Notes under the pieces: model-generated
Database searches by the model: none
Seen by the model: the letters and a program-made list of their open reading frames with translations, nothing else
What the model was told of the DNA's origin: nothing
Part shown: positions 1 through 64,000 of the stretch, in pieces
Layout: each line of letters opens with the position of its first letter
Numbering within the stretch: position 1 is the stretch's first letter
Origin: Rosistilla ulvae
GTDB taxonomy: Bacteria > Planctomycetota > Planctomycetia > Pirellulales > Pirellulaceae
Assembly: GCF_007741475.1 (NCBI RefSeq)
Contig: NZ_CP036261.1
Span: 1 to 64,000 of the forward strand
Direction of reading: 5' to 3'
DNA: 64,000 bases
Translations under genes and position numbers: made by a program

Positions 1-1092
1 ATGAGCGATCTGCCCGTTCTAATACCTCTATCGAAGTCGAGCACGTCGGCGCCGCGGCCTCGTTTGGCGAAAGCGGAACCGTTGCCGCTGCTGCCGAATT
101 TCGTCGCTGGCCCTGAAAATCGCTTGGCCGCCTTCACTTGCCAGTCGGATCTCTCGATCCTGCAACGCGGGAACCCGATCCTGTTGGTTGGCCCCAGCGG
201 ATCTGGGAAATCAGCGATCGCCCGCAAGTTGTTCGAACGTGAAGCGTCGCTTTTGAAGGGCAGGGGGAGCCGCGGGATCATCGAACCGGCGATCGATTTT
301 GCCCGTCGTTATGCCGACGCTGTCGATTCCGATTCGATCGCCGATTTCCGCAACAACTTCCTTCAACATCCGATCCTGTTGATCGAAGATGTCCATCTGA
401 TGGCAGGCAAATTCGCCGCTCAGAACGAACTCGCCGCTCGCATCGGCCAGCGAATCGATCTCGATCTGCCGACGATCCTCACTTGCCGCCGTTTGCCGAC
501 CGAGATCGAAGGGATCCGTTCGGCGCTCGCGAGTCGCTTGTTGCCGGGGCTGACGATTCCGATCCAGTTGCCCCGTTCAGAAGCCCGACGCCAGATCATC
601 GCCCAATACGCTGGCCTTCGAGAGATCAGCCTGACCGAAGAACAGATCGGCCAGTTGGACAACGATCTTCCCGCCGATGCCGCCGCCTCGCGGTTGTGCT
701 CCGCCGTGCAACAACTGGCATTGGTCGCGATGGATGCCAATTCCGACGTGATCGCCAACGATGACATTCACGACGTCGCCGCCTCGTTTGCCGCTCAACA
801 GGAGCCGCCGATCGCCAAGATCGCTCGCACCGTCGCCCGCCGATTCAAGCTGAAAACGTCCGATCTGAAGAGTTCGTCGCGTCGCCAACAGGTAGTCCGC
901 GCCCGCTCGATGGCGATGTTTTTGGGGCGTCAACTGACTCGCCAAAGCCTGCAAGCGATCGGCCAGTTCTTCGGCGGCCGCGATCATTCGACAGTCATCC
1001 ACGCGATTCGATCGGCCGAACAATTGATCGTCTCCGACCCCGCTTTGGCTCGCGTCGCCGACGATGTCTCCGAACAACTGAAAGCTGGCTGA
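1..1092 (+). CDS. dnaA: Chromosomal replication initiator DnaA, short form
   Basis: Binds DnaA boxes and opens the replication origin. The 363-residue protein has an AAA+ Walker A motif GPSGSGKS (residues 64-71), a Walker B-like LLIEDVH (126-132), and the C-terminal DNA-binding signature GGRDHSTVIHAI beginning near residue 325. The conserved FV-G--N segment that opens domain III lies at residues 34-40. Only about 33 residues precede it, so domain I and the linker (roughly 80-130 residues in typical 450-residue DnaA) are absent or begin outside the window. The frame is open at base 1, so an upstream start cannot be excluded. dnaN follows after a long spacer carrying DnaA boxes, which supports the assignment. 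Confidence 0.93.
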   Translation: MSDLPVLIPLSKSSTSAPRPRLAKAEPLPLLPNFVAGPENRLAAFTCQSDLSILQRGNPILLVGPSGSGKSAIARKLFEREASLLKGRGSRGIIEPAIDFARRYADAVDSDSIADFRNNFLQHPILLIEDVHLMAGKFAAQNELAARIGQRIDLDLPTILTCRRLPTEIEGIRSALASRLLPGLTIPIQLPRSEARRQIIAQYAGLREISLTEEQIGQLDNDLPADAAASRLCSAVQQLALVAMDANSDVIANDDIHDVAASFAAQQEPPIAKIARTVARRFKLKTSDLKSSSRRQQVVRARSMAMFLGRQLTRQSLQAIGQFFGGRDHSTVIHAIRSAEQLIVSDPALARVADDVSEQLKAG

Positions 1093-1200
1093 AGCCAACA
1101 CCGCCTAAATCGCAGCAGTGAGCTAGGCTTTGGGGCAGCGGTATCGAGAATGCAACCGCTATAAAAGGACTTTTGAACTGCCCGCCAGCTCCTTTTTTCT

Positions 1201-1209
1201 GGTGGATAA
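1201..1209 (-). promoter_or_regulatory. DnaA box, one mismatch
   Basis: Read on the minus strand this is TTATCCACC, one base from the consensus. It lies 127 bp from the perfect box and in the opposite orientation. Confidence 0.45.
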
Positions 1210-1335
1210 GTTGTTTGTCTAAAGTTTTCTTTTGTCACGCTTCGTGTACGTTCCGACCGACGCGGCCGGCGGGGTGTTCAAAGTCCCCCCATTCACTGAC
1301 ATTTGCCCTTCGGCTTTGAACGTTGATCAAACGCC

Positions 1336-1344
1336 TTATCCACA
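1336..1344 (+). promoter_or_regulatory. DnaA box, perfect consensus
   Basis: The 9-mer TTATCCACA matches the consensus DnaA box exactly and lies in the dnaA-dnaN spacer. Confidence 0.7.
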
Positions 1345-1571
1345 GCGTTTCAATTCTTCTAAGTGCTTGTTTCGGCGGTTCTTAAATGCCCTCGATGCCC
1401 AGCTTCTGACAATTTCGGCGGCCACATTCCTAAGAAGACGGTAATTTAAAATCTCTTTAAGGAATGGAAACCAACTTTCAAAAGCAGTGGCAGCACTCGC
1501 AAAGCAGGCCACTGCAAACGGGAGCGTTTTGGGTGTAAAACACTTGGCTTACCAAACTGGAGCCCAAGACC

Positions 1572-2687
1572 ATGAAAATCACGTGCGAACGAGAAACTTT
1601 TGCAGCCGCGTTCCAGCTGGCAGCAGGGGTCGCACCATCGCGAAGTCCCAAAGCGATCCTGCAAAACGTCAAGATTATCGCTCGAGACGGAGCTGTCACG
1701 CTTAGCGCGACCGACATGGAAGTCGGCATCCACCTGAACGTCGATGGTGTCGAGATCGAGACCGATGGAACCGCGTTGCTGCCGGTCCAACGGGTCAGTT
1801 CGATTCTGCGGGAAAGCAGCGATGAACATCTGACTTTCGAAGCCAGCGAAACCGGGATCAAAGTCAGGGGCAGCCGCAGCCGTTTCCAGCTGCCTGGCGC
1901 CAACCCCGATGAATTCCCCAGCGTGGCGACGTTCCAAGAGACCAGTTACCACGAGATCGCGACCCGTTTGTTCCGCGAATTGGTCCGCCGAACCGTCTTT
2001 GCGACCGATGCCGAAAGCGGCCGATACGCACTGGGCGGCGTGCTGTTGGAAATGGAAGGGGAACGTGTCACCGCGGTTGGTACCGACGGACGCCGATTGG
2101 CGACGATGACCGGCACCGGAGTTAGCATCGGCGAACACAAGACCTCCGGCACCAACACGATCGTCCCGAATCGATCGATCAGCCTGATCGAACGGGCGCT
2201 CAACGACAAAGACGAAACCGTCGAAGTCGCTGCCCGGTCGAACGATCTGTTGGTTCGCACGCCACGTTGCACGATCTATTCGCGATTGGTCGAAGGCCGT
2301 TATCCCAACTGGCGACAAGTTCTGCCCCAACGCGAAGATGTGGTCACGATCGATCTAACGATTGGTCCGCTGCATGCGGCACTGCGACAAGCGGCGATCG
2401 TGACCGATCACGAGAGTCGCGGCATCGATTTCACCTTTGGCGAAGGGACGATGTTGTTGGAAGCGAACACCGCCGAGGTGGGTGAATCGCGAGTCGAGAT
2501 GCCCATCGGATACGAAGGCGAACCGATCAAGGTGACTTTGGATCATCGCTTCCTCGCCGACTTCTGCAAAGTCTTGGATGCCGAACGGACCGTGCAGATG
2601 GAAATCGAATCTTCCGATCGCCCCGCATTGCTGACGACCGATGATGGATTCCAATACGTGGTGATGCCGATGGCCCGTGACCGTTAG
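1572..2687 (+). CDS. dnaN: DNA polymerase III sliding clamp (beta subunit)
   Basis: Forms the ring-shaped dimer that tethers DNA polymerase III to DNA. The 371-residue length is normal. The N-terminus MKITCERETFAAAFQ, the central RELVRRTVFATDAES and RYALGGVLLEMEG region, and the C-terminal ending YVVMPMARDR match the three-domain clamp family. The ATG has a GGAG ribosome-binding site about a dozen bases upstream. The gene follows dnaA and the candidate origin and is followed within 10 bp by a DciA-type gene, so this is a replication cluster. Confidence 0.96.
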   Translation: MKITCERETFAAAFQLAAGVAPSRSPKAILQNVKIIARDGAVTLSATDMEVGIHLNVDGVEIETDGTALLPVQRVSSILRESSDEHLTFEASETGIKVRGSRSRFQLPGANPDEFPSVATFQETSYHEIATRLFRELVRRTVFATDAESGRYALGGVLLEMEGERVTAVGTDGRRLATMTGTGVSIGEHKTSGTNTIVPNRSISLIERALNDKDETVEVAARSNDLLVRTPRCTIYSRLVEGRYPNWRQVLPQREDVVTIDLTIGPLHAALRQAAIVTDHESRGIDFTFGEGTMLLEANTAEVGESRVEMPIGYEGEPIKVTLDHRFLADFCKVLDAERTVQMEIESSDRPALLTTDDGFQYVVMPMARDR

Positions 2688-2695
2688 GTCGATTG

Positions 2696-3013
2696 ATGTC
2701 GCGTGAACCCGAAGAGAGAAAAAAGCAACACGCTCGAAAAATCGGGTCGATCGTCAATCAATTGATGGCTCGCCGCGGTTACGCTCAGGTTCAGACCGGC
2801 AACGAAATGGAGCGGATCGTCCGGCGAGTGGTCGGCGACAATTTGGCCAACACCTGTCGCCCCGGCAACGTTCGCAACGGCACTCTGGAAATCGCGGTCA
2901 GCGATTCGGTATCGATCCAAGAACTGTCGTTCCAAAAACGCGCCCTGATCAAAGCGTTACAAAAAGAATTTCCCCAGAGCGGTATCAAAGACATACGATT
3001 CCGCGCCGGTTAA
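2696..3013 (+). CDS. dciA: DUF721/DciA-family protein, predicted replicative helicase operator
   Basis: A small basic protein of 105 residues. The first half is helical (KKQHARKIGSIVNQLMARRGYA); the second half contains the W/F-G-like VVGDNLANTCRP segment, then a beta-rich GTLEIAVSDSVSIQELSFQK stretch typical of DUF721. DciA family members load or activate DnaB where DnaC is absent. A TTG codon precedes the ATG used here by one codon and could be the real start. The dnaN stop is 8 bp upstream, so the two are probably cotranscribed. Family assignment is by pattern only. Confidence 0.72.
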   Translation: MSREPEERKKQHARKIGSIVNQLMARRGYAQVQTGNEMERIVRRVVGDNLANTCRPGNVRNGTLEIAVSDSVSIQELSFQKRALIKALQKEFPQSGIKDIRFRAG

Positions 3014-3045
3014 ACCAAAGTCAAAGACAAACTTCCGAGCAAACG

Positions 3046-4314
3046 ATGACGATCACAACCAACTTTGCCACATCGCGAACCGAAATCGCGGGACATTCGA
3101 TCACCGACTTGGCCAACCAATTCGGAACGCCTTTGTACGTCTACGACTCCGCAGTGATCGCCCAACGCGTCGCCGACCTGCAGATGTTCGACGACATCCG
3201 TTACGCTCAAAAGGCGTTGTCGAATATAGCGATCCTCGATCGATTGCGAAAGCAAAACGTGTTGGTCGACGCGGTCAGCGCCGGCGAAATCCATCGCGCT
3301 CTTGCCGCTGGATACGAACCACACGGGGAAGGGCACCCGATCGTTTACACCGCCGATATCTTCGACCGCGAAGCGTTGGAGTTGGTTAAAAAGCACGGGA
3401 TCCACGTCAATTGTGGTTCGCCCGACATGATCGACCAATTGGGCGAAGTCGTTCCAGGAGCGGATCTCACGCTGCGAATCAATCCTGGTTTCGGGCACGG
3501 GCATAGCCAAAAGACCAACACCGGCGGGCCGCAATCGAAGCATGGTATCTGGCACGGCGACCTGGACGAATGCCAACGCCGCGCCGATCGCTACGGGATA
3601 ACGATCACCGGCTTGCACATGCACATCGGTTCGGGAACCGATCTGGAACATTTGTCGAAGGTCTGCGATTCGATGCGCGACGCGGCATTGTCGGTCGGCC
3701 GAACCATCACCACGATCAGTGCCGGTGGCGGTCTTCCGGTTCGTTATAAGAAAGAGGAAACGTACGTCGACCTGGCGGCTTATTACAAGTTGTGGAACAC
3801 GGTCCGCGAGGAACTGCAAACCAAGTTCGACCACGCGGTGCGACTGGAGATCGAACCGGGTCGTTACCTCGCGGCGGAGTGTGGTTATCTGGTCACCGAG
3901 ATTCGGGCGATCAAGAACATGGGAGAAAACATGTTCTACCTGGTCGACGCCGGCTTTAACGACTTGGCCCGTCCGATCTTGTACGGGGCGCATCATCCGA
4001 TTTCGATATGTTCTCGCAGCGGAGCCGAAGACCGTCCGTTGGTGAACGTGGTCGTCGGCGGACCGTTGTGTGAATCGGGCGACATCTTCACTCAAGAGGA
4101 AGGCGGCTTTGTTTCGCATCGCGAGCTTCCACGAGCGGAGGTTGGCGATCTGTTGATCCTCGAAAATGCGGGGGCCTACGGTTTTGTGATGGCCAGCAAT
4201 TACAACAGCCGGCTGCGTGCATCGGAGCTGTTGTTGGAAGACGGGCAAGCCAAAGTGATTCGCAGTCGCGAGACATTCGAACAATTGTTGGCTAGCGAAA
4301 CGATCCCCAGCTGA
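3046..4314 (+). CDS. lysA: Diaminopimelate decarboxylase
   Basis: Makes L-lysine from meso-diaminopimelate, the last step of lysine biosynthesis, using pyridoxal phosphate. The alanine-racemase-like barrel carries the PLP lysine in YAQK (Lys56). Later come the phosphate-binding glycines of SAGGGLPVRY, the EPGRYLAAE segment, and the C-terminal CESGD motif (Cys342) that supplies an active-site cysteine across the dimer. Length (422 residues) is normal. KALSN replaces the usual KAN after the PLP lysine, a small deviation. A close relative such as carboxynorspermidine decarboxylase is possible but less likely given CESGD and the EPGR segment. Confidence 0.88.
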   Translation: MTITTNFATSRTEIAGHSITDLANQFGTPLYVYDSAVIAQRVADLQMFDDIRYAQKALSNIAILDRLRKQNVLVDAVSAGEIHRALAAGYEPHGEGHPIVYTADIFDREALELVKKHGIHVNCGSPDMIDQLGEVVPGADLTLRINPGFGHGHSQKTNTGGPQSKHGIWHGDLDECQRRADRYGITITGLHMHIGSGTDLEHLSKVCDSMRDAALSVGRTITTISAGGGLPVRYKKEETYVDLAAYYKLWNTVREELQTKFDHAVRLEIEPGRYLAAECGYLVTEIRAIKNMGENMFYLVDAGFNDLARPILYGAHHPISICSRSGAEDRPLVNVVVGGPLCESGDIFTQEEGGFVSHRELPRAEVGDLLILENAGAYGFVMASNYNSRLRASELLLEDGQAKVIRSRETFEQLLASETIPS

Positions 4315-4392
4315 ACGCTGGTCGCAACAGGCAATGCGATTCGACGCAGCGGCGATTCCTCCTTACCCAAGGGGCCTAACGGCACTATCAAC

Positions 4393-4974
4393 GTGAACGA
4401 TAAAAACAGCAGTCGACCGGTCGATCTCGAAGCGATCAAACAGGCGGTAAGAACGATCTTGGTCGCGGTCGGCGAAGATCCCGATCGGGCCGGACTATTG
4501 GAAACCCCTCGCCGCGTCGCCGATATGTACGCGGAGATGTTCTCGGGATTGCACATTCAACCCGAACGGCATCTGGAAGTCACGTTCCCCGAATCGTACG
4601 ACGAGATCGTTGTCGTTCGCGACATCACCTTCACCAGCATGTGCGAACACCATCTGCTGCCGTTCAGTGGAACCGCTCACGTCGCCTACCTGCCCAACGG
4701 CTGCGTCACCGGACTCAGTAAATTGGCTCGCGTCGTCGAAGAGGTTTCGCGTCGACCGCAGGTTCAAGAGCGGATGACGCAGACGATCGCCGACATGATC
4801 GAAAAGCATCTGAATTCCAGCGGCGTCGCGGTGGTGATCCAAGCGGAACACTCGTGCATGTCGATTCGCGGCGTCCGCAAGCCGGGCAGCGAGACGATCA
4901 CAAGCGCTCTCCGCGGCGTGTTCAAGAAAAACGCGGCTAGCCGAGCCGAAGTGCTGTCGTTGATCAAAAGCTAA
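4393..4974 (+). CDS. folE: GTP cyclohydrolase I
   Basis: Converts GTP to 7,8-dihydroneopterin triphosphate, the entry to folate and other pterins. Zinc ligands are Cys84 and His87 in [11 protein letters not shown] and Cys155 in [10 protein letters not shown], all present. The catalytic [10 protein letters not shown] region follows. The start is GTG at 4393; no better in-frame ATG leaves the N-terminal helix intact. At 193 residues it is a normal short form. A QueD/PTPS-family gene follows after 16 bp, so the product probably feeds that enzyme. Confidence 0.95.
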
Positions 4975-4990
4975 AGAGGAGCTGTCGATC

Positions 4991-5458
4991 GTGATCATCC
5001 AAAAGGAATACAAGTTCTACGCGGCCCATCGCAACGAAGAACTCGACGACAAATGCAGCAACTTGCACGGACACCGATACGGTCTGCGATGCTTCTTCGA
5101 AGTCAAGCGATCGGGGGCGTTGTCGACGTTGTTCGGTGACTTCGACGCCAAGATCGACCCTTATCTAAAGGATCAATACGATCACGGGATGCTGATCCAC
5201 ACCGGCGATTCGCTGTACGCGACGCTTCAAGATCACATGCAGCGGACCGGCGAAAGGTTCAAATTGAAAGTGCTCGATGGGCCGACAAGCGTCGAGAATC
5301 TAGCTCACAAGATGTTCACCGAAATCACCGAGATGGGCTTCCGCTTGCAACAGTTGGAGGTTCGCGAGACCGACACCTCCGTCGTCACCTACACCCGCGA
5401 CGACTGGGACGAACACAATCGCGACATGGCTGCCGAACAAGCCGCAGCAACTTCTTAA
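4991..5458 (+). CDS. queD: 6-pyruvoyl-tetrahydropterin synthase / 6-carboxytetrahydropterin synthase family (QueD-like)
   Basis: Acts on dihydroneopterin triphosphate made by FolE. Zinc-binding histidines are His13, His26 and His28, the last two in CSNLHGH, where Cys22 is the catalytic cysteine. A DH pair (Asp64-His65) and Glu126 in VRETDTS complete the site. The GTG start at 4991 is supported by an AGAGGAG ribosome-binding site just upstream. No other queuosine gene lies nearby, so the end product (queuosine precursor versus another pterin) cannot be settled here. Length 155 residues is slightly above the 120-140 of minimal QueD. Confidence 0.82.
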   Translation: MIIQKEYKFYAAHRNEELDDKCSNLHGHRYGLRCFFEVKRSGALSTLFGDFDAKIDPYLKDQYDHGMLIHTGDSLYATLQDHMQRTGERFKLKVLDGPTSVENLAHKMFTEITEMGFRLQQLEVRETDTSVVTYTRDDWDEHNRDMAAEQAAATS

Positions 5459-5465
5459 TCGATGC

Positions 5466-6701
5466 TCATCGATACGGTATCACGCGGCCGATGATCTGGT
5501 CGCGGGAGATCGGCAGCGGCTCGGTCCGGCTGTCGATCGAAACCGGAACATTGTCCCCCACGACAAAATAGCCCCGCTCGGGCAATGCGGTCGCCGCACT
5601 CCATCGATCGATCGCATCGGGATGCCACCAATGTAGATCGCGATCGACACGCAAGTTGCGAATCGTAACCGGATGTTCCGCCGATCGACATGTGATCGCA
5701 ATCGGTTGCTTCGCATCGACTGGCGGTTTGGAATCGGAGACGATCGGATCGACGACGTGCGATTGGCCGTTGATAGCCAGCCACAGCTGTCCGTCGATAT
5801 GAGCAGCCGTCAACAAATCGGTACCGTCGCTGCGCGATCGCCACGTTTTAGGCTTCGTTTTCGAGGCGTTAGATGTTGCCCAACCGTTGGCCGTTCGTTG
5901 GAGCAGAACGCTTAAAACTTGCTCGCGAACCCACAGTGAGATCGTTAGTTCGGCTCCCTCGGCGGCGGAACAAACCATTTGCACGATCAGGTCGTCGACC
6001 GGAACCATCTGCCGCGAAACCTGTTGGTTCCCCGGGTAATCGTCCATCACTCGCTCGGGACGATTGTTTTGATAGACCTGGACGTGATGGTAGACCAATG
6101 GCGAATGAGTGTCAGAAGACGAGGCTTCGCACCGAAAACGATCCTCTAGCTTGGTCCAATCGTCGTCATCGCAGCGCCATCGCGAGACGTCTTGCTTGCG
6201 GAATCGATCGTCATCGACCGGGATCGATGTCGCCAATGCTTGCGTCAACGATCGACGAATCGGTTGCCCCGACGCAAACAGATCGCCATGAGCCAGCTCG
6301 ATCGATTCTCCGGGAAGTCCCAACATCCGTTTGACCGAAAGGGATCCATCGTCGTCGGTGAACGCAACCCAATCGAATCGTTTGGGATTTTGAAACCAGT
6401 AGGTAGCCGTGTCGATGACAACGCGATCACCTCGATCGACTTGCACTGTTTCGATTCTCTGGCGGGTTCCGCATTGAAAGCACGTGACGTGTCGAGGCGG
6501 TTTGTCGCCGCGAACGACAACGCGTAGATCGATCCCACAACCGCTGCAGCGAAGCGTTGCCGAAGGTCCCCACAGCGTTGGGGCCATCGATTCACTGGCG
6601 ACCAGCAGCGGACGAATCATGCCGCGGAACATCGCGATCCGGATCGCGACGGGGATCAGCACAAGGAACACCAGCACGGGCCACGCGAAACGCCGGTTCA
6701 C
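5466..6701 (-). CDS. Signal peptidase I-like protease with zinc ribbon and a large insertion
   Basis: Predicted to cleave signal peptides of exported proteins. After one membrane segment (residues about 7-25) it has the catalytic serine in SESMAPT (Ser38), the catalytic lysine in SVKRMLGLPGES (Lys124), and a C-terminal GYFVVGDN box near residue 377. Two insertions are unusual. A CSGC/CFQC zinc-ribbon-like pair (Cys52, 55, 74, 77) sits right after the serine. About 220 residues between the lysine and GDN boxes contain a beta-rich stretch resembling a LamG/jelly-roll fold. The GTG start at 6701 overlaps the upstream stop (GTGA), implying translational coupling. An earlier ATG at 6800 would add 33 residues that overlap the upstream gene. 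Confidence 0.8.
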   Translation of the reverse strand: MNRRFAWPVLVFLVLIPVAIRIAMFRGMIRPLLVASESMAPTLWGPSATLRCSGCGIDLRVVVRGDKPPRHVTCFQCGTRQRIETVQVDRGDRVVIDTATYWFQNPKRFDWVAFTDDDGSLSVKRMLGLPGESIELAHGDLFASGQPIRRSLTQALATSIPVDDDRFRKQDVSRWRCDDDDWTKLEDRFRCEASSSDTHSPLVYHHVQVYQNNRPERVMDDYPGNQQVSRQMVPVDDLIVQMVCSAAEGAELTISLWVREQVLSVLLQRTANGWATSNASKTKPKTWRSRSDGTDLLTAAHIDGQLWLAINGQSHVVDPIVSDSKPPVDAKQPIAITCRSAEHPVTIRNLRVDRDLHWWHPDAIDRWSAATALPERGYFVVGDNVPVSIDSRTEPLPISRDQIIGRVIPYR

Positions 6702-7117
6702 CAACCCAGCGCCCAATCGCACGTCGGTGGTTCGATCGATGCCATCGCAACGGGATCGGGAATGGTCAACCGACCGTTGCGGAAGGTGACAAACAGACAC
6801 AGCCCCAATTGGATCGGCAGTGGCTGTAAATCGATTTGTTGTTGCGGCAACCGCAGCCCTTGGGAATTGGGCAGCGAGAAATAATGGTAGTTCGGATCGC
6901 AGCCGCGGTAGCCGAAGAAGTCGAGCGATGCGGCAGCTTGACGAAGCTCGGGCAGATCGATGTCGTAAAGGTCCGGCGGCGGAGCGGTGTGGAAACCCAA
7001 CGACGCTAGCAACATCACCCCCGCGCCGGCTGCTGGCACTCGAAAGACGACGCCTCGACTCAACGGCACCGCCGATGCTGTTGATTTTTCTTCCATGATA
7101 TCGATTTCAGTCATCAT
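6698..7117 (-). CDS. Small membrane-anchored protein of unknown function upstream of signal peptidase
   Basis: I do not recognise a family. The 139-residue product has one hydrophobic segment near residues 23-42 preceded by a charged N-terminus. The remaining soluble part contains RLTIPDPVAMASIEPP near the end. Its stop overlaps the signal peptidase GTG by 4 bp, and the preceding small gene ends one base before its ATG. The three therefore look like one operon. Alternative in-frame ATG codons a few residues downstream are possible starts. Confidence 0.62.
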   Translation of the reverse strand: MMTEIDIMEEKSTASAVPLSRGVVFRVPAAGAGVMLLASLGFHTAPPPDLYDIDLPELRQAAASLDFFGYRGCDPNYHYFSLPNSQGLRLPQQQIDLQPLPIQLGLCLFVTFRNGRLTIPDPVAMASIEPPTCDWALGW

Positions 7118-7342
7118 CTAACCTTCCGCTGCGGCATACTCCATTAAGGCTATTTCGGTCGGCAAGACGAAGGTTCGTCCGATCCCGAGATGAATCGCCA
7201 GTTCGCTGCTCGACCATCCAACGATCGAGCTGTCGAAGTTCGGATTGTAGTCGTCCGGTCGGGCATTGAAACGGAAAAATGGAAAGAACCTGAGGCGCAA
7301 AACGCCGCACCGCTGTACAAGCGCTCTCGCCTCCCAACGCAA
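7118..7342 (-). CDS. Small hypothetical protein, first gene of the signal-peptidase operon
   Basis: A 74-residue frame whose stop directly abuts the ATG of the next minus-strand gene. Its C-terminal 50 residues (from about ARPDDYNPNFDSS onwards) have ordinary protein composition with a LAIHLGIGRTFVLPTEIAL core. The N-terminal 20 residues are less convincing, so a later start may apply. No family recognised. The abutting arrangement is the main evidence that it is translated. Confidence 0.4.
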   Translation of the reverse strand: MRWEARALVQRCGVLRLRFFPFFRFNARPDDYNPNFDSSIVGWSSSELAIHLGIGRTFVLPTEIALMEYAAAEG

Positions 7343-7476
7343 CTGCAGCTTTTTCCAGGGCAGGGCAACTCCGTTTTGTATCGCAAGAATGTTGCGGCTT
7401 CCAAAACGGATTCCTTCGGCTGAGATCGATCAAATAGTTGCCGCGGCCTTTGGCATCGGGGATACTTGATGGGCCG

Positions 7477-8553
7477 ATGCGATTCGTCGAGCATCCCCGT
7501 TCGACGGCGACTCGGTTCGATCAGATCACCCCACCTCTCGGAGCGAACGTGACCATAGCTATCGAATCCGCGGAAGAAGAAGCCGAGATCGTCCAGCAGT
7601 TACGCCAGGGGCGAAGTGCGATCGAATCGGAACTGGCCAAGGTGATCATCGGGCAACACGACGTGATCGAGCAGTTGATCATCAGTCTGTTCGCCGGCGG
7701 ACATTGTCTGATCACTGGAGCACCGGGGTTGGCCAAGACGCTGTTGGTCAGTTCGGTCGCCAAGATCTTTCACCTCGATTTCCAGCGGATCCAGTTCACG
7801 CCCGATCTGATGCCGGCGGACATCACCGGAACCGAGATCCTCGAGGACCTTGGCGATGGTCGGCGGGCGATGAAGTTTGTCCGCGGTCCGATCTTCGGCA
7901 ACGTGATCCTCGCCGACGAGATCAACCGCACGCCGCCGAAGACCCAAGCGGCATTGTTGGAAGCGATGCAGGAACACCAGGTGACCGCTGCCGGTTCGCG
8001 GCATCCGCTCCCCGAACCCTTCTTCGTTTTGGCGACGCAAAACCCTATCGAAATGGAAGGGACCTATCCGTTGCCCGAAGCGCAATTGGACCGCTTTCTG
8101 TTTAACGTGCTGATCGATTACCTGCCGCACGAAGATGAATTGGCAGTCGTGATGCAGACGACGTCGAAAAAAGCCGAACCGATCCAGCCGCTGTTTACCG
8201 GCGTCGACGTGCTGAAATTCCAAGAGGTGGTCCGGCGGGTGCCGATCGCCAAGGAAGTCGCTTCGTATGCGGTCCAGCTGGCTGCGGCAACACGTCCCAA
8301 CCGCGAGGGATCGCTCGACTTCATCAATCAATGGGTGACATGGGGAGCGGGAACGCGAGCCGCTCAAACGCTGGTCCTCGGTGCCAAAGCCCGCGCACTT
8401 CTGAACGGTCATTCCCACGTCTCGTTGGAAGATATACGCGCGTTGGCGAAACCGACGCTCCGGCATCGCGTGTTGTTGGGATACAAAGCGGAAGCCGAAG
8501 GGATCACCGTCGACCAGACGATCCAACGGCTGCTGGATACCACGCTGGCATGA
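7477..8553 (+). CDS. MoxR-family AAA+ ATPase
   Basis: An AAA+ chaperone that typically helps mature metal- or vWA-containing proteins. It has Walker A GAPGLAKT (residues 81-88), the MoxR hallmark FTPDLMPADITG, Walker B VILADEINRTPPK, sensor-1 ATQNPIEMEGTYPLPEAQLDRF, and the C-terminal lid. It starts at ATG 7477 or possibly GTG 7549; upstream codons in the same frame look non-coding. Its stop overlaps the ATG of the DUF58 gene, and that gene overlaps the BatA-like gene, giving the usual moxR-DUF58-BatA operon order. Confidence 0.9.
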   Translation: MRFVEHPRSTATRFDQITPPLGANVTIAIESAEEEAEIVQQLRQGRSAIESELAKVIIGQHDVIEQLIISLFAGGHCLITGAPGLAKTLLVSSVAKIFHLDFQRIQFTPDLMPADITGTEILEDLGDGRRAMKFVRGPIFGNVILADEINRTPPKTQAALLEAMQEHQVTAAGSRHPLPEPFFVLATQNPIEMEGTYPLPEAQLDRFLFNVLIDYLPHEDELAVVMQTTSKKAEPIQPLFTGVDVLKFQEVVRRVPIAKEVASYAVQLAAATRPNREGSLDFINQWVTWGAGTRAAQTLVLGAKARALLNGHSHVSLEDIRALAKPTLRHRVLLGYKAEAEGITVDQTIQRLLDTTLA

Positions 8554-9509
8554 GTGCTTCGTCAAACGACGCTCCGGCGCAAATCGATCCCAGCTCGCTG
8601 ATGCGGATCAAGAATCTGCAACTGCGAGCGAAAACGGTGGTCGAAGGTTTTTATAACGGCTTGCACCGCAGCCCCTTCCACGGGTTTTCGGTGGAGTTCA
8701 GCGAATACCGTCCGTACACGCTCGGCGACGATCCGCGGACGCTCGATTGGAAACTGTTCGCCCGCAGCGATCGGTACTACATCAAACGCTACGAAGACGA
8801 AACCAATCGTCGCTGCTATCTGATGGTCGACCAAAGCAAGTCGATGGGCTTCGGATCGCTCGACTATACGAAAGCCGACTACACGCGGACGCTCGCCGCC
8901 ACGCTGGCCCATTTCTTGACCCAACAACGCGACGCGGTCGGATTGATGACGTTCGATCGGAAGGTCAACGAATTCATCGCCGCTCGGCATCGCCCCGGCC
9001 ACATGAACCGCTTGCTCGCCAGCCTCGATCAGTCCTTTGTAGGATCCGGCACCGATCTCTCCGAACCGTTGGAACAACTGGCCGCGTTGGTCAGCAAACG
9101 TGGGCTGATCATCTTGATCTCCGATCTGTTGGCTCCCATCGACATGCTTCGCACACGGTTGGCTTACCTGCGTTCTCGCGGTCATGAGATGATGATCTTG
9201 AGAGTCAACGATCCCGCCGAAATCGAATTCACTCTGCCGCAAGCCGCGATGATCCGCGACATGGAAACGGGGAAGGAACTGTATATCGATCCCGAGGTCG
9301 CCAAGGCTCAGTACCAAGCGAATTTTAAAGAGCACGAAACCCAGCTGGTCGCGATCTGCGAATCGCTGGGAATCGACCTGACGCAGATGGTCACCAACCA
9401 ACCGATGGACGAAGCGCTGTACCAATTGTTGAGTCTGCAGACGCGTCGCAGTCGTGGGCCGCAGCGCGGGGGAAGCCTTTCGGCCGCGGCGAGAGGAGCG
9501 GCGACATGA
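8550..9509 (+). CDS. DUF58 domain protein
   Basis: A vWA-like cytoplasmic protein of 319 residues that accompanies MoxR ATPases. The DUF58 signature is visible as FSEYRPYTLGDDPRTLDWKL followed by YYIKRYEDETN. A MIDAS-like MVDQSKSMGFG comes next, and SGTDLSEPLEQL lies further on. The ATG at 8550 overlaps the moxR stop by 4 bp (ATGA). A longer frame opens upstream inside moxR but is a shadow. The gene overlaps the next one in the same way, so expression is likely coupled stepwise. Confidence 0.9.
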   Translation: MSASSNDAPAQIDPSSLMRIKNLQLRAKTVVEGFYNGLHRSPFHGFSVEFSEYRPYTLGDDPRTLDWKLFARSDRYYIKRYEDETNRRCYLMVDQSKSMGFGSLDYTKADYTRTLAATLAHFLTQQRDAVGLMTFDRKVNEFIAARHRPGHMNRLLASLDQSFVGSGTDLSEPLEQLAALVSKRGLIILISDLLAPIDMLRTRLAYLRSRGHEMMILRVNDPAEIEFTLPQAAMIRDMETGKELYIDPEVAKAQYQANFKEHETQLVAICESLGIDLTQMVTNQPMDEALYQLLSLQTRRSRGPQRGGSLSAAARGAAT

Positions 9510-11578
9510 GTTTCCTCGCTCCGCTGTACGCATTGGGCGCATTGGCGATCGGGTTGCCGATCTTGTTTCACTTGATCCGTCGTCGACCCAAGGCGCAAGC
9601 GGAATTCAGTTCGCTGATGTTCTTGACCCAGTCGCCGCCGCGGCTGACGCGGCGCAGCCGCTTGGATCAGTGGCCGCTGCTGTTGCTGCGGGCGTTGGCG
9701 ATCCTGTTGCTGGCGTTGGCCTTTGCTCGTCCCTTCTTGCGGTCGATGGCCCAACAGGAGACCGATCCGATCGGGCGGCGAGTTGTCGTGTTGGTCGATA
9801 CCAGCGGCAGCATGTTGCGGGGCGATCTCTGGAAACAGGCACAACAACAGGTCGCGTCGGTCACCGACGGTTTGGCGGCAAACGATCAGATCGCGTTGCT
9901 GATTTATGATTCCGCTGTCACATCGGTTGTCGGCTGGGATGATCAAGCGGTCGGCGGGGCGAGTTCGCAAGCCGAACGAATCCGCCGGGCGATGGCCGAC
10001 ATCACGCCAAGCCATGGCGGATCGGATCTTGGATCCGCGTTGATCGCCGCGGCCGACATCCTGCACAACACAGCCGAATCGATCGAAGAGGGAGACGTTG
10101 CCGCTGGGGAGATCGTGATTGTCAGCGATCTGCAGGAAGGGAACGACCTGATTCCGCTGCAACAATACCAATGGCCCGCGTCGATAGTGGTATCGATCGC
10201 GGCGGTCGAGTCCGCTGAACGCGGGAACCTGAGCGCTGTCGTGCTTCCTCAACCGGTCGCGAGCGGCGAATCGAAGCAGCCTCAGTTGCGGGTTCGCTTT
10301 CACAACACGAGCGATTCGGTCAACGATCAATTCATGTACTTTTGGGAAGGTGGCAAAGAGGGCGAGGATCGGATCGTGCAGGTTCCGCCGGGGGAGAGCC
10401 GCGTTGTGATGATCGATCCGCCGGCGGGGACGCAGCATGTGTTGCGATTTGTCGGAGACCAGCAGGCTTTCGACAATCAAGTTTATGTCGCCTTGCCGCC
10501 GAAATTGCAGCAGCGGGTGCTGTATGTCGGTTCGCAGGCGGAAGATCCGCAGAGCGGGCTGTTCTACTTTCTCAACCAAGCGACGTTGGGGAACGCTCGC
10601 CGCGAAGTAGCGATTGAACAAGTGGAACCCGGCGGGCTGCCGGCGGATTTAAAACCGCAGCACACGCCGTTGGTGATCGTTGCCGACGTGGTCCCGTCCG
10701 CTGCGATGGCGGGTCTAAAACAATACCTCGGCGACGGTGGGCATCTGTTGTTTGTGATCGACGCGGATCCGAAAGACGATCCCGCGATCGCCGCTTCGTT
10801 GCGGGAACTCTCCGATTCGCCATCGCTTGCGATCGAAGAAGCCAAGGTCGGCGACTATGCCATGCTGGCGAAGATCGATTTCCAACATCCGCTGTTCGCC
10901 CCCTTTGCCGATCCCAAATACAACGACTTCACCAAGATTCGGTTCTGGTCGCACCGACGGCTAACGCTGGCGGAGGAGGATGGTTGGCAAACGGTTGCGG
11001 AGTTCGACGACAACGATCCGGCATTGATCCAGCGATCGATCGGGGCAGGGCGACTGTGGGTCCTGACCGCTGGATGGCAGCCGCAGCAGAGCCAGTTGGC
11101 ACTGTCGACCAAGTTTGTCCCGCTGATCTCGGGGATGCTCGAACAAGGGCCCAACCGCTCGCCATTGGAAGCCAGTTACGCGATCGGTTCGCAGGGCGAA
11201 TTGTCGGTGACGCCGCCGTGTGAACTGGTGTCGCCCGACGGGGCGCGTCGCGAAATCGAAGTCGATCTTTCATTGGAAGAACTGAAACAACCGGGCGTCT
11301 ATCGGTTGATCCAGAGTGGTGTCGAAAGCAGTTTTGCGATGAACCTGCCCGAAAGCGAAAGCCGCACCGTCGCGATCGGAGCGGACCAATTGGAGCAGTA
11401 CGGATTGCAGATGCAGCGGAGCGAATCGGCGGAACAGATCGCCGACCGCCAGCGCCAACTGCAAGATGTCCAACTGGAAAGCCAGCAGAAGATCTGGCAA
11501 TGGATGATCTTCGCCGCCCTCGGCATCTTGGTTACCGAAACCTGGCTCGGTGGCTACCTGGCCGGTCGGAAGTCGTAG
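9506..11578 (+). CDS. BatA-like membrane protein with vWA domain
   Basis: Last gene of the MoxR operon. The 690-residue protein starts with the BatA N-terminal pattern: a membrane helix (about 4-22), RRRPKAQAEFSSLMFL, and a second helix (about 57-75). A vWA domain with MIDAS DTSGSM (residues 98-103) follows, then a long extracytoplasmic region and a C-terminal helix near residue 670. The helices place the vWA domain outside the membrane. No batB, batC or batD follows; the next gene runs on the other strand. Its role, probably envelope or stress-related, is inferred from the family. Confidence 0.85.
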   Translation: MSFLAPLYALGALAIGLPILFHLIRRRPKAQAEFSSLMFLTQSPPRLTRRSRLDQWPLLLLRALAILLLALAFARPFLRSMAQQETDPIGRRVVVLVDTSGSMLRGDLWKQAQQQVASVTDGLAANDQIALLIYDSAVTSVVGWDDQAVGGASSQAERIRRAMADITPSHGGSDLGSALIAAADILHNTAESIEEGDVAAGEIVIVSDLQEGNDLIPLQQYQWPASIVVSIAAVESAERGNLSAVVLPQPVASGESKQPQLRVRFHNTSDSVNDQFMYFWEGGKEGEDRIVQVPPGESRVVMIDPPAGTQHVLRFVGDQQAFDNQVYVALPPKLQQRVLYVGSQAEDPQSGLFYFLNQATLGNARREVAIEQVEPGGLPADLKPQHTPLVIVADVVPSAAMAGLKQYLGDGGHLLFVIDADPKDDPAIAASLRELSDSPSLAIEEAKVGDYAMLAKIDFQHPLFAPFADPKYNDFTKIRFWSHRRLTLAEEDGWQTVAEFDDNDPALIQRSIGAGRLWVLTAGWQPQQSQLALSTKFVPLISGMLEQGPNRSPLEASYAIGSQGELSVTPPCELVSPDGARREIEVDLSLEELKQPGVYRLIQSGVESSFAMNLPESESRTVAIGADQLEQYGLQMQRSESAEQIADRQRQLQDVQLESQQKIWQWMIFAALGILVTETWLGGYLAGRKS

Positions 11579-11630
11579 CAGCAGCATTGGCAGGGGCTAC
11601 GCGTCTCCACTTGGTTGCCTTTCCTTCTTC

Positions 11631-12410
11631 TTACACTTCGGCTTGCATTCCCGAATGGTCCAGCCCCATCGTGCGGAAGATCTTGTCGCGGATCGCGAGG
11701 TATTCGGGAGAGTCGAGGTTGCGGGGACGCGGCAGGTCGACGTCGAGAATCGCGCGGATCTCCGCCGGACGTGGGCTCATCACAACCACGCGGTCGGCTA
11801 ATTGCACCGATTCCTCGACGTCGTGCGTTACGAACAGGATCGTCTTCTGCGTCCGCCGCCAGATCTCGACCAGATCGGTCCGCATCTTCAGACGGGTCAA
11901 GAAGTCGAGCGCACCCAACGGCTCGTCCATGTACAGCACATCGGGATCGGCAGCCAACGCTCTCGCGATCTCGACCCGTTGGTTCATGCCGCCGGAGAGT
12001 TCGCGGGGATAGGCCTGTTCGAAACCGGTCAATCCGACCATCTCGGTGTAGTGCCGAACCGCTTCGTCGCGTTCTTTTGGCGATTGATCCAACAGACCAA
12101 ATCCGATGTTCTGCTGGACGGTCAGCCACGGGAAGACGGCGTTGTTCTGGAAGATAAAGACGCGGCGTCGATCGGGACGCTGGACCACCGTGCCGTCGAT
12201 CAGCACTTGCCCTTGGGTCGGCTGCAAGAATCCACAGGCGATGTTTAACAACGTCGACTTGCCGCAACCCGAAGGGCCGACGATGCAGATGAACTCTCCC
12301 TCGCGGACCGTCAAATCGATCGATTGCAGCACCGGCATCACAGCCCCATCGCGGCCGCTGTACTCCAGTTGCAGATCGCGAAGTTCGATCTTGGGTGTTG
12401 GTTGGGTCAT
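11631..12410 (-). CDS. ABC transporter ATPase, nitrate/sulfonate/taurine type
   Basis: Powers an importer with the adjacent permease and binding protein. It has Walker A GPSGCGKSTLL, Q-loop FIFQNNAVFPWLTV, signature LSGGMNQRVEIARAL, Walker B VLYMDEPLGALD and the H-loop FVTHDVEES. The 259-residue length is normal. The ATG overlaps the permease stop by 4 bp. NrtD/SsuB/TauB-type subunits look alike, so the substrate cannot be named from this gene. Confidence 0.9.
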   Translation of the reverse strand: MTQPTPKIELRDLQLEYSGRDGAVMPVLQSIDLTVREGEFICIVGPSGCGKSTLLNIACGFLQPTQGQVLIDGTVVQRPDRRRVFIFQNNAVFPWLTVQQNIGFGLLDQSPKERDEAVRHYTEMVGLTGFEQAYPRELSGGMNQRVEIARALAADPDVLYMDEPLGALDFLTRLKMRTDLVEIWRRTQKTILFVTHDVEESVQLADRVVVMSPRPAEIRAILDVDLPRPRNLDSPEYLAIRDKIFRTMGLDHSGMQAEV

Positions 12411-13180
12411 CGTCTTGCCATCCCAGTGCGTGCCAACGATGTCCGTTCGATCCGCGACATCGCGGTATCCAACAGCATCCCGATCACCGAAATCACCAAC
12501 ATCGCCGCTACGATAAAATCGTAGCGGAGGTTGTTCCGCGAATCGTTGATCTGAAACCCAAGTCCCGATTGAACGCCTAACATCTCCGCAGCGACGACGA
12601 CGACCCAGGCGATCCCCATCGCCAAACGCAGGCCAGTCAAAATCTGCGGCAGCGCGGCCGGCAGGATCACCAATCGCAGCAGCGGCAGCCCGCGAACGCC
12701 AAAGTTTTCGGCGGCTCGCAAATACTTTTCATCGATCGCACCAACCGACGATGTCGCGGCGGTAACGATTGGAAACAGCGACGCCAGGAAGATCAAGAAG
12801 ATCGCCGCCAGATCGCTTGGTTCCCACCATTGCACTCCGCCAAAGACCAACACCGCAATCGGCAGCCATGCGATCGGCGAGATCGGCCGCAACGCTTGAA
12901 CCAACGGATTCAACAACTCGCGAATCCACAGCGACCAACCGATCGCCAGGCCCAACGGAATACCAACGATCGCGGCCAGGAAAAATCCCCAGGCGACGCG
13001 GAAGACCGAAGCGATCACGTACCGCCACAGCACGCCCTGCCCGGCTAGTTCGATCAGCCCGTTGAACGCCAACCAAGGTCCGGGAACGTCGGTCCGGCTG
13101 TTCCCCAGCGTCGCCAGATGCCAGATCAAAAGGAAGATCCCGATCCCCAGCGTCCCCAGCAGAATCTTGCGTGCAAGCAT
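12407..13180 (-). CDS. ABC transporter permease, nitrate/sulfonate/taurine type
   Basis: A membrane subunit of about 257 residues with six predicted helices and the EAA-type cytoplasmic loop (EKYLRAAENFGVRGLPLLRLVILPAALPQILTG region). The start ATG at 13180 shares one base with the stop of the binding-protein gene, which argues against the longer frame that opens at 13216. It forms an importer with the genes on either side. Confidence 0.9.
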   Translation of the reverse strand: MLARKILLGTLGIGIFLLIWHLATLGNSRTDVPGPWLAFNGLIELAGQGVLWRYVIASVFRVAWGFFLAAIVGIPLGLAIGWSLWIRELLNPLVQALRPISPIAWLPIAVLVFGGVQWWEPSDLAAIFLIFLASLFPIVTAATSSVGAIDEKYLRAAENFGVRGLPLLRLVILPAALPQILTGLRLAMGIAWVVVVAAEMLGVQSGLGFQINDSRNNLRYDFIVAAMLVISVIGMLLDTAMSRIERTSLARTGMARR

Positions 13181-14340
13181 CACTGCGGCTCCTCGGATTC
13201 CAGCGGCAGCGACCACATCCCCGATTGCTCAAACGATGGGTCGCAGTAGTCGTCGAACCCAAACGGATCGTCGGCTGTCACGGGGCGAAAGCTGAAGAAT
13301 CCCAGTCGTTGAGCGTAATCTTGAATCTCGGCAAAGTCTTCTCTGGCCAGATCCAAGCGGCTGTAACTGACACGGTCCAAAGGTCGCGTCAGGACAAACT
13401 TTAGTAGCTCGGGATCTTGGTTGTAATATTCTTGCCGGGCGGCGATCCAGGCGGCCTGCATCCGTGGCGAGCGGCCGAACTGTTCGGGAATCGCATCGCC
13501 ATCGGCCGACGGAGTCCCTTCGACAGCCAGACCGGCCATCAAGCGATCGTCCCCTTGGTCGATCCATTTTCCCGATGCCGAAATCCCCTGCACCAGTTCG
13601 GTGACAAGTTCCGGATCTCGCTCGATCAACCGCTCGGTCACGACCAAGACACAGGAGATAAAGTTGGGCCAGATATCTTTGGTGAAGTAGAGGACGCGGC
13701 CGAAGCCGTCCATCTCCGCTTTGGCGGCAAACGGTTCGCCGACGATGTAGGCTTCGAACTGCCCCGATTTCAAACCGGCAGGCATCTCCGGCGGCGGGTA
13801 ATCGATCAGCGTGATCTCGGCATTCGTCAACCCGAACTCATCCTTCAGCTTTTCGATCAGGATGCGTTGGTTCGAATAGCGATGCGGAATCGCGATCCGC
13901 TTGCCGCGAAGATCGGCAAACGTTTTGTAGGGTGAGTCTTTATTAACGACGATCGCCGTGCCGTCGCGATGCCCCAGGTGGACGATCTTGACCGGCGTTC
14001 CCTGACGCTGCATCACCATCGCCAGTGGAGCGAGGATGAAGGCGGCGTCGAGATTCCCCGCGTCGATGTCTTCGGTCATCGCTGGCCAGCTGGTGTACCG
14101 CCACGAAACGAATTCCGAATGCTGCTGCGAATGTTTGCTGACCCAGCTGGTGACCGGGCAGGTCAGATGGCAGGTCACCGGAAGATGACCGACCCGCAAC
14201 GACTTTCGCGTCGCCCCATTCTCGTCTCCGGCGATCTGCTGTGGCGGATCGAACATGCCTAGATTGAAGTGGGCATGCAGGATCGTCACGGTGCCCAGCA
14301 GGCAAAGGCAAGTTAGCGTTAGTTTGCCAAAGGAGGACAT
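13180..14340 (-). CDS. ABC substrate-binding protein, NrtA/NMT1-like, exported
   Basis: First gene of the importer. It begins with a signal peptide (MSSFGKLTLTCLCLLGTVTILHA), giving 386 residues. The pattern of NrtA/CmpA and NMT1-type binding proteins is present: RVGHLPVTCHL at the start of the mature domain, GNLDAAFILAPLA, a DLRGKRIAIPHRYSNQRIL hinge segment, and EAYIVGEPFAAKAE. Two cysteines (57 and 61) sit beside the expected ligand pocket, which is unusual. The mature protein ends with acidic residues. Ligand unknown: nitrate, bicarbonate, sulfonates and thiamine precursors are all bound by this fold. Confidence 0.84.
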   Translation of the reverse strand: MSSFGKLTLTCLCLLGTVTILHAHFNLGMFDPPQQIAGDENGATRKSLRVGHLPVTCHLTCPVTSWVSKHSQQHSEFVSWRYTSWPAMTEDIDAGNLDAAFILAPLAMVMQRQGTPVKIVHLGHRDGTAIVVNKDSPYKTFADLRGKRIAIPHRYSNQRILIEKLKDEFGLTNAEITLIDYPPPEMPAGLKSGQFEAYIVGEPFAAKAEMDGFGRVLYFTKDIWPNFISCVLVVTERLIERDPELVTELVQGISASGKWIDQGDDRLMAGLAVEGTPSADGDAIPEQFGRSPRMQAAWIAARQEYYNQDPELLKFVLTRPLDRVSYSRLDLAREDFAEIQDYAQRLGFFSFRPVTADDPFGFDDYCDPSFEQSGMWSLPLESEEPQ

Positions 14341-14613
14341 GAACAGCTGGGTTTTGGGGTTGTGAGGTTTAGGCCGACTTTTGAGCGCAAGTATACAACG
14401 CATTCTCGACGGTGCGCATCGGTGGCGGAGCAGAGCGCATCGCCGCTGCGCAGCGGTTATGATGGGGGCCAAGTAAGCCTGCTACGGGATCACACCACGC
14501 CCTGCGATTTGCGGAGCTTTCTGGGACACCGATTCGTCGGTGCTCCGCCGCCCGCAGGTTTGTTGGTCTTCCAGCTCCCCACCTACTCCCATCCCCCACC
14601 CTTTGGAGTCGCC

Positions 14614-16071
14614 ATGAGATCCCCTCGCAATCGCATGCTTCCGGCACTTGTGATCCTTGCCTCGCTGACCGCATCGAGCCATGCCGCCGAACCTTTGATG
14701 CTCGGGTCGCGATGGGAGCTGTTCGTCGACGAATACCTTATCGATTCCAAGCAGAACGTCGAATTGAAGCTGCACGAGCCCGTTCGCCGGGAGATCGTGC
14801 TGACGACCGACAAACCTTGGGAGGGGCCGACGAGCGCCTATTTCTCGGTGGTCCAGGATGGCGAGAAGGTTCGGCTGTATTACCGCGGATCCGACGGAGG
14901 CCCCGATCATTCCGAGTCGCAATTTACCTGTGTCGCCGAGAGCAAAGATGGGATCCATTTCACACGTCCGAAGTTGGGACTGATCGAGGCGGGGGGGACC
15001 AAAGAAAACAACGTGATCTGGCGTGGCGTCGAATCGCACAACTTCGCTCCCTTTCTCGATCCCAACCCGTCGGCCAAGCCCGATGCCCGTTTCAAAGCGT
15101 TGGGCGGGGTCAAGAAGCCCGGGAAGAACTGGCAATACGGTGAAACGCCAGGCGGTCTGTACGCCTTTGCATCGGCTGATGGGATTCACTGGCGAAAGCT
15201 TCAGAAGGAACCGGTCATTACAAAAGGGGCGTTCGATTCTCAGAACCTCGCTTTTTGGGACGCCGCGCGAAACCGGTACGCATGTTTCAGTCGCATCTTT
15301 TCCGCGGAGGACAAACTGCGGGCGATTCAGAGCAGCCATTCCCAGGACTTTCTGAAATGGTCGACCGGCGTTCCCCATCGTTATGCGGAGGATGCGCCGA
15401 AGGAACACTTTTACACCTCGGCGACCATTCCCTGTCCGACCGCGCCTCATCTGTTTCTGTCGTTCCCCAAACGGTTCGAACCCGCCCGGCGGAAGATTCC
15501 CGAACACAGCGTCAAAGGCGTTTCCGATACGATCTTTATGTCCAGCCGCGACGGGGGCCACTGGGATCGCCCCTTCCTGCAAGCCTGGGCTAGGCCGGGG
15601 CTGGATCCAAAAAATTGGACCGACCGCAGCAACATGGTTGCGTATGGCATCTACGACGGAGGCGACGGTGAGTGGTCGCTTTATATCAGCGAGCACTATC
15701 GACACGCCGACCATCGCATCCGTCGGCTGACCGTCCGCCAACAAGGATTTGCCTCGGCTCATGTGGGAGGCGGCAAACATGGCGAGTTCACCACGCATCC
15801 GATCCAGTTCGACGGCGACTCGTTGCAGCTCAACTACGCCAGCTCCGCAGCCGGCAGCATCCAGATCGAGATCCAGGACGAAAAGGGGCAACCGATTCCA
15901 GGGTTTGCGATGCAGGAGATGCCCGAACTGTATGGAGACGAATTGGCGGCGACCGCAACTTGGGATTCGGGATCCGACCTCGGCGCGCTGCGTGGGAAAA
16001 CGATTCGGTTGCGGGTCAAGATGATCGACGCCGATCTCTATGCACTGCGGTTCACCGATAAGGTCAAATGA
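14614..16071 (+). CDS. Secreted glycoside-hydrolase-like five-bladed beta-propeller protein
   Basis: A 485-residue exported protein with a clear signal peptide ending SSHAA. The mature part opens with LMLGSRWELFVDEYLID, a sequence common in planctomycete secreted proteins related to GH32/GH43-type propellers. Repeated segments of the form 'ESKDGIHFTRPKLG' and 'ASADGIHWRKL' are propeller-blade motifs. Catalytic residues cannot be assigned with confidence. The longer upstream frame from 14362 lacks coding character and would bury the signal peptide, so ATG 14614 is preferred. Probably acts on an external polysaccharide. Confidence 0.72.
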   Translation: MRSPRNRMLPALVILASLTASSHAAEPLMLGSRWELFVDEYLIDSKQNVELKLHEPVRREIVLTTDKPWEGPTSAYFSVVQDGEKVRLYYRGSDGGPDHSESQFTCVAESKDGIHFTRPKLGLIEAGGTKENNVIWRGVESHNFAPFLDPNPSAKPDARFKALGGVKKPGKNWQYGETPGGLYAFASADGIHWRKLQKEPVITKGAFDSQNLAFWDAARNRYACFSRIFSAEDKLRAIQSSHSQDFLKWSTGVPHRYAEDAPKEHFYTSATIPCPTAPHLFLSFPKRFEPARRKIPEHSVKGVSDTIFMSSRDGGHWDRPFLQAWARPGLDPKNWTDRSNMVAYGIYDGGDGEWSLYISEHYRHADHRIRRLTVRQQGFASAHVGGGKHGEFTTHPIQFDGDSLQLNYASSAAGSIQIEIQDEKGQPIPGFAMQEMPELYGDELAATATWDSGSDLGALRGKTIRLRVKMIDADLYALRFTDKVK

Positions 16072-16204
16072 TCTGCACGCGACCACGGCACACGCTCGTT
16101 CTGGGGTGAGTATGATGTTGGCGACGGCTGGGACGGCACATCGATCTGGCTCGTTGTGATCGTTTCGCACCCCCGATTTACCCTAACTCGACCTGAGACC
16201 CCCC

Positions 16205-17143
16205 ATGATGAAGCTCAAAACCGTTCTGTTTGCACCTTTGGTCTGCCTGATGTTGTCCAACATCGTTGTTGCCCAAACCCCCCAGCCTCAAAAGCTTTGG
16301 AAAGATGGAGCCCCCGGCGCGGGGGGGGGCGAGGTTGGCGATCTGCCTAATTTGACGATCTATCAGGCTGAAGGGGAAGGTCCATGGCCGGCGATCGTCG
16401 TCCTCCCCGGCGGTGGCTACGGCGGATTGGCCATCGATCACGAAGGTCATGCGATCGCGAAATGGTTGCAGGATCTTGGCGTCACTGGTGCGATCTGCCA
16501 GTACCGCCATCGCGGCAAAGGAAACCAGGGAGCCGGTTACAAACATCCCTTTCCGTTGATGGATGCTCAGCGAGCGATCCGCACCCTTCGCGCTCAAGCT
16601 GCTGAACTGAACATCGATCCAAATCGGATCGGGATCCTCGGCTTCTCCGCCGGCGGTCACTTGGCATCGACTGCGGCGACCCACTTCGACGACGGGAATC
16701 CCGACGCGTCGGATCCGATCGATCGCGTCAGCTGCCGGCCCGACTTTGCCGTCTTGTGTTACGCGGTGATCGGCCTGAACAAGCCCTACACGCATCGCGG
16801 CAGCCAACGCAATCTGCTGGGCGAAGACGCACCCGAAGAACTTGTCGAGTCGCTGTCGAACGAATCGCAGGTGACCGAAAAGACACCGCCGACCTTCCTG
16901 TTCCACACCAGCGGAGACACCGGCGTGCCGCCGCAGAATTCCGTCCACTTCTACCTGGCCTGCCACAAGCACAAGGTGCCGGTCGAGATGCACATCTTCG
17001 AGAAGGGCCGACACGGACTAGGCCTGGCCGCAGGCCGCCCCGGCGCCGAACACTGGCCGATGCTGTGCCACGAGTGGATGATCTCCCGAGGGATTTTGGA
17101 AGCCGACGCGTCGCAGACCGCTGCCGAATCGAAGAGCAAGTAA
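16205..17143 (+). CDS. Exported alpha/beta hydrolase (carbohydrate esterase-like)
   Basis: Serine hydrolase of 312 residues with a signal peptide ending VVAQT. Its oxyanion segment VVLPGGGYGGLA, nucleophile elbow GFSAGGHL, acid region HTSGDTGVPPQNS and histidine segment FEKGRHGLGLA fit the feruloyl/acetyl-xylan esterase branch (BD-FAE-like). It sits 130 bp after the propeller protein on the same strand, so the two may act together on the same external polymer. Substrate is inferred, not shown. Confidence 0.82.
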   Translation: MMKLKTVLFAPLVCLMLSNIVVAQTPQPQKLWKDGAPGAGGGEVGDLPNLTIYQAEGEGPWPAIVVLPGGGYGGLAIDHEGHAIAKWLQDLGVTGAICQYRHRGKGNQGAGYKHPFPLMDAQRAIRTLRAQAAELNIDPNRIGILGFSAGGHLASTAATHFDDGNPDASDPIDRVSCRPDFAVLCYAVIGLNKPYTHRGSQRNLLGEDAPEELVESLSNESQVTEKTPPTFLFHTSGDTGVPPQNSVHFYLACHKHKVPVEMHIFEKGRHGLGLAAGRPGAEHWPMLCHEWMISRGILEADASQTAAESKSK

Positions 17144-17180
17144 GCTCAAGGCTACTGTTGAGTACAGCAGCGACGTAACA

Positions 17181-17213
17181 AAAAAACGCACCGGCGATGA
17201 TGTCGCCGGTGCG
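17181..17213 (-). terminator. Rho-independent terminator of alaS
   Basis: Perfect 11-bp inverted repeat at 17187-17197 and 17203-17213 with a 5-base loop. It is bordered on the plus strand by a run of seven A, so on the minus strand the hairpin is followed by seven T. It lies just beyond the alaS stop. The A run itself is 17180-17186. Confidence 0.85.
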
Positions 17214-17239
17214 TTGAGTGTTCACTCTAAGCGTGCGTG

Positions 17240-20053
17240 TTAGCCGATCATCGCGCGGGCGCCCTCTTTTGCTTTGTCGATCGCGGCGGGGAGCTTTTCG
17301 GGATCCTTGCCGCCGGCTTGAGCCAGATCGGGTTTGCCACCGCCGCCGCCACCGACGACCGCTGCGACTTCGCCAACCCATTTGCCGGCGCTCATTCCGC
17401 CTTCGACAAGGGCTTTGCTGATCCCCGCGACAAGGATCACTTTGTCGCCGCCAACGACTGTCGCCAACAGGACCGCGACCGGCTTGTCGCTCTTCTTTCG
17501 CAGCTGGTCGATAAGTTGGCGGATCACGTTCGGATTGGCACCATCGATCGTCCGGACGATCAACAGCGATTCGCCTACGGTTTCGGCGTCGGCCAAAAGA
17601 TCGTCGGCGGTCACCTGTTCACCAGCGGTCAGGTTGGCCAGTTGTTGGATCAACGACTTCTCGTCGGCCAACAAGGCATCGATCCGCGAGCTGACATCGG
17701 CCGCTGCGACGTTCAACATTCGAGCGGTATCGCGGACGATCAACTTCATCTTTGCATAGCTCGCCTCGCCACCGCCGCCGGTCACGGGAGTTCGCTTTTG
17801 GACGTCGGCGTTTCCGCTGGCCAGTTGCTTCTTCAGCTTACGAACCTGGTCGATCAAGCTCTTGGTCGCTTCGCTAACCGCAGCGACGGGACAGGCCAAT
17901 TGTTTGGCTGCCGCTTCGAGAATCTCGGTCGTTTGCTGGCGATAGGCTTTCGCTTTTTCGCCCGTCAACGCCACGATCCGGCGGGTGTTGCTGGAGACGC
18001 TCTCCTCGCTTGTCAATTCAAACGCTTGCACGTCGCCGGTGTTGTCGAGGTGCGTTCCTCCGCACAGCTCCTTGGAGAACTCTCCCATCGAGACCATCCG
18101 CACCGGGTCGGGATACTTTTCGCCAAACAGCATCATCGCGCCAGCAGCGCGGGCGTCGGCCAAGGGGACGGTGTCCCAGCGGATCGGATCGCCGGCGGCG
18201 ACATGTTCCAGGACGTCGCTTTGAATCGCTTCGATTTGGGCTTCGGACAACGCTTCTTGGTTGGTGAAGTCGAATCGCAATACGTCCGCTTCGACCTTCG
18301 ACCCCTGTTGTTGAGCGTGTTGGCCAACGTGCTTTTGCAACGCGTGGTGCAGGATGTGGGTCGCGGAGTGCGCGCGGCGGATCGCGTCGCGCCGCTCGGT
18401 GTCGACGTCGGCGGTGACCGTTGCGTTTTCATGGATCGTGCCGCGGACCAGATGTCCGTAATGGACGATCAATGCGGCATGCTTCTGCGTGTCGGTGACA
18501 TGGAACTCAAAATCGTCGTTGTGGATCGTCCCGACGTCGCCAACTTGGCCGCCGCTTTCGGCGTAGAAGGGAGTGTGGTCCAAGACGACGCGGAGTTCTT
18601 GATCGGCACCGCCCGCGGCAACTTTGCCCAACAGATGTTCGTCGCCATCGGTGTTGCCGACGATGATTCCTTTGACGTGGCAGCTGGCCGAGATCTGTTC
18701 GTAGCCCAGGAACGGAGTCTCGCGGAGCGATTCCTTCAGCGTTTCCAAAGGACCGGTCTGGAACAGTTCTTTCTGCCCCGCACCGCTATCGACGGCGTGT
18801 TGGTCCATCGATTTGTTGTACCCGTCCCAATCGAAGGTCAGGTTCTTTTCCGACGCCAGCGTCTGCAACAGTTCCGGCGGGACGCCGTAGGTTTTGTAGA
18901 GGTCGGCCGCTTCGTTGCCGTCGACCATCACGCCGGCGACATCTTCCATCCGCGTGAACATCTGATCGATCCGCGAGAGCGCGGCGTCGAGCGTTTGGAA
19001 GAACGCTTCTTCCTCTTTCTGCATCACGCGGGTGACGCGTTGAACCGATTCAGCCAGTTCCGGATACGGTTTCTTCATCTGTTCGACAACCGCCGGCACG
19101 ATTTGGTGCAGGAACGGTTCACGTAAACCCATTTGATGTCCGTCCAAGACGGCGCGGCGGATCAAGCGGCGGACGACATATTTGGCTTTGTCGGGGCCGG
19201 GGTAGACGTTTTCGTGGATCGAAAAAGTGCAAGCGCGGACGTGATCGGTGATCCGTCGCAAGCGGCGGCCATCGTCGCTGTCCAACGAATAATTGCGGCT
19301 GCAGACTTCGGCGGCAGCTTGCACGATCGGGAACAGATTATCGATGTGGTAATTGGTCGGTTGGCCCTGCAGGACGCTGGCGCAGCGTTCCAGCCCCATC
19401 CCGGTGTCGATGTTTTTGCTGGGCAGCGGATGCAGGTTGTCGGGGGGACTGCCGATGCGGTTGAACTGGGTGAAGACGAGGTTCCAAATCTCGACCGATT
19501 CGCCACCTTCCAATTCGTAATAGATCTCGCTGCAGGGACCGCAGACGCCATCGGGGCCCTGGCTTGGCGCGCTGGCGGGCCAGAAGTTTTCGTCCTCGTC
19601 CATCCGCGCGATCTTGGATGTCGGCAGGCCGATCTGTTCGTGCCAGATCCCAAACGCTTCGTCATCGTCTTTGTAGACCGTTACGTTCAGCCGGCCGGCG
19701 GGGATGTTCAACCACTTCTTGCTGGTCAGGAATTCCCACGCCCAGTGGATTGCTTCGGTCTTGAAATAATCGCCGAAGCTGAAATTGCCCAGCATCTCAA
19801 AGAATGTGTGGTGGTAGGCGGTGCGGCCGACGTTTTCGATGTCGCCGGTTCGCAGACACTTCTGGCAGGTCGTCGCCCGCGTGAAATCGAGCTTCACCTT
19901 GCCCAGGAAGTGATCCTTGAACTGGTTCATGCCCGCGGGAGTGAACAGCACCGAGGGATCCCAGGTCGGCACCAACACATCGCTTCCCTGCAGCGTATGT
20001 CCTTTGCTGACATAGAAATCCAAGTACATTTCACGCAGTTCGTCGGTCTTCAT
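17240..20053 (-). CDS. alaS: Alanyl-tRNA synthetase
   Basis: Charges tRNA-Ala and removes mischarged serine or glycine. The 937-residue protein shows the class II catalytic core near the N-terminus (FTPAGMNQFKDHFLG and RTAYHHTFFEMLGNFSFGDYFK). The editing-domain zinc motif HSATH (His562 and His566) pairs with CGGTH (Cys664 and His668). It ends with the C-Ala region GGGGGKPDLAQAGGKD. All expected motifs are intact and length is near the family maximum. A strong terminator follows. No other gene overlaps it. Confidence 0.97.
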   Translation of the reverse strand: MKTDELREMYLDFYVSKGHTLQGSDVLVPTWDPSVLFTPAGMNQFKDHFLGKVKLDFTRATTCQKCLRTGDIENVGRTAYHHTFFEMLGNFSFGDYFKTEAIHWAWEFLTSKKWLNIPAGRLNVTVYKDDDEAFGIWHEQIGLPTSKIARMDEDENFWPASAPSQGPDGVCGPCSEIYYELEGGESVEIWNLVFTQFNRIGSPPDNLHPLPSKNIDTGMGLERCASVLQGQPTNYHIDNLFPIVQAAAEVCSRNYSLDSDDGRRLRRITDHVRACTFSIHENVYPGPDKAKYVVRRLIRRAVLDGHQMGLREPFLHQIVPAVVEQMKKPYPELAESVQRVTRVMQKEEEAFFQTLDAALSRIDQMFTRMEDVAGVMVDGNEAADLYKTYGVPPELLQTLASEKNLTFDWDGYNKSMDQHAVDSGAGQKELFQTGPLETLKESLRETPFLGYEQISASCHVKGIIVGNTDGDEHLLGKVAAGGADQELRVVLDHTPFYAESGGQVGDVGTIHNDDFEFHVTDTQKHAALIVHYGHLVRGTIHENATVTADVDTERRDAIRRAHSATHILHHALQKHVGQHAQQQGSKVEADVLRFDFTNQEALSEAQIEAIQSDVLEHVAAGDPIRWDTVPLADARAAGAMMLFGEKYPDPVRMVSMGEFSKELCGGTHLDNTGDVQAFELTSEESVSSNTRRIVALTGEKAKAYRQQTTEILEAAAKQLACPVAAVSEATKSLIDQVRKLKKQLASGNADVQKRTPVTGGGGEASYAKMKLIVRDTARMLNVAAADVSSRIDALLADEKSLIQQLANLTAGEQVTADDLLADAETVGESLLIVRTIDGANPNVIRQLIDQLRKKSDKPVAVLLATVVGGDKVILVAGISKALVEGGMSAGKWVGEVAAVVGGGGGGKPDLAQAGGKDPEKLPAAIDKAKEGARAMIG

Positions 20054-20236
20054 CGATGCTGCTCTTTGAGTCGGGTGGGGCGCGGTAGGCGAAGTGTCAA
20101 AACTGCATTTTTACCGAGAAATGGAGTTTTCCAACAGGTAGCATGAGCTGTGGAGTTTGCCTAGTCGGCAGAAACGGTCCGGCCGCGGTCTCGGGGCATT
20201 CCCCGCAAACCTTCGCGTTTCGCATCGCCGCAGCGA

Positions 20237-21733
20237 CTATTGGATGCTCGTCGGGACCGAGATCCGTTGCTCGCGATCGCCGGGGCCCACAATCGTCAGC
20301 GCGACCGCATCGGTCTGCTCTTTCACTAGCTCATAGAAGGTATCGGGATCTGGCACCGATTTGTCGCCCACTTTCTGCACGAATTGCCCCGGTCGCAGCC
20401 CGGCGTTCCAAGCGGGCGTGTCGGGATCGACGCTGATCACCGCAACGGGCAGGATCTCCCGAGGGCGCGAGAACCCAAACAACTGGCCCGGCGGTAGGGC
20501 CGTCCCGTGGTCGACTCGCAATCCACGCCAGCTCGGTTCGGGAAACCGGCTGTAGCCCGGTTTGGTCAACGCTAGGTATTTCTTCCCCAGCGTGACGTCG
20601 ACGATTTTGGATTGGAAGTCGTCGGTCAGCGGGTTGCCTTGCAGCAGCGTCATCTGGACGTGGGCGTTCGCCGGTCGGCGACTCATCTCGCGAAACAATC
20701 CCGCCGCGCCATCGATCGGTTGCCCGTCGATCTTAGTGATCAGATCGCCGCTGCGCAAACCAGCCCGTTGAGCTGGCATGCCTTGCAGCACCTGGCGAAC
20801 GATCGCTCCACGCAGTCCGCGGGCGCGTTGCGGTTCGGGGAGGTCGGCCGGTTCCAAACCCAAGAAGCCAAACGCGGGCGTTTTGCCTTCACGCAATTGG
20901 TCGATCGCGGCTCGCATCGATTTGTCGATCGGAATCGCAAACCCGGCCGATTGTTCGTATCCAGCGACCGCGGCCAGGGATGTCGTCAGCCCGATCATCT
21001 CGCCTTGTAAATTAACCAACGCTCCACCGCTGGTCCCCAGGTTCAACTTGGCGTCGGTTTGAATCAAGGTCCCAAATTCGTGCAACTGCTCGCTGGCGGG
21101 AGCTTGTCCACGCGATTCCTTGTCGGGCTGCGCCGCCGCGGCCCGCTGCAGGTTCGAAACGATCCCCATGCTGGCGCTGGGGTATCCGTCGCGAGCGATA
21201 GCGTACGGATTGCCTAAAGAGATCACAAACATGCCGCGCTGGATCTGCGACGCATCGCCCATTTTGATTACCGGGAGAGCCTTGGCGTTTTGGATTCGCA
21301 GGATCGCTAGATCGGTCCACGGGTCGCCCGCTTGGACTTCGGCGGGCGTCGCTTGGACGACCGCCTGGCTGCCGATTCCGCGATGCCAGACGTAATAGTC
21401 GTTCTGCTTGGGATCGTCGAGGACGTGGAAGTTCGTCAGGACGTCGCCGTCGGCTGAAACGATCACGCCCGACGCAAACTCCGTCGGAACAAACGCCGGG
21501 TTGGTCGGATCGATCAGCGGTCGACCGAGCCCGGGGAGATTGAATTTCAGATCGCCCATCGCATCGGCGGGCAGATCTTTGCGAACGCGAGCGATCGCAA
21601 CGACCGAACGCCCCGCGCGATCGATCGCATTGGTTAACGCCGACTGCATCGACAGCAACGCGTCCGGCGATTGCTGTGCCGAGGTCGGACAGGCCGAGAG
21701 CAAAATGACAACGAGGAAAGCAATTTGTCGCAT
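20237..21733 (-). CDS. HtrA/DegP-like exported serine protease with PDZ domains
   Basis: Periplasmic quality-control protease of 498 residues. A signal peptide ends SAQ. The catalytic triad is visible as His103 (TNFHVL), Asp141 (PWTDLAIL) and Ser235 (LGTSGGALV); the usual GNSGG is GTSGG. Two PDZ-type segments follow: FLGLEP to GDLITKIDGQPIDG, and a second near GLRPGQFVQKVGDKSVPDP. It precedes alaS on the same strand with a 183-bp gap. Its exported, protease-plus-PDZ form suggests a stress or maturation role. Confidence 0.85.
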   Translation of the reverse strand: MRQIAFLVVILLSACPTSAQQSPDALLSMQSALTNAIDRAGRSVVAIARVRKDLPADAMGDLKFNLPGLGRPLIDPTNPAFVPTEFASGVIVSADGDVLTNFHVLDDPKQNDYYVWHRGIGSQAVVQATPAEVQAGDPWTDLAILRIQNAKALPVIKMGDASQIQRGMFVISLGNPYAIARDGYPSASMGIVSNLQRAAAAQPDKESRGQAPASEQLHEFGTLIQTDAKLNLGTSGGALVNLQGEMIGLTTSLAAVAGYEQSAGFAIPIDKSMRAAIDQLREGKTPAFGFLGLEPADLPEPQRARGLRGAIVRQVLQGMPAQRAGLRSGDLITKIDGQPIDGAAGLFREMSRRPANAHVQMTLLQGNPLTDDFQSKIVDVTLGKKYLALTKPGYSRFPEPSWRGLRVDHGTALPPGQLFGFSRPREILPVAVISVDPDTPAWNAGLRPGQFVQKVGDKSVPDPDTFYELVKEQTDAVALTIVGPGDREQRISVPTSIQ

Positions 21734-21767
21734 CTTGAATCAACCTGTCCGCAAATCGAAGCCGTTG

Positions 21768-22901
21768 TTAACTGTTGGTCGTCGCTTCTTCATCGACATC
21801 GCTCAAAGCATCTGCATCGGCGGCTGCGTCTTCAGCACCGATTTCGACAGGACCAGCGAACCCGCCCGCCGTCATGATCCGGTCGCGGATCTCGTCGCGC
21901 GTTTCGGTGTTCTCGATCAGGAAGTTACGCGCCTTCTCCTTGCCTTGTCCAAGGTAGGTTTCGCCATACTTGAACCAAGCACCGCTGCGAGTGAGCACGT
22001 TGTGTTCCAGCCCCAAGTCGAGGATGTCGCCTTCGAAACTGATACCATTATTATGCATCATATCGAATTCGGCGATCCGGAACGGCGGTGCCACCTTGTT
22101 CTTGACGATCTTGCATTTGACCCGTTGGCCGACCTGTTCTTCGCCATCTTTGAGTGCACCGATCCGACGGACGTCGATCCGGCAACTGGCGTAGAACTTC
22201 AACGCCCGACCGCCCGGTGTGGTTTCGGGGCTGCCGAACATCACGCCGATCTTTTCGCGGATCTGGTTGATGAAGATCACCACCGATTTGCTCTTCGCGA
22301 TCGCACCGGTCAGCTTCCGCATCGATTGGCTCATCAGACGCGCTTGCAGCCCGACGTGCGACGCTCCGATTTCGCCTTCGAGTTCCGCACGCGGTACCAA
22401 CGCCGCGACGGAGTCGATGATGATCACGTCGACCGAGTTGCTTTTGACCAACATCTCGGTGATCTGCATCGCCTCTTCACCGCTGCTCGGTTGGCTGACC
22501 AACAGCGAATCGAGTTCGACGCCCAGCTTCTTACCCCAGCCGGGATCAAAGGCGTGCTCGGCATCGATGATCGCCGCAATGCCACCCGCCTTTTGCGCTT
22601 CGGCGGCGACGTGCAATGCTAGCGTCGTCTTACCGCTCGATTCGGGGCCGTAGACTTCGATGATCCGGCCGCGAGGCAGCCCGAAGCCGCCCAAGGCCAT
22701 GTCCAGGCTCAAGCTGCCGGTCGGAATCCCACTGATTTTTAATTGCGATTCAGCACCCAAAGGCATGATCGCCCCACCGCCAAACGATTTTTCGATCTGC
22801 TGCAGGGTGGCGGCCAAACCCGGTTCACGCGCCAAAACGGCTTTCATGCCTGGGTCGATCTTGCCTGCTTTTGCACTCGATTTTGCTGATTTCTTGGCCA
22901 T
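21768..22901 (-). CDS. recA: Recombinase RecA
   Basis: Forms filaments on single-stranded DNA for homologous recombination and SOS induction. Walker A is GPESSGKTT (residues 84-92), Walker B is in [21 protein letters not shown], and the L2 loop follows ([20 protein letters not shown]). The ATG at 22901 has an AAGGGA element just upstream and gives 377 residues. An earlier frame from 23024 adds non-conserved residues and is rejected. The C-terminus is acidic ([20 protein letters not shown]), as in other RecA proteins. Confidence 0.97.
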
Positions 22902-23188
22902 GGTGATCCCTTTCGATTCGCTTTCCCAAATGTGATTCGCCCGCTTGCCGGACCCGCTCGTAAGCATCGTCTGCTCGCCAAAAGTGGACAATCGGATAGT
23001 ACCCTTTGTATCGGGGACCAACAACCACTTGATTTGGGAACAGTCTCTCTTGCTCTGTGAATAGTATTGGCTCGGGGCGTGACACCTCTGGTCCCAGGCT
23101 GCTATCGGTTGCTAGGTTAACAGCGGACTAACACCGGAACCCCTGACAAAGGGGTACCCCAATAAAACAATCAACAGGAGCATTTTCG

Positions 23189-23554
23189 ATGCCAAAGTTA
23201 ACTATCGAAGGTCAGGGTGAATTTGAAGTTCCCGCCGGGACACGCTTGGTCAACGCGTTGACCAAGATCGCCGGCACCGATCAATTGCATGCCTGTGGTG
23301 GCAAATGCCGCTGCACCACCTGCCGCGTTGAATTTATCGCAGGCGAACCGTCGAAGATGACCGAAGCCGAACAAGCGACGCTGTCGGCTCGCGGCATCGA
23401 CCAACAGGGGGTTCGGTTGAGTTGTCAGATCTTGTTCGAACAGGATCAACATATCAAGTTGATCAGCCGACTCGAAGGAAGTGGCCGCGCCGACCAAGGT
23501 GGTGCATGTGCCGAAGAGATCGAACCCGAACCACAATGGGTCGAAAAGTCGTAA
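23189..23554 (+). CDS. 2Fe-2S ferredoxin
   Basis: Small electron carrier of 121 residues. The cluster ligands fit the adrenodoxin spacing C-x5-C-x2-C with a distant fourth: Cys36, Cys42, Cys45 and Cys79. Cys40 is an extra cysteine in the same loop. An AGGAG ribosome-binding site sits 9-10 bp before the ATG. The last 25 residues are acidic and probably disordered. No oxygenase or reductase is adjacent, so its partner is unknown. Confidence 0.88.
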   Translation: MPKLTIEGQGEFEVPAGTRLVNALTKIAGTDQLHACGGKCRCTTCRVEFIAGEPSKMTEAEQATLSARGIDQQGVRLSCQILFEQDQHIKLISRLEGSGRADQGGACAEEIEPEPQWVEKS

Positions 23555-23768
23555 GCAGCTTCGAGTGATTTTTGGGCGGGGTTCAAACAACCCGCTGACT
23601 GAGTCGAAAATTTCCCTCGATCGGGCACGGTGAGCGACGCGTTTACGCGTCCTTTGATGGTGAGCAGAGGTCGTGACGACCTGTTGTTAGAACCGATTGG
23701 AGCCTCTAGCGTTTCAGCTTGGACAGAGGCTTCAAGGCACAACCGTCTCGCATTGGGGGAACACTCGG

Positions 23769-24299
23769 ATGAAACGTTCTGCATTTCTATTGTTGTTGGC
23801 GGCGGTCGCGATCGTTGCCAATCTGCCAGCTCGTTCGATCGGACAACAAGAGGCTGGGACCACTCCGGTGGCGAACGACCTGCCGGGAGACGAACAGGAA
23901 GCGGCGGCTGGCGAAGCGAGCGACGCGGCGCAGATCGATGGCGAATTGGAATCCGATAGCGGTGTCGAAACGCAGCGGCTGCCGCCGGGGTATTCGGAGA
24001 TAATCACCAATTCCCAGCGACGCAAGATCTACCAAATCCAACAGGGTTACCAATCGCAGATCGACGTGCTGCAGCGGCAGATCGCCGCTTTGGTTACCAG
24101 TCGCGATGCCGAGATCGGAGCGGTGTTGGATCCGCAGCAGCAACAAGTGCTGAAGTTCATCCTCGAGATTCGCGAGCGAAATCGTACCGAGATGGAACAA
24201 ACCATCTCCACCCAACGCGGCGTGACGTCACCGCAGGCGAACGGTCCGGTCACCGCGGAACCCGCGTTGGAAGATACCGAACTGACGCCGATCGAATAG
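23769..24299 (+). CDS. Exported helical protein of unknown function
   Basis: A 176-residue product with a signal peptide (LLLLAAVAIVANLPARSIG). An acidic, low-complexity stretch (about 28-65) leads to a helical domain of about 75 residues (residues 75-150) rich in Gln, Arg and Glu with heptad-like spacing: KIYQIQQGYQSQIDVLQRQI and QQQQVLKFILEIRERNRTEM. The helical part loosely recalls the Spy/CpxP fold, but the LTxxQ motif is not clear. I do not assign a function. The start is the ATG before the signal peptide; the longer frame from 23697 is less likely. Confidence 0.6.
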   Translation: MKRSAFLLLLAAVAIVANLPARSIGQQEAGTTPVANDLPGDEQEAAAGEASDAAQIDGELESDSGVETQRLPPGYSEIITNSQRRKIYQIQQGYQSQIDVLQRQIAALVTSRDAEIGAVLDPQQQQVLKFILEIRERNRTEMEQTISTQRGVTSPQANGPVTAEPALEDTELTPIE

Positions 24300-24346
24300 C
24301 CTCAGTCAAACGGCGCGAGGCAATGCGAACGAGCCCTTTTTAGAAT

Positions 24347-24491
24347 CAATACCGTTCAAAGAAGGAGCCTCGGACCGTCGCAATAATTAGCGGCGGGATG
24401 TAGTGGACGAGGTTACGAGTCCCAGCGATTTGGTCTGATGCATGCAACAGGACTCGTAGCCTCGTCCACTACGCTTCGTTGAACGGTATTG
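24347..24491. repeat. Nested palindromic element, 145 bp
   Basis: Two nested inverted repeats in a gene-free spacer. The outer 13-bp arms are perfect (24347-24359 and 24479-24491). The inner 23-bp arms differ at one position that can form a G-U pair (24400-24422 and 24450-24472). It resembles a small non-autonomous mobile element or a long RNA hairpin. No target-site duplication was found by eye. Confidence 0.75.
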
Positions 24492-24563
24492 TGTATAGAA
24501 TCCTGGGCCGTACCGGCGCGATCGATCGTCGGGGCGGTCGTTGGGCTTTGCGGTGGCCATCGA

Positions 24564-25139
24564 TCAGTCCAACGCGACGCGGTCCATCACGTTGTAGGTC
24601 GGCCCTTTTTGGTGCTTGTCCATGAAGCTTGCGAAGACGTGGACTTCTTGGACATGGATCATCCCCAGGTCGGTCTCCGCTTCCTTTTCCGCGGCGGCGA
24701 TAAAGTCCTCCCCTAAGCGACTTCCCTTTTTCAGTCGCCCCAGGGTGAGGTGAGGTGTGTAGTCGCGGAACTCCCGCTTAAAGCCCAGCTTGCCCATTTC
24801 GATGTCGATCGATTCTGCCAACGGGCACAAACCGGAGGATTGATCTTCGACGCCAGCCCAGACGACGCGAGCCCGTTGCAGATCGGGGAACCCACCGATC
24901 CCCTGGATTGAGAGCGAGAAGGGTTCGACGTTCGCACAACACTTCCGCAACGCCTTGCAGACGTCGGGGACTTCGATATTGTCGACGTCGCCGAGAAACT
25001 TCAGCGTCAGGTGCAGATTGTCGGCATCGACCCACTTCACGCCGGTTGCCGGTTCGCGAAGCCGATCGACCATCCGACCCGCGGCGTTTTGAATTTCATC
25101 GGTGAGCGGTATCGCAATAAACGATCGAATCTTCTGCAT
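24564..25139 (-). CDS. thpR: RNA 2',3'-cyclic phosphodiesterase (2H phosphoesterase)
   Basis: Opens 2',3'-cyclic phosphate ends of RNA. The two HxT motifs of the 2H family are present as NLHLTLKFLGDV (His43, Thr45) and PHLTLGRLKKG (His130, Thr132), 85 residues apart as expected. The 191-residue length is typical. It is divergent from the following hydrolase gene across about 150 bp. The old name 'RNA ligase' for this family reflects an in vitro activity. Confidence 0.88.
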   Translation of the reverse strand: MQKIRSFIAIPLTDEIQNAAGRMVDRLREPATGVKWVDADNLHLTLKFLGDVDNIEVPDVCKALRKCCANVEPFSLSIQGIGGFPDLQRARVVWAGVEDQSSGLCPLAESIDIEMGKLGFKREFRDYTPHLTLGRLKKGSRLGEDFIAAAEKEAETDLGMIHVQEVHVFASFMDKHQKGPTYNVMDRVALD

Positions 25140-25292
25140 CGCTAGACATCCAAATCAAGAAACTCTTATTATAGCTGGTGCATCAAAAATCGGCACCAGC
25201 ACGCGCGTCGTCTTCGCCGGGCGCGGCAGTCTTCGCCACGGGATGGCTGGATTTGTTCGTTGCCGCTTCTCCAAACCAAGGAACTCGCCGCT

Positions 25293-26288
25293 GTGTCCCT
25301 TTCGTTCCAACCCCATCCCTTGCTGTTGGGGGGACATCTGCAAACGCTCGCCACGACGCTGATCCCCACACCCCAAATCCCCTACAAGGCGACGCAGCAT
25401 CGCGTCGTCCTGGACGATGAGGATCAGATCGTTCTTCACGATGATACCCCGCCGGGTTGGACGGCCGGCCAGCCGGTCGCCATTTTGCTGCATGGTTTGT
25501 GCGGCTGCCATGGGGCCAGTTATATGATTCGGATGGCCGACAAAATGAACCGCTGCGGCGTCCGTGTCTTTCGCATGGACATGCGCGGCTGTGGCGCCGG
25601 CCGCGATCTGGCTCGCGAGCTGCCGCACTCGGGTCGCAGCGGCGATCTCTTAGCCGCCATCACCCGGATCGCCGAACTGTGCGACGATTCGCCGATCTGG
25701 CCGATCGGCATTTCGATGGGAGGCAACATCTTATTAAAGATGCTCGGCGAGATCGGCAAAGGGATCCTGGTCCCCGAGTTCCCCGCCGACCGGATCGCGC
25801 GAGCTGCTGCGGTCGCTCCGCCGATCGATCCAGCTCGCTGTTGCCGCAACATGAGCCGCTGGATGATGCGGCCCTACGGTCTGTACTTCATCCGCAAGCT
25901 TCGGTCGCGGGTCGCTCCGTTGGTCGAGCAGCGGGACGATTGGCGAGCGATCAATTGGAATCCTCACCCCAGAACGCTGTGGGATTTCGACGGCCTTGTC
26001 ACCGCTCCGCTCAGCGGATTTCGCGACGTCGAAGACTATTACGCGCAAGCTGCCGCGGCCCCGTTGGCCTCCGGGATCGCAGTCCCCACGATGATCCTGG
26101 CTTCCGAAGACGATCCGATCATCCCGATCGGCTGCCTTCGCGACGCCGACTGGCCCGGCCACGTCGAACTGCACACCACTCGCCGCGGCGGACACGTCGG
26201 CTTCATCGGCGGCCGGCAACTCGAAACCGGCGATCGCTACTGGATGGACGCCAAGCTGCTGAACTGGTTCGATTGCCCGCAGCAATAA
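25293..26288 (+). CDS. Alpha/beta hydrolase, YheT family
   Basis: Probable serine esterase of 331 residues. The N-terminus has the family hallmark HPLLLGGHLQTL. The nucleophile elbow is GISMGGN (Ser141), followed by an ASEDDPIIP acid segment and the GGHVGF histidine. A GTG start at 25293 is chosen because an AAGGAA element lies upstream; the frame opens earlier at TTG 25260. YheT-family esterases act on medium-chain esters, but the natural substrate is unknown. Confidence 0.8.
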   Translation: MSLSFQPHPLLLGGHLQTLATTLIPTPQIPYKATQHRVVLDDEDQIVLHDDTPPGWTAGQPVAILLHGLCGCHGASYMIRMADKMNRCGVRVFRMDMRGCGAGRDLARELPHSGRSGDLLAAITRIAELCDDSPIWPIGISMGGNILLKMLGEIGKGILVPEFPADRIARAAAVAPPIDPARCCRNMSRWMMRPYGLYFIRKLRSRVAPLVEQRDDWRAINWNPHPRTLWDFDGLVTAPLSGFRDVEDYYAQAAAAPLASGIAVPTMILASEDDPIIPIGCLRDADWPGHVELHTTRRGGHVGFIGGRQLETGDRYWMDAKLLNWFDCPQQ

Positions 26289-26479
26289 GCAGAGCCTGGA
26301 GAGCCCCGTCGTGTTGCAAAGCTTTGACTTGCAACCCTCAACCCGCTAACGAAATAAGGGCTCTGGATAGCGAATAAGTCGTTTGGCTGGCGAAGCTTTA
26401 GAACGATTTAGGGCGGGGACCAAACGTGTCCAAACGCCAAATATCCTCTTCGTGGACAACTGAATTGTTGGTGATAGCA

Positions 26480-26502
26480 TTGATGTTTCACCGATACATC
26501 AA
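26480..26502. promoter_or_regulatory. Candidate operator upstream of imuA
   Basis: Inverted repeat TTGATGT / ACATCAA with a 9-base spacer, 18 bp before the imuA ATG. Position and symmetry fit a repressor site; identity with a planctomycete LexA box is not established. Confidence 0.35.
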
Positions 26503-26520
26503 GTTCATGGTGAGGGAGCG

Positions 26521-27504
26521 ATGTCTGTGCAACTGCAATTGTGGGATGAGCCTGCAAAAACGCTAGCATTTCCAGAAAGGAAGGCTCAGCCGCCGGTGGA
26601 ACCACCACTGGCCGCGGGTTCTGCCGAGCTAGCTGCCGCGCCGCCAGACACCAAAACTGACGTTTTTTCCACACTGCAACGGTGTTCGAAAAACGGCGAG
26701 CAGGACGAGTGCCAGCCGCCCGCCGGCAAAGCGGACGTTTTGTCCAGCTTGCGAAAACAGCTACGCCGCGTCGAAGCGGCTCGGCGTCCCGAATCGCAAG
26801 CGATCTCTTCGGGCATCGAACCGCTGGACGCACTGCTCCCCCAAGCCGGTTATCCCCCGGGTTCATTGGTCGAATGGATCGACGTCGGGCACGCCGGCGG
26901 TGCGGCTTGGTTGTCGCTGACCGGTGCGGTCGCGGCTCATCGGCACACCGGCGGCAAGGTCGTGATCGTCGACACCGATCGGACGTTTTATCCCCCCGCC
27001 GCGATCGCTGCGGGGTTGCCATCCGATGCGATCGTGCTGCTGCAGCCCAAGTCGCGAGAAGACCTGATCTGGTCGCTCGACCAATCGCTTCGCTGTTCCG
27101 CGGTGGCGGCGGTTTGGGGGCGCGTCGGGAATCTGCAGGACAATGACGCCCGGCGGTTGCAATTGGCTGCCGAAACGGGAGCCACGTTGGGGATGCTGTT
27201 GCGGCCAGCGACAGCGATCCGGCAAACCAGCTGGGCCGAGGTCCGTTGGCAGGTCCGCGGAGTCGTCCCCCGATCGGCTGCCCCGACCTCCATCCTGACG
27301 GCGAATTCCGACCGCTTGCTGGCCGTGCGGTTGCTGCGTGCCCGCGGGGCTACTGCCGGACAGCAATTGATGCTGCAGATCGATCAACAGTCGCGAATCG
27401 TTCGCAAGGAACTGCCACGTGAATCCAAGAGTGCTCAGCATTTGGCTGCCGAATTGGCCCATCCAAAGACTGCACGCCGCCAGCAATCTGCCCGCCGGGC
27501 CTGA
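26521..27504 (+). CDS. imuA: ImuA-like SOS mutagenesis protein
   Basis: Accessory protein of the ImuA-ImuB-DnaE2 mutagenic polymerase system. It has 327 residues. A variable Pro/Ala-rich N-terminus is followed by a RecA-like core with IEPLDALLPQAGYPPGSLVEWIDVG and GGKVVIVDTDRTFYPPAAIAAGL, where a degenerate P-loop replaces a true Walker A. The next gene, a Y-family polymerase paralogue, overlaps it by 86 bp. A TGAGGGAG ribosome-binding element precedes the ATG. The identification rests mainly on the pairing with ImuB. Confidence 0.75.
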   Translation: MSVQLQLWDEPAKTLAFPERKAQPPVEPPLAAGSAELAAAPPDTKTDVFSTLQRCSKNGEQDECQPPAGKADVLSSLRKQLRRVEAARRPESQAISSGIEPLDALLPQAGYPPGSLVEWIDVGHAGGAAWLSLTGAVAAHRHTGGKVVIVDTDRTFYPPAAIAAGLPSDAIVLLQPKSREDLIWSLDQSLRCSAVAAVWGRVGNLQDNDARRLQLAAETGATLGMLLRPATAIRQTSWAEVRWQVRGVVPRSAAPTSILTANSDRLLAVRLLRARGATAGQQLMLQIDQQSRIVRKELPRESKSAQHLAAELAHPKTARRQQSARRA

Positions 27505-29122
27505 TCGCCCGCCGCTGGTCTTGATCGCTCGCGACCCTCGCCGCGGCCAGCGCGTCGTCGCCTGCTGTCGCCGCGCTGCGATGGCGGGGATCAAAGTCGA
27601 GATGTCCGGCGGCGAAGCGACTTCGTTGATCGAAGCGGCAACCGATGCGCAATCGACGACTCAACCGCACGACGCTCAAGCCGACCTCGAAGCGCTGCAG
27701 GAACTCGCCGCCGCCTGCACCGAACGCTTCAGTCCATTGGTCGGCCTGGAACCGCTGGGCCCACGCCCTTGGGCGGGCCAGCTGCTGCACATGCCGCAAG
27801 GCTTGGTGATGGACGTGACCGGGATCGGTCCGTTGTTCGATGGCGAAGAATCGCTCTGTCGCCAGATCGATGAATTTTTCCAAAGCCGCAACCTGCAGGT
27901 TCGGATCGCGCTGGCCAGCACGTTAGCCGCCGCGTGGGGTTTGGCGCGAAGCCCCGCCTCGCGTCGCAAGACCGTCAAAACAACACAACGTTATTGCATC
28001 ACCAAACCGGAAACCGAGTTCCATCACTTGGTCTCGATGCCAACCCGCGTGATGCGGTTAGAACCGGCTTGTGTCGAGACGCTGGCTCGGCTGGGGATCG
28101 AGCAATTTGGTCAATTGCTGCGGCTCCCTCGCGAAGGACTTGCCACGCGGCTAGGTGCCGATTTGATGTTGCGGATCGACCAACTGTTAGGTCGCGCCGA
28201 CGAACCGTTGCCCGTCTACCACCATCGCCCCGAAGATCATGTCAGCATCGATCTGGAGCATCCGACGCGCGACACGGAGATCTTGATCTACAGCAGTGAA
28301 CAATTAATGCAGCGGTTGGTGAAGGGACTGCGACGGCGCGGTCACGGCGCGCTACGGATCGCTTGCCGGTTTGAACTGCTGCAGCACGAAGCTGTCGAGA
28401 TGCGTTTGAGCTTATTTGCGCCGACCGCCGACGACCAACATCTCAACCGTTTATTGGCCAATCATTTCGGCCGCCAGCGGTTGCCGGCCGACGTCCATCG
28501 CGTGGCGGTCTCCGCCACGTTAACCGCTCCGCTACAGCAACGCCAACCCGACCTGATCGGCGACGCGTCGACGCATGCCAACAGCGCCCCGGCGCTAGCT
28601 AATCTGATCGACAACCTGGCGGGACGACTGGGGCGACAATCGGTGTTGGGAGTTCGAGCGACGCGGAATCCCGAACCCGAATCAGCCTACCGCACTCAAC
28701 CGTTGACTGGCCAACCGGTCGGTGAGATCGCGCGGATGCGACGCGGCGGCAGCCGATCGGCCGTTCGAAAATCATCCCGTTCGACGAAGCCGCGAGGATT
28801 TTTTAACGAGCAATCCGACAGCGAAAGCTTTGTCCCCTCGCCGCACGACCCGCTGCGGCGACCGATCCAATTGTTGAAAGAACCGATCGAACTGACGGTC
28901 CTCAAGATCGAGCGGGGGACGCCGCCGATGCTGTTCGGATACCGCGATCGCCAATTGCAGACGCATCGTTTTTGGGGCCCCGAGCGAATCGAGACAGCTT
29001 GGTGGAGCGGATCGATGATCCGCCGCGATTACTTCCGCATCGAGACCAATCAAGGCGATTGGTTGTGGGTCTATCGCAAACTGACGACCAGCCAGTGGTA
29101 TCTGCACGGACTGTTTGGTTGA
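27419..29122 (+). CDS. imuB: ImuB-like Y-family DNA polymerase paralogue
   Basis: Partner of ImuA in translesion synthesis. The 567-residue protein starts at GTG 27419 with VLSIWLPNWPIQRLHA, the ImuB N-terminus. The palm segment reads GLVMDVTGIGPLFDG, and a helix-hairpin-helix-like LARLGIEQFGQLLRLPREGLATRLG and little-finger region follow. The first catalytic aspartate of active Y-family polymerases is missing from the N-terminal strand, as known for ImuB proteins, so it is probably a catalytically inactive adaptor. No dnaE2 lies next to it. Confidence 0.85.
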   Translation: MNPRVLSIWLPNWPIQRLHAASNLPAGPDRPPLVLIARDPRRGQRVVACCRRAAMAGIKVEMSGGEATSLIEAATDAQSTTQPHDAQADLEALQELAAACTERFSPLVGLEPLGPRPWAGQLLHMPQGLVMDVTGIGPLFDGEESLCRQIDEFFQSRNLQVRIALASTLAAAWGLARSPASRRKTVKTTQRYCITKPETEFHHLVSMPTRVMRLEPACVETLARLGIEQFGQLLRLPREGLATRLGADLMLRIDQLLGRADEPLPVYHHRPEDHVSIDLEHPTRDTEILIYSSEQLMQRLVKGLRRRGHGALRIACRFELLQHEAVEMRLSLFAPTADDQHLNRLLANHFGRQRLPADVHRVAVSATLTAPLQQRQPDLIGDASTHANSAPALANLIDNLAGRLGRQSVLGVRATRNPEPESAYRTQPLTGQPVGEIARMRRGGSRSAVRKSSRSTKPRGFFNEQSDSESFVPSPHDPLRRPIQLLKEPIELTVLKIERGTPPMLFGYRDRQLQTHRFWGPERIETAWWSGSMIRRDYFRIETNQGDWLWVYRKLTTSQWYLHGLFG

Positions 29123-29611
29123 TTGAAGAGGCCGCCGACGCTGCTTCAGTCGCAAAGCGACGACATGCGACAGCCTGGGACGCAAGTTCGCGCTTCACTC
29201 GCCCGGCGAAGCCAGGGAGGGTCGAGAAACGAGCGTTTAGCGACGTTTTTCGGGGAGGGCCTTCCGCTGGTTCGAGACGCTTGGAATTCCCCGCGGACTC
29301 CCCTCCCCGAACCTCGCTGCGCTGGTTCGACCCTCCCTACTAAACTGCGTTTTGGGAGGGTGAAGTGATGTGTTGCTCCTGCTTCACTCAAAAAACGGCG
29401 AGAACGCTTCGATCTGAGTAAGCTAGGGGTTTGCTAGCAAAACTTGGTTTATAGAAAAGACTTCGATCGATTGGACTTGCCTTTGCAGGTCAGGTACGGA
29501 CAATAGCCTGTCGTTGAACCTCAAGAACCCTCGGTTTCATTCCGCTGCGACGACTCTGGGCGATGTGAAACCTAACCACCTGCCTTTCCGATACCAAGGA
29601 GTATCTACCCG
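29123..29611. other. Gene-free spacer with palindromic element before cyclophilin
   Basis: No convincing gene. The small frames here do not look coding. The main feature is the nested inverted repeat listed separately at 29214-29338. The final 30 bp before the cyclophilin ATG hold a CAAGGAG ribosome-binding element. Confidence 0.6.
29214..29338. repeat. Nested palindromic element, 125 bp
   Basis: The outer 12-bp arms are perfect (29214-29225 and 29327-29338). A second perfect 10-bp pair lies inside (29250-29259 and 29301-29310). The sequence between is partly GA-rich, then CT-rich, and could fold as a long hairpin. Its organisation is like the 24347-24491 element although the sequence differs. 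Confidence 0.72.
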
Positions 29612-30178
29612 ATGCGAAATTTCGCTGCGATGCTTGCCGTAACACTGTTGGCCACCGCCACGCTGAGCGCTGCCAATCCTGTTGTTGTCGATATGAAGAC
29701 CTCGATGGGGCCGATCCAGATCGAGATGTATCCCGACAAAGCTCCCGAGACCGTTAAGAACTTTGTTAACTACGCTAACAAAGGCTTCTACGACGGCACG
29801 ATCTTCCATCGCGTGATCGATGGGTTCATGATCCAAGGCGGTGGATTCACGCCCAACATGCAAGAGAAAGAGACCGGCGCGATGATTCAAAACGAATCGG
29901 CCAACGGACTCAAGAACGAAAAGTACACGATCGCCATGGCGCGGACTCCGAATCCTCACAGCGCGACCAGCCAGTTCTTCATCAACACCGGCACTGACAA
30001 CGGTTTCTTGGACCGGGCCAACGCTCGCGATGGTTTTGGGTATTGCGTGTTTGGCAAAGTAACCAAGGGAACCGAAATCGTCGACGCGATCGGCAAAGTT
30101 GCGACCGGAAACGTTGGCCCTCACGGCGACGTCCCACGCACTCCCGTGATCATCGAAAAGGTCACGATCGCTCAATAA
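29612..30178 (+). CDS. Exported cyclophilin-type peptidyl-prolyl isomerase
   Basis: Catalyses cis-trans isomerisation of proline bonds during folding of exported proteins. The signal peptide ends LSAAN. The mature domain shows APETVKNFVNYANKGFYDGTIFHRVIDGFMIQGG, then MARTPNPHSATSQFFIN and GYCVFGKVTKGTEIVDAI: the single-domain cyclophilin core with the catalytic Arg in FHRVI. At 188 residues it matches the bacterial periplasmic form. A hairpin follows the stop. Confidence 0.93.
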   Translation: MRNFAAMLAVTLLATATLSAANPVVVDMKTSMGPIQIEMYPDKAPETVKNFVNYANKGFYDGTIFHRVIDGFMIQGGGFTPNMQEKETGAMIQNESANGLKNEKYTIAMARTPNPHSATSQFFINTGTDNGFLDRANARDGFGYCVFGKVTKGTEIVDAIGKVATGNVGPHGDVPRTPVIIEKVTIAQ

Positions 30179-30219
30179 GCGACGCCCCTCGGCGAAGCAT
30201 CGCCTATTGCTGCCCTCCT

Positions 30220-30241
30220 GCAACGCGAACAGTCGCGTTGC
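30220..30241 (+). terminator. Hairpin downstream of cyclophilin gene
   Basis: Perfect 9-bp stem GCAACGCGA / TCGCGTTGC with an ACAG loop, 41 bp after the stop. The following sequence has only a short T tract, so it is a weak factor-independent terminator candidate. Confidence 0.45.
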
Positions 30242-30400
30242 ACTTTGGGTTCCAACAGACGATCGAGAGCCGACCCATCTCTGTCGCGATCCTTATCGCG
30301 ACGCGAACCGCTGGAGTCACAGGCTTCACCGATCTTTCTCACGATGACGTCGATCATCGAATGAAGCCATTGCCGGCGGGGTCGCATTATCGCAACGCGG

Positions 30401-31352
30401 TGTTCTTTGGGTGCCACTGGCTCTGCCAGTGCTCCTCGACCGAAGCAACTCCATCGGTTCGATCAACAGCCGGCAAAGGCTTCTAAAACGGATGGGTTGC
30501 CAGTAGTGGAGCCGACGCATTGAAGCGTGTTGTGAACGGATCATCCAAGGAGCAGATGCGATCATCAACCGGCTTGAGATCGGCACGTTTGTCGATTCAT
30601 TCCGCTTCCACAGTTTCGCTCCAAGAGCACTGGCAGTGCCAGTGGCACACAACCGAGAGCAGATATCTGCATGTGCGACCCTGCCGGACCGAATGTTCTT
30701 TGAGTGCCACTGGCTCTGCCAGTGCTCCTCGACGGAGAGCTGATATCTGCAGATGCGACCCTGCCGGACCGAATAGTCTTTGAGTGCCACTGGCTCTGCC
30801 AGTGCCCCTCGACGGAGAGCTGATATCTGCAGGTACGACCCTGCCGGACCAAATGCTCTTTGAGTGCCACTGGCTCTGCCAGTGCTCCTCGACCGAAGCC
30901 CCCAAAGGTTCGAACTGCCAACGGTGCTTCCAATGGCTAGCATCGGATGAAGCAACTCCATCGGTTCGATCAACAGCCGGCAAAGGCTTCTAAAACGGAT
31001 GGGTTGCCAGTTGTCGAGCCGCCGCTTTGAAGCGTGTTGTGAACGGATTATCCAAAGGGCAGATGCGATTATCAACGGGCTATCGCAACCGGCTTGAGAT
31101 CGGCACGTTTGTCGATTCATTCCGCTTCGGCAGTTTCGATCCAAGAGCACTGGCAGAGCCAGTGGCACACGACCGAGAGCTGATATCTGCATGTGCGACC
31201 CTGCCGGACCGAATGTTCTTTGAGTGCCACTGGCTCTGCCAGTGCTCCTCGACCGAAGCCCCTAAAGGTTCGAACTGCCAACGGCGCTTCCAATGGCTAG
31301 CATCGGATGAAGCAGCTTCATCCGTTCGATCAACAGCCGTCGAAGGCTTCGA
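30401..31352. repeat. Compound repeat array with 80-bp tandem units
   Basis: The array contains tandem 80-bp units whose first bases fall at 30701, 30781 and 30861. Each starts with TGAGTGCCACTGGCTCTGCC, a sequence with a 7-bp stem and 3-base loop. A larger unit is duplicated: copy A runs from 30445 and copy B from 30952, each starting with GCAACTCCATCGGTTCG. A third partial copy starts at 31312. The A copy is longer because it holds two extra 80-bp units, partly offset by a 13-bp insertion in B. Copies of the short palindrome also occur in reverse orientation at about 30625 and 31145. Long frames through the array are repeat translations, not genes. Confidence 0.85.
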
Positions 31353-31356
31353 ATCG

Positions 31357-32640
31357 TTAGGCGAGCGAACGCTTTAAGACTTCCATCGTTTCGGCTTGCC
31401 GTTGTTCGACGACTTTGCGAGCCGCGGCGGCCCGTTGCTTGGCCTTGTCGGGATTTTGAGCCATCTCTAGGACCGCCGGGACGATCTTCGGCATGTCGGC
31501 GGGGTTGTCGAGATCGAACAGCCAATCTCCCAGCCCGATGTCTTCCCACATGTAGCCCTTGGACGTCTGTTCGGCCCAGCGGCAGACGATCGCTGGGATG
31601 CCGTGGCCGATGCACATGATCGGTGAATGCATCTCGTTGCCAAACAGCCCCGCACTTTGCACATACGTGCTGACCGCTTCGCCCGTCAACCAGTAGTTCG
31701 GCCGCCAAACGACACGTTTGCGGATCTCCGCCGGCAGCGGATCGACTAACAATTCTTTGCCGACTTTCATCTGCGTTTGATCTTCGGGACAGACCAAGAC
31801 TTTCAGATCGGTCGTCTTCACCACTTCGACGATCGCTCGACGCAGCTGCGCATGATCGTGCTCTTTCATCGCTTCGTTCCGCGCGTGTTTCACCTCGTCG
31901 AACGGGCGATCCTTGATCGTCCAATAGGGCGTGTAACGCAGCCGCGGAATGCAGCACAGGAACTTGCCCGGTTGCAGATCGTTGGCTTTTAAGAAGGCGT
32001 TCGCTTTTTCCGGTTCCCGCAGATCGCAAGCAAACGCGCCGTCGGGACCAAATTCCATGATCTTCGATTGGCAACCCTTTTCTTTGGCCAGAGCCAGCGA
32101 ATGCGAATCGCGGAAGAAAACAAACTCGGCACCGCTCAGCACCTCGATCGTCTTCGCCATCGCAGGTTCCGTCGTCGGTTTCGTGGAAGCCGATCCCTTC
32201 GACGGTAGCGTGATTCCATAGACGCCGTAGGGCTTTTGAGTCTCATCGCGCCAACGAATCACATCTTTTTGTGCAACCAACGAAGGTCCCGAACCGTGCA
32301 ACAGAAACTCACACTCTTCAAAAGCCTGCTTCCGCTGGGCAGCGGTTTTGATGATCTTCAGCTTCGGAAACTCCGCCCGCAGCAACTCTTCGACTCCATT
32401 GTCGACGCGGCTAGGCCACAGTGTGATCTCCGCGTCGGGCATGTGAGTCCGCAGGATTTGCAGCACACCGGGCGTGTGAGCGATGTCGCCGATGTTGACC
32501 GTTTGCCAAGACGATCGCAGCAGGATCTTTTTCTTGGCGTTTGTCGGTGCCGCGGAATCGTCGGCAGCCATCGCCGCACCCGCTGTCGCGAGCCCCAGCA
32601 TGGCCAGGGCGTCGCGACGATTGAAGAGGTTATTATTCAT
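31357..32640 (-). CDS. Polysaccharide pyruvyl transferase-like protein, Tat-type signal
   Basis: A 427-residue protein with an N-terminal [18 protein letters not shown], a twin-arginine-like signal. The mature part has a GT-like fold pattern for the pyruvyl transferase family: [43 protein letters not shown] and a C-terminal [23 protein letters not shown] Tat-exported member of this family is unusual, since most act in the cytoplasm on donor-linked sugars. The stop lies five bases beyond the end of the repeat array. The sialidase-like gene is 36 bp upstream on the same strand, so they are probably cotranscribed. Confidence 0.7.
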
Positions 32641-32676
32641 GAGCTCTGAAAAATTGGGGGATTCGATATGCAGAAA

Positions 32677-35600
32677 TCACTCTGCATCCCAATTGTCTTT
32701 GCTCAACAGGCTTCCGGCAAGGATCTTTGCCGGATCGACGACCACATGTTTGATCCGATGACGCTTCCAGGTGTAGCTGATGTGGACCAAACCGTCGTCG
32801 GATTGGATGATCGCGGGGTAGCTGAATTCACCCTTTTCATCGCGTTCGACAACGCCGACCTTGTGCCACGCCAGGCCGTCGTCGGAGATCGCCAGGTTCA
32901 GCAGACCGCGTCGCCCCCAGCCGGTTTTGCCGCTGCCAAGGTGATTGTAGATCATCAATTGACGGCCATCCTTGAGTGTCACGACGTCGATCCCCGAGTT
33001 CGGATTCGGCATGTCGATCGGTTCCAGCTTCGACCACGAAGCACCATCGTCGGCGGAGAAGCTGCTGACGATCACGCTCTCCTTGGTCCGGCACAGCACC
33101 TGCAAACGCCCATCGGCGTGCTGCAGGAGCGTCGGTTGGATCGCGTTAAAATCGGTCGCCGGTTCGATCGGACCGACACGTTTCCAGGTGCCGCTGGGTT
33201 GGCCATCGGCCAGGGTCGTCGATTCGAAGTGGATCGTCCAACCGTCGTATTCGGTCGACGAACCCGACAGCAGCGTCTTGCCATCGGCCAACAGGATCGG
33301 CTTGCAACGGACCGGCCCATCGATCCCTTCGGGCAATCGTTTGCGCTCGACAAACGAACGCCCACGGTCGTAACTGACCATCACCTCGCCCCACCAAGTT
33401 TGTGGGTCGGGGCCAACTTTAAAGAACAGCAACGTCGGCCCATCGCCAGGCGATTGATAGAGGACGGGATTCCAGCAGGGATACCGAAGCCCATCGTGCT
33501 GCACGCCGTTGGCCCATTCCCTCGGTGACGACCATCCGTTTCCATCGTGATAGCTGACCCAGATGCCAACGTCTTTATCCTTCTCTCGCGTTCCACCGAA
33601 CCACGCGGCCACCAACCCACGATTGGTCTCGCAGATCGTCGACGCATGGCACTGCGGGAAACTGGCTTTGGTGTAGACGAATTCCTCGCTGACAAAGCCA
33701 GGGAATTTGGGCTCCTCGATCGCCTTAGTTTTTGCGGCCACCAGCTTCTCCTGGGGATAGGTGATGCAGTCGTTGTGGTCGGCGAAATAGAGTCGCCCGT
33801 TTTCAGCACCGATCAACAGATCGGGTTTGCCATCGCGATTGAAGTCGCAGACCGCGGGGCTGGATGTGTGCCCAGCGACGTTCCGCCGCGCCAGATTGCC
33901 GACCTTCTTCAATACGATCTTGCCATCGCGATCTTCGCAGTTGCGGTACCAAAGAGCGTTCTGCGAGTTGACCAGCACGTCCAATCGCCCGTCGCCATCC
34001 CAGTCGACAACCGTCAGTTTGACGCGTCCCGAACTGCCACACGACCTGGTGTTCAACTGCAACGGTTGATTGTTCTCATCGACAAAAATGCGTTCGGCAG
34101 CTTTGCCACCGCGTCGCAGCGTCAGGAATCCTTCTTGATCAAGCATCACCAGATCGACGCTACCGTCAGCGTCGAAATCGATGGCAAATGGAGTCGTCCG
34201 CCACTGGGTCAACGTGTCCGACGCCAACGTCTGCCACCAATACCATCTTGGCGGAGCTTCGCGTTGTCCGGTCTCCAACGCAGTGTCGATCAACACGCCA
34301 CCGTCGTTCCGCAACACGCCGACGCGAGAGAGGATCGAGTTGTAGATGACGTCGGGATCTTGATCTCCATCCCAATCGGCAACCGAAAGCGTCGTGTAAC
34401 CCCACTTCGCTTCGCACGGTCCCTGGATCGAACCATCGCTGCCGGCGAGGACTCGGAAGACCTGCGAGCTGTCAGCGGCTTCACTCGACCGCGCCTCCAA
34501 CAGTTTCACAGCGGCCCACTTTGGCGCTCCGTTTTCCCCATCGCCAAGATTCTCGAACAGCCCGATGTATCCGGCGGTGTTGCCGCACAGGATATCCTCG
34601 TCGCCATCGCCATCCCAGTCGTAGATTGCAGGGGTCGCCAACGCACCAAACTTCAGCGTATCGGACTGCTGCTGAAAATAGACGGGAGCCAGGAAGACGG
34701 GCTCGCTGCCGCGCATCTGGCCACTGTTTTCGACAAGCGCGACGCGTCCATCTTCATCGCCAACGATCAAGTCGAGATCGCCATCGCCATCCCAATCGAA
34801 CGCGGTTGGCGTGATCATCTGCAGATCCATCACCAGCGGCTTGCCGGTATCGTCGGCCAGCTTGCTTCCGGCGGCGTATTGTGGCTGTGTCCGCGATCCG
34901 ATGTTTTCAAAGTAGGTGAAACCGTCCAGAAATTCACCACACAACAGGTCCAGGTCGCCATCGCCATCGAAGTCGGCAAAGTTGGGCGAGGGCCAGCCGT
35001 AAACGTCGATGTCACCACCGCCGGCCTGCAATTTGACAGGCTTATCCGAATATTCGGGGGACGCATCGCTGCCGTCATTGGTAATCAAGTAGACGAATCC
35101 GCGCAGCCGCCCGTTGTGCCAAAGGCCATTGCGATCGTAAGCGTTGTCCCACACGTATTCCGACCAATCGCCCGCCCCGACAACGATGTCGTGATCGCCG
35201 TCGCCGTCGTAATCGACGTACCGCCACATGTTTCCGCGGACGTTGTTTTCGTGGACGTTCCCCTTGGGATAGATCTGCTTTCGCTTGTCGAAGGCAAAAG
35301 CACCGGTCGCTTCGTCGCGAGGGAATTCAAAACAGGTGTTCAAGATTCGCGGCTTGCCATCGACGTAGCTGACCTGCATGTTGTGCGAGGTCTTGCCGAC
35401 GTGGACGCCGGGGAGAAAGACCGGCATCTTTTCTGCGGGGTCTTGCGATGGGTTCTCGAAGTAATAGACGCCGTTGGAGGGTTTGTCGGGACACGACACC
35501 AACAGATCCATATCACCGTCACCGTCGTAATCCATCGGCATCGGCCAGGCCCAAAGCCCAACGCCCAGATCGACCTTCAGACCGGGGTTGTTGTATTCCA

Positions 35601-35700
35601 GTGGCAGCAGTTTCCAGTCGCTCTCTTGAGCTCCAAGGCAACTGGCAAACATCAGCGCTGCAACGAGGGGCAGCCGGGTTAGGATTCGTGTCACTTTCAT
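32677..35700 (-). CDS. Secreted FG-GAP/VCBS-repeat protein fused to a sialidase-like domain
   Basis: A 1007-residue exported protein with signal peptide ending SCLGAQ. The first about 640 residues contain at least nine acidic calcium-binding FG-GAP repeats of the D-x-D-G-D-G-D-x-D type, such as DYDGDGDMDLLVS and DWDGDGDLDLIVGDEDG. The last about 340 residues are a BNR/sialidase-type propeller with SYHDGNGWSSPREW, VSYDRGRSFVERKRLPEG and SSFSADDGASWSKLEP. The start ATG at 35700 has a GAGGTG element; the longer frame from 35769 is not favoured. Such fusions are common in planctomycetes and probably bind and act on external sugars. Confidence 0.82.
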   Translation of the reverse strand: MKVTRILTRLPLVAALMFASCLGAQESDWKLLPLEYNNPGLKVDLGVGLWAWPMPMDYDGDGDMDLLVSCPDKPSNGVYYFENPSQDPAEKMPVFLPGVHVGKTSHNMQVSYVDGKPRILNTCFEFPRDEATGAFAFDKRKQIYPKGNVHENNVRGNMWRYVDYDGDGDHDIVVGAGDWSEYVWDNAYDRNGLWHNGRLRGFVYLITNDGSDASPEYSDKPVKLQAGGGDIDVYGWPSPNFADFDGDGDLDLLCGEFLDGFTYFENIGSRTQPQYAAGSKLADDTGKPLVMDLQMITPTAFDWDGDGDLDLIVGDEDGRVALVENSGQMRGSEPVFLAPVYFQQQSDTLKFGALATPAIYDWDGDGDEDILCGNTAGYIGLFENLGDGENGAPKWAAVKLLEARSSEAADSSQVFRVLAGSDGSIQGPCEAKWGYTTLSVADWDGDQDPDVIYNSILSRVGVLRNDGGVLIDTALETGQREAPPRWYWWQTLASDTLTQWRTTPFAIDFDADGSVDLVMLDQEGFLTLRRGGKAAERIFVDENNQPLQLNTRSCGSSGRVKLTVVDWDGDGRLDVLVNSQNALWYRNCEDRDGKIVLKKVGNLARRNVAGHTSSPAVCDFNRDGKPDLLIGAENGRLYFADHNDCITYPQEKLVAAKTKAIEEPKFPGFVSEEFVYTKASFPQCHASTICETNRGLVAAWFGGTREKDKDVGIWVSYHDGNGWSSPREWANGVQHDGLRYPCWNPVLYQSPGDGPTLLFFKVGPDPQTWWGEVMVSYDRGRSFVERKRLPEGIDGPVRCKPILLADGKTLLSGSSTEYDGWTIHFESTTLADGQPSGTWKRVGPIEPATDFNAIQPTLLQHADGRLQVLCRTKESVIVSSFSADDGASWSKLEPIDMPNPNSGIDVVTLKDGRQLMIYNHLGSGKTGWGRRGLLNLAISDDGLAWHKVGVVERDEKGEFSYPAIIQSDDGLVHISYTWKRHRIKHVVVDPAKILAGSLLSKDNWDAE

Positions 35701-35814
35701 CACCTCGGAAGTAATTGTCGATGGCGGTTGGGTTGGATCGTCACGTGGGGTGGAGCGTCGGCGTGGCACCGTCGCAAACAGGTAGGGGTGGGAGCTTCCA
35801 AAAGCGGAAACCGT

Positions 35815-37317
35815 CTATTGTTGTCGCTCGGGAAACGCGTTGGCTAATGTTTGATCAAATTCCGCGATCATTTTCTCGTGTTCCCGATCGGCGGCGAGAT
35901 TGACAGTTTCCAGCGGATCGTTGTCGTGATCGTAAAGTTCCCGCGCGATCACGTCGCCGCTGTCGATCGCCGTCCAACGGGTGTACCGCCAGCGATCGGT
36001 TCGCATCGAACATCCCCAAGCCTTCCAGTTGCTGGGATTGCCGTAAAAGGGTTGTTGATGTTGAGTGAAAGCAGCTTGCTTGACCGAAGCTTTGGGGTCT
36101 TCGAAGATCGGCGTCAAACTGGTCCCTTCCAGTCGCCGCGGGAGGTCGTCGGAGATACCGGCGAGCTGGGCGAGAGTTGGATAGAGATCGATGAGTTCAG
36201 CTAGAGCCGACGTCGATTTGCCTTGGCTGGCCGGATGCCGTGGGTCGGCGACGATCAGCGGCACGCGGGCGTCGAGTTCAAAATTGGAGGTCTTACCCCA
36301 TAGCGTGCGTTCGCCGATGTGGAAGCCGTGGTCGGACGTGAAGACAACGATGGTGTCGTCGGCTCGACCGCTTGCGTCCAATGCATCCAAGATCTCACCG
36401 ACCTGCGCGTCGATGAAACTGATCGACGCGTAATAGCCGTGGCGCAGATGCCGAACCTCCGCCTCGCTGAGCGGACGATCTTTCGGCACGCCGCCGTAGC
36501 CGCGGATTTCGGAGGAGGGATGCATCGCGATTGCTGGCACATCTTCTGGCGCCGCCGCGGGGTCGGGCATCGGGATCGTGTCGGCATCATATAAATCCCA
36601 GTACCGCCGCGGAGCGACAAACGGCAGGTGTGGCCGCCAAAATCCAACCGCCAGGAAAAACGGTTGGTCGCTGGTGGCGTGATCGCGAATCATCGCCGCC
36701 GCCAAGTTGGCGATCTGCCCGTCGCGATAGGCGGTATCGGGAACGTCGTGAGCTTCGGTCGCGGGAGCCTTAAATTGCCGCGGCTTGCCACCGCTGGGCG
36801 TGTTGTTGTAGATCGTGTCGGCCGCGTGAGTACCGCGAAACAGGACTTCATCGATCGACCACGAGCGGCGGTCTTGTGTGTCGCCCATGTTGTGAAACAT
36901 CTTGCCGATGTTCTGACAGAAATATCCGTGGTTCTTGAAGTGCTGGGGAAGCGTGACCAGCGTGCTGCCACCGGCCGCAGTATTGCGGAAATACTTGCGA
37001 AGATCGTCGACTTTGACGGTATCGGGACGCAGCCCCGTCAAAAACGAAGACCGCGACGGATTGCAGACCGCTTGTTGGCAATAAGCCCGCGTGAACGTCA
37101 GCCCGCGTTTGGCAAGGCGTTCCAAATTCGGCGTCTTGGCAACGGGATCGCCGTAGGGGCTGATCGCACAGTTCAAATCGTCGGCGACGATGAACAAGAC
37201 GTTGGGGGCGGCGCTAGCGACCGACGTCAGCAGGAGACAACTGGCGAAGAACAGGACGCGAGAAAGCAACGGCAATGCTGGACAACCAAAGAAAAATCGC
37301 GTTGCATTCGATGACAT
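35815..37317 (-). CDS. Secreted sulfatase (iduronate-2-sulfatase-like)
   Basis: Removes sulfate esters from polysaccharides. The signal peptide ends SVASAAP. The metal-binding VADDLN lies at residues 45-50, and the modification motif C-x-P-S-R is complete as CNPSR (Cys85), so formylglycine can be formed. Further conserved pieces are AVGFWRPHLPF, VFTSDHGFHIGERTLWGKTS and the C-terminal RYTRW. The 500-residue length fits the type I family. It is upstream of the sialidase-like gene on the same strand across 115 bp; together they suggest an algal-polysaccharide locus. Confidence 0.93.
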   Translation of the reverse strand: MSSNATRFFFGCPALPLLSRVLFFASCLLLTSVASAAPNVLFIVADDLNCAISPYGDPVAKTPNLERLAKRGLTFTRAYCQQAVCNPSRSSFLTGLRPDTVKVDDLRKYFRNTAAGGSTLVTLPQHFKNHGYFCQNIGKMFHNMGDTQDRRSWSIDEVLFRGTHAADTIYNNTPSGGKPRQFKAPATEAHDVPDTAYRDGQIANLAAAMIRDHATSDQPFFLAVGFWRPHLPFVAPRRYWDLYDADTIPMPDPAAAPEDVPAIAMHPSSEIRGYGGVPKDRPLSEAEVRHLRHGYYASISFIDAQVGEILDALDASGRADDTIVVFTSDHGFHIGERTLWGKTSNFELDARVPLIVADPRHPASQGKSTSALAELIDLYPTLAQLAGISDDLPRRLEGTSLTPIFEDPKASVKQAAFTQHQQPFYGNPSNWKAWGCSMRTDRWRYTRWTAIDSGDVIARELYDHDNDPLETVNLAADREHEKMIAEFDQTLANAFPERQQ

Positions 37318-37491
37318 CGGTTGGAGCTCCGCCAGGAATCGCCGCCGAAAGCCGGCAACGCAGCCGCCGATTTTAGCCTAAATCTATAGACTTGCAAGCA
37401 AAGGCAGCAGCGGAACACACGGTGAGCAGCGTTTATGTTTCAGCCTACCCTCTCATTGAAACACTGGTTGTGACCGGCGGCGGTACCGAAT

Positions 37492-37974
37492 TCAATCGTC
37501 CAGTCCCGGCAGGCTCAACCGCGCCTTCTCCAGCAGCCGACTGAGTTCCTTCAGTTCGGTGCGGTTCAGGTGTCCGATTAACCGCTTGTGAAGACTGAGC
37601 AATGGTTCGTCGATCTGTTTCAGCAGCGCCAGCGCACTGTCGGTGATCTCGATGTAGATCACGCGGCGATCTTCCAGGCAGCGTTTTCGCGTGACCAACC
37701 CCTGCTTTTCCAAGCGGTCGATCAGCCCGGTGATCGCCGGCACAACTTGGATCATCCGCTCGGCGATCTCCAACGAAGGCAGCGGGTTCCCTTCGCCTCG
37801 CAAGATTCGCAACACGTTGTACTGCGACGAGGTCAGACCATATTCGCGGAACAGTCGCCCAAACCGATTCTGAAATTGGTCGTTGGTCCGCAACAGGTTC
37901 AAGATCGCTTCCTGTTCGGGCGATTCGAAGGGGCGTTTCTTCTTGAGTTCTTTTTGCAACTGGCTGCTGGACAT
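37492..37974 (-). CDS. MarR-family transcriptional regulator
   Basis: A winged-helix repressor of about 160 residues starting at ATG 37974 (MSSSQLQKELKKKRPF). The DNA-binding part reads YGLTSSQYNVLRILRGEGNPLPSLEIAERMI, then GLIDRLEKQGLVTRKRCLEDRRVIYIEIT, which includes the wing with a DRR turn. The longer frame from 38106 would cover the operator and is not preferred. A 20-bp palindrome sits just upstream and suggests autoregulation. The neighbouring genes do not reveal its ligand. Confidence 0.85.
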   Translation of the reverse strand: MSSSQLQKELKKKRPFESPEQEAILNLLRTNDQFQNRFGRLFREYGLTSSQYNVLRILRGEGNPLPSLEIAERMIQVVPAITGLIDRLEKQGLVTRKRCLEDRRVIYIEITDSALALLKQIDEPLLSLHKRLIGHLNRTELKELSRLLEKARLSLPGLDD

Positions 37975-37996
37975 CGGTGAACACCCACTAGGAATT

Positions 37997-38016
37997 AAAC
38001 TATGCATCAATAGTTT
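37997..38016. promoter_or_regulatory. Palindromic operator upstream of marR-type gene
   Basis: Inverted repeat AAACTAT / ATAGTTT with a 6-base centre, 23 bp before the regulator's start on the minus strand. Size and symmetry match typical MarR sites. Confidence 0.65.
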
Positions 38017-38154
38017 GCGTGGAAGCGGACCAACGGTCAACCTCGTTTGGCTGGGATTCCACCCATAAGTTGAGGTTTCCGCGGACCTGTCGCCCAAACA
38101 CCGCAATCGTCATTGCTTCACCATCTGCGGCGAAGGGACCCGCTTCGCGAGCCC

Positions 38155-40428
38155 CTACTTCAGCAAGAAGTCACGCATCTCTTGGACTTCGTGGATGTCG
38201 ATCCCCGGCGGTTGGTTCTGGATCAACCACTGCAGATCTTCCAACGCCGCGTGATCGCGATCGGTCTGATGCCGCGCCGCGGCTCGCATCATCCGGTATT
38301 CGCCATCGTCGGGACGCAGCGCGACCAAGGCGTCGATATACCGCAACACCGCTTCGGCGTCGCGTAATCGCCCCGCCGAACCCATTAGGTTCCGCAGCAC
38401 GCGGATCAAAATATCTTCGGTCGTCTGCGGGCGAAGATCGTTCCCCTCGAGCATTCGGCCGGAAAACTGCAGCACGATCCGAGCCGCGTCGGCGCGCGAC
38501 ATTCGCTCCCCGTGCTCGAAGACATCGATCAACTGGCCCTCGGCTTCCCCATCGACGTGCCGGACGACAAAGTGCCCCGGCAATCCGACCCCTTCGATCT
38601 CCAGCCCCAGCCGACGGCCGAGTTCGATGTACAGGATCGCCATCGTAATTGGAAGCCCTTCGCGATCGTCGATCACACGATTCAAATGGCTGTTGGCGGG
38701 ATGATAATATTCGTCGCGGCCGCCGTGGAATCCGTTCTCTTCGAACAGATAGCGATCGAGTTGTTTCAGCCGCGCCGCCGGATCGGCGTCCTCAGCGATC
38801 CCCTCGCGGATCTCGCCAGCCATCTGATCGATCCGATCGAGATAGGCTTGGATATCGAGATCGGGATTGTCCAACGACGCGACCAGTAGCGCCCCGCGCA
38901 ACAGATCGTCTTCGTCTTCTTCGGTCAGCAGATCGCCCAACGCTCGCAACACCGGGACCCGGCGAACATCTTCGGCCAGCTTTTGCATCTGTTTCGCTTG
39001 ACGCTGCAATTGAATCGCACGCCGCGCCAGTTCCAACACGCTTGCGTCGCGGCTGTCCGCCAACATCTCGAGCTCGCTTTGCGAAACGGCATCGAGCTTC
39101 TGAGGATCGGACGCCGTCGCAGCGAACCAATCTTGAGCCGGCCCAGCCAGTTGATCGTCTTCCGAAATATCGCCGACGCGGAACTGCCGGAAGTCGGCCG
39201 AGGTCGACCGAAAAGTCGCCAAGCCAGCGCTGCCGCCAGTCAATTGAGTATCGTTTGATTCGATCGCCAGCTTGCCGTTGACGTAACACTTGATTCCCTG
39301 ATCGTCGATGCGAACCTTCAACCGATTCCATTGGCCCGGCAGAAAATCGGGCGATTCGACTTCGGCCAGCACCTGCCAAGAGAAGACCGAAGGGCCCAGG
39401 AAGCAGCTCAACCGCAGTCGCCCATTGCTGGGATAAAACCCGTAGTGTCGGTCCTTCGCGTCGCGGTGAAAGATCAGCCCCGCCGCGCCGGTTTCATCGT
39501 GCAGGCGGACGCTGACCGAGATCTCAAACGGTTTCGCTGGAATGGCAAGCGACGACACGCACAACGACCGACCGCTGATTCCGCCACCACTGCCGCGAAC
39601 CTGGATCATCCCGCTGCTGCGCTGCCAATCGGCTCCCGCTTGTGGCGTCCAGCGTTTTTCATCCAGCCGCCCCAACCGCGCCCAGCGATCGATCACGACG
39701 GGATTCGGCCGCGCTCGCAACTCGTGCAGCCGGGCGATCGGAATCGCAAAACCGACCCGTTCTTGGATCGCGCTCTTCATATTAATGATCCCGTGGACCT
39801 GCCCCTTCGCATCGACAAGCGGTCCGCCGCTGTTGCCGAATTCGATCGGCATCGCCACCTGGATCATCTGGCGATCGTCGACATCGCGGATCGCTGAAAC
39901 GATCCCTTGAACGACGCTGTACTCCAGCCCCAACGGATTCCCGAGCGCCATCACCGTCGCTCCCTGAGCGATCGAATCGGCGGCGGCCAATTGCAGCGGA
40001 ACAAGTTTCGTATCCTGTGGCTCGACGCGGACCAACGCCAGATCGTGCGTGCTGTCGGACGCTTCGACCGCCAAGACTTTTAATGACTGACCGTCAGCCG
40101 TTTCGACGGTAAATCGACGGCCTTCGCTGATTACATGCAGATTGGTCGCGATCAAGCCCTCGGCGTCGACGATGAAGCCCGAGCCCAGCCCACGCTGTTG
40201 TCCATCGCGTCCCTTCACACGGATCGTGACCAGCGAGGGCCGCAATTGGCGAACGATCGCCTCGGCCTGCGGGTCCGATTCCGGATCGGCCACCGCTTCG
40301 CTGACCGTTGCACCGGGGGAGGCCTTTGCAGCGGCGGGAGCATCATCTGGCGCGGCGGCATCTTGGGCGAAAGCCGCTCCGATTGAAACTCCGAGAAATG
40401 CCAGCAATTGAAAAAATGCGTATTTCAT
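38155..40428 (-). CDS. Exported HtrA-like protease fused to a LamG-like domain and a SirB1-type transglutaminase-like domain
   Basis: A 757-residue multidomain protein with signal peptide ending GAAFAQ. Residues about 50-255 are a trypsin-like protease with His98 (TNLHVI), Asp129 (THDLALVRV) and Ser200 (FGNSGGPLV), all intact. Residues about 280-420 form a beta-rich 3-keto-disaccharide-hydrolase/LamG-like module. The remaining about 300 residues are a SirB1/transglutaminase-like module, with the conserved NSHLNRVIDDREGLPITMAILYIELGRRLGLEIEGVGLPGHFVVRH. No PDZ domain is seen. The combination is odd; the ATG at 40428 is chosen for the signal peptide. Confidence 0.82.
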   Translation of the reverse strand: MKYAFFQLLAFLGVSIGAAFAQDAAAPDDAPAAAKASPGATVSEAVADPESDPQAEAIVRQLRPSLVTIRVKGRDGQQRGLGSGFIVDAEGLIATNLHVISEGRRFTVETADGQSLKVLAVEASDSTHDLALVRVEPQDTKLVPLQLAAADSIAQGATVMALGNPLGLEYSVVQGIVSAIRDVDDRQMIQVAMPIEFGNSGGPLVDAKGQVHGIINMKSAIQERVGFAIPIARLHELRARPNPVVIDRWARLGRLDEKRWTPQAGADWQRSSGMIQVRGSGGGISGRSLCVSSLAIPAKPFEISVSVRLHDETGAAGLIFHRDAKDRHYGFYPSNGRLRLSCFLGPSVFSWQVLAEVESPDFLPGQWNRLKVRIDDQGIKCYVNGKLAIESNDTQLTGGSAGLATFRSTSADFRQFRVGDISEDDQLAGPAQDWFAATASDPQKLDAVSQSELEMLADSRDASVLELARRAIQLQRQAKQMQKLAEDVRRVPVLRALGDLLTEEDEDDLLRGALLVASLDNPDLDIQAYLDRIDQMAGEIREGIAEDADPAARLKQLDRYLFEENGFHGGRDEYYHPANSHLNRVIDDREGLPITMAILYIELGRRLGLEIEGVGLPGHFVVRHVDGEAEGQLIDVFEHGERMSRADAARIVLQFSGRMLEGNDLRPQTTEDILIRVLRNLMGSAGRLRDAEAVLRYIDALVALRPDDGEYRMMRAAARHQTDRDHAALEDLQWLIQNQPPGIDIHEVQEMRDFLLK

Positions 40429-40686
40429 GTTCACTCGATGCTGCGACGTACGTGCGGGGAAGGCCAAAGGGAGACCGGCGGGGGAGCGTTCAATCGTAAC
40501 CGATCGACGAACCCATGCGAATCAAAACCGACCGGCAATCGCTAGCAACGCGGAAACGGCTGGCCCCCCGAAAACATGAGTTTGGGAAAAGTCCCGCAAA
40601 ATGCTGCGACTTTGGCACGCAAATCCAAACCGCCGCTCGATCCTGCTTGACGGTTGTCGGCCGATACGTTATCAATTCCGGGTCGA

Positions 40687-40768
40687 GGAGGATAAGCGAA
40701 TGGCTAGCAGGCTGATTCGAAATCAGTTGCCCCTCACGGGGTTGCGGGTTCGAGTCCCGTGTCCTCCG
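40687..40768 (+). tRNA. tRNA-Ser, anticodon CGA
   Basis: The acceptor arm GGAGGAT pairs with GTCCTCC. The anticodon loop TTCGAAA carries CGA, reading UCG serine codons. A long variable arm CCCC-TCAC-GGGG and the T-loop GGTTCGAGTCC are typical of tRNA-Ser. The discriminator G ends the acceptor; CCA is not encoded. It is followed by a strong terminator. Confidence 0.93.
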
Positions 40769-40775
40769 CCTTCTT

Positions 40776-40818
40776 AAAAGCACCTCACGAAACCTTGGTT
40801 TTGTGGGGTGCTTTTTTT
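40776..40818 (+). terminator. Rho-independent terminator of tRNA-Ser
   Basis: A GC-containing stem flanked by A and T tracts: AAAAGCACCTCACGAAACC pairs imperfectly with GGTTTTGTGGGGTGCTTTT, and a run of seven T follows. It lies 8 bp beyond the tRNA. Confidence 0.85.
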
Positions 40819-40869
40819 GTTGGCATTTTCAGGCTCCGCCCCTTATCCTGCTAGCTTTGGAGCGAATGA

Positions 40870-42327
40870 ATGCCGAGTCGAGCACGTCGAGAGTTTTTGA
40901 AGTCAGCCACCGTTGGTGCGATGTTAGGCCCCGCGGGACTGATGATGAACCGGGCAACCGGGGCATTGGAGGTTTCCACTTCGGCCAGCGAAGGTTTTCC
41001 CGATATCAGCCGCGGCCAAGTCGTCCGAACCAGCGGCAAGTTGGTCGATGCGGCGGCGTTTGAAGAGAACAGCCGGCGGATTCCGGTCGCCGGACACAGC
41101 CAGGTGCTGGTCTGTGGCGGTGGGCCCGCGGGAATCGCAGCGGCATTGGCGGCAGCTCGCAGCGGCGCGAAGACGCAGCTGTTAGAGCTGGCAGGTTGCC
41201 TTGGCGGCGTTTGGACCGCGGGTATGCTGACCAAGATCCTCGATACCGGTGGCAAGTCGGGGATTATGAAAGAGGTGCTTACGGCGCTTGCAGCCCAGGG
41301 GAGCGACGTCGCCAAAGATTCGGGCGGGACCGTCTACGATCCCGAGCTGGCGAAGGTCGTGTTGGAAGAGATGTGTGTCGATGCGGGAGTCGAGATCTGC
41401 CTGCACACGATGGTCGTCGGAGCGGTCACCAACGACAAAAATCAGTTGGTCGCGGTGATCACCGAATCGAAGTCGGGACGTCAGGTCTGGACCGCTGACC
41501 GCTTCATCGATTGCACCGGCGATGGCGATCTGGCCGCCCAAGCTGGCTGCCAATTCGATCTCGGTTTCGGCGACGATTGTGTCTGCCAACCGATGTCGAT
41601 GATGGCTCTGATCACCGGTCCCGAACCGGAAGATGTGCAGGAGTTCATTCGCGAGACGGGTGCGTCGGCGAAGCCGCGGTTTCTGAAGTTCATGCGAGAT
41701 GCGGGGATCGATCCGTCCTATCGGGCTCCGACGCTGCGGCATCTGCACAGCGGGATCTATTCGATCATGACGAATCACGAATACGGCGTCTCCGCATTTG
41801 ACGCCGCTGCGATCACCAAGGCGACGATCGCTGGGCGACGCGAGGTGCACGAGATCGTCCGCGGACTGCGGAAACTCGGCGGCGTCTGGAAAGATTTGGC
41901 GGTCGTTGCGACAGCCGAACAGATCGGGGTTCGCGAGGGGCGGCGCGTGAAAGGTCGCTACACGATCACCAGCGAAGATATCGCGACGGGACTGAAACAT
42001 CCTCAATCGGTATGCAACGCGAAGTTCCCGATCGATGTCCACTCGTTGGAACTGGCGGGGAATCCCGAGGATATCGAAAAACTGCGGGCTCGCGGGGTGA
42101 AGCGATACGACATTCCTTATCCTTCGCTGGTCGCGGCGGATGTCGACGGGCTGCTGATGGCGGGGCGTTGCATCAGCGGCGATTTCTTCGCCCACTCCAG
42201 CTACCGCGTCACCGGCAACGCCGTTCCGATGGGCGAAGCAGCAGGGCAAGCCGCTGCCGAATCGATCCGCCAAGGCGTGATGCCTCACGCGTTGCAGTGG
42301 AAGTCGGGCAGCCCACGCCCCAGCTGA
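40870..42327 (+). CDS. FAD-dependent oxidoreductase, Tat-exported
   Basis: A 485-residue flavoprotein. The N-terminus MPSRARREFLKSATVGAML is a twin-arginine signal. The dinucleotide-binding motif GGGPAGIAA begins at residue 83, then ELAGCLGGVWTAGM and an internal FIDCTGDGDLAAQAG. The C-terminal MAGRCISGDFFAHSSYRVTGNAVPMGEAAG matches the FAD_oxidored family common in planctomycetes. Its substrate is unknown. It follows the tRNA terminator and has its own upstream region. Confidence 0.85.
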   Translation: MPSRARREFLKSATVGAMLGPAGLMMNRATGALEVSTSASEGFPDISRGQVVRTSGKLVDAAAFEENSRRIPVAGHSQVLVCGGGPAGIAAALAAARSGAKTQLLELAGCLGGVWTAGMLTKILDTGGKSGIMKEVLTALAAQGSDVAKDSGGTVYDPELAKVVLEEMCVDAGVEICLHTMVVGAVTNDKNQLVAVITESKSGRQVWTADRFIDCTGDGDLAAQAGCQFDLGFGDDCVCQPMSMMALITGPEPEDVQEFIRETGASAKPRFLKFMRDAGIDPSYRAPTLRHLHSGIYSIMTNHEYGVSAFDAAAITKATIAGRREVHEIVRGLRKLGGVWKDLAVVATAEQIGVREGRRVKGRYTITSEDIATGLKHPQSVCNAKFPIDVHSLELAGNPEDIEKLRARGVKRYDIPYPSLVAADVDGLLMAGRCISGDFFAHSSYRVTGNAVPMGEAAGQAAAESIRQGVMPHALQWKSGSPRPS

Positions 42328-42416
42328 TCCGAAGTATTCTCGCTCTCCATCGATCGTCTGTTTTTCAACACCATGGCGTTTTACCGGCGCCTGCTTGGAA
42401 ACCGACGACGGAAAAA

Positions 42417-42809
42417 TCAGCGGCCTCGGGAAAGATCCTCTTCCGGTTCGCCCACCACGATCGGCGGCAGCCGCTGTCGCAGGAATGCAAGCCGTTGTTC
42501 GAACGAAGTCGATTCCTCCGGCATTTGGTCGGAGGCACGGTAGATGAAACGGACAGCGTCGAGCAACAGTTGCCGTTCGGATTGGGTAGCGATTGTGAGT
42601 TCGACGGTAATTTTTTCATTTCCCTGCCGCTCGATGACAGTCGGTTCCAACGGCAGGACTCGGTAGATCGGCTCATCGGGCGTGGCGACCTTTCTCTCAT
42701 ACGCCTCGCGTTGCGCGGCGTTTAATTCGGCAAAACTATCTTCGCGGAACTCGATCTCCGAATGGAAGATCGCCTGCAGTGCTGGGATCAGCCGGAATGC
42801 TTCGAACAT
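42417..42809 (-). CDS. Hypothetical protein of about 130 residues
   Basis: I do not recognise the family. The product starts at ATG 42809 (MFEAFRLIPALQAIFHSEIEFR), where a GGAGG ribosome-binding site stands at a good distance. A longer frame extends upstream into repeated DNA and is rejected. The rest is a mix of helices and strands, with ERQGNEKITVELTIATQSERQLLLDAVRFIYRA in the middle and an acidic/basic end. No signal peptide or membrane segment. It lies between the FAD oxidoreductase and a repeat block. Confidence 0.6.
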   Translation of the reverse strand: MFEAFRLIPALQAIFHSEIEFREDSFAELNAAQREAYERKVATPDEPIYRVLPLEPTVIERQGNEKITVELTIATQSERQLLLDAVRFIYRASDQMPEESTSFEQRLAFLRQRLPPIVVGEPEEDLSRGR

Positions 42810-43538
42810 GACACGTTGCCTCCACGATCTATTGTTAACGAACGATTCAGCCGGCACCACATGTTTTTGCGTCAAACCTAGCCGAAGCTGCAACGTTCTG
42901 CCCCACAGAGGGAGCCCCGAATGGTCCCACCCCAACTCAACTCTGCTCCGCCAATGCCGTAGGCCGGAGGCCGACACAGGACCTGCCGGCGGCGTAAGTC
43001 GCTGGTATCTCATACAGCAAAAATACAAAGCCGGAGGCCGACACAAGGTTCGACTCCCGAGCCAATCGGCACCCAAAGTCTTGAAAAGCCGCGGATGCGG
43101 CGATCGCATAAAGCCTGCGGCGCAAGCCGCAGGAACGCGATCCACAATCAACCCAAAGCCCCGTAGGGGCGACACGAACTACGGATCTGTCGCCCCTAGC
43201 CGGGGCTCGCGCGAAACCGTCTCCATCCCAGACCTACGGCTCGCGCCGCAGGCTTTATGCGGCCGCCGCCTCCGCGGCTTCGTTCCGTACGGACCGTCGG
43301 GACATTTCCCCAGGCCGACACGAGGTTCGACGCTGAAGCCAATCGGTCGCAGAGTGCAAACCAGTTCAGGCGGCGACAATTTCTGGTCTCCAACTATTTT
43401 TCGATTTGGTGTCCGGTCGGGAAGCGAATCCTGCATCTGGTATTTAGCGAGCGCAAGTGGCTCGCGAGTAATGGGAATCGAGAAACCCAAACGTTGCATA
43501 CCTTCTACGAATCAGAACCTTAAACCGGAGGAAGACCG
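42810..43538. other. Repeat-rich gene-free block before the Tyr-rich gene
   Basis: No gene seen. The stretch holds copies of GGCCGGAGGCCGACAC-like sequence at about 42961, 43027 and 43312, and the nested inverted repeats listed separately. Frames of up to 343 residues cross it but translate repeat DNA. Confidence 0.6.
43086..43280. repeat. Nested palindromic repeat, 195 bp
   Basis: Three levels of inverted repeat: outer 9-bp AAGCCGCGG/CCGCGGCTT (43086-43094 and 43272-43280), middle 18-bp perfect arms (43106-43123 and 43243-43260), and an inner imperfect pair around AAGCCCCGTAGGGGCGACA (43156-43174 and 43188-43206). Such stacked hairpins suggest repeat insertion within repeat. Confidence 0.8.
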
Positions 43539-44015
43539 ATGTTGTCGCAAGTTGGAAAAATGGCCCTCGTCGGATTGGCTGTCGCAATGCTATCGCAAGT
43601 TGCTGTCGACCAAGCGGAAGCTGGTTATGGCGGCCGACAGTACTACAGCAGTTGGTCCTACCAACCATCCCGCTCGTATCACTACACCCGCTACTACTAC
43701 CGGCCGGTGGTGAGTTCGCCGACTTACAGCTACCACTACTGCATCTCGTATCCATCGCAACCGCGTTATGTCTACTACTACAACCCCAGCTCGCAACAGT
43801 ACTGGGGCCGTTACGATCTGCAGGGAACCGAAGGGGCTAATTATTCTTTGCTAGCCAAAAAGGACCGCAAGAAGAATCTGGAAGATATTCCAGAGAGTGC
43901 CTTTCCACCGCCCGCCGCGATGCCTGCGATCCCCGGTTCGAAGGATGGCGTCGCGATCGAACCGATCAAAGAAAAACCAGCGGACGAACCGACCGATCTG
44001 CCAGCAACAAAATAG
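43539..44015 (+). CDS. Exported Tyr-rich small protein
   Basis: A 158-residue product with a signal peptide ending DQAEA. Residues about 28-95 are exceptionally rich in tyrosine and serine (YYSSWSYQPSRSYHYTRYYY and RYVYYYNPSSQQYWGRYDL). Then comes a charged linker (KKDRKKNLED) and a Pro-rich tail. An AGGAGG-like ribosome-binding site lies about 10 bp before the ATG. Function unknown; composition suggests a surface or matrix protein, possibly cross-linked through tyrosines. Confidence 0.72.
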   Translation: MLSQVGKMALVGLAVAMLSQVAVDQAEAGYGGRQYYSSWSYQPSRSYHYTRYYYRPVVSSPTYSYHYCISYPSQPRYVYYYNPSSQQYWGRYDLQGTEGANYSLLAKKDRKKNLEDIPESAFPPPAAMPAIPGSKDGVAIEPIKEKPADEPTDLPATK

Positions 44016-44050
44016 CAGAACGAAAATCGCAAGCCGCGAAAACTGGCACC

Positions 44051-44087
44051 GGCAAAAAGCGTGGTGAGCTCCATCCCGCTTTTTGCC
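44051..44087. terminator. Hairpin downstream of Tyr-rich gene
   Basis: Perfect 11-bp stem GGCAAAAAGCG / CGCTTTTTGCC with a 15-base loop, 36 bp after the stop. The T tract lies inside the stem, so it could terminate in either direction. Confidence 0.5.
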
Positions 44088-44247
44088 CGCAGCGCGGATG
44101 CCAGCAAATCGATGCTGCTAAAAATGCCAAAGTTTCCAATTCGTCGGATTTCCCGACGAACCCTCTACGACCTCAGCCCGTACCGCTTGCATCAATCCTT
44201 GGTCGGATCAAATTCAACTCGAATACTAAAGAAGACGAACGTCGTTC

Positions 44248-44667
44248 ATGACTTCGCTGTTCCGACCCATTCTACCGAGCTTGCTGTGTCTTGTTGTTGC
44301 CTGGGGGCACGCACCCGCATGGCTGCATGTCGCCACCTGCGACGGGCATGGCCACCATCACGCTGCAGCGAGCGTCTGTTCTCATGGTTGCCATCATCAC
44401 GCTGGTGATCTTCCCGATGCGAGTGGTTTGCAGGCGGATGATTCAAACGCTGCCAGCGCCTGCGGTGGCGAATCGCATCACCACCATGATGCCGACGACT
44501 GTCCGATCTGCCAGTCGTTAGCCAGTCCGTCCGGGGTGAACTGGAACCTCGATCCGTCGCTGTTAACCGATCGATTGGTTCAGCCGTCGGATCCTATCTT
44601 CGATGCGGTTGCCACTGCTGCAGCCCTCTCGATCGCGCGACCTCGCGGCCCACCGGTCTGCGGATAA
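44248..44667 (+). CDS. Exported His-rich protein, DUF2946-like
   Basis: A 139-residue product with a signal peptide (about residues 1-24). Three histidine clusters follow: CDGHGHHHAA, CSHGCHHH and GGESHHHHDADDCPICQ, with seven cysteines interspersed. The end reads IARPRGPPVCG, the ARGPP-type tail seen in DUF2946 proteins. The composition strongly suggests metal binding, probably zinc or copper. It precedes a pseudopilin, a lipoprotein and a propeller with its own HGDHSH motif, which is the reason for reading these as one locus. Function inferred. Confidence 0.62.
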   Translation: MTSLFRPILPSLLCLVVAWGHAPAWLHVATCDGHGHHHAAASVCSHGCHHHAGDLPDASGLQADDSNAASACGGESHHHHDADDCPICQSLASPSGVNWNLDPSLLTDRLVQPSDPIFDAVATAAALSIARPRGPPVCG

Positions 44668-44946
44668 GTCCAGCCGGTTCTGCGCGAACGTCGCCCGACG
44701 TGCGCCGCTGCAATCTTGCTGGCGATCCCTCGCGACATCTCCTTTCGGTTGCCCTCTGTCCGATGCTGCGCATCTGCTGCATCGGATGGTGTCCGCACCG
44801 CAATCTGTCCCGCTGCGCTTGTGGTGTGATCGGTCACCGGTCCGACCAAACCCGATCGATTGCGCCTGCGCAGCGGGGCGCCTTTACTTTACATCGTTCT
44901 CCCAAACGGCTTCGATCGACGAAGTCTGCAAAACCTATAGCATCCC

Positions 44947-45987
44947 ATGCGCAAATCTAAACTTTCCAATCCCACCAGCGGCTTCACGTTGATCGAGCTG
45001 TTAGTTGTGATCGCGATCATCGGCATTTTAGTCTCGCTGCTGCTACCTGCGGTTCAATCCGCTCGCGAAGCGGCGCGGCGGATGTCGTGTAGCAACAACC
45101 TAAAACAACTCGCTTTAGCGACGCACAACTACGAGAGCACCTTTCGCGTGATCCCGGCGATGACGGGGTCGAGCAGCTATTCGGTCCAAGCCCGCGTGCT
45201 TCCCTTTATCGAACAGGGGAATCTGGCGGAGCTGATCGATTTTGAATCGCCGCTGTTAGTCGGTCCGGCCTGGGCCGCTCAGTTTAATCCCGCACTCCGC
45301 GGCGCCATCGAAAGCGTGCTGCCAACCTTTTTGTGTCCCAGCGACGCCGGCGATCCCCAGTTCGCGACGACCTTCGCCGACGGTTCCGCTGGCTACACGG
45401 CGGGGCTGACTTATATGTTCAGCTACGGAAGTGGCACCGACACCCATTACGACGATCGCTACCGAACCGACGGCATGGTCTGGACCGATTCCTGGGCCGG
45501 GTTCAAAGATTGTCTCGACGGCACCAGCCACACGGTGCTGATCGCGGAAACCGTTCTTGGCGACCAAACCAGCGGCGAGACCGAACCATCGCCAACCGGT
45601 CCGCAGCGTCGGATCGCCAACTGGGGCGGCACCTCCAGCAATCCCAGTGGCGCTGGTTTTATGAGCGGCGGGGCGTTGATTACCAATCCCGATCTGCAGG
45701 CGGTCGTTCCGGCAAGCATCACTTCGTATCAAGGGAATCGCGGCGCGTCGTGGATTCGCGGCGTCCCTTATGCAACGGTCATCAACGGCTACATGTCACC
45801 CAACTCCGACCTGCCCGATGTCGGTATGCACGGCCGCGGTTTCTACAGCTCCCGTTCGTACCATCCCGGCGTGGCTGGACATGCGATGCTCGATGGCAGC
45901 GTCCGCTTCATCGGCGATTCGATCGATCTGCCAACCTACCACGCAGCCTATTCGCGGGACGGTGGCGAGGTGGTGCAGTTGCCATGA
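44947..45987 (+). CDS. DUF1559 pseudopilin-like protein
   Basis: A 346-residue protein with a type IV prepilin leader GFTLIELLVVIAIIGILVSLLLPAVQSAREAARR, cleaved after the glycine before Phe. The mature C-terminus contains the H-X9-DG motif (HPGVAGHAML followed by DG) that defines the planctomycete DUF1559/SBP_bac_10 family. Its stop overlaps the ATG of the next gene by 4 bp. Such proteins are numerous in these genomes and usually precede a small lipoprotein. Their role is unclear, though surface or pilus-associated export is likely. Confidence 0.9.
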   Translation: MRKSKLSNPTSGFTLIELLVVIAIIGILVSLLLPAVQSAREAARRMSCSNNLKQLALATHNYESTFRVIPAMTGSSSYSVQARVLPFIEQGNLAELIDFESPLLVGPAWAAQFNPALRGAIESVLPTFLCPSDAGDPQFATTFADGSAGYTAGLTYMFSYGSGTDTHYDDRYRTDGMVWTDSWAGFKDCLDGTSHTVLIAETVLGDQTSGETEPSPTGPQRRIANWGGTSSNPSGAGFMSGGALITNPDLQAVVPASITSYQGNRGASWIRGVPYATVINGYMSPNSDLPDVGMHGRGFYSSRSYHPGVAGHAMLDGSVRFIGDSIDLPTYHAAYSRDGGEVVQLP

Positions 45988-46400
45988 TCAAAACCATTCC
46001 GTTGTCCATTTTTTGTTCGCTGCTCGCGATTGTCGGATGCAGCGATTCATCCAGCGAATCGTCGAATCAGTCGCCCACGATCATCGTGCGTTACCAAGGC
46101 GATCCGTTGGCGAACGTTCGCGTTCAGCTGCACGATTCCGAATCGGGACCGGTCGTCGCCGCTGCGATCAGCGACCCGACAGGCCAAGCCCGATTCAAGC
46201 AGTTGCCGCCGCCTGGCGGTCCCCAATATTACGTCTCCGTCGAATCGATCAGCGATGGCGGCTGGATCCTCGACCCGAAACTGGGTAAGCCCGCGACAAG
46301 CGGATTATCGATTCCATCCTTCGACTCAACTTCACAACAACCCCATGAACTGGACCTGCCACCGTCGGCGGTCCGTCTACTGACTCGCAAAAAAAGGTAA
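45984..46400 (+). CDS. Small lipoprotein with a carboxypeptidase-regulatory-like fold
   Basis: A 138-residue product with a lipobox LLAIVGC (cleavage before Cys19). After a Ser-rich linker the sequence PTIIVRYQGDPLANVRVQLHDSESGPVVAAAISDPTGQARFKQLPPPGG has the beta-sandwich pattern of carboxypeptidase-regulatory-like or Ig-type repeats. The ATG overlaps the pseudopilin stop, so the two are coupled. It is the usual partner of a DUF1559 gene. Probably an outer-surface lipoprotein. Confidence 0.8.
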   Translation: MIKTIPLSIFCSLLAIVGCSDSSSESSNQSPTIIVRYQGDPLANVRVQLHDSESGPVVAAAISDPTGQARFKQLPPPGGPQYYVSVESISDGGWILDPKLGKPATSGLSIPSFDSTSQQPHELDLPPSAVRLLTRKKR

Positions 46401-46406
46401 TCCACA

Positions 46407-47750
46407 ATGAAAACGATCTTCCAACGAAGCTGCCTGTTGCTTGGCTTGGCCTTAGCCTGTTGCGGCACCGCCGATGCTCAAGGTCGCACGCGAGCGCGAC
46501 TCTTTTGGCAAGACGACGCCGACGCCACGGTTCGCTACGGCGACTTCAAACGACAAGGAAACGAGTACTCTTTAGAGGCGAAAACCATCGACGGCTTTCC
46601 AGCCTTGGATGTCGAGGAGCAGTCGCTGGTCCAGATGCAAGCCGACAGCGGTTTGATCTTGATCGGTGTCCGCGATCAAGCCGATGGGACGATCGGCAGC
46701 GGATGGGTCGCTATCGAATCGGGGGGCGTCGAAGAACCGCACGGCGATCACTCGCATTGGAAGTTCCCCAGCGCGCCGAGCGTGCTGCGGTCGGTGATCG
46801 ACACCGAACAAGGGAACCCCGCCCACCTGTACCACTACGGCAGTTCTTTCGTCTTGGCAAACGACAAGAGCAGCGGAATGACGATCACCACAGCTCAGCG
46901 GCTACGCGATCCGAAGCCGTCAGCCGATCGGACCACCTTTGTTTTGGGAGGCGGCGGGCATATCACGCTGGCGATTGCCGAGGACCAGGTTGCGTATTCG
47001 ACTTGGATCGATCGGAGCGGTGAAAACAGCGGCCGCGTCGACGTCGTCGGGCTCGGTTCCAACAACGGTAAACGATACGAGATCCGATGTCCTTCAGGCG
47101 GTCTGCACGGTGCGACGATCAACGAAGGGAAAGTCTTCTTGGCGCCCGCCGATGGCGTCTGTTGGGTGCCAGCCGATATGCAGATGACCGGCAGCGCCGA
47201 CGACGTGGAAGTCCAACACTTGGCGATCGGCAAAGGTTCCAAGGACAAGCCGCTGCGGACCGGAGCGTTTGCGAATTTGAAGAACCACGTTCTATTCACC
47301 GCGGGAAAAGAGGCGGATTGCCGATTGTGTTGGATCGACGCCAGCGGTCCCTCTCCCGCGATCTCCACACTTTTGATCCCGCTTGACGAAGCGGAAGGGC
47401 TGTCGACACCGGTAGTCCTGGAGACCCGAGACCGTCGCAAACTGGCGCTCACATTTGCCGAGAACCGATCGGATTCGTCGAAGGATCGATTGATCGTCGT
47501 CGATCTCGACCCGAACGACGACGGCAACTTCAGCGATGCGAAACAGGTGCAATCGATCGCCGTTGGCCCCAATCAAATCGAAGGCCATTCGGGGCATCAC
47601 ACCGTCACCGTCCTGCCCGGACGCCGCCAAGTCGCGTTGACCAACCCAGGTGAAGGAAGTATCTGGATCATCTCGCTGACCGACTTTAAGGTAGCGGCCA
47701 AGTTCGAAGTCCCCGGCACACCCACGCGTCTAATCGCACTTGGCGGCTGA
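46407..47750 (+). CDS. Exported AztD-like beta-propeller, putative metallochaperone
   Basis: A 447-residue protein with signal peptide ending GTADAQG. The body has recurrent strand patterns of a seven-bladed propeller, including GGGGHITLAIAEDQVAYSTWIDR and HHTVTVLPGRRQVALTNPGEGSIWIIS. An HGDHSH motif at residues 112-117 resembles the zinc-site loop of AztD-type metallochaperones. It begins six bases after the lipoprotein stop, so all three genes form one operon. Substrate binding is inferred from the His motif and the neighbouring His-rich protein. Confidence 0.68.
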   Translation: MKTIFQRSCLLLGLALACCGTADAQGRTRARLFWQDDADATVRYGDFKRQGNEYSLEAKTIDGFPALDVEEQSLVQMQADSGLILIGVRDQADGTIGSGWVAIESGGVEEPHGDHSHWKFPSAPSVLRSVIDTEQGNPAHLYHYGSSFVLANDKSSGMTITTAQRLRDPKPSADRTTFVLGGGGHITLAIAEDQVAYSTWIDRSGENSGRVDVVGLGSNNGKRYEIRCPSGGLHGATINEGKVFLAPADGVCWVPADMQMTGSADDVEVQHLAIGKGSKDKPLRTGAFANLKNHVLFTAGKEADCRLCWIDASGPSPAISTLLIPLDEAEGLSTPVVLETRDRRKLALTFAENRSDSSKDRLIVVDLDPNDDGNFSDAKQVQSIAVGPNQIEGHSGHHTVTVLPGRRQVALTNPGEGSIWIISLTDFKVAAKFEVPGTPTRLIALGG

Positions 47751-47794
47751 TCCTTTAAACAGAGGAACTCTGAATGATGTAGACGCACGAAAAA

Positions 47795-47870
47795 GCCCCA
47801 ACAGAAGCTACCGGAGGGCCGATGTGGGGCGACATCAGCCGTGGGTGGTGGCGGTGCTTTCTGTTGGGGC
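47795..47870. repeat. Inverted repeat downstream of the propeller gene
   Basis: Perfect 12-bp arms GCCCCAACAGAA (47795-47806) and TTCTGTTGGGGC (47859-47870) separated by 52 bases that could fold further. It may be a structured RNA or terminator; the separation is long for a simple terminator. Confidence 0.55.
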
Positions 47871-47929
47871 GAGGCGCGATGGGGAGCGTCGTGGAGAGTG
47901 CGATGATGCTAGCGGCTGGGGAAAGTGAA

Positions 47930-48124
47930 CTAGGTTCCTTTTAGTTCGCGGCCGACCTGTTTGCGGATCTCGTACATGATCATTTGCTCTTCGGTCATCT
48001 CCACCTGAGCCGTGGGGCGAGGTTGAGCCGATGGTGCGGAGGTGTTTGGCGCGGCGACGACGGGGATGACGTAGGTGCTACCCGAGAGTGCGGCCAGAAA
48101 ATAGCGAGACAGTGAACGTGACAT
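47930..48124 (-). CDS. Small exported hypothetical protein
   Basis: A 64-residue frame starting MSRSLSRYFLAALSGSTYVIPVVAA, a plausible signal-like segment, then a Pro/Ala/Ser-rich part and an end with TEEQMIMYEIRKQVGREL, probably helical. A GGAGAG element lies about 10 bp upstream. No family recognised; the short length keeps confidence low. Confidence 0.45.
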   Translation of the reverse strand: MSRSLSRYFLAALSGSTYVIPVVAAPNTSAPSAQPRPTAQVEMTEEQMIMYEIRKQVGRELKGT

Positions 48125-48445
48125 CTTTTAGGCTCTCCATTGAAAGGGGGTTTCCTTGAAGCCAATTCTTGGAACGGAGAGAGCCTTCATGCACAGGGCG
48201 GACCAAACGCGAAACGCTCGCCGTAAAAAACCGCTAGCCTTCGCGGAAACCGAGCGTTTTGCCAGGCCAAATCATTTGGCGCGGCTCGCCAGGCGGCAGC
48301 TTGCAATTCGAGAGGCAGACGGAAACGGCGGCTAGAAATTGAACGCCACGGATAAAGAGTGGCCACAATCTGCCGGCGGCAATCGCTTCACCCGCCGTCG
48401 GTTGCCTGCAATCACTTCTAGTGAGGATTCGTGAATCGCGAACCG

Positions 48446-49906
48446 CTAGTTTTCCGTTACCGAGGCGGAGCGTTCGACCGACATGCCGAGCGATTCGAGC
48501 CGGGCGCGGAGCGTCGTGCGGGTGATTCCCAGTCGCTTGGCGGCTTGGGTCAAGTTGCCATCGGTGTGCCGCAGCACTTCGGCAAAAATCTCCCGTTCAG
48601 CGATGCTGACAAGATCGCGATGGATATCTTCGCTGCCCGCTTGCAAGCGTTGGCGGGTCATTTCAGCGAAGTCAAAGGTGTTGGTCGTCGAACCGGTCGA
48701 TGTTGAAACGCGACCGCTTTCGTGGGCCGCCGGTTCGCGGATCACATCGGGAAGAAACGCCGGGACGATCACGGGGCCGGTCGCTTCGAGCAACGCGTGT
48801 TTGACGGCGCTCTGCAATTCGCGGACGTTGCCAGGCCAGCGGTATTGCTTGAATAGATCCATCGCTTCTTTGGCGAATCCGCTTATTTGTTTCCCGAGTT
48901 CGGTGGCGAAGCGATTCAAGAAGTGATTCGCCAACAGCGCGATGTCGTCGCCGCGTTCGCGCAGCGGTGGAAGTTTGATCGTGTAGACGTTCAAGCGGTA
49001 GAACAGATCGCTGCGGAAGTCCTTGCTCTCGATCGCTTGTTCCAGATCGCGATTGGTCGCCGCGATGATCCGCGCGTTGGTGTGAATCGTTTCGCTGCCG
49101 CCAACGCGTTCAAAAGTTTGGTCCTGCAAGACACGCAAGATCTTGGTCTGCATCAACGGCGTCATGTCGCCGATCTCGTCGAGGAAGAGCGTGCCGTCGT
49201 TGCAAAGTTCAAACTTGCCGACCCGCTTTCGTTCGGCTCCCGTAAACGCTCCCTTCTCGTGGCCAAAGAGTTCGCTTTCGAGTAATTGTTCGGGGATCGC
49301 AGCGCAATTGATCGCCAGGAAGCGGCCAGCGGCGCGGCCGCTGTATTGATAGATCGCCCGGGCGATCACCTCTTTGCCCGTTCCACTTTCACCCAGGATC
49401 AGCGCTGTCACGTTTTGTCCAGCCACGCGGCCGACCGAACGATAAACCTCTTGCATCGCCGGGCAGGCACCGATCAACAGGTCGGTCGACGCATCGACCG
49501 CTTGATCCTCGGCCGACGGATCGGGAACCATCGCGGGAGTTCGCGTCATGCGACTCGTTTCGGCGGCGTCGCAGACCAACGGGATCAGGGTGTCGGGGTC
49601 CAGCGGTTTGAGAATGTATTCAAACGCGCCCCGCTGCATCGCTTCGATTGCGGTTCCCGCCGTACCGCGGCCGGTCATCAGAATGATCGGCACCTTGGGG
49701 TCGATCCGGTGCAGCTTTTCAAACGCTTCCATTCCCGACATGTCGGGTAAACGAATGTCGCACAGCACGACATCCGGTGGCGATTCGAGGAACGCGGCGA
49801 TCCCATCTTCGGCCGTCAAGCTGGAGATGACTTGGTCGCCGGGAAACGCCATCGCGATCGTTTCGCAGATCAGAGGTTCGTCGTCGATAATCAGTAGTTG
49901 CATCAT
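48446..49906 (-). CDS. NtrC-type sigma54-dependent response regulator
   Basis: A 486-residue three-domain activator. The receiver domain has the acidic IIDDEP pocket and the phosphoacceptor Asp50 in VVLCDIRLPDMSG. The AAA+ domain has Walker A GESGTGKE (172-179), GAFTGA (219-224) for sigma54 contact, and GTLFLDEIGDM. The C-terminal Fis-type helix-turn-helix is AAKRLGITRTTLRARLESLG. The start at ATG 49906 is directly followed by a second ATG. The hybrid kinase gene lies upstream in the same orientation, so the pair is likely a phosphorelay. Confidence 0.95.
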   Translation of the reverse strand: MMQLLIIDDEPLICETIAMAFPGDQVISSLTAEDGIAAFLESPPDVVLCDIRLPDMSGMEAFEKLHRIDPKVPIILMTGRGTAGTAIEAMQRGAFEYILKPLDPDTLIPLVCDAAETSRMTRTPAMVPDPSAEDQAVDASTDLLIGACPAMQEVYRSVGRVAGQNVTALILGESGTGKEVIARAIYQYSGRAAGRFLAINCAAIPEQLLESELFGHEKGAFTGAERKRVGKFELCNDGTLFLDEIGDMTPLMQTKILRVLQDQTFERVGGSETIHTNARIIAATNRDLEQAIESKDFRSDLFYRLNVYTIKLPPLRERGDDIALLANHFLNRFATELGKQISGFAKEAMDLFKQYRWPGNVRELQSAVKHALLEATGPVIVPAFLPDVIREPAAHESGRVSTSTGSTTNTFDFAEMTRQRLQAGSEDIHRDLVSIAEREIFAEVLRHTDGNLTQAAKRLGITRTTLRARLESLGMSVERSASVTEN

Positions 49907-49992
49907 GCCGTGGCTCGTTGCTGCTCGTTCGACTCTTCTCGGATCCAAGCGGGGATTGCCAGGACGCGAAGCCCGCCCACCGAGGGCGATCG

Positions 49993-52530
49993 CTACGCGT
50001 CCAGAACGTTTCGGAGCATGTTTAAAAGTTGTTCGTCGGTATAGGGTTTGGGGAGGAAGCCGTCGACGTCGACCAGCCGACCACCGCTGCTGCCGGGGCG
50101 CCGCAAGCCGCTGCTGGCGATCACTCGCACGTTCGGGTTGAGCTCGCGGAGAGCGTCTTTGGTGTCCAGGCCATCCATCCCTGGCATCATCATATCAAGT
50201 AACACGCAATCGATCTCATCGCCGCGGTTCTGGAAAACGGCGACAGCTTCGGCGCCGCTGCGAGCTGCGACCGTGCGGTAGCGATTCGATTGCAGCGTCT
50301 CGCACGAGGTTTCCACGATCAGCGATTCATCGTCAACGATCAGGATCAATTCGCCATTGCCTCGAGGTGGCTGGTGGTTTTCGATCCTCGCGGCGGGAAC
50401 CTTCGGCTGTGTCAGTTTCGACGAGGGAAGATAGACGGAAAAGATCGTTCCGGCCAGCGGTTCGCTGTAGACGGTGACATCCCCGCCGAAGGATCGCACG
50501 ATTCCGAGCGTCGTCGCCAGCCCCAGCCCCGTTCCTTTGCCCTGAGCTTTTGTCGTGAAGAAGGGGTCGAAGATCCGTTCGATCACCTCTTTGGGAATCC
50601 CTTCTCCGCTGTCGGCAACCGTCAGCAGAACGTGCGGCCCCGCGTTGAGGTTGTCGCTGTGTGAGGCACGCGAAGGGTCGACATAAAAGTTTTCGACTTG
50701 GATGTCCAACCGGCCGCCGCCGGGCATCGCATCGCGAGCGTTGATCGCCAAGTTCATCAGCACTTGCGACAGTTCGGTGCTGTCGGCGTGGATCAAATCG
50801 AGCTTGTCGGGGATGCTGATCTGCAGGTCGATCGTCTTCTGCAGCGTGTGGCTGAGGATCTCTTCCAACTCGCTAAGGATCTCGCGCAGATCGACCTCCT
50901 CGCGTTGCACTTGATCGCCGCCAGCAAACGCCAGCAGCTTTTGAATCATCTGCGCGCCACGCTGGGCGCTGGTGACGATCGTGTCGTGCAAACGGCTCGC
51001 ATTGGGGCTGCCTTGTTTCAGCAGCTTGCCACTCATCAAGATCGGAGTCAGGACGTTGTTCAGATCGTGCGCGACACCGCCGGCCAACGTACCGATGCTT
51101 TCGAGCCGCTGACTGCGACGCTCTTTCGCCTCTTCGCGTTTACGGTCGGAGACATCGATGCTCAAAATCAGCTGAGCCGTCGGTTCGCCCTGTTCGTTCC
51201 GCAGTAGCGATCGCCGTTGTTCGACAATCCGTTGGCGGCCATCGGCTGTCCGCTGCGTAAATTCGGCAGAGTAGTCCCCCGCGGCCAGCGTGGCGTCGCG
51301 GCCCGCATCCCACAGCGGGCGATCATCGGGAAACAATAGCTGTGCCGCGTTCTTGCCAAGCGCTTCGGATTTGGACAATCCGTACAATCGATGAGCACCT
51401 TCGTTCCACGACAGGATCTGATCGTCTTTATCGCAGACCAAAACGGCATCGCGAACCTGATCTAAGATCAGCGTATGTTGTCGCAGCTTGGCGTTCAGGT
51501 CGCGCGATTGGCTGACGTCGGCCAGGATCAGCGTTAGGAAATCCTCCTCGCCCGACCGCGTCTTGGTGATCTCTCCCTGGCAGGGAAACTCCTCGCCATT
51601 GCTGCGCAGCCCGACGCCGTCGGTGAACGGCATCGACGCTTCCGACGATTCGAGGAAGTCCTGCACCCGCTGGCGGAAGGCTTCTCTGCGCTGGTGAGGA
51701 ACAAAATTCAACAGCGATTGTCCGACCGACGTCGCGCTATCGATGCCCCACATCGCCGCCGCGGCAGGATTGGTCAAACGGATCCCCAAGTCACGGTTGA
51801 ACGCGATGATCCCATCGTTTGCCGAATTGATGACCGCAGCGAGTTCGGACTGTTTTGCATCGAGCCGCGTTTCGGCGCTGTCCCGTTTCTTGCGATCGAC
51901 GTGCGCGACAAAGCCGGCGATCACGATCAATCCCAACGCGATCGCATGCCCAGCCATGATCGCCGTTCGCGACACCTCCGCATCGTGTTCGGAGGCCGCT
52001 TCGCGTTGCTGCAACAACTCCCCTTCATGGGTCAGGATTTGTTTGGCGACATCGCGCAACTTCTCCATCGTCCCTTCCCCTTCGCCCGACTTCACGATCT
52101 CGATGACCTGATCGCCGATCGGTTCGTTGGGGGCTTCGCTGCGCAGCTGGATCGTATGGGCGAGGTATTCGTGTTTTTCTTCGACAAGTTGTTGCATCTC
52201 ATCGAGATGCTTCAGCTGGATCGGATTGTCGGCCGTCAGATCTCGCAGTCGGGCGAAACCGGCTTGGATCTGTTCGACGCCGATCCGATAGGGATCCAGA
52301 TAGATCGGATTGCCGGTCAACAGATATCCCCGTTGCCCGGTTTGCATGTCTTTGACCGACGAGAGCAATTGGTGCGTCGCTTCGCGAACGGCATGCGATT
52401 TGGCGATCCGTTGTTCGACTTCACGAACGGCAAAGGTGTTGCGAAAGGTCACGATGCCAAAGACAGCAACGGCGATGAAGGAGGCGATGATCGCCAGGGT
52501 GAGCCAATAGTTGCGTTTTGTTCGAGACAT
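49993..52530 (-). CDS. Hybrid sensor histidine kinase with CHASE3, two PAS domains and receiver
   Basis: An 845-residue membrane sensor. Two membrane helices (about 10-28 and 192-210) flank an extracytoplasmic CHASE3-like region with MQTGQRGYLLTGNP. Two PAS segments follow (about 225-340 and 350-465). HisKA has the phosphoacceptor His488 in GGVAHDLNN, then an ATP-binding domain with GEGIPKEVIERIFDPFFTTKAQGKGTGLGLA. A C-terminal receiver domain has Asp779 in DCVLLDMMMPGMDG. The NtrC-type regulator gene follows within 90 bp, so the kinase probably controls a sigma54 promoter set. Confidence 0.93.
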   Translation of the reverse strand: MSRTKRNYWLTLAIIASFIAVAVFGIVTFRNTFAVREVEQRIAKSHAVREATHQLLSSVKDMQTGQRGYLLTGNPIYLDPYRIGVEQIQAGFARLRDLTADNPIQLKHLDEMQQLVEEKHEYLAHTIQLRSEAPNEPIGDQVIEIVKSGEGEGTMEKLRDVAKQILTHEGELLQQREAASEHDAEVSRTAIMAGHAIALGLIVIAGFVAHVDRKKRDSAETRLDAKQSELAAVINSANDGIIAFNRDLGIRLTNPAAAAMWGIDSATSVGQSLLNFVPHQRREAFRQRVQDFLESSEASMPFTDGVGLRSNGEEFPCQGEITKTRSGEEDFLTLILADVSQSRDLNAKLRQHTLILDQVRDAVLVCDKDDQILSWNEGAHRLYGLSKSEALGKNAAQLLFPDDRPLWDAGRDATLAAGDYSAEFTQRTADGRQRIVEQRRSLLRNEQGEPTAQLILSIDVSDRKREEAKERRSQRLESIGTLAGGVAHDLNNVLTPILMSGKLLKQGSPNASRLHDTIVTSAQRGAQMIQKLLAFAGGDQVQREEVDLREILSELEEILSHTLQKTIDLQISIPDKLDLIHADSTELSQVLMNLAINARDAMPGGGRLDIQVENFYVDPSRASHSDNLNAGPHVLLTVADSGEGIPKEVIERIFDPFFTTKAQGKGTGLGLATTLGIVRSFGGDVTVYSEPLAGTIFSVYLPSSKLTQPKVPAARIENHQPPRGNGELILIVDDESLIVETSCETLQSNRYRTVAARSGAEAVAVFQNRGDEIDCVLLDMMMPGMDGLDTKDALRELNPNVRVIASSGLRRPGSSGGRLVDVDGFLPKPYTDEQLLNMLRNVLDA

Positions 52531-52705
52531 GCATTTGTCTTTCGTAGCCGCTTGCGGTCGATGGGGAGCGAGTATCCCGGCGAAGTGGACGCCGCTTTGT
52601 CGTCGCTGGCACGCGATGTGCTAATTCACTAGAGGCTGGCATCGATGCTTACATTTTTCCATCTTTCTCTTGTCGGAGCCACCGGTGATTACTCGAAACA
52701 AACGG

Positions 52706-53158
52706 ATGCAGGCGGGCAATGCGATCGACGCCGTTTACGAAAAGGGGCGGAATCGATGGCGGGGATGCGATTGGACCACGTCGTTTGGTTCGATGGGCTT
52801 GGATCTCAATGGGATGAAGCCGCATCAAACGCGATGGTTGGCCGGTGCCACGTCGGGAGAGGAAGCAAAACACTGGGAACAGGCAGCGGAGTGGTTGGCT
52901 CGCGTCGCCCGCGATGCCCAGCAGGCGGAGGCTGCTGCGACCGAAGCCGCCGCGTTGTGGAAAGCGGGCGAGCGAACGTTGGCGTTGGAAAAGATCCAGG
53001 CGGCTGTTGCGTTGGAGGCTCGCTATCGGAATCCCTTCGTCTGGAAACCACTGCTGCACGCGATTGCCGATTCGACCCGACTGAACCCCGCGCCGCGGCG
53101 GGCAAGTTCTGGCCGGGACGTACAAAACTCAGCCGGTTTCATGGCAAAAAATGGCTAA
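52706..53158 (+). CDS. Hypothetical protein, possible gene or remnant
   Basis: A 150-residue frame from ATG 52706 (or GTG 52685). The middle has an Ala-rich helical stretch (HWEQAAEWLARVARDAQQAEAAATEAAALWKAGERTLALEKIQAAV) with coding-like codon use. The first 25 and last 25 residues are less convincing. No signal peptide or family. It could be a decayed gene; nothing else occupies this side of the spacer. Confidence 0.35.
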   Translation: MQAGNAIDAVYEKGRNRWRGCDWTTSFGSMGLDLNGMKPHQTRWLAGATSGEEAKHWEQAAEWLARVARDAQQAEAAATEAAALWKAGERTLALEKIQAAVALEARYRNPFVWKPLLHAIADSTRLNPAPRRASSGRDVQNSAGFMAKNG

Positions 53159-53490
53159 CCATTCGGAGCCGCTGGAAGAGTACGCTTCTTGCAGTTCCTA
53201 TATGTAGACGGCAGACGACGTCGCGAGGATCAGCGCACGGAATATCGCTAAAGCTGCCTGCCTCGGCAACGAAGTGATCTCGATGTTGGGCTTCACTTAT
53301 GTTGTCGAAGAATCGGTAATTATCGGTGAGGCGAGCCCCGCGTACCGAAGCGAACTACAGCTGCAGGCTCAAATCTCGCCACCGCCTGAACTCAGCGACC
53401 ACAAGCGTTGTTATCTGGTAAACGACGGTCGGCGGAGAAGAGCGGCGGTTTCTTGTCTTCGATCGAGTTTTGAGATGGCGCTGGCATTGG
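53159..53490. other. Gene-free spacer before HEAT-repeat gene
   Basis: About 330 bp with no convincing frame or repeat. The only long frame (from about 53274) has no start context or composition of a gene. I see nothing I can name here. Confidence 0.5.
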
Positions 53491-54000
53491 CTATGGAGCG
53501 AGTCGAGGAACATCCATTTGGCGCATCGCCTTGTAGGTTGCTACCGGTCCCGACAGCTTCGGCTCAGCCCCTTCCAACGCATTCATCACAAACTTGACAA
53601 CGTCCCGTCGGATCCCGCGCCGCGAGAACTCTTTCAGCGCATGGTGAGCAACGCGGTGAAACTCTCCCGAACGGCTCGAACGAATCAGTCCCCCGAGCAC
53701 CGCCGATAAACCATCTTCTCCCATTCCGGCAACGCCTTCGGCTGCTACCCAAGCGACATCGCTGTCGCTGTCGTCCATCGCATGGACCAGCGGCGACGAC
53801 GCAGCCGAATCACCGATCTCCGACAATGCCTTGGCCGCTTCCCAACGGACCTGGTGACGTCGGTCGTCCAAACTCGCGATCAATGCGACCATCACCTCCT
53901 CACCCTTGGAATCGACCAATGCCTGCCGTGCTCTCTCGCGAACGACACCGTCGGGGGAAGCGAGCCGCCCGATCATCGACTTGATTTCCGATGGATTCAT
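53491..54000 (-). CDS. HEAT-repeat protein
   Basis: A 169-residue all-helical protein. At least three HEAT-like units are visible, e.g. VRERARQALVDSKGEEVMVALIASLDD, VRWEAAKALSEIGDSAASSPLVHAMDD and VAWVAAEGVAGMGEDGLSAVLGGLI. It starts at ATG 54000; the longer frame adds 29 residues without conservation. No signal peptide, so cytoplasmic. Probably a protein-interaction scaffold; its partner is unknown. Confidence 0.72.
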   Translation of the reverse strand: MNPSEIKSMIGRLASPDGVVRERARQALVDSKGEEVMVALIASLDDRRHQVRWEAAKALSEIGDSAASSPLVHAMDDSDSDVAWVAAEGVAGMGEDGLSAVLGGLIRSSRSGEFHRVAHHALKEFSRRGIRRDVVKFVMNALEGAEPKLSGPVATYKAMRQMDVPRLAP

Positions 54001-54362
54001 GATGTTTTGAGCCCTTTTGGTACGAGACGTTCTAGCGAGCCGCCCGATCAGAATAGACCGCCAGCCGATGTGCGTTGCACACTTCAACTAACCGATGCAA
54101 ATAGCGGGCCGCGGGTCGGTTTCAAGGGGCTGGAATATCAAACGTCAATAAAACGGAGTGCCTCACGCAAGTTTGCCTGGTTAGAAAATGGCCGCGCCGA
54201 TAACACTCTGTACCGCTGCCCGGTTCGATACCAACTGTGGCGTTGTCCGTTTGGGGTTTTCCAGCGTTGGTACGACGTGTGCACTCGATTGCATCGGTTT
54301 TCAACGGGATGAGCATTGGTTGCTGAACTCAATCTTCAACCCTTCTGCACAGGAGTATCGAC
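54001..54362. other. Spacer between HEAT-repeat gene and SpoIIAA-like gene
   Basis: About 360 bp, divergent promoters expected for both neighbours. I found no repeat or gene. The frames that cross it are shadows. Confidence 0.45.
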
Positions 54363-54731
54363 ATGTCATTTGTTATTACCGAACACACCGAGGGACAGGT
54401 GGTCGAGATCCAGTTGACCGGCAAGTTATCCAAGGAGGCGTACGAGAAATTTGTGCCGATGACCGAAGCGAAGATCGCCGAATACGGGAAGGTGCGGATG
54501 TTGGTGATCATGCACGATTTCCACGGTTGGGAAGCCGGAGCGTTGTGGGAAGACATCAAGTTCGATTTCAAGCACTTCAACCACATCGAACGGCTCGCCA
54601 TCGTAGGCGAATCGAAGTGGGAGAAAGGGATGACCGTCTTCTGTCGCCCCTTCACCACCGCCAAGATCAAATACTTCGATCACGACGAGATCGGTGCGGC
54701 CCGAGAGTGGATCCACGAATCGAACGACTGA
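54363..54731 (+). CDS. SpoIIAA-like (STAS-fold) protein
   Basis: A 122-residue protein with the SpoIIAA-like pattern: MSFVITEHTEGQVVEIQLTGKLSKEAYEKFVPMTEAKIAE, then VRMLVIMHDFHGWEAGALWEDIKFDFKHFNHIERLAIVGESKW, ending with a helical segment. These proteins have a STAS-like fold but lack the phosphorylatable serine pattern of true anti-anti-sigma factors. It is not in an obvious operon; an AGGAG ribosome-binding element sits about 12 bp before the ATG. Function unknown. Confidence 0.8.
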   Translation: MSFVITEHTEGQVVEIQLTGKLSKEAYEKFVPMTEAKIAEYGKVRMLVIMHDFHGWEAGALWEDIKFDFKHFNHIERLAIVGESKWEKGMTVFCRPFTTAKIKYFDHDEIGAAREWIHESND

Positions 54732-54932
54732 GTCGTTGTTGCCGAAGCATCGCAAGAGAGAACGAGATTTCGCAGCGACTGGGCCAAAGCGAACACGATG
54801 ATGTCGTCGCAAGCGTCAGGATTGGCTCGCCAAGCGGATCGTGGTTTTCGATTGATTCAATCGTTGTTGTCTCCCCGACCCGGTAGTACGATGGTGTTCC
54901 ATTTGTGTGATGTACTTCGGGATACATGAGCG

Positions 54933-56771
54933 ATGCAAGCGAACTTGGTTCTCACCTCCGCCATTCTCATTGCGGCAACTTTCCCAATCGCTGTACGCTC
55001 GGCCGAGCCGGTCGCGCAATTCACTTCCGGGGAGGAAGGAGTCGATGGTGCGGAGATCGTCTACAACGGCCAAGCGGCCGCCGACGGACGGATCGTGCTT
55101 AACGCCACCAACGGCTTCTTCGATGAAGGAGCTTTCGTTGCGTCGGGGACCCAGCCGATGGTGGGCGAAGATAAGGGCTTGATTACCGAGTCCTATGAGT
55201 CGCTGCAGTTCCGGAACGCGGAAAAACCAGGCTCCGCACAATGGTACATCTGGATAGCGTCGCCCGGGACAATCCAAGCCAAACTGTTTTTACAGTTGCC
55301 ATCGCAGCATCCGCAAACGCGCTGGCAGGTCCAATGGGGCGATGAAGTTCAATCGTTGAACCTTCGGCCATCGGATGGTCCCGCCGGGATTCCGATTTCC
55401 TTCGATGTGAAGCAGCCAGGCAAGCTCCGCGTTGCACTGAAGTGTTTGACTGAACCCGTGCCGATGGAAACAGAGATCCACCGAATCGAATTGAGCGGTC
55501 CGGCGATTCGCGATGCCAAACTTTTGCGCGTCCGTTGGCGGCCATCCGCCGTTCATACACGGTTCTACGCACCGCCGGAGTGTCGGCAGCCGACGATGTG
55601 GGTTTTTGAAACCGAATGCGTCACGCCGGTTTCCAGTTATTCACCGATCACGACGCCTTTCGGCTATTTTGGGACAAGCTTTGTCGATGGGAAGATTCCC
55701 CGCGGGGCCAGCTACAATTTTTCGATGTGGGCCGCAGACAGGAAGGCTGCCGAAGCGCCACTGTTGGAATCGATGCCTCAATTGCTCGCTACCGGGATTC
55801 CCGATGCAAGGTTCAGCAGTTTTGGTCACGAAGGGACGGGCTTGAAGCTCCGCGACGCGGTCGTTTATCCAGGCGGAGCCGATCGCGCAATCCAGGCGTT
55901 TCGCGTGACCGCTCAGGGGGACGTCTTCACGTATTACGGCTATGTCTACAACGAAGATCAGCAGCGATGGGTGCTCTTTGCCGTTGGCAGCCAACCGAAA
56001 AAGAGGGCGAGGGCTGAACCCTTTTTGACGTCGACCGGTTCGTTCTGCGAAATTCCCGGACCGCCGCGCGTCCAACGAACCGGCGACGTGCAACGCGTCA
56101 TCCGACGTCGGGGCTGGTTCTACGGCAGCGACCGACGTTGGTATCCGGCTAGTCTGCCGTCGCCAGCGGAACAGGGCAAAACCAGGCGAGCGCGACAAGA
56201 CCGCGCCGCCTTGGAACGTGGCGAACAACCGGTCGCACTCAATCAGTACACCCGTTATGCCGACAACTATCGAACCGACGGTTGGATCGAATCGGCGACC
56301 GGCGGATTGGAGTGTTACCGTGCAGGAATCATTTCTGAACCACAGGGACAACGGGTAAGGATGAGGCTGCCGGAATATCTTGCTAACGAAAAGGTCGCTC
56401 AACTGTTCGCGATGCCGGTCGAATTTGGTCAGGCTCAAGCGACGTCGGTTACCGGGCGGACAGCAACAATCGAATATCCGTTGATCCATGCCGGCAAGGG
56501 GGCCAAGGCCGTGCTCTATTACGGCACGCAGGACTGCTTGACTTTCCGTCGCCCCGAAAAGGTAGGGGCCAGTGGAGTCCAAGACGATGTGTTTCGTGAG
56601 GATCGAACTTGGCAATTCGCGACGCCACCGCAGGGCGTCCGCCGCGGAAGCAACGCGTTTCGTCTCGGCGAATTAAAACCGGGGACAACCTACTACTTCC
56701 GTCTGTTCGTAACCAATTCGGAAGGTCAAAGCTGGGACTTCGTCTCGAGTTCCTTTAGGACGTTGGATTAG
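54933..56771 (+). CDS. Exported DUF3472-like protein
   Basis: A 612-residue secreted protein. The signal peptide ends AVRSAEP. The central region has features of DUF3472: MWVFETECVTPVSSYSPITTPFGYFGTSF, PDARFSSFGHEGTG and RRRGWFYGSDRRWYPA. The N-terminal about 200 residues look like a beta-sandwich binding module. The end (LRLGELKPGTTYYFRLFVTN region) resembles a fibronectin type III edge. Nothing suggests catalytic residues. Surface role is inferred from export. Confidence 0.7.
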   Translation: MQANLVLTSAILIAATFPIAVRSAEPVAQFTSGEEGVDGAEIVYNGQAAADGRIVLNATNGFFDEGAFVASGTQPMVGEDKGLITESYESLQFRNAEKPGSAQWYIWIASPGTIQAKLFLQLPSQHPQTRWQVQWGDEVQSLNLRPSDGPAGIPISFDVKQPGKLRVALKCLTEPVPMETEIHRIELSGPAIRDAKLLRVRWRPSAVHTRFYAPPECRQPTMWVFETECVTPVSSYSPITTPFGYFGTSFVDGKIPRGASYNFSMWAADRKAAEAPLLESMPQLLATGIPDARFSSFGHEGTGLKLRDAVVYPGGADRAIQAFRVTAQGDVFTYYGYVYNEDQQRWVLFAVGSQPKKRARAEPFLTSTGSFCEIPGPPRVQRTGDVQRVIRRRGWFYGSDRRWYPASLPSPAEQGKTRRARQDRAALERGEQPVALNQYTRYADNYRTDGWIESATGGLECYRAGIISEPQGQRVRMRLPEYLANEKVAQLFAMPVEFGQAQATSVTGRTATIEYPLIHAGKGAKAVLYYGTQDCLTFRRPEKVGASGVQDDVFREDRTWQFATPPQGVRRGSNAFRLGELKPGTTYYFRLFVTNSEGQSWDFVSSSFRTLD

Positions 56772-57593
56772 CGCTTCCTGTTCTTTTCTTTCAAAGTGCC
56801 AACATCCGTTGCTGGGTGGGTGATAACCACGGGGGGGCGGTGGTAAGCACTCGAGTGACGAAACCAAATCTCTTACTGTGGTTGCAAATGCGCGCCGCCA
56901 TCAAAAGCGGATCGAGTCGGCATCGATTCCGATACGAGGGCATGAACCCATCGATGGCGACGATCCGAATCGCGATGGGATGCGGCTGACAATCGGCGTC
57001 GGTTTCGATCGTTGTTAGGTCTACGATCCGATGTGTTGTCGATGGGAAATCTGCCAAGGCTGCTGGGCGACTCGATCGGACGAATCGCTTCGTAATTTGC
57101 GTTTGCGAATAAAGTTGCGGCAAATACTAATCTCATTTTTGGGTTGTGGATTGCGCTAGAACATCTCGCGTGCGTCGGCAACTCTTTCTTGCGAACTATG
57201 TCGTGCGGATTGCCGAACGTAATCGCCAAACGCTCAATGGACTCCGCATAGATAGAACTAGCGACACATGGTTTAGCTTGTGGACAAAAGACTGTTGTGG
57301 GAGAAACCTCCCACAGTGTGCCCGGAGCGTAGTGCTATCGGACCGCTAGTTAGGGGCTGATTTGCGGAAAGCCGTGATGTGACTTCCCGCAACCCTTTCC
57401 AGTTGCCGTGCATGCCCCAATATGTGGTCCTACGGTTGTGGTGCCGTGAATGGTCAAGGTGCGGTTCGTTCTAACAGAGCGAAATTGTGGGGCCGGCGAT
57501 CGGCGTTTTGAGATTGCGTTACACACTCGGACCGTCGGGTACGTATCGAAAGATCTTCAGTTCCCATGTTTCCAGTAATGCGAAAATAACAAC
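56772..57593. other. Long spacer before the Tad operon
   Basis: About 820 bp without a convincing gene. Two overlapping minus-strand frames (about 56791-57229) contain short protein-like stretches and may be a decayed gene. A perfect 8-bp hairpin TGTGGGAG-AAAC-CTCCCACA sits at 57296-57315. The Flp pilin, prepilin peptidase and secretin genes usually next to tad genes were not found here. Confidence 0.5.
57296..57315. other. Perfect hairpin upstream of tad genes
   Basis: TGTGGGAG pairs with CTCCCACA across an AAAC loop. There is no T run after it, so a regulatory RNA element or a protein site is as likely as a terminator. Confidence 0.35.
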
Positions 57594-58796
57594 ATGTTGC
57601 TTGCACACTGCGTCGTCGCCATCGAGTCACATGCGTTGTCGGATCGTCTTGAAAAGAGCCTCAAGCAGGTTCCCCTGACATGTGCTCGCGTTGCGTCGGT
57701 CCAGTACGAGGCGATTCTTGCCGCTGCGAAGAAAAATTCGGCAACGGGGTTTGTCTTTCTGCAACTCACCGATTCAACATCCAATTTGAAATCGTTGATC
57801 CATCGTTTGCGTTCGGCTTTGGATACCCGAATCGTGGTTGTCGGAAACGCTACCACCGGACGCCAAGTGATCGAGATCATCCGCGCTGGCGCCGATGATT
57901 TTGTCGATGAAAAAGATGACCTGCGACGCGAATTGGGGTTGCTGCTGAAACGCGTTGCGCCGAGCGGTATGCAAAACCAACGCAAATCGGAATTGATCAC
58001 CGTCACGTCCAGTTGTGGTGGTTGCGGTGCAAGTTCTTTAGCTGTCAATATCGCCGCCCAATACGCTCACAAATACGGAGAGTGTGGATTGGTCGATCTG
58101 CAGATGCACGGAGGTGATTTGGCGACGCTGCTGCGGCTGAGTCCTCGGCACACAATCTCCAAAATGTTAGCCAACAATCATCCGTTGGCTCCCGAAATGG
58201 TCCAACAAGCGCTCACCAAACATGAAACAGGGATCAGTTTGTTGGCGGGCGCCGATCCACTGTCCAACTTGCCGAACAGCAGCCCCGAGACGATCCGGGG
58301 CATCGTTCGTTCAATGACAACAAACTTTCAGCGGGTCGTTGTCGAATTGGAAGATATTTCGCATCGCGAACAACTGGCCGCTCTATCGGACAGCGATCAA
58401 GTTGTCCTCACGTTCCGCCTGCATTTTCCTGCCCTGGCCCGCGCTCACCGCTTCTTTGAAAGCATCGAACGATTTGGCGTCGACCCCGATAAAGTTCGGA
58501 TCGTCGCGTCGCAAGTCGGCCAACCCGACGAAGTTCCGATTGGCCAAGCGGAGAAAATCTTCGGTCGCAAAATTGATGCCTGCATCACTAACGACGTCAG
58601 TCCGATGAATCGTGCCGTCAATCTGGGAATCCCGGTGGTGCTCGATTCGCCAAAATCGCAGTGCAGTCGGGACTACATGGCATTGGTTCAGTTACTGGAC
58701 GGCGAGACGCCTGTGCCAGCAAACACGCGTTGGAACGTCGGTGCCCTCTTCAAATCAAAGTTTGGTTCTTCGCAACCAGCACCAGCACTCTCCTAA
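57594..58796 (+). CDS. tadZ: TadZ/CpaE-like protein
   Basis: A 400-residue protein of the MinD/ParA superfamily that positions the Tad secretion machine. A receiver-like N-terminal domain (about 1-125, with VVVGNATTGRQVIEIIRAGADDFVDEKD) is followed by an ATPase-like domain. Its P-loop reads SCGGCGASSLA (140-150), lacking the usual Lys and Thr, as in some TadZ proteins. The tadA-type gene follows 40 bp downstream. It is first in this part of the operon. Confidence 0.85.
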   Translation: MLLAHCVVAIESHALSDRLEKSLKQVPLTCARVASVQYEAILAAAKKNSATGFVFLQLTDSTSNLKSLIHRLRSALDTRIVVVGNATTGRQVIEIIRAGADDFVDEKDDLRRELGLLLKRVAPSGMQNQRKSELITVTSSCGGCGASSLAVNIAAQYAHKYGECGLVDLQMHGGDLATLLRLSPRHTISKMLANNHPLAPEMVQQALTKHETGISLLAGADPLSNLPNSSPETIRGIVRSMTTNFQRVVVELEDISHREQLAALSDSDQVVLTFRLHFPALARAHRFFESIERFGVDPDKVRIVASQVGQPDEVPIGQAEKIFGRKIDACITNDVSPMNRAVNLGIPVVLDSPKSQCSRDYMALVQLLDGETPVPANTRWNVGALFKSKFGSSQPAPALS

Positions 58797-58836
58797 TCTC
58801 TCTCCTTCACCAGAACGTCTTTGGGATCATTAAACA

Positions 58837-60186
58837 ATGAATCAAGCGACTCTTTCTCCAAGCAACAGCATCGAACGCCGCGAACGTCTGCAACGCGTGC
58901 GTGGTGAGATCCATGATCAATTGGTTGCTCGCATCGATATGTCGGCGCTACGCAACATCAAGCCGGAATTGATGCGAGAACAGTTGCGTCTGGGCGCTCA
59001 AGAACTGTGTCGCTTCCACTCGGATTTGTTGACCCATGCCGAGCAGGAGGAGATCGTCGAAGATCTGCTCTATGAGATGTTGGGTCTCGGTCCGATCGAG
59101 GTCTTGATGAACGATCCGACGATCTCCGACATTCTGATCAACGGCCCAAGTTCCGTCTTCGTCGAACGCCGTGGGATGTTGGAAGAGACCCAGGTGCGAT
59201 TCCAAAGCTTGGATCACTTGGTCAATATCGTGCAACGCGTGGCCAGTCGCGTCGGTCGGCGAATCGATGAGTCGAGTCCGATGGTCGACGCTCGCTTGCC
59301 CGATGGCAGTCGACTAAATGCCGTCATCCGGCCGCTAGCGCTCGAAGGAGCATTGGTCTCGATTCGTAAGTTCGCGACACGGCCGATGACAGCTGCCGAC
59401 TTCGTCAAACGACGCGTGGCGACGCCGGAGATGTTGGGCTTTCTAGCCGCTTGTATCGCCGCGAAGTTGAACATCGTGATTTCGGGCGGCACCGGCAGCG
59501 GAAAGACGACGCTGTTAAACATGTTGTCCAGCCATATCCCTCAGGGCGAGCGGATCGCCACGATCGAAGACGCCGCCGAATTGCAGTTGCAACAATCGCA
59601 TGTCGCCCGGATGGAGACACGTCCAGCGAATCTGGAGGGCCGCGGCGAAGTCACCGCCAGCGACTTGCTGAAGAATGCTCTGCGGATGCGTCCCGATCGA
59701 ATCATCATCGGCGAATGCCGCGGCGTGGAAGCGTTCGACATGTTGCAAGCGATGAGCACCGGGCACGCCGGCAGCATGACGACGATCCACTCCAACGACA
59801 CTCGCGATGCAATCAACCGCTTGGAGATGCTGGTCGGTATGGCTGCGCCCGAACTGCCGATGTGGTTTGTCCACCGACAGATCGCATCGTCGATCAATAT
59901 CGTGATCCAGACTCATCGAATGGCAGGCGGAACGCGGAAGATCACGCAGATATCCGAGATCACCGGAACACAGAACGACGCGATCAACATGCACGATCTG
60001 TTCACTTTTCAGCAGACGGGAGTGGGGGAGAACGGACAGGTTGAAGGTCACTTCGAGGCCAGTGGAATCATGCCGAAGTGCCTCCCGCGGCTCAGGTCGG
60101 CTGGCGTCCACATCGATGCCGATATGTTTCGACAACGCCGCATGGAAGTCGATATGGATCAGATGCAAGAGTATCGAATTCAGTAG
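58837..60186 (+). CDS. tadA: TadA/CpaF-type secretion ATPase
   Basis: Motor for Flp/Tad pilus assembly. The 449-residue protein has an N-terminal domain with LGLGPIEVLMNDPTISDILINGP, Walker A GGTGSGKTT (217-225), an Asp box RIATIEDAAELQL, Walker B RPDRIIIGECRGVEA, and a His box STGHAGSMTTIHSND. All catalytic parts are intact. It lies between tadZ and tadB. Confidence 0.96.
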   Translation: MNQATLSPSNSIERRERLQRVRGEIHDQLVARIDMSALRNIKPELMREQLRLGAQELCRFHSDLLTHAEQEEIVEDLLYEMLGLGPIEVLMNDPTISDILINGPSSVFVERRGMLEETQVRFQSLDHLVNIVQRVASRVGRRIDESSPMVDARLPDGSRLNAVIRPLALEGALVSIRKFATRPMTAADFVKRRVATPEMLGFLAACIAAKLNIVISGGTGSGKTTLLNMLSSHIPQGERIATIEDAAELQLQQSHVARMETRPANLEGRGEVTASDLLKNALRMRPDRIIIGECRGVEAFDMLQAMSTGHAGSMTTIHSNDTRDAINRLEMLVGMAAPELPMWFVHRQIASSINIVIQTHRMAGGTRKITQISEITGTQNDAINMHDLFTFQQTGVGENGQVEGHFEASGIMPKCLPRLRSAGVHIDADMFRQRRMEVDMDQMQEYRIQ

Positions 60187-60227
60187 TTTTCCTGTCTCTA
60201 GACCTGCGGCGTTTCGGATTCATAACA

Positions 60228-61196
60228 ATGACTCATCCCCAATTACAGATCATTATCTTCATCAGCAGCACGCTGTTGATCCTTGCACTTGAGAGTCTCA
60301 TCTACGAGTTGTTCTATCGCTATCGACAGCGGGTCGCTCAGCGTTTGAACGACGATCTTGGGCTCTCCGACACGCGTGCCACCGACCAGGTTCAATTGTT
60401 TCGCAGCGTTGGCAGCGTGAATGAAACCGTTTCGTTACGCGAACGCTGGCAACAGTCGTTGGTGCGACTGTTGGAACAATCGGGTACGCAAATCACGATC
60501 CCACAACTGGTCTATGGCAGCCTGGGACTGGCTTGTCTGATGGGCGTGATCATGTTTGGCGTCAGCCACATTTTGCATTGGCCGATCGTTGGTTTTGTCG
60601 TCGCAGGCTGGATTGCCGGCGGTCTCGTGATCCCCGCATTTGTCTGGATGCGATACCAATCGCGGCGCGGCAAAATATATCGCCAACTCCCTTACACGCT
60701 GGAATTGATCAACCGTTCGGTCCGCTCGGGGCAAACGATGCCGGCGGCATTTCAAATGGTTGCCAACGAAGTCGAAGCGCCGTTGGGTGAAGAGTTCGCC
60801 TACTGCATCGATCAACAGCACATGGGGTTGAGCATCGAAGTCGCCGCCCGCAGCCTCGCATCGCGAACCGAAATTGTCGAACTGCAGATCTTCGCTGTCG
60901 CCCTCACCATCCATGCTCGCACCGGCGGCAGTTTAGCCGATCTGTTGGACAACCTTTCCGATACGGTGCGGCGTCGTTTAAAGCTGCAGATGAAGGTTCA
61001 AGCATTGACGGCGGAAGGACGTTTGCAGGCGACCACGCTTGTGCTGTTGCCGATCGTTTCGTTGATCGGGCTGGCGATCCTCAATCGCCCCTACGTAAGC
61101 ACATTGTTTGAAACGCCATCGTTATTGGCACTGGCTGCGGGGGCACAATGCCTTGGCGGTGTGTGGATTTATTACACAACGCGGATTTCATATTAG
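60228..61196 (+). CDS. tadB: TadB-type inner-membrane protein
   Basis: Type II secretion F-family protein of 323 residues. A membrane helix (about 7-25) is followed by two or three helices around residues 105-150, the conserved LPYTLELINRSVRSGQTMPAAFQMVANEVEAPLGEEF segment, and C-terminal helices. The ATG at 60228 replaces the longer frame from 60078, which overlaps tadA. It lies 41 bp after tadA. Confidence 0.92.
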   Translation: MTHPQLQIIIFISSTLLILALESLIYELFYRYRQRVAQRLNDDLGLSDTRATDQVQLFRSVGSVNETVSLRERWQQSLVRLLEQSGTQITIPQLVYGSLGLACLMGVIMFGVSHILHWPIVGFVVAGWIAGGLVIPAFVWMRYQSRRGKIYRQLPYTLELINRSVRSGQTMPAAFQMVANEVEAPLGEEFAYCIDQQHMGLSIEVAARSLASRTEIVELQIFAVALTIHARTGGSLADLLDNLSDTVRRRLKLQMKVQALTAEGRLQATTLVLLPIVSLIGLAILNRPYVSTLFETPSLLALAAGAQCLGGVWIYYTTRISY

Positions 61197-61208
61197 GAGG
61201 CTCAAACC

Positions 61209-62156
61209 ATGCTCACCGTGTTCACCATCTTTGCGTTCATTTCGGTCAGCCTGTTCGTCTATTGTTTGGCCCTTCCGTTTTGTGGCCACGACAGCGCTAT
61301 CGATCGGCGGTGCGAATCGTTGACACGTAAATCGGAGACGATTTCGACGGAGTCGGGCGAAGGGGGATCGATCTTTCGAGAAAGCTCCGCCGATCGGAAC
61401 GCCAAGCGGCAGCAACCGCTTCGCAGCCGATTGGCCGGCCTGCTGGCAGCTCGCCCCGACGATTGGAAACGCTTGCAAAAACTGCTTTCCCACGCCGGAT
61501 TTTATCGTCACTCGCACCTCGTCCGCTGTATTGCCATGACCTACGCGTTGGCCGCGGCGCCACCGATCGCGCTGTTGGCGATGGCGTTTACCGGAGGCGT
61601 TGGATATGGAACGGCACTTGCCGCCGGAGCGTTGTTTGGTTTCGTCGGCTTGCTGATGCCGCAGGCTTGGCTGGGACGCCGCGTTCGCCAACGGCACGTC
61701 GCGTTTTGCAAAGGCCTGCCCGATTTTCTCGACCTGACTTCGGTCTGCCTGCGCGGCGGTCTCAGCCTGCACGCAACTCTGCCTCAGGTTCATCGCGAAC
61801 TGCAACAGGCTCATCCGGTGATGGGAGATGAGCTGAGTATCGTGCAGAGCGAGATGGCACTGGGTTCGTCTCCCGAAGCCGCACTGCAGCAGTTTGCGAC
61901 CCGCACCGGATACGAACCGCTTCGCACGCTGAGCACCTTTGTGACGCAGTCGCAGAAGATCGGTACCGAGTTGTGCGAATCGATCAAGGTGCTCAGCGAG
62001 ACGTTGCGCGAACAGCGTGAAATGGATGCCGAGGAGTCGGCGCAAAAAGCGGGCGTCAAAGTCCTGCTGCCCACGATGCTCCTGATTCTGCCAGCGACGT
62101 TTGTCGTCTTGGCTGGGCCCGCAGCGATTGAGGTGTGCCGTGCGTTTTCCAAATAG
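61209..62156 (+). CDS. tadC: TadC-type inner-membrane protein
   Basis: The second T2SF-family protein of 315 residues. A membrane helix lies near the N-terminus, then GLPDFLDLTSVCLRGGLSLHATLPQVHRELQQAHPVMGDELSIVQSEMALG, with helices at about 100-150 and near the C-terminus. It begins 12 bp after tadB and overlaps the next gene by 17 bp. Pairing of TadB and TadC is characteristic of the Tad system. Confidence 0.92.
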   Translation: MLTVFTIFAFISVSLFVYCLALPFCGHDSAIDRRCESLTRKSETISTESGEGGSIFRESSADRNAKRQQPLRSRLAGLLAARPDDWKRLQKLLSHAGFYRHSHLVRCIAMTYALAAAPPIALLAMAFTGGVGYGTALAAGALFGFVGLLMPQAWLGRRVRQRHVAFCKGLPDFLDLTSVCLRGGLSLHATLPQVHRELQQAHPVMGDELSIVQSEMALGSSPEAALQQFATRTGYEPLRTLSTFVTQSQKIGTELCESIKVLSETLREQREMDAEESAQKAGVKVLLPTMLLILPATFVVLAGPAAIEVCRAFSK

Positions 62157-62604
62157 AACACGAACAAAACCGGCTGATTTGCAGTCCTCGCGACGCCGAT
62201 CGCCACGACATGCGGTGGCGGCGATCGAGCTTGCGATCGCTCTGCCGATGTTGATGCTGTTCACGCTCGCTTGCGCCGACCTTGGGCGTGTGATTCATCT
62301 GAAGGTCGCGTTGTCCAACGCCACCCGTGTCGCTGCCGAATACGGTGCGATGCGCAAGGTAACGTCGATCAATCGCGACGAATGGACCGCGGGGATTCAA
62401 CAGGCCTTCGCGTCGGATCTGCAAGCAACAGCAGCCTTCGCCGACATCGAAACCACCGTCCAGGCGGATACCGAAGAGGGTGAATTGGGTCTGTATCGCG
62501 TGCGTGTCGAGTCGCAGTGTGAGTTTGTGCCGGCTGTCGATTGGCCTGGCCTCCCCTCGTCAATCGATTTGCAAGCATCCGTTGTGATGCTGCAGCTTCG
62601 CTAA
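62140..62604 (+). CDS. tadE: TadE-like pseudopilin
   Basis: A 154-residue protein starting at GTG 62140 within the end of tadC. After a basic leader (RRSPRHAVAAIE) comes a hydrophobic helix LAIALPMLMLFTLACADLGRVIHLKVALSNATRVAAEYG, the TadE pattern. The rest is a short extracytoplasmic domain. A longer frame from 62101 is less likely. Likely processed by a pre-pilin peptidase outside the window. Confidence 0.82.
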   Translation: MRFPNRTRTKPADLQSSRRRSPRHAVAAIELAIALPMLMLFTLACADLGRVIHLKVALSNATRVAAEYGAMRKVTSINRDEWTAGIQQAFASDLQATAAFADIETTVQADTEEGELGLYRVRVESQCEFVPAVDWPGLPSSIDLQASVVMLQLR

Positions 62605-62625
62605 CCTTCGCTGGAGTATCGATCG

Positions 62626-63087
62626 ATGCACCGTAAATTAAATCGTTGTGCTGTCTCGCGTCGCCGCGGAGCCTACACATTAGAAGTCGCGATCACGATG
62701 TTGATCTTCCTAGGGGCGATGCTCGCAATGTTGGAGTTTGCTCTGGTCTCGCTGCGTTACAACGCGTTGGGAGAATCGGCGCGGCGGATCGCTAGAGTTG
62801 TGATCGTTCGCGGTGAACAAGCGGCTCCCGAACAGAGCGTTCTCGGGCCGGCAGCCTATGTTGGCACCGCCGATGACAGCTCCGATATCGCCGCTGCGGC
62901 GCGTCAGCTGTTGGTGACGATGCCGCTGGAAGATGTCGACATTCGAGTCGAGTGGCTCGATGCGGACACGCGCGAAGGGGACCGCGTGTCGATTCAACTC
63001 TCCTACCTCCACAACCCCATCCTGCCGGGATTGCTGGGATCTGCCAAGACGCTTTCTGCGACAACTGTAACGAGGATCGTCCATTGA
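62626..63087 (+). CDS. TadE/TadF-like pseudopilin
   Basis: A 153-residue protein with a basic N-terminus SRRRGAYTLEVAI followed by a hydrophobic helix MLIFLGAMLAMLEFALVSLRY, the same architecture as the preceding gene. The rest is a soluble domain with a VRVEWLD-like strand. It probably represents the second minor pseudopilin (TadF). Its stop overlaps the start of the next gene (TTGA). Confidence 0.78.
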   Translation: MHRKLNRCAVSRRRGAYTLEVAITMLIFLGAMLAMLEFALVSLRYNALGESARRIARVVIVRGEQAAPEQSVLGPAAYVGTADDSSDIAAAARQLLVTMPLEDVDIRVEWLDADTREGDRVSIQLSYLHNPILPGLLGSAKTLSATTVTRIVH

Positions 63088-64000
63088 ACACGCACGCCAA
63101 ACAACCGTCGTCTCTCCCAGCACGCCAGATCAAACCGGCGGCGCGAACGGGCAAGGTCTTCGTCTTTTTATGCGTTGCCCTGCCGGGCGTGTTTGCTGTC
63201 TTGGCCCTCGTTTTTGATGCCGGTTTAATGATGACAACCTCGCGCGACTACCAGAACACAACCGACGCAGCAGCTTATGCCGCGGCGACGTGGACGATGA
63301 TGGGAGGGGACGAGAATTCGATCAACACGATCAGCTCGGAATACGTTCAATCGCACAACGCGTTGCCCGGCGCTAATGTGACCACCAACAGTCCGCCCAG
63401 CTCGGGCCCTTACCAGGGAGTTGCAGGATTCTCCGAAGTGATCGTCCAGGGTGAGAGCCCCAGCTATTTTCTGCAGCGGTTTGCGGCAGGCGGACAGCAG
63501 TCGATTACGACCCGAGCTGTGGCGGGAACCAAAACAGCGACCTCGCCCGCGGCGATCATGCTGCTGGACGCCGATCCCGCACCGATCACCGTCGCGTCGA
63601 TCTTGAGCCTGCCGCTCTATCCGAGTCTGCTCGGCGGTCTGGAAGTCCTGGGGCTCGGCACGTTGACTGTCGACGGTGCGATCTTGAGTAACAACACATG
63701 GGGCGGTGTCGACGAATATGGCGAACAGGCGGGCGAATTCCATGGGCCTCCCTACTCGATCGCCTGCACCCCGCTTGTCCCTCTGACATGTGTTCGGTCC
63801 AGCGACATTCGCACCGCCGGCGGCGTCGATCGTCTGCTGCACTACGATGCGCTGCCGGGCCTCGATACGCTCAACTTGAGAGCCAATCGGATGCCGATGC
63901 CCGATCCGATGGGGAACCTAGCGCCGCCGTCGACAGCGTCGGATCCGGACAACGTCGAAGTCGACGATCACGGTGGGGTGATGGTCACATTAAATATCCT
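63084..64000 (+). CDS. TadG-like protein, runs off window end (partial)
   Basis: An open frame of over 300 codons reaches the last base. It opens at TTG 63084, overlapping the upstream stop by 4 bp. Residues about 26-53 are hydrophobic (FVFLCVALPGVFAVLALVFDAGLMM), preceded by basic residues. Then comes TTSRDYQNTTDAAAYAAAT, the typical Tad-pilus Flp-associated TadG start. The rest is an Ala/Gly/Ser-rich extracytoplasmic region without recognised motif. Length cannot be judged because the end is cut. An in-frame ATG comes only 48 codons later. Confidence 0.72.
   Translation, partial: MNTHAKQPSSLPARQIKPAARTGKVFVFLCVALPGVFAVLALVFDAGLMMTTSRDYQNTTDAAAYAAATWTMMGGDENSINTISSEYVQSHNALPGANVTTNSPPSSGPYQGVAGFSEVIVQGESPSYFLQRFAAGGQQSITTRAVAGTKTATSPAAIMLLDADPAPITVASILSLPLYPSLLGGLEVLGLGTLTVDGAILSNNTWGGVDEYGEQAGEFHGPPYSIACTPLVPLTCVRSSDIRTAGGVDRLLHYDALPGLDTLNLRANRMPMPDPMGNLAPPSTASDPDNVEVDDHGGVMVTLNI

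Follow-up and report, generated by a model that had tools for sequence, protein, structure and literature searches.

A hairpin array in Rosistilla ulvae is probably a cluster of gene-less REP/REPIN-like elements derived from a planctomycete RAYT

Introduction

REP, BIME and REPIN sequences and the RAYT transposase (TnpAREP) associated with them have been described in E. coli, Pseudomonas and Stenotrophomonas (PMC2817692; PMC3733652; PMC8266576). As set out in PMC3733652, REPs occur chiefly in gamma- and alphaproteobacteria and mostly carry a GTAG or CGTC tag, with some reports from planctomycetes; tags in some GTAG families are degenerate and include GTGG, and several GTAG families are present in the planctomycete R. 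baltica. In the TnpAY1 classification of PMC6006769, W94, Q95 and R104 are well conserved in subclasses 2.2, 2.4, 2.5 and 2.7, and subclasses 2.1 and 2.3 are listed there without REPs. In one system, altering the tag has been reported to move cleavage to a different dinucleotide (PMC8266576).

Here we describe an intergenic array of hairpins in the planctomycete Rosistilla ulvae. Like the REP/RAYT systems, it is built on a palindrome with an unpaired 5′ tag that occurs in inverted dimers and clusters, and a RAYT gene bordered by the same palindromes is present in the genome; core and transposase diversify together, and the catalytic HUH motif and Tyr are retained. Unlike those systems, the family keeps a CAC[T/G]G foot, and the counterpart of E. 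coli R104 is not conserved. We estimate at roughly 0.85 the probability that the array consists of clustered, non-autonomous REP/REPIN-like elements that bear a GTG[C/G] tag and descend from RAYT elements that lost their gene.

Results

The window analysed here is a stretch of 64,000 nucleotides at the start of contig NZ_CP036261.1, and the array occupies its positions 30401–31352. It is intergenic and flanked by convergent genes, a cyclophilin-type peptidyl-prolyl isomerase gene on the left (29612–30178, plus strand; PF00160) and a gene with a polysaccharide pyruvyl transferase domain on the right (31357–32640, minus strand; PF04230). A sequence-only reading of this DNA had reported units spaced 80 bp apart and a larger unit recurring at offsets of 507 and 360 bp, the 147-bp difference being equal to two 80-bp units minus a 13-nt insertion. 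Both observations were borne out. TRF run on the window returned a tandem repeat of period 80 at 30655–30893 (3.0 copies, 92% matches), and self-comparison aligned 30442–30740 with 30949–31259 at 91% over 312 columns and matched a third, truncated copy of the larger unit over 31309–31350; the second copy carries the 13-nt insertion near 31080. That reading had counted the tandem units and had missed the presence of seven hairpins in two orientations as well as the copies elsewhere in the genome.

Pattern search placed seven 21-nt hairpins of the form GTGC-CACTGGC-NNN-GCCAGTG in the array, five on the plus strand and two on the minus strand. The first (30411–30431, plus) shows the GTGC tag, the stem CACTGGC/GCCAGTG and a TCT loop; the second (30628–30648, minus) has an ACT loop and one mismatch. 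These are followed by three plus-strand copies (30704–30724, 30784–30804 and 30864–30884), a minus-strand copy (31148–31168) and a final plus-strand copy (31224–31244). Three elements were assigned, all on the minus strand. Element A (30411–30648, 238 bp) has two outward-tagged hairpins and is without the segment found at the inner right end of element B; element B (30864–31168, 305 bp) is collinear with an element at C1:505999–506386 that holds a remnant of a RAYT gene, the gene being absent from B; element C (31224–31350, from self-comparison) is a truncated copy of the right end that stops just short of the neighbouring gene. The REPIN layout, two inverted REPs as a unit, is thus present in elements A and B. 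From the sequence and the hairpin positions, a 55-bp spacer joins element A to the first 80-bp unit (30649–30703), and a second copy of this spacer joins element B to element C (31169–31223). DNA folding of five single hairpins gave the expected stem with z-scores of −0.8 to −3.0 only, and folding energy is therefore not used as an argument here. Assembly collapse of the array appears unlikely, since the genome is a single 7.48-Mb contig and the divergence between repeat copies is about 8–13%.

Two 80-bp units (30704–30863, plus strand), each made of a hairpin, 9 nt and the spacer, resemble the 360-bp unit minus 280 bp. In the unit on which this comparison was made (30784–30863), roughly the first 33 positions match the beginning of the 360-bp unit and the rest matches its end. 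The junction lies within a CGACCGA direct repeat (CGACGGA in the unit), of which the left partner is at 30890–30896 and the right partner, 280 bp downstream, at 31170–31176 (both plus strand); 360 − 280 = 80. Short palindromes at regular spacing are also what CRISPR repeats or an integron attC array would present, but the spacers here are copies of each other and the hairpins lie in both orientations, and we regard such an origin as scarcely credible.

The neighbourhood had previously been called an exopolysaccharide locus, a description that we could not sustain: it derives from the single pyruvyl transferase domain, and no glycosyltransferase family was found among the 17 window frames tested. 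The other frames encode RecA, AlaS, trypsin/PDZ proteases, LigT, the cyclophilin, sulfatase and BNR/FG-GAP proteins and the like, or match no family. Two further features of the window were observed on the left side of the array. At 26521–29122, ImuA-like and Y-family polymerase-like genes are adjacent, with matches under the curated cut-offs, and a 186-bp segment upstream of the cyclophilin gene (29192–29377) is single here and present in about three adjoining copies in both same-genus genomes compared (G001 and G002).

A genome-wide search, the check that the sequence-only reading had proposed, was run with the 21-mer GTGCCACTGGCTCTGCCAGTG and gave 80 matches at ≤2 mismatches in the 7.48-Mb genome; the reversed control gave 0. 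A degenerate form of the hairpin gave 125 matches at ≤1 mismatch, again with 0 for the reversed control, a copy number in keeping with REP palindromes (20–40 bp, many copies), and the alternating orientations correspond to BIME-like inverted dimers and clusters. The 80 matches fall into 14 places including the window, mostly clusters with a period of their own: 80 bp in the window, about 84 bp in L014, about 150 bp in L011 and L021, and about 114 bp in part of L022. One of the 14 (L018) lies inside a 1666-codon open frame and is probably unrelated to the family; long stop-to-stop frames also overlap several of the hairpin arrays outside the window. Every period in L011, L014, L021 and part of L022 was observed to pair a single CACTGGC hairpin with a single CACGGGC hairpin facing the other way. 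When the hairpins were masked and the 14 loci compared, sequence in common at E 1e-4 was found only between the window array and L010, the locus of the RAYT remnant. At the remaining loci the spacers are unrelated, which suggests that every array expanded at its own site.

Base composition and stem pairing were determined on 128 oriented copies from the 14 places. G stands two bases before the tag in 98% of the copies, the flanks being otherwise loose. At the fourth position of the tag, 81% of the copies have C and 19% have G. Pair 7-17 of the stem is formed by T-A in 75 copies and by G-C in 42, and it is Watson-Crick in 91% of the copies against 51% expected under independence; the switch between T-A and G-C is a compensatory change. 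A stem conserved with compensation, between convergent genes in the window, is what one would also expect of a regulatory RNA or terminator hairpin under selection. This explanation is very unlikely given that an Rfam scan of the window at gathering thresholds returned zero matches and that a terminator scan of the window called three terminator-like sites (shuffle mean 2.3), none of them any of the seven hairpins. The occurrence of the hairpin in both orientations and in arrays, and its absence from the site in two congeners, also speak against it.

We then turn to the transposase. PF01797 has seven matches in the genome, and one of them (C1:764505–764720) falls in the gap within L011, the largest of the hairpin clusters, which has 26 oriented copies. 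The open frame at this position (C1:764301–765026, 241 codons), in which translation probably begins near residue 38, scored 81.7 bits against NF047646, the REP-associated tyrosine transposase model (cut-off 80), 26.4 bits against PF01797 (cut-off 23) and 23.1 bits against the IS200 model NF033573 (cut-off 55). A profile built from ten members of its clade matched E. coli TnpAREP (4er8) at 5e-8, and in the ten-sequence alignment H66, H68, Y146, N150 and P151 are invariant, comprising the HUH motif, the catalytic Tyr and the Y---NP signature. By protein search, the sole other match of the intact RAYT in the genome at E 1e-10 is a 41-residue remnant (506160–506282) with inverted hairpins on either side, at 505999 and at 506366; both places of the clade in this genome (2/2) are thus flanked by hairpins. 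At five other Y1_Tnp loci of the genome, among the matches listed, the hairpin was absent at ≤2 mismatches within about 1.5–2 kb on each side. The best Y1_Tnp match of the genome (G000:C1:1051840–1052184) was seen to have an in-frame TGA.

Element B and the element that holds the remnant align from one end to the other when B is taken in minus-strand orientation. With the hairpins left out, the score of the right-end interior was matched by 0/2000 mononucleotide shuffles and that of the left-end interior by 9/2000, a modest homology; the score of the middle was matched by 528/2000 shuffles and is not above chance. A genome search with the right end, hairpin included, gave 82% identity over 98 bp (E 3e-19), and hairpin-masked BLAST gave 79% over 67 nt (E 7e-9). 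We therefore interpret the window element, as the best reading, as a former RAYT element that is now without its gene.

Among 40 genomes including that of R. ulvae, 12 have the hairpin at ≤1 mismatch (11 of the 39 relatives) and 12 have the RAYT clade at E ≤1e-10, the two sets not being the same. Seven of the 24 RAYT matches have hairpins with this foot on both sides: two in R. ulvae itself, one in G015, three in G019, each with a different hairpin core, and one in G033. Another three are partial, with a hairpin on one side in G020, an inverted pair on one side only in G038 and a single copy about 0.7 kb away in G032. The remaining 14, mostly more distant in sequence, have no such hairpin or only poor pattern matches, five of these loci having been scanned with the fixed pattern alone.

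A wider search gave 228 loci, of which 80 were kept as clade loci; flanks of 150 nt or more on both sides were available at 74 of these. Outward-tagged hairpins were found on both sides at 34 of the 74, on one side at 20 and on neither side at 20. Controls displaced by 1400 bp gave 0/69 and 0/63 for both sides and 3 and 1 for one side, and other Y1_Tnp loci gave 0/24 for both sides and a single locus for one side (L050), which is the clade gene of L072 with another hairpin core. At ≤2 mismatches the hairpin was also found at 0/45 Y1_Tnp loci (L023–L067), a set that comprises the best loci of many relatives together with those of G000, G001 and G002, counts a few places twice and includes L050. 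Nearly all hosts of the clade loci are planctomycetes; the few others include a Desulfomonile bin (L150), which may reflect contamination.

The same evidence bears on a purely local origin, in which tandem duplication by hairpin slippage would have built the array with no mobile element. This would account for the derivation of the 80-bp unit by removal of 280 bp between CGACCGA repeats and for the unrelated spacers of the other loci, but the hairpin recurs at 13 further places in the genome (one doubtful) and in relatives, and it is tied to a RAYT clade. We consider a purely local origin improbable. The earlier proposal of slippage or recombination at a hairpin-forming repeat stands for the local copy number, where the CGACCGA junction agrees with it as the last step, and is contradicted for the origin of the hairpin, which belongs to a genome-wide family. 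Descent from RAYT elements is the reading we follow below.

A scan blind to the tag (CAC...GTG stem only, run without a control) placed hairpins at 63 of the 80 clade loci and none at 17/80. The outer tetranucleotide was GTGC in 70/110 hairpins and GTGG in 15/110, in place of the GTAG of known REP/RAYT systems, and GTGC or GTGG stood at the inner position in 20/110. The base two before the GTGS tag was G in 81/85, and the core was identical on both sides at all 47 two-sided loci (47/47). We mapped core type on a RAYT tree of 89 sequences, made by a quick method (15/84 inner branches starred), with 70 rows labelled by core; the RAYT of R. ulvae was labelled CACGGG, the commoner of the types close to it, although both types surround the gene. 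Core type changed 7 times on the tree against a shuffled mean of 20.8, and 0/200 shuffles were as low, a result that co-inheritance of a linked gene and hairpin also explains, with near-copies contributing. The residues expected to contact the guide in a RAYT are W94, Q95, E/D100 and R104. The pattern W..DRN was found in 85/89 clade rows and WQ in 83/85 of these; at the counterpart of E. coli R104, its position taken from the alignment, R occurs in only 6/85. Tag and guide residue may be linked in this clade.

In two relatives, G001 and G008, the search at E 1e-10 found no clade RAYT although they have 43 and 54 hairpins respectively, so hairpins can persist or spread without the RAYT, or the RAYT has been lost. 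In G008, inverted hairpin pairs at a constant offset of 101 bp were observed on about ten contigs (for instance C65:59146 and C65:59247). Such outward pairs at a fixed distance, in a genome where the RAYT clade was not found, would suit a MITE derived from a DDE-type transposon, its terminal inverted repeats being palindromic by chance. Set against this, a 5′-tagged palindrome that borders HUH/Y1 genes on both sides at 34/74 loci is the REP layout, and we judge a MITE to be even less likely than a regulatory hairpin.

The corresponding sites were located in the two same-genus genomes. In place of 30353–31351, G002 has 119 bp, and in place of 30286–31354, G001 has 2.4 kb with a 735-codon open frame; the hairpin is absent from both at ≤3 mismatches. 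The suggestion that the site varies between strains is thus upheld at the level of species, both congeners lacking the array. Neither an excision product nor a precise empty site was seen at the array site, where G002 has 119 other bases. The RAYT site in G001, anchored on both sides, is 1.1 kb with neither hairpin nor RAYT, and in G002, where the right anchor alone was found, the 2.6 kb to its left have no hairpin and no RAYT. Array and RAYT locus thus represent either gains in the R. ulvae lineage or losses in the other two. By eye, the 735-codon gene of G001 (L098, 2629–4836, minus strand) is like a secreted glycoside hydrolase, and the RAYT-cluster site of G001 (L182, 400–1505) holds an acetyltransferase-like gene accompanied by a small one, the two perhaps forming a toxin-antitoxin pair.

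Discussion

In copy number, architecture and associated transposase, the hairpin family agrees with the REP/RAYT systems. Its tag departs from the canonical GT[AG]G, which GTGG alone would fit, and the activity of the enzyme is predicted from its anatomy. As far as the sequences allow, the elements have very probably spread with the aid of a dedicated single-strand transposase encoded elsewhere in the genome, an enzyme that many related planctomycetes also encode. A full element would be an inverted pair of hairpins with GTG[C/G] tags facing outward, derived from a RAYT-bearing element after loss of the gene. The RAYT at C1:764301–765026, or a relative of it, would bind hairpin and tag in single-stranded form, cleave next to the hairpin and move or copy the element. 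In the order of events that we infer, an element would have landed between the cyclophilin and pyruvyl transferase-domain genes, and slippage or recombination at the similar palindromes and the CGACCGA repeats would have duplicated the 360-bp unit and shortened some units to 80 bp.

A broader proposal, which we offer tentatively and hold at somewhat below even odds, is that planctomycetes (Planctomycetia and Phycisphaerae) have a distinct RAYT clade that is guided by GTGC instead of GTAG, cuts at dinucleotides other than the known CT/CA and is still making gene-less elements that seed species-specific arrays between genes. Under the guide rule described for Marinomonas (PMC8266576), a GTGC tag would lead to cuts at GC or GA. 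The 85/110 flanking hairpins with a GTG[C/G] tag, together with cores that follow the tree, offer a natural series in which to study how the cut is chosen by guide and stem. The origin of REPINs from RAYT elements is also directly testable here, because an intact RAYT, a decayed RAYT and gene-less derivatives share one genome. A literature search with the letters of the hairpin gave no match on bacterial repeats among the titles examined, and the literature on REPs, RAYTs and planctomycetes, judged mostly from listings, gave no description of the family; the words RAYT, REP-associated and transposase are absent from PMC11588811. An earlier record of a related repeat may exist, given the GTAG families reported from R. 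baltica in PMC3733652.

Like the present system, TIRtrons/TIRYT, of TnpAY1 subclass 2.1 (PMC3733652; PMC6006769), have a RAYT-like gene bordered by inverted repeats and an SS-motif tail, but the borders here are palindromic high-copy hairpins, whereas most TIRs of subclass 2.1 have the motif GGGGWSAS in common. The nearest listed subclass, judged by motif alone, is 2.6 (Bertels group 5, Bacteroidetes; PMC6006769), which shares WQ, YIHxNP and SS with the present clade; both have non-canonical hairpins, although the hairpin here is regular and GTGS-tagged. The HuH-to-Tyr spacing is 77 here and 82 as reported for subclass 2.6, the two figures perhaps being counted differently (PMC6006769). Elements of the IS200/IS605 family also combine a Y1 HUH transposase with subterminal hairpins and the logic of a guide tetranucleotide (PMC6006769; PMC8266576); by contrast, the present clade has the class-2 Y---NP signature and is represented in the R. 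ulvae genome by one intact copy and one remnant. Among the relatives, contig C1 of G030 has six Y1_Tnp copies with identical scores, a set that looks like a recently active IS200-type element.
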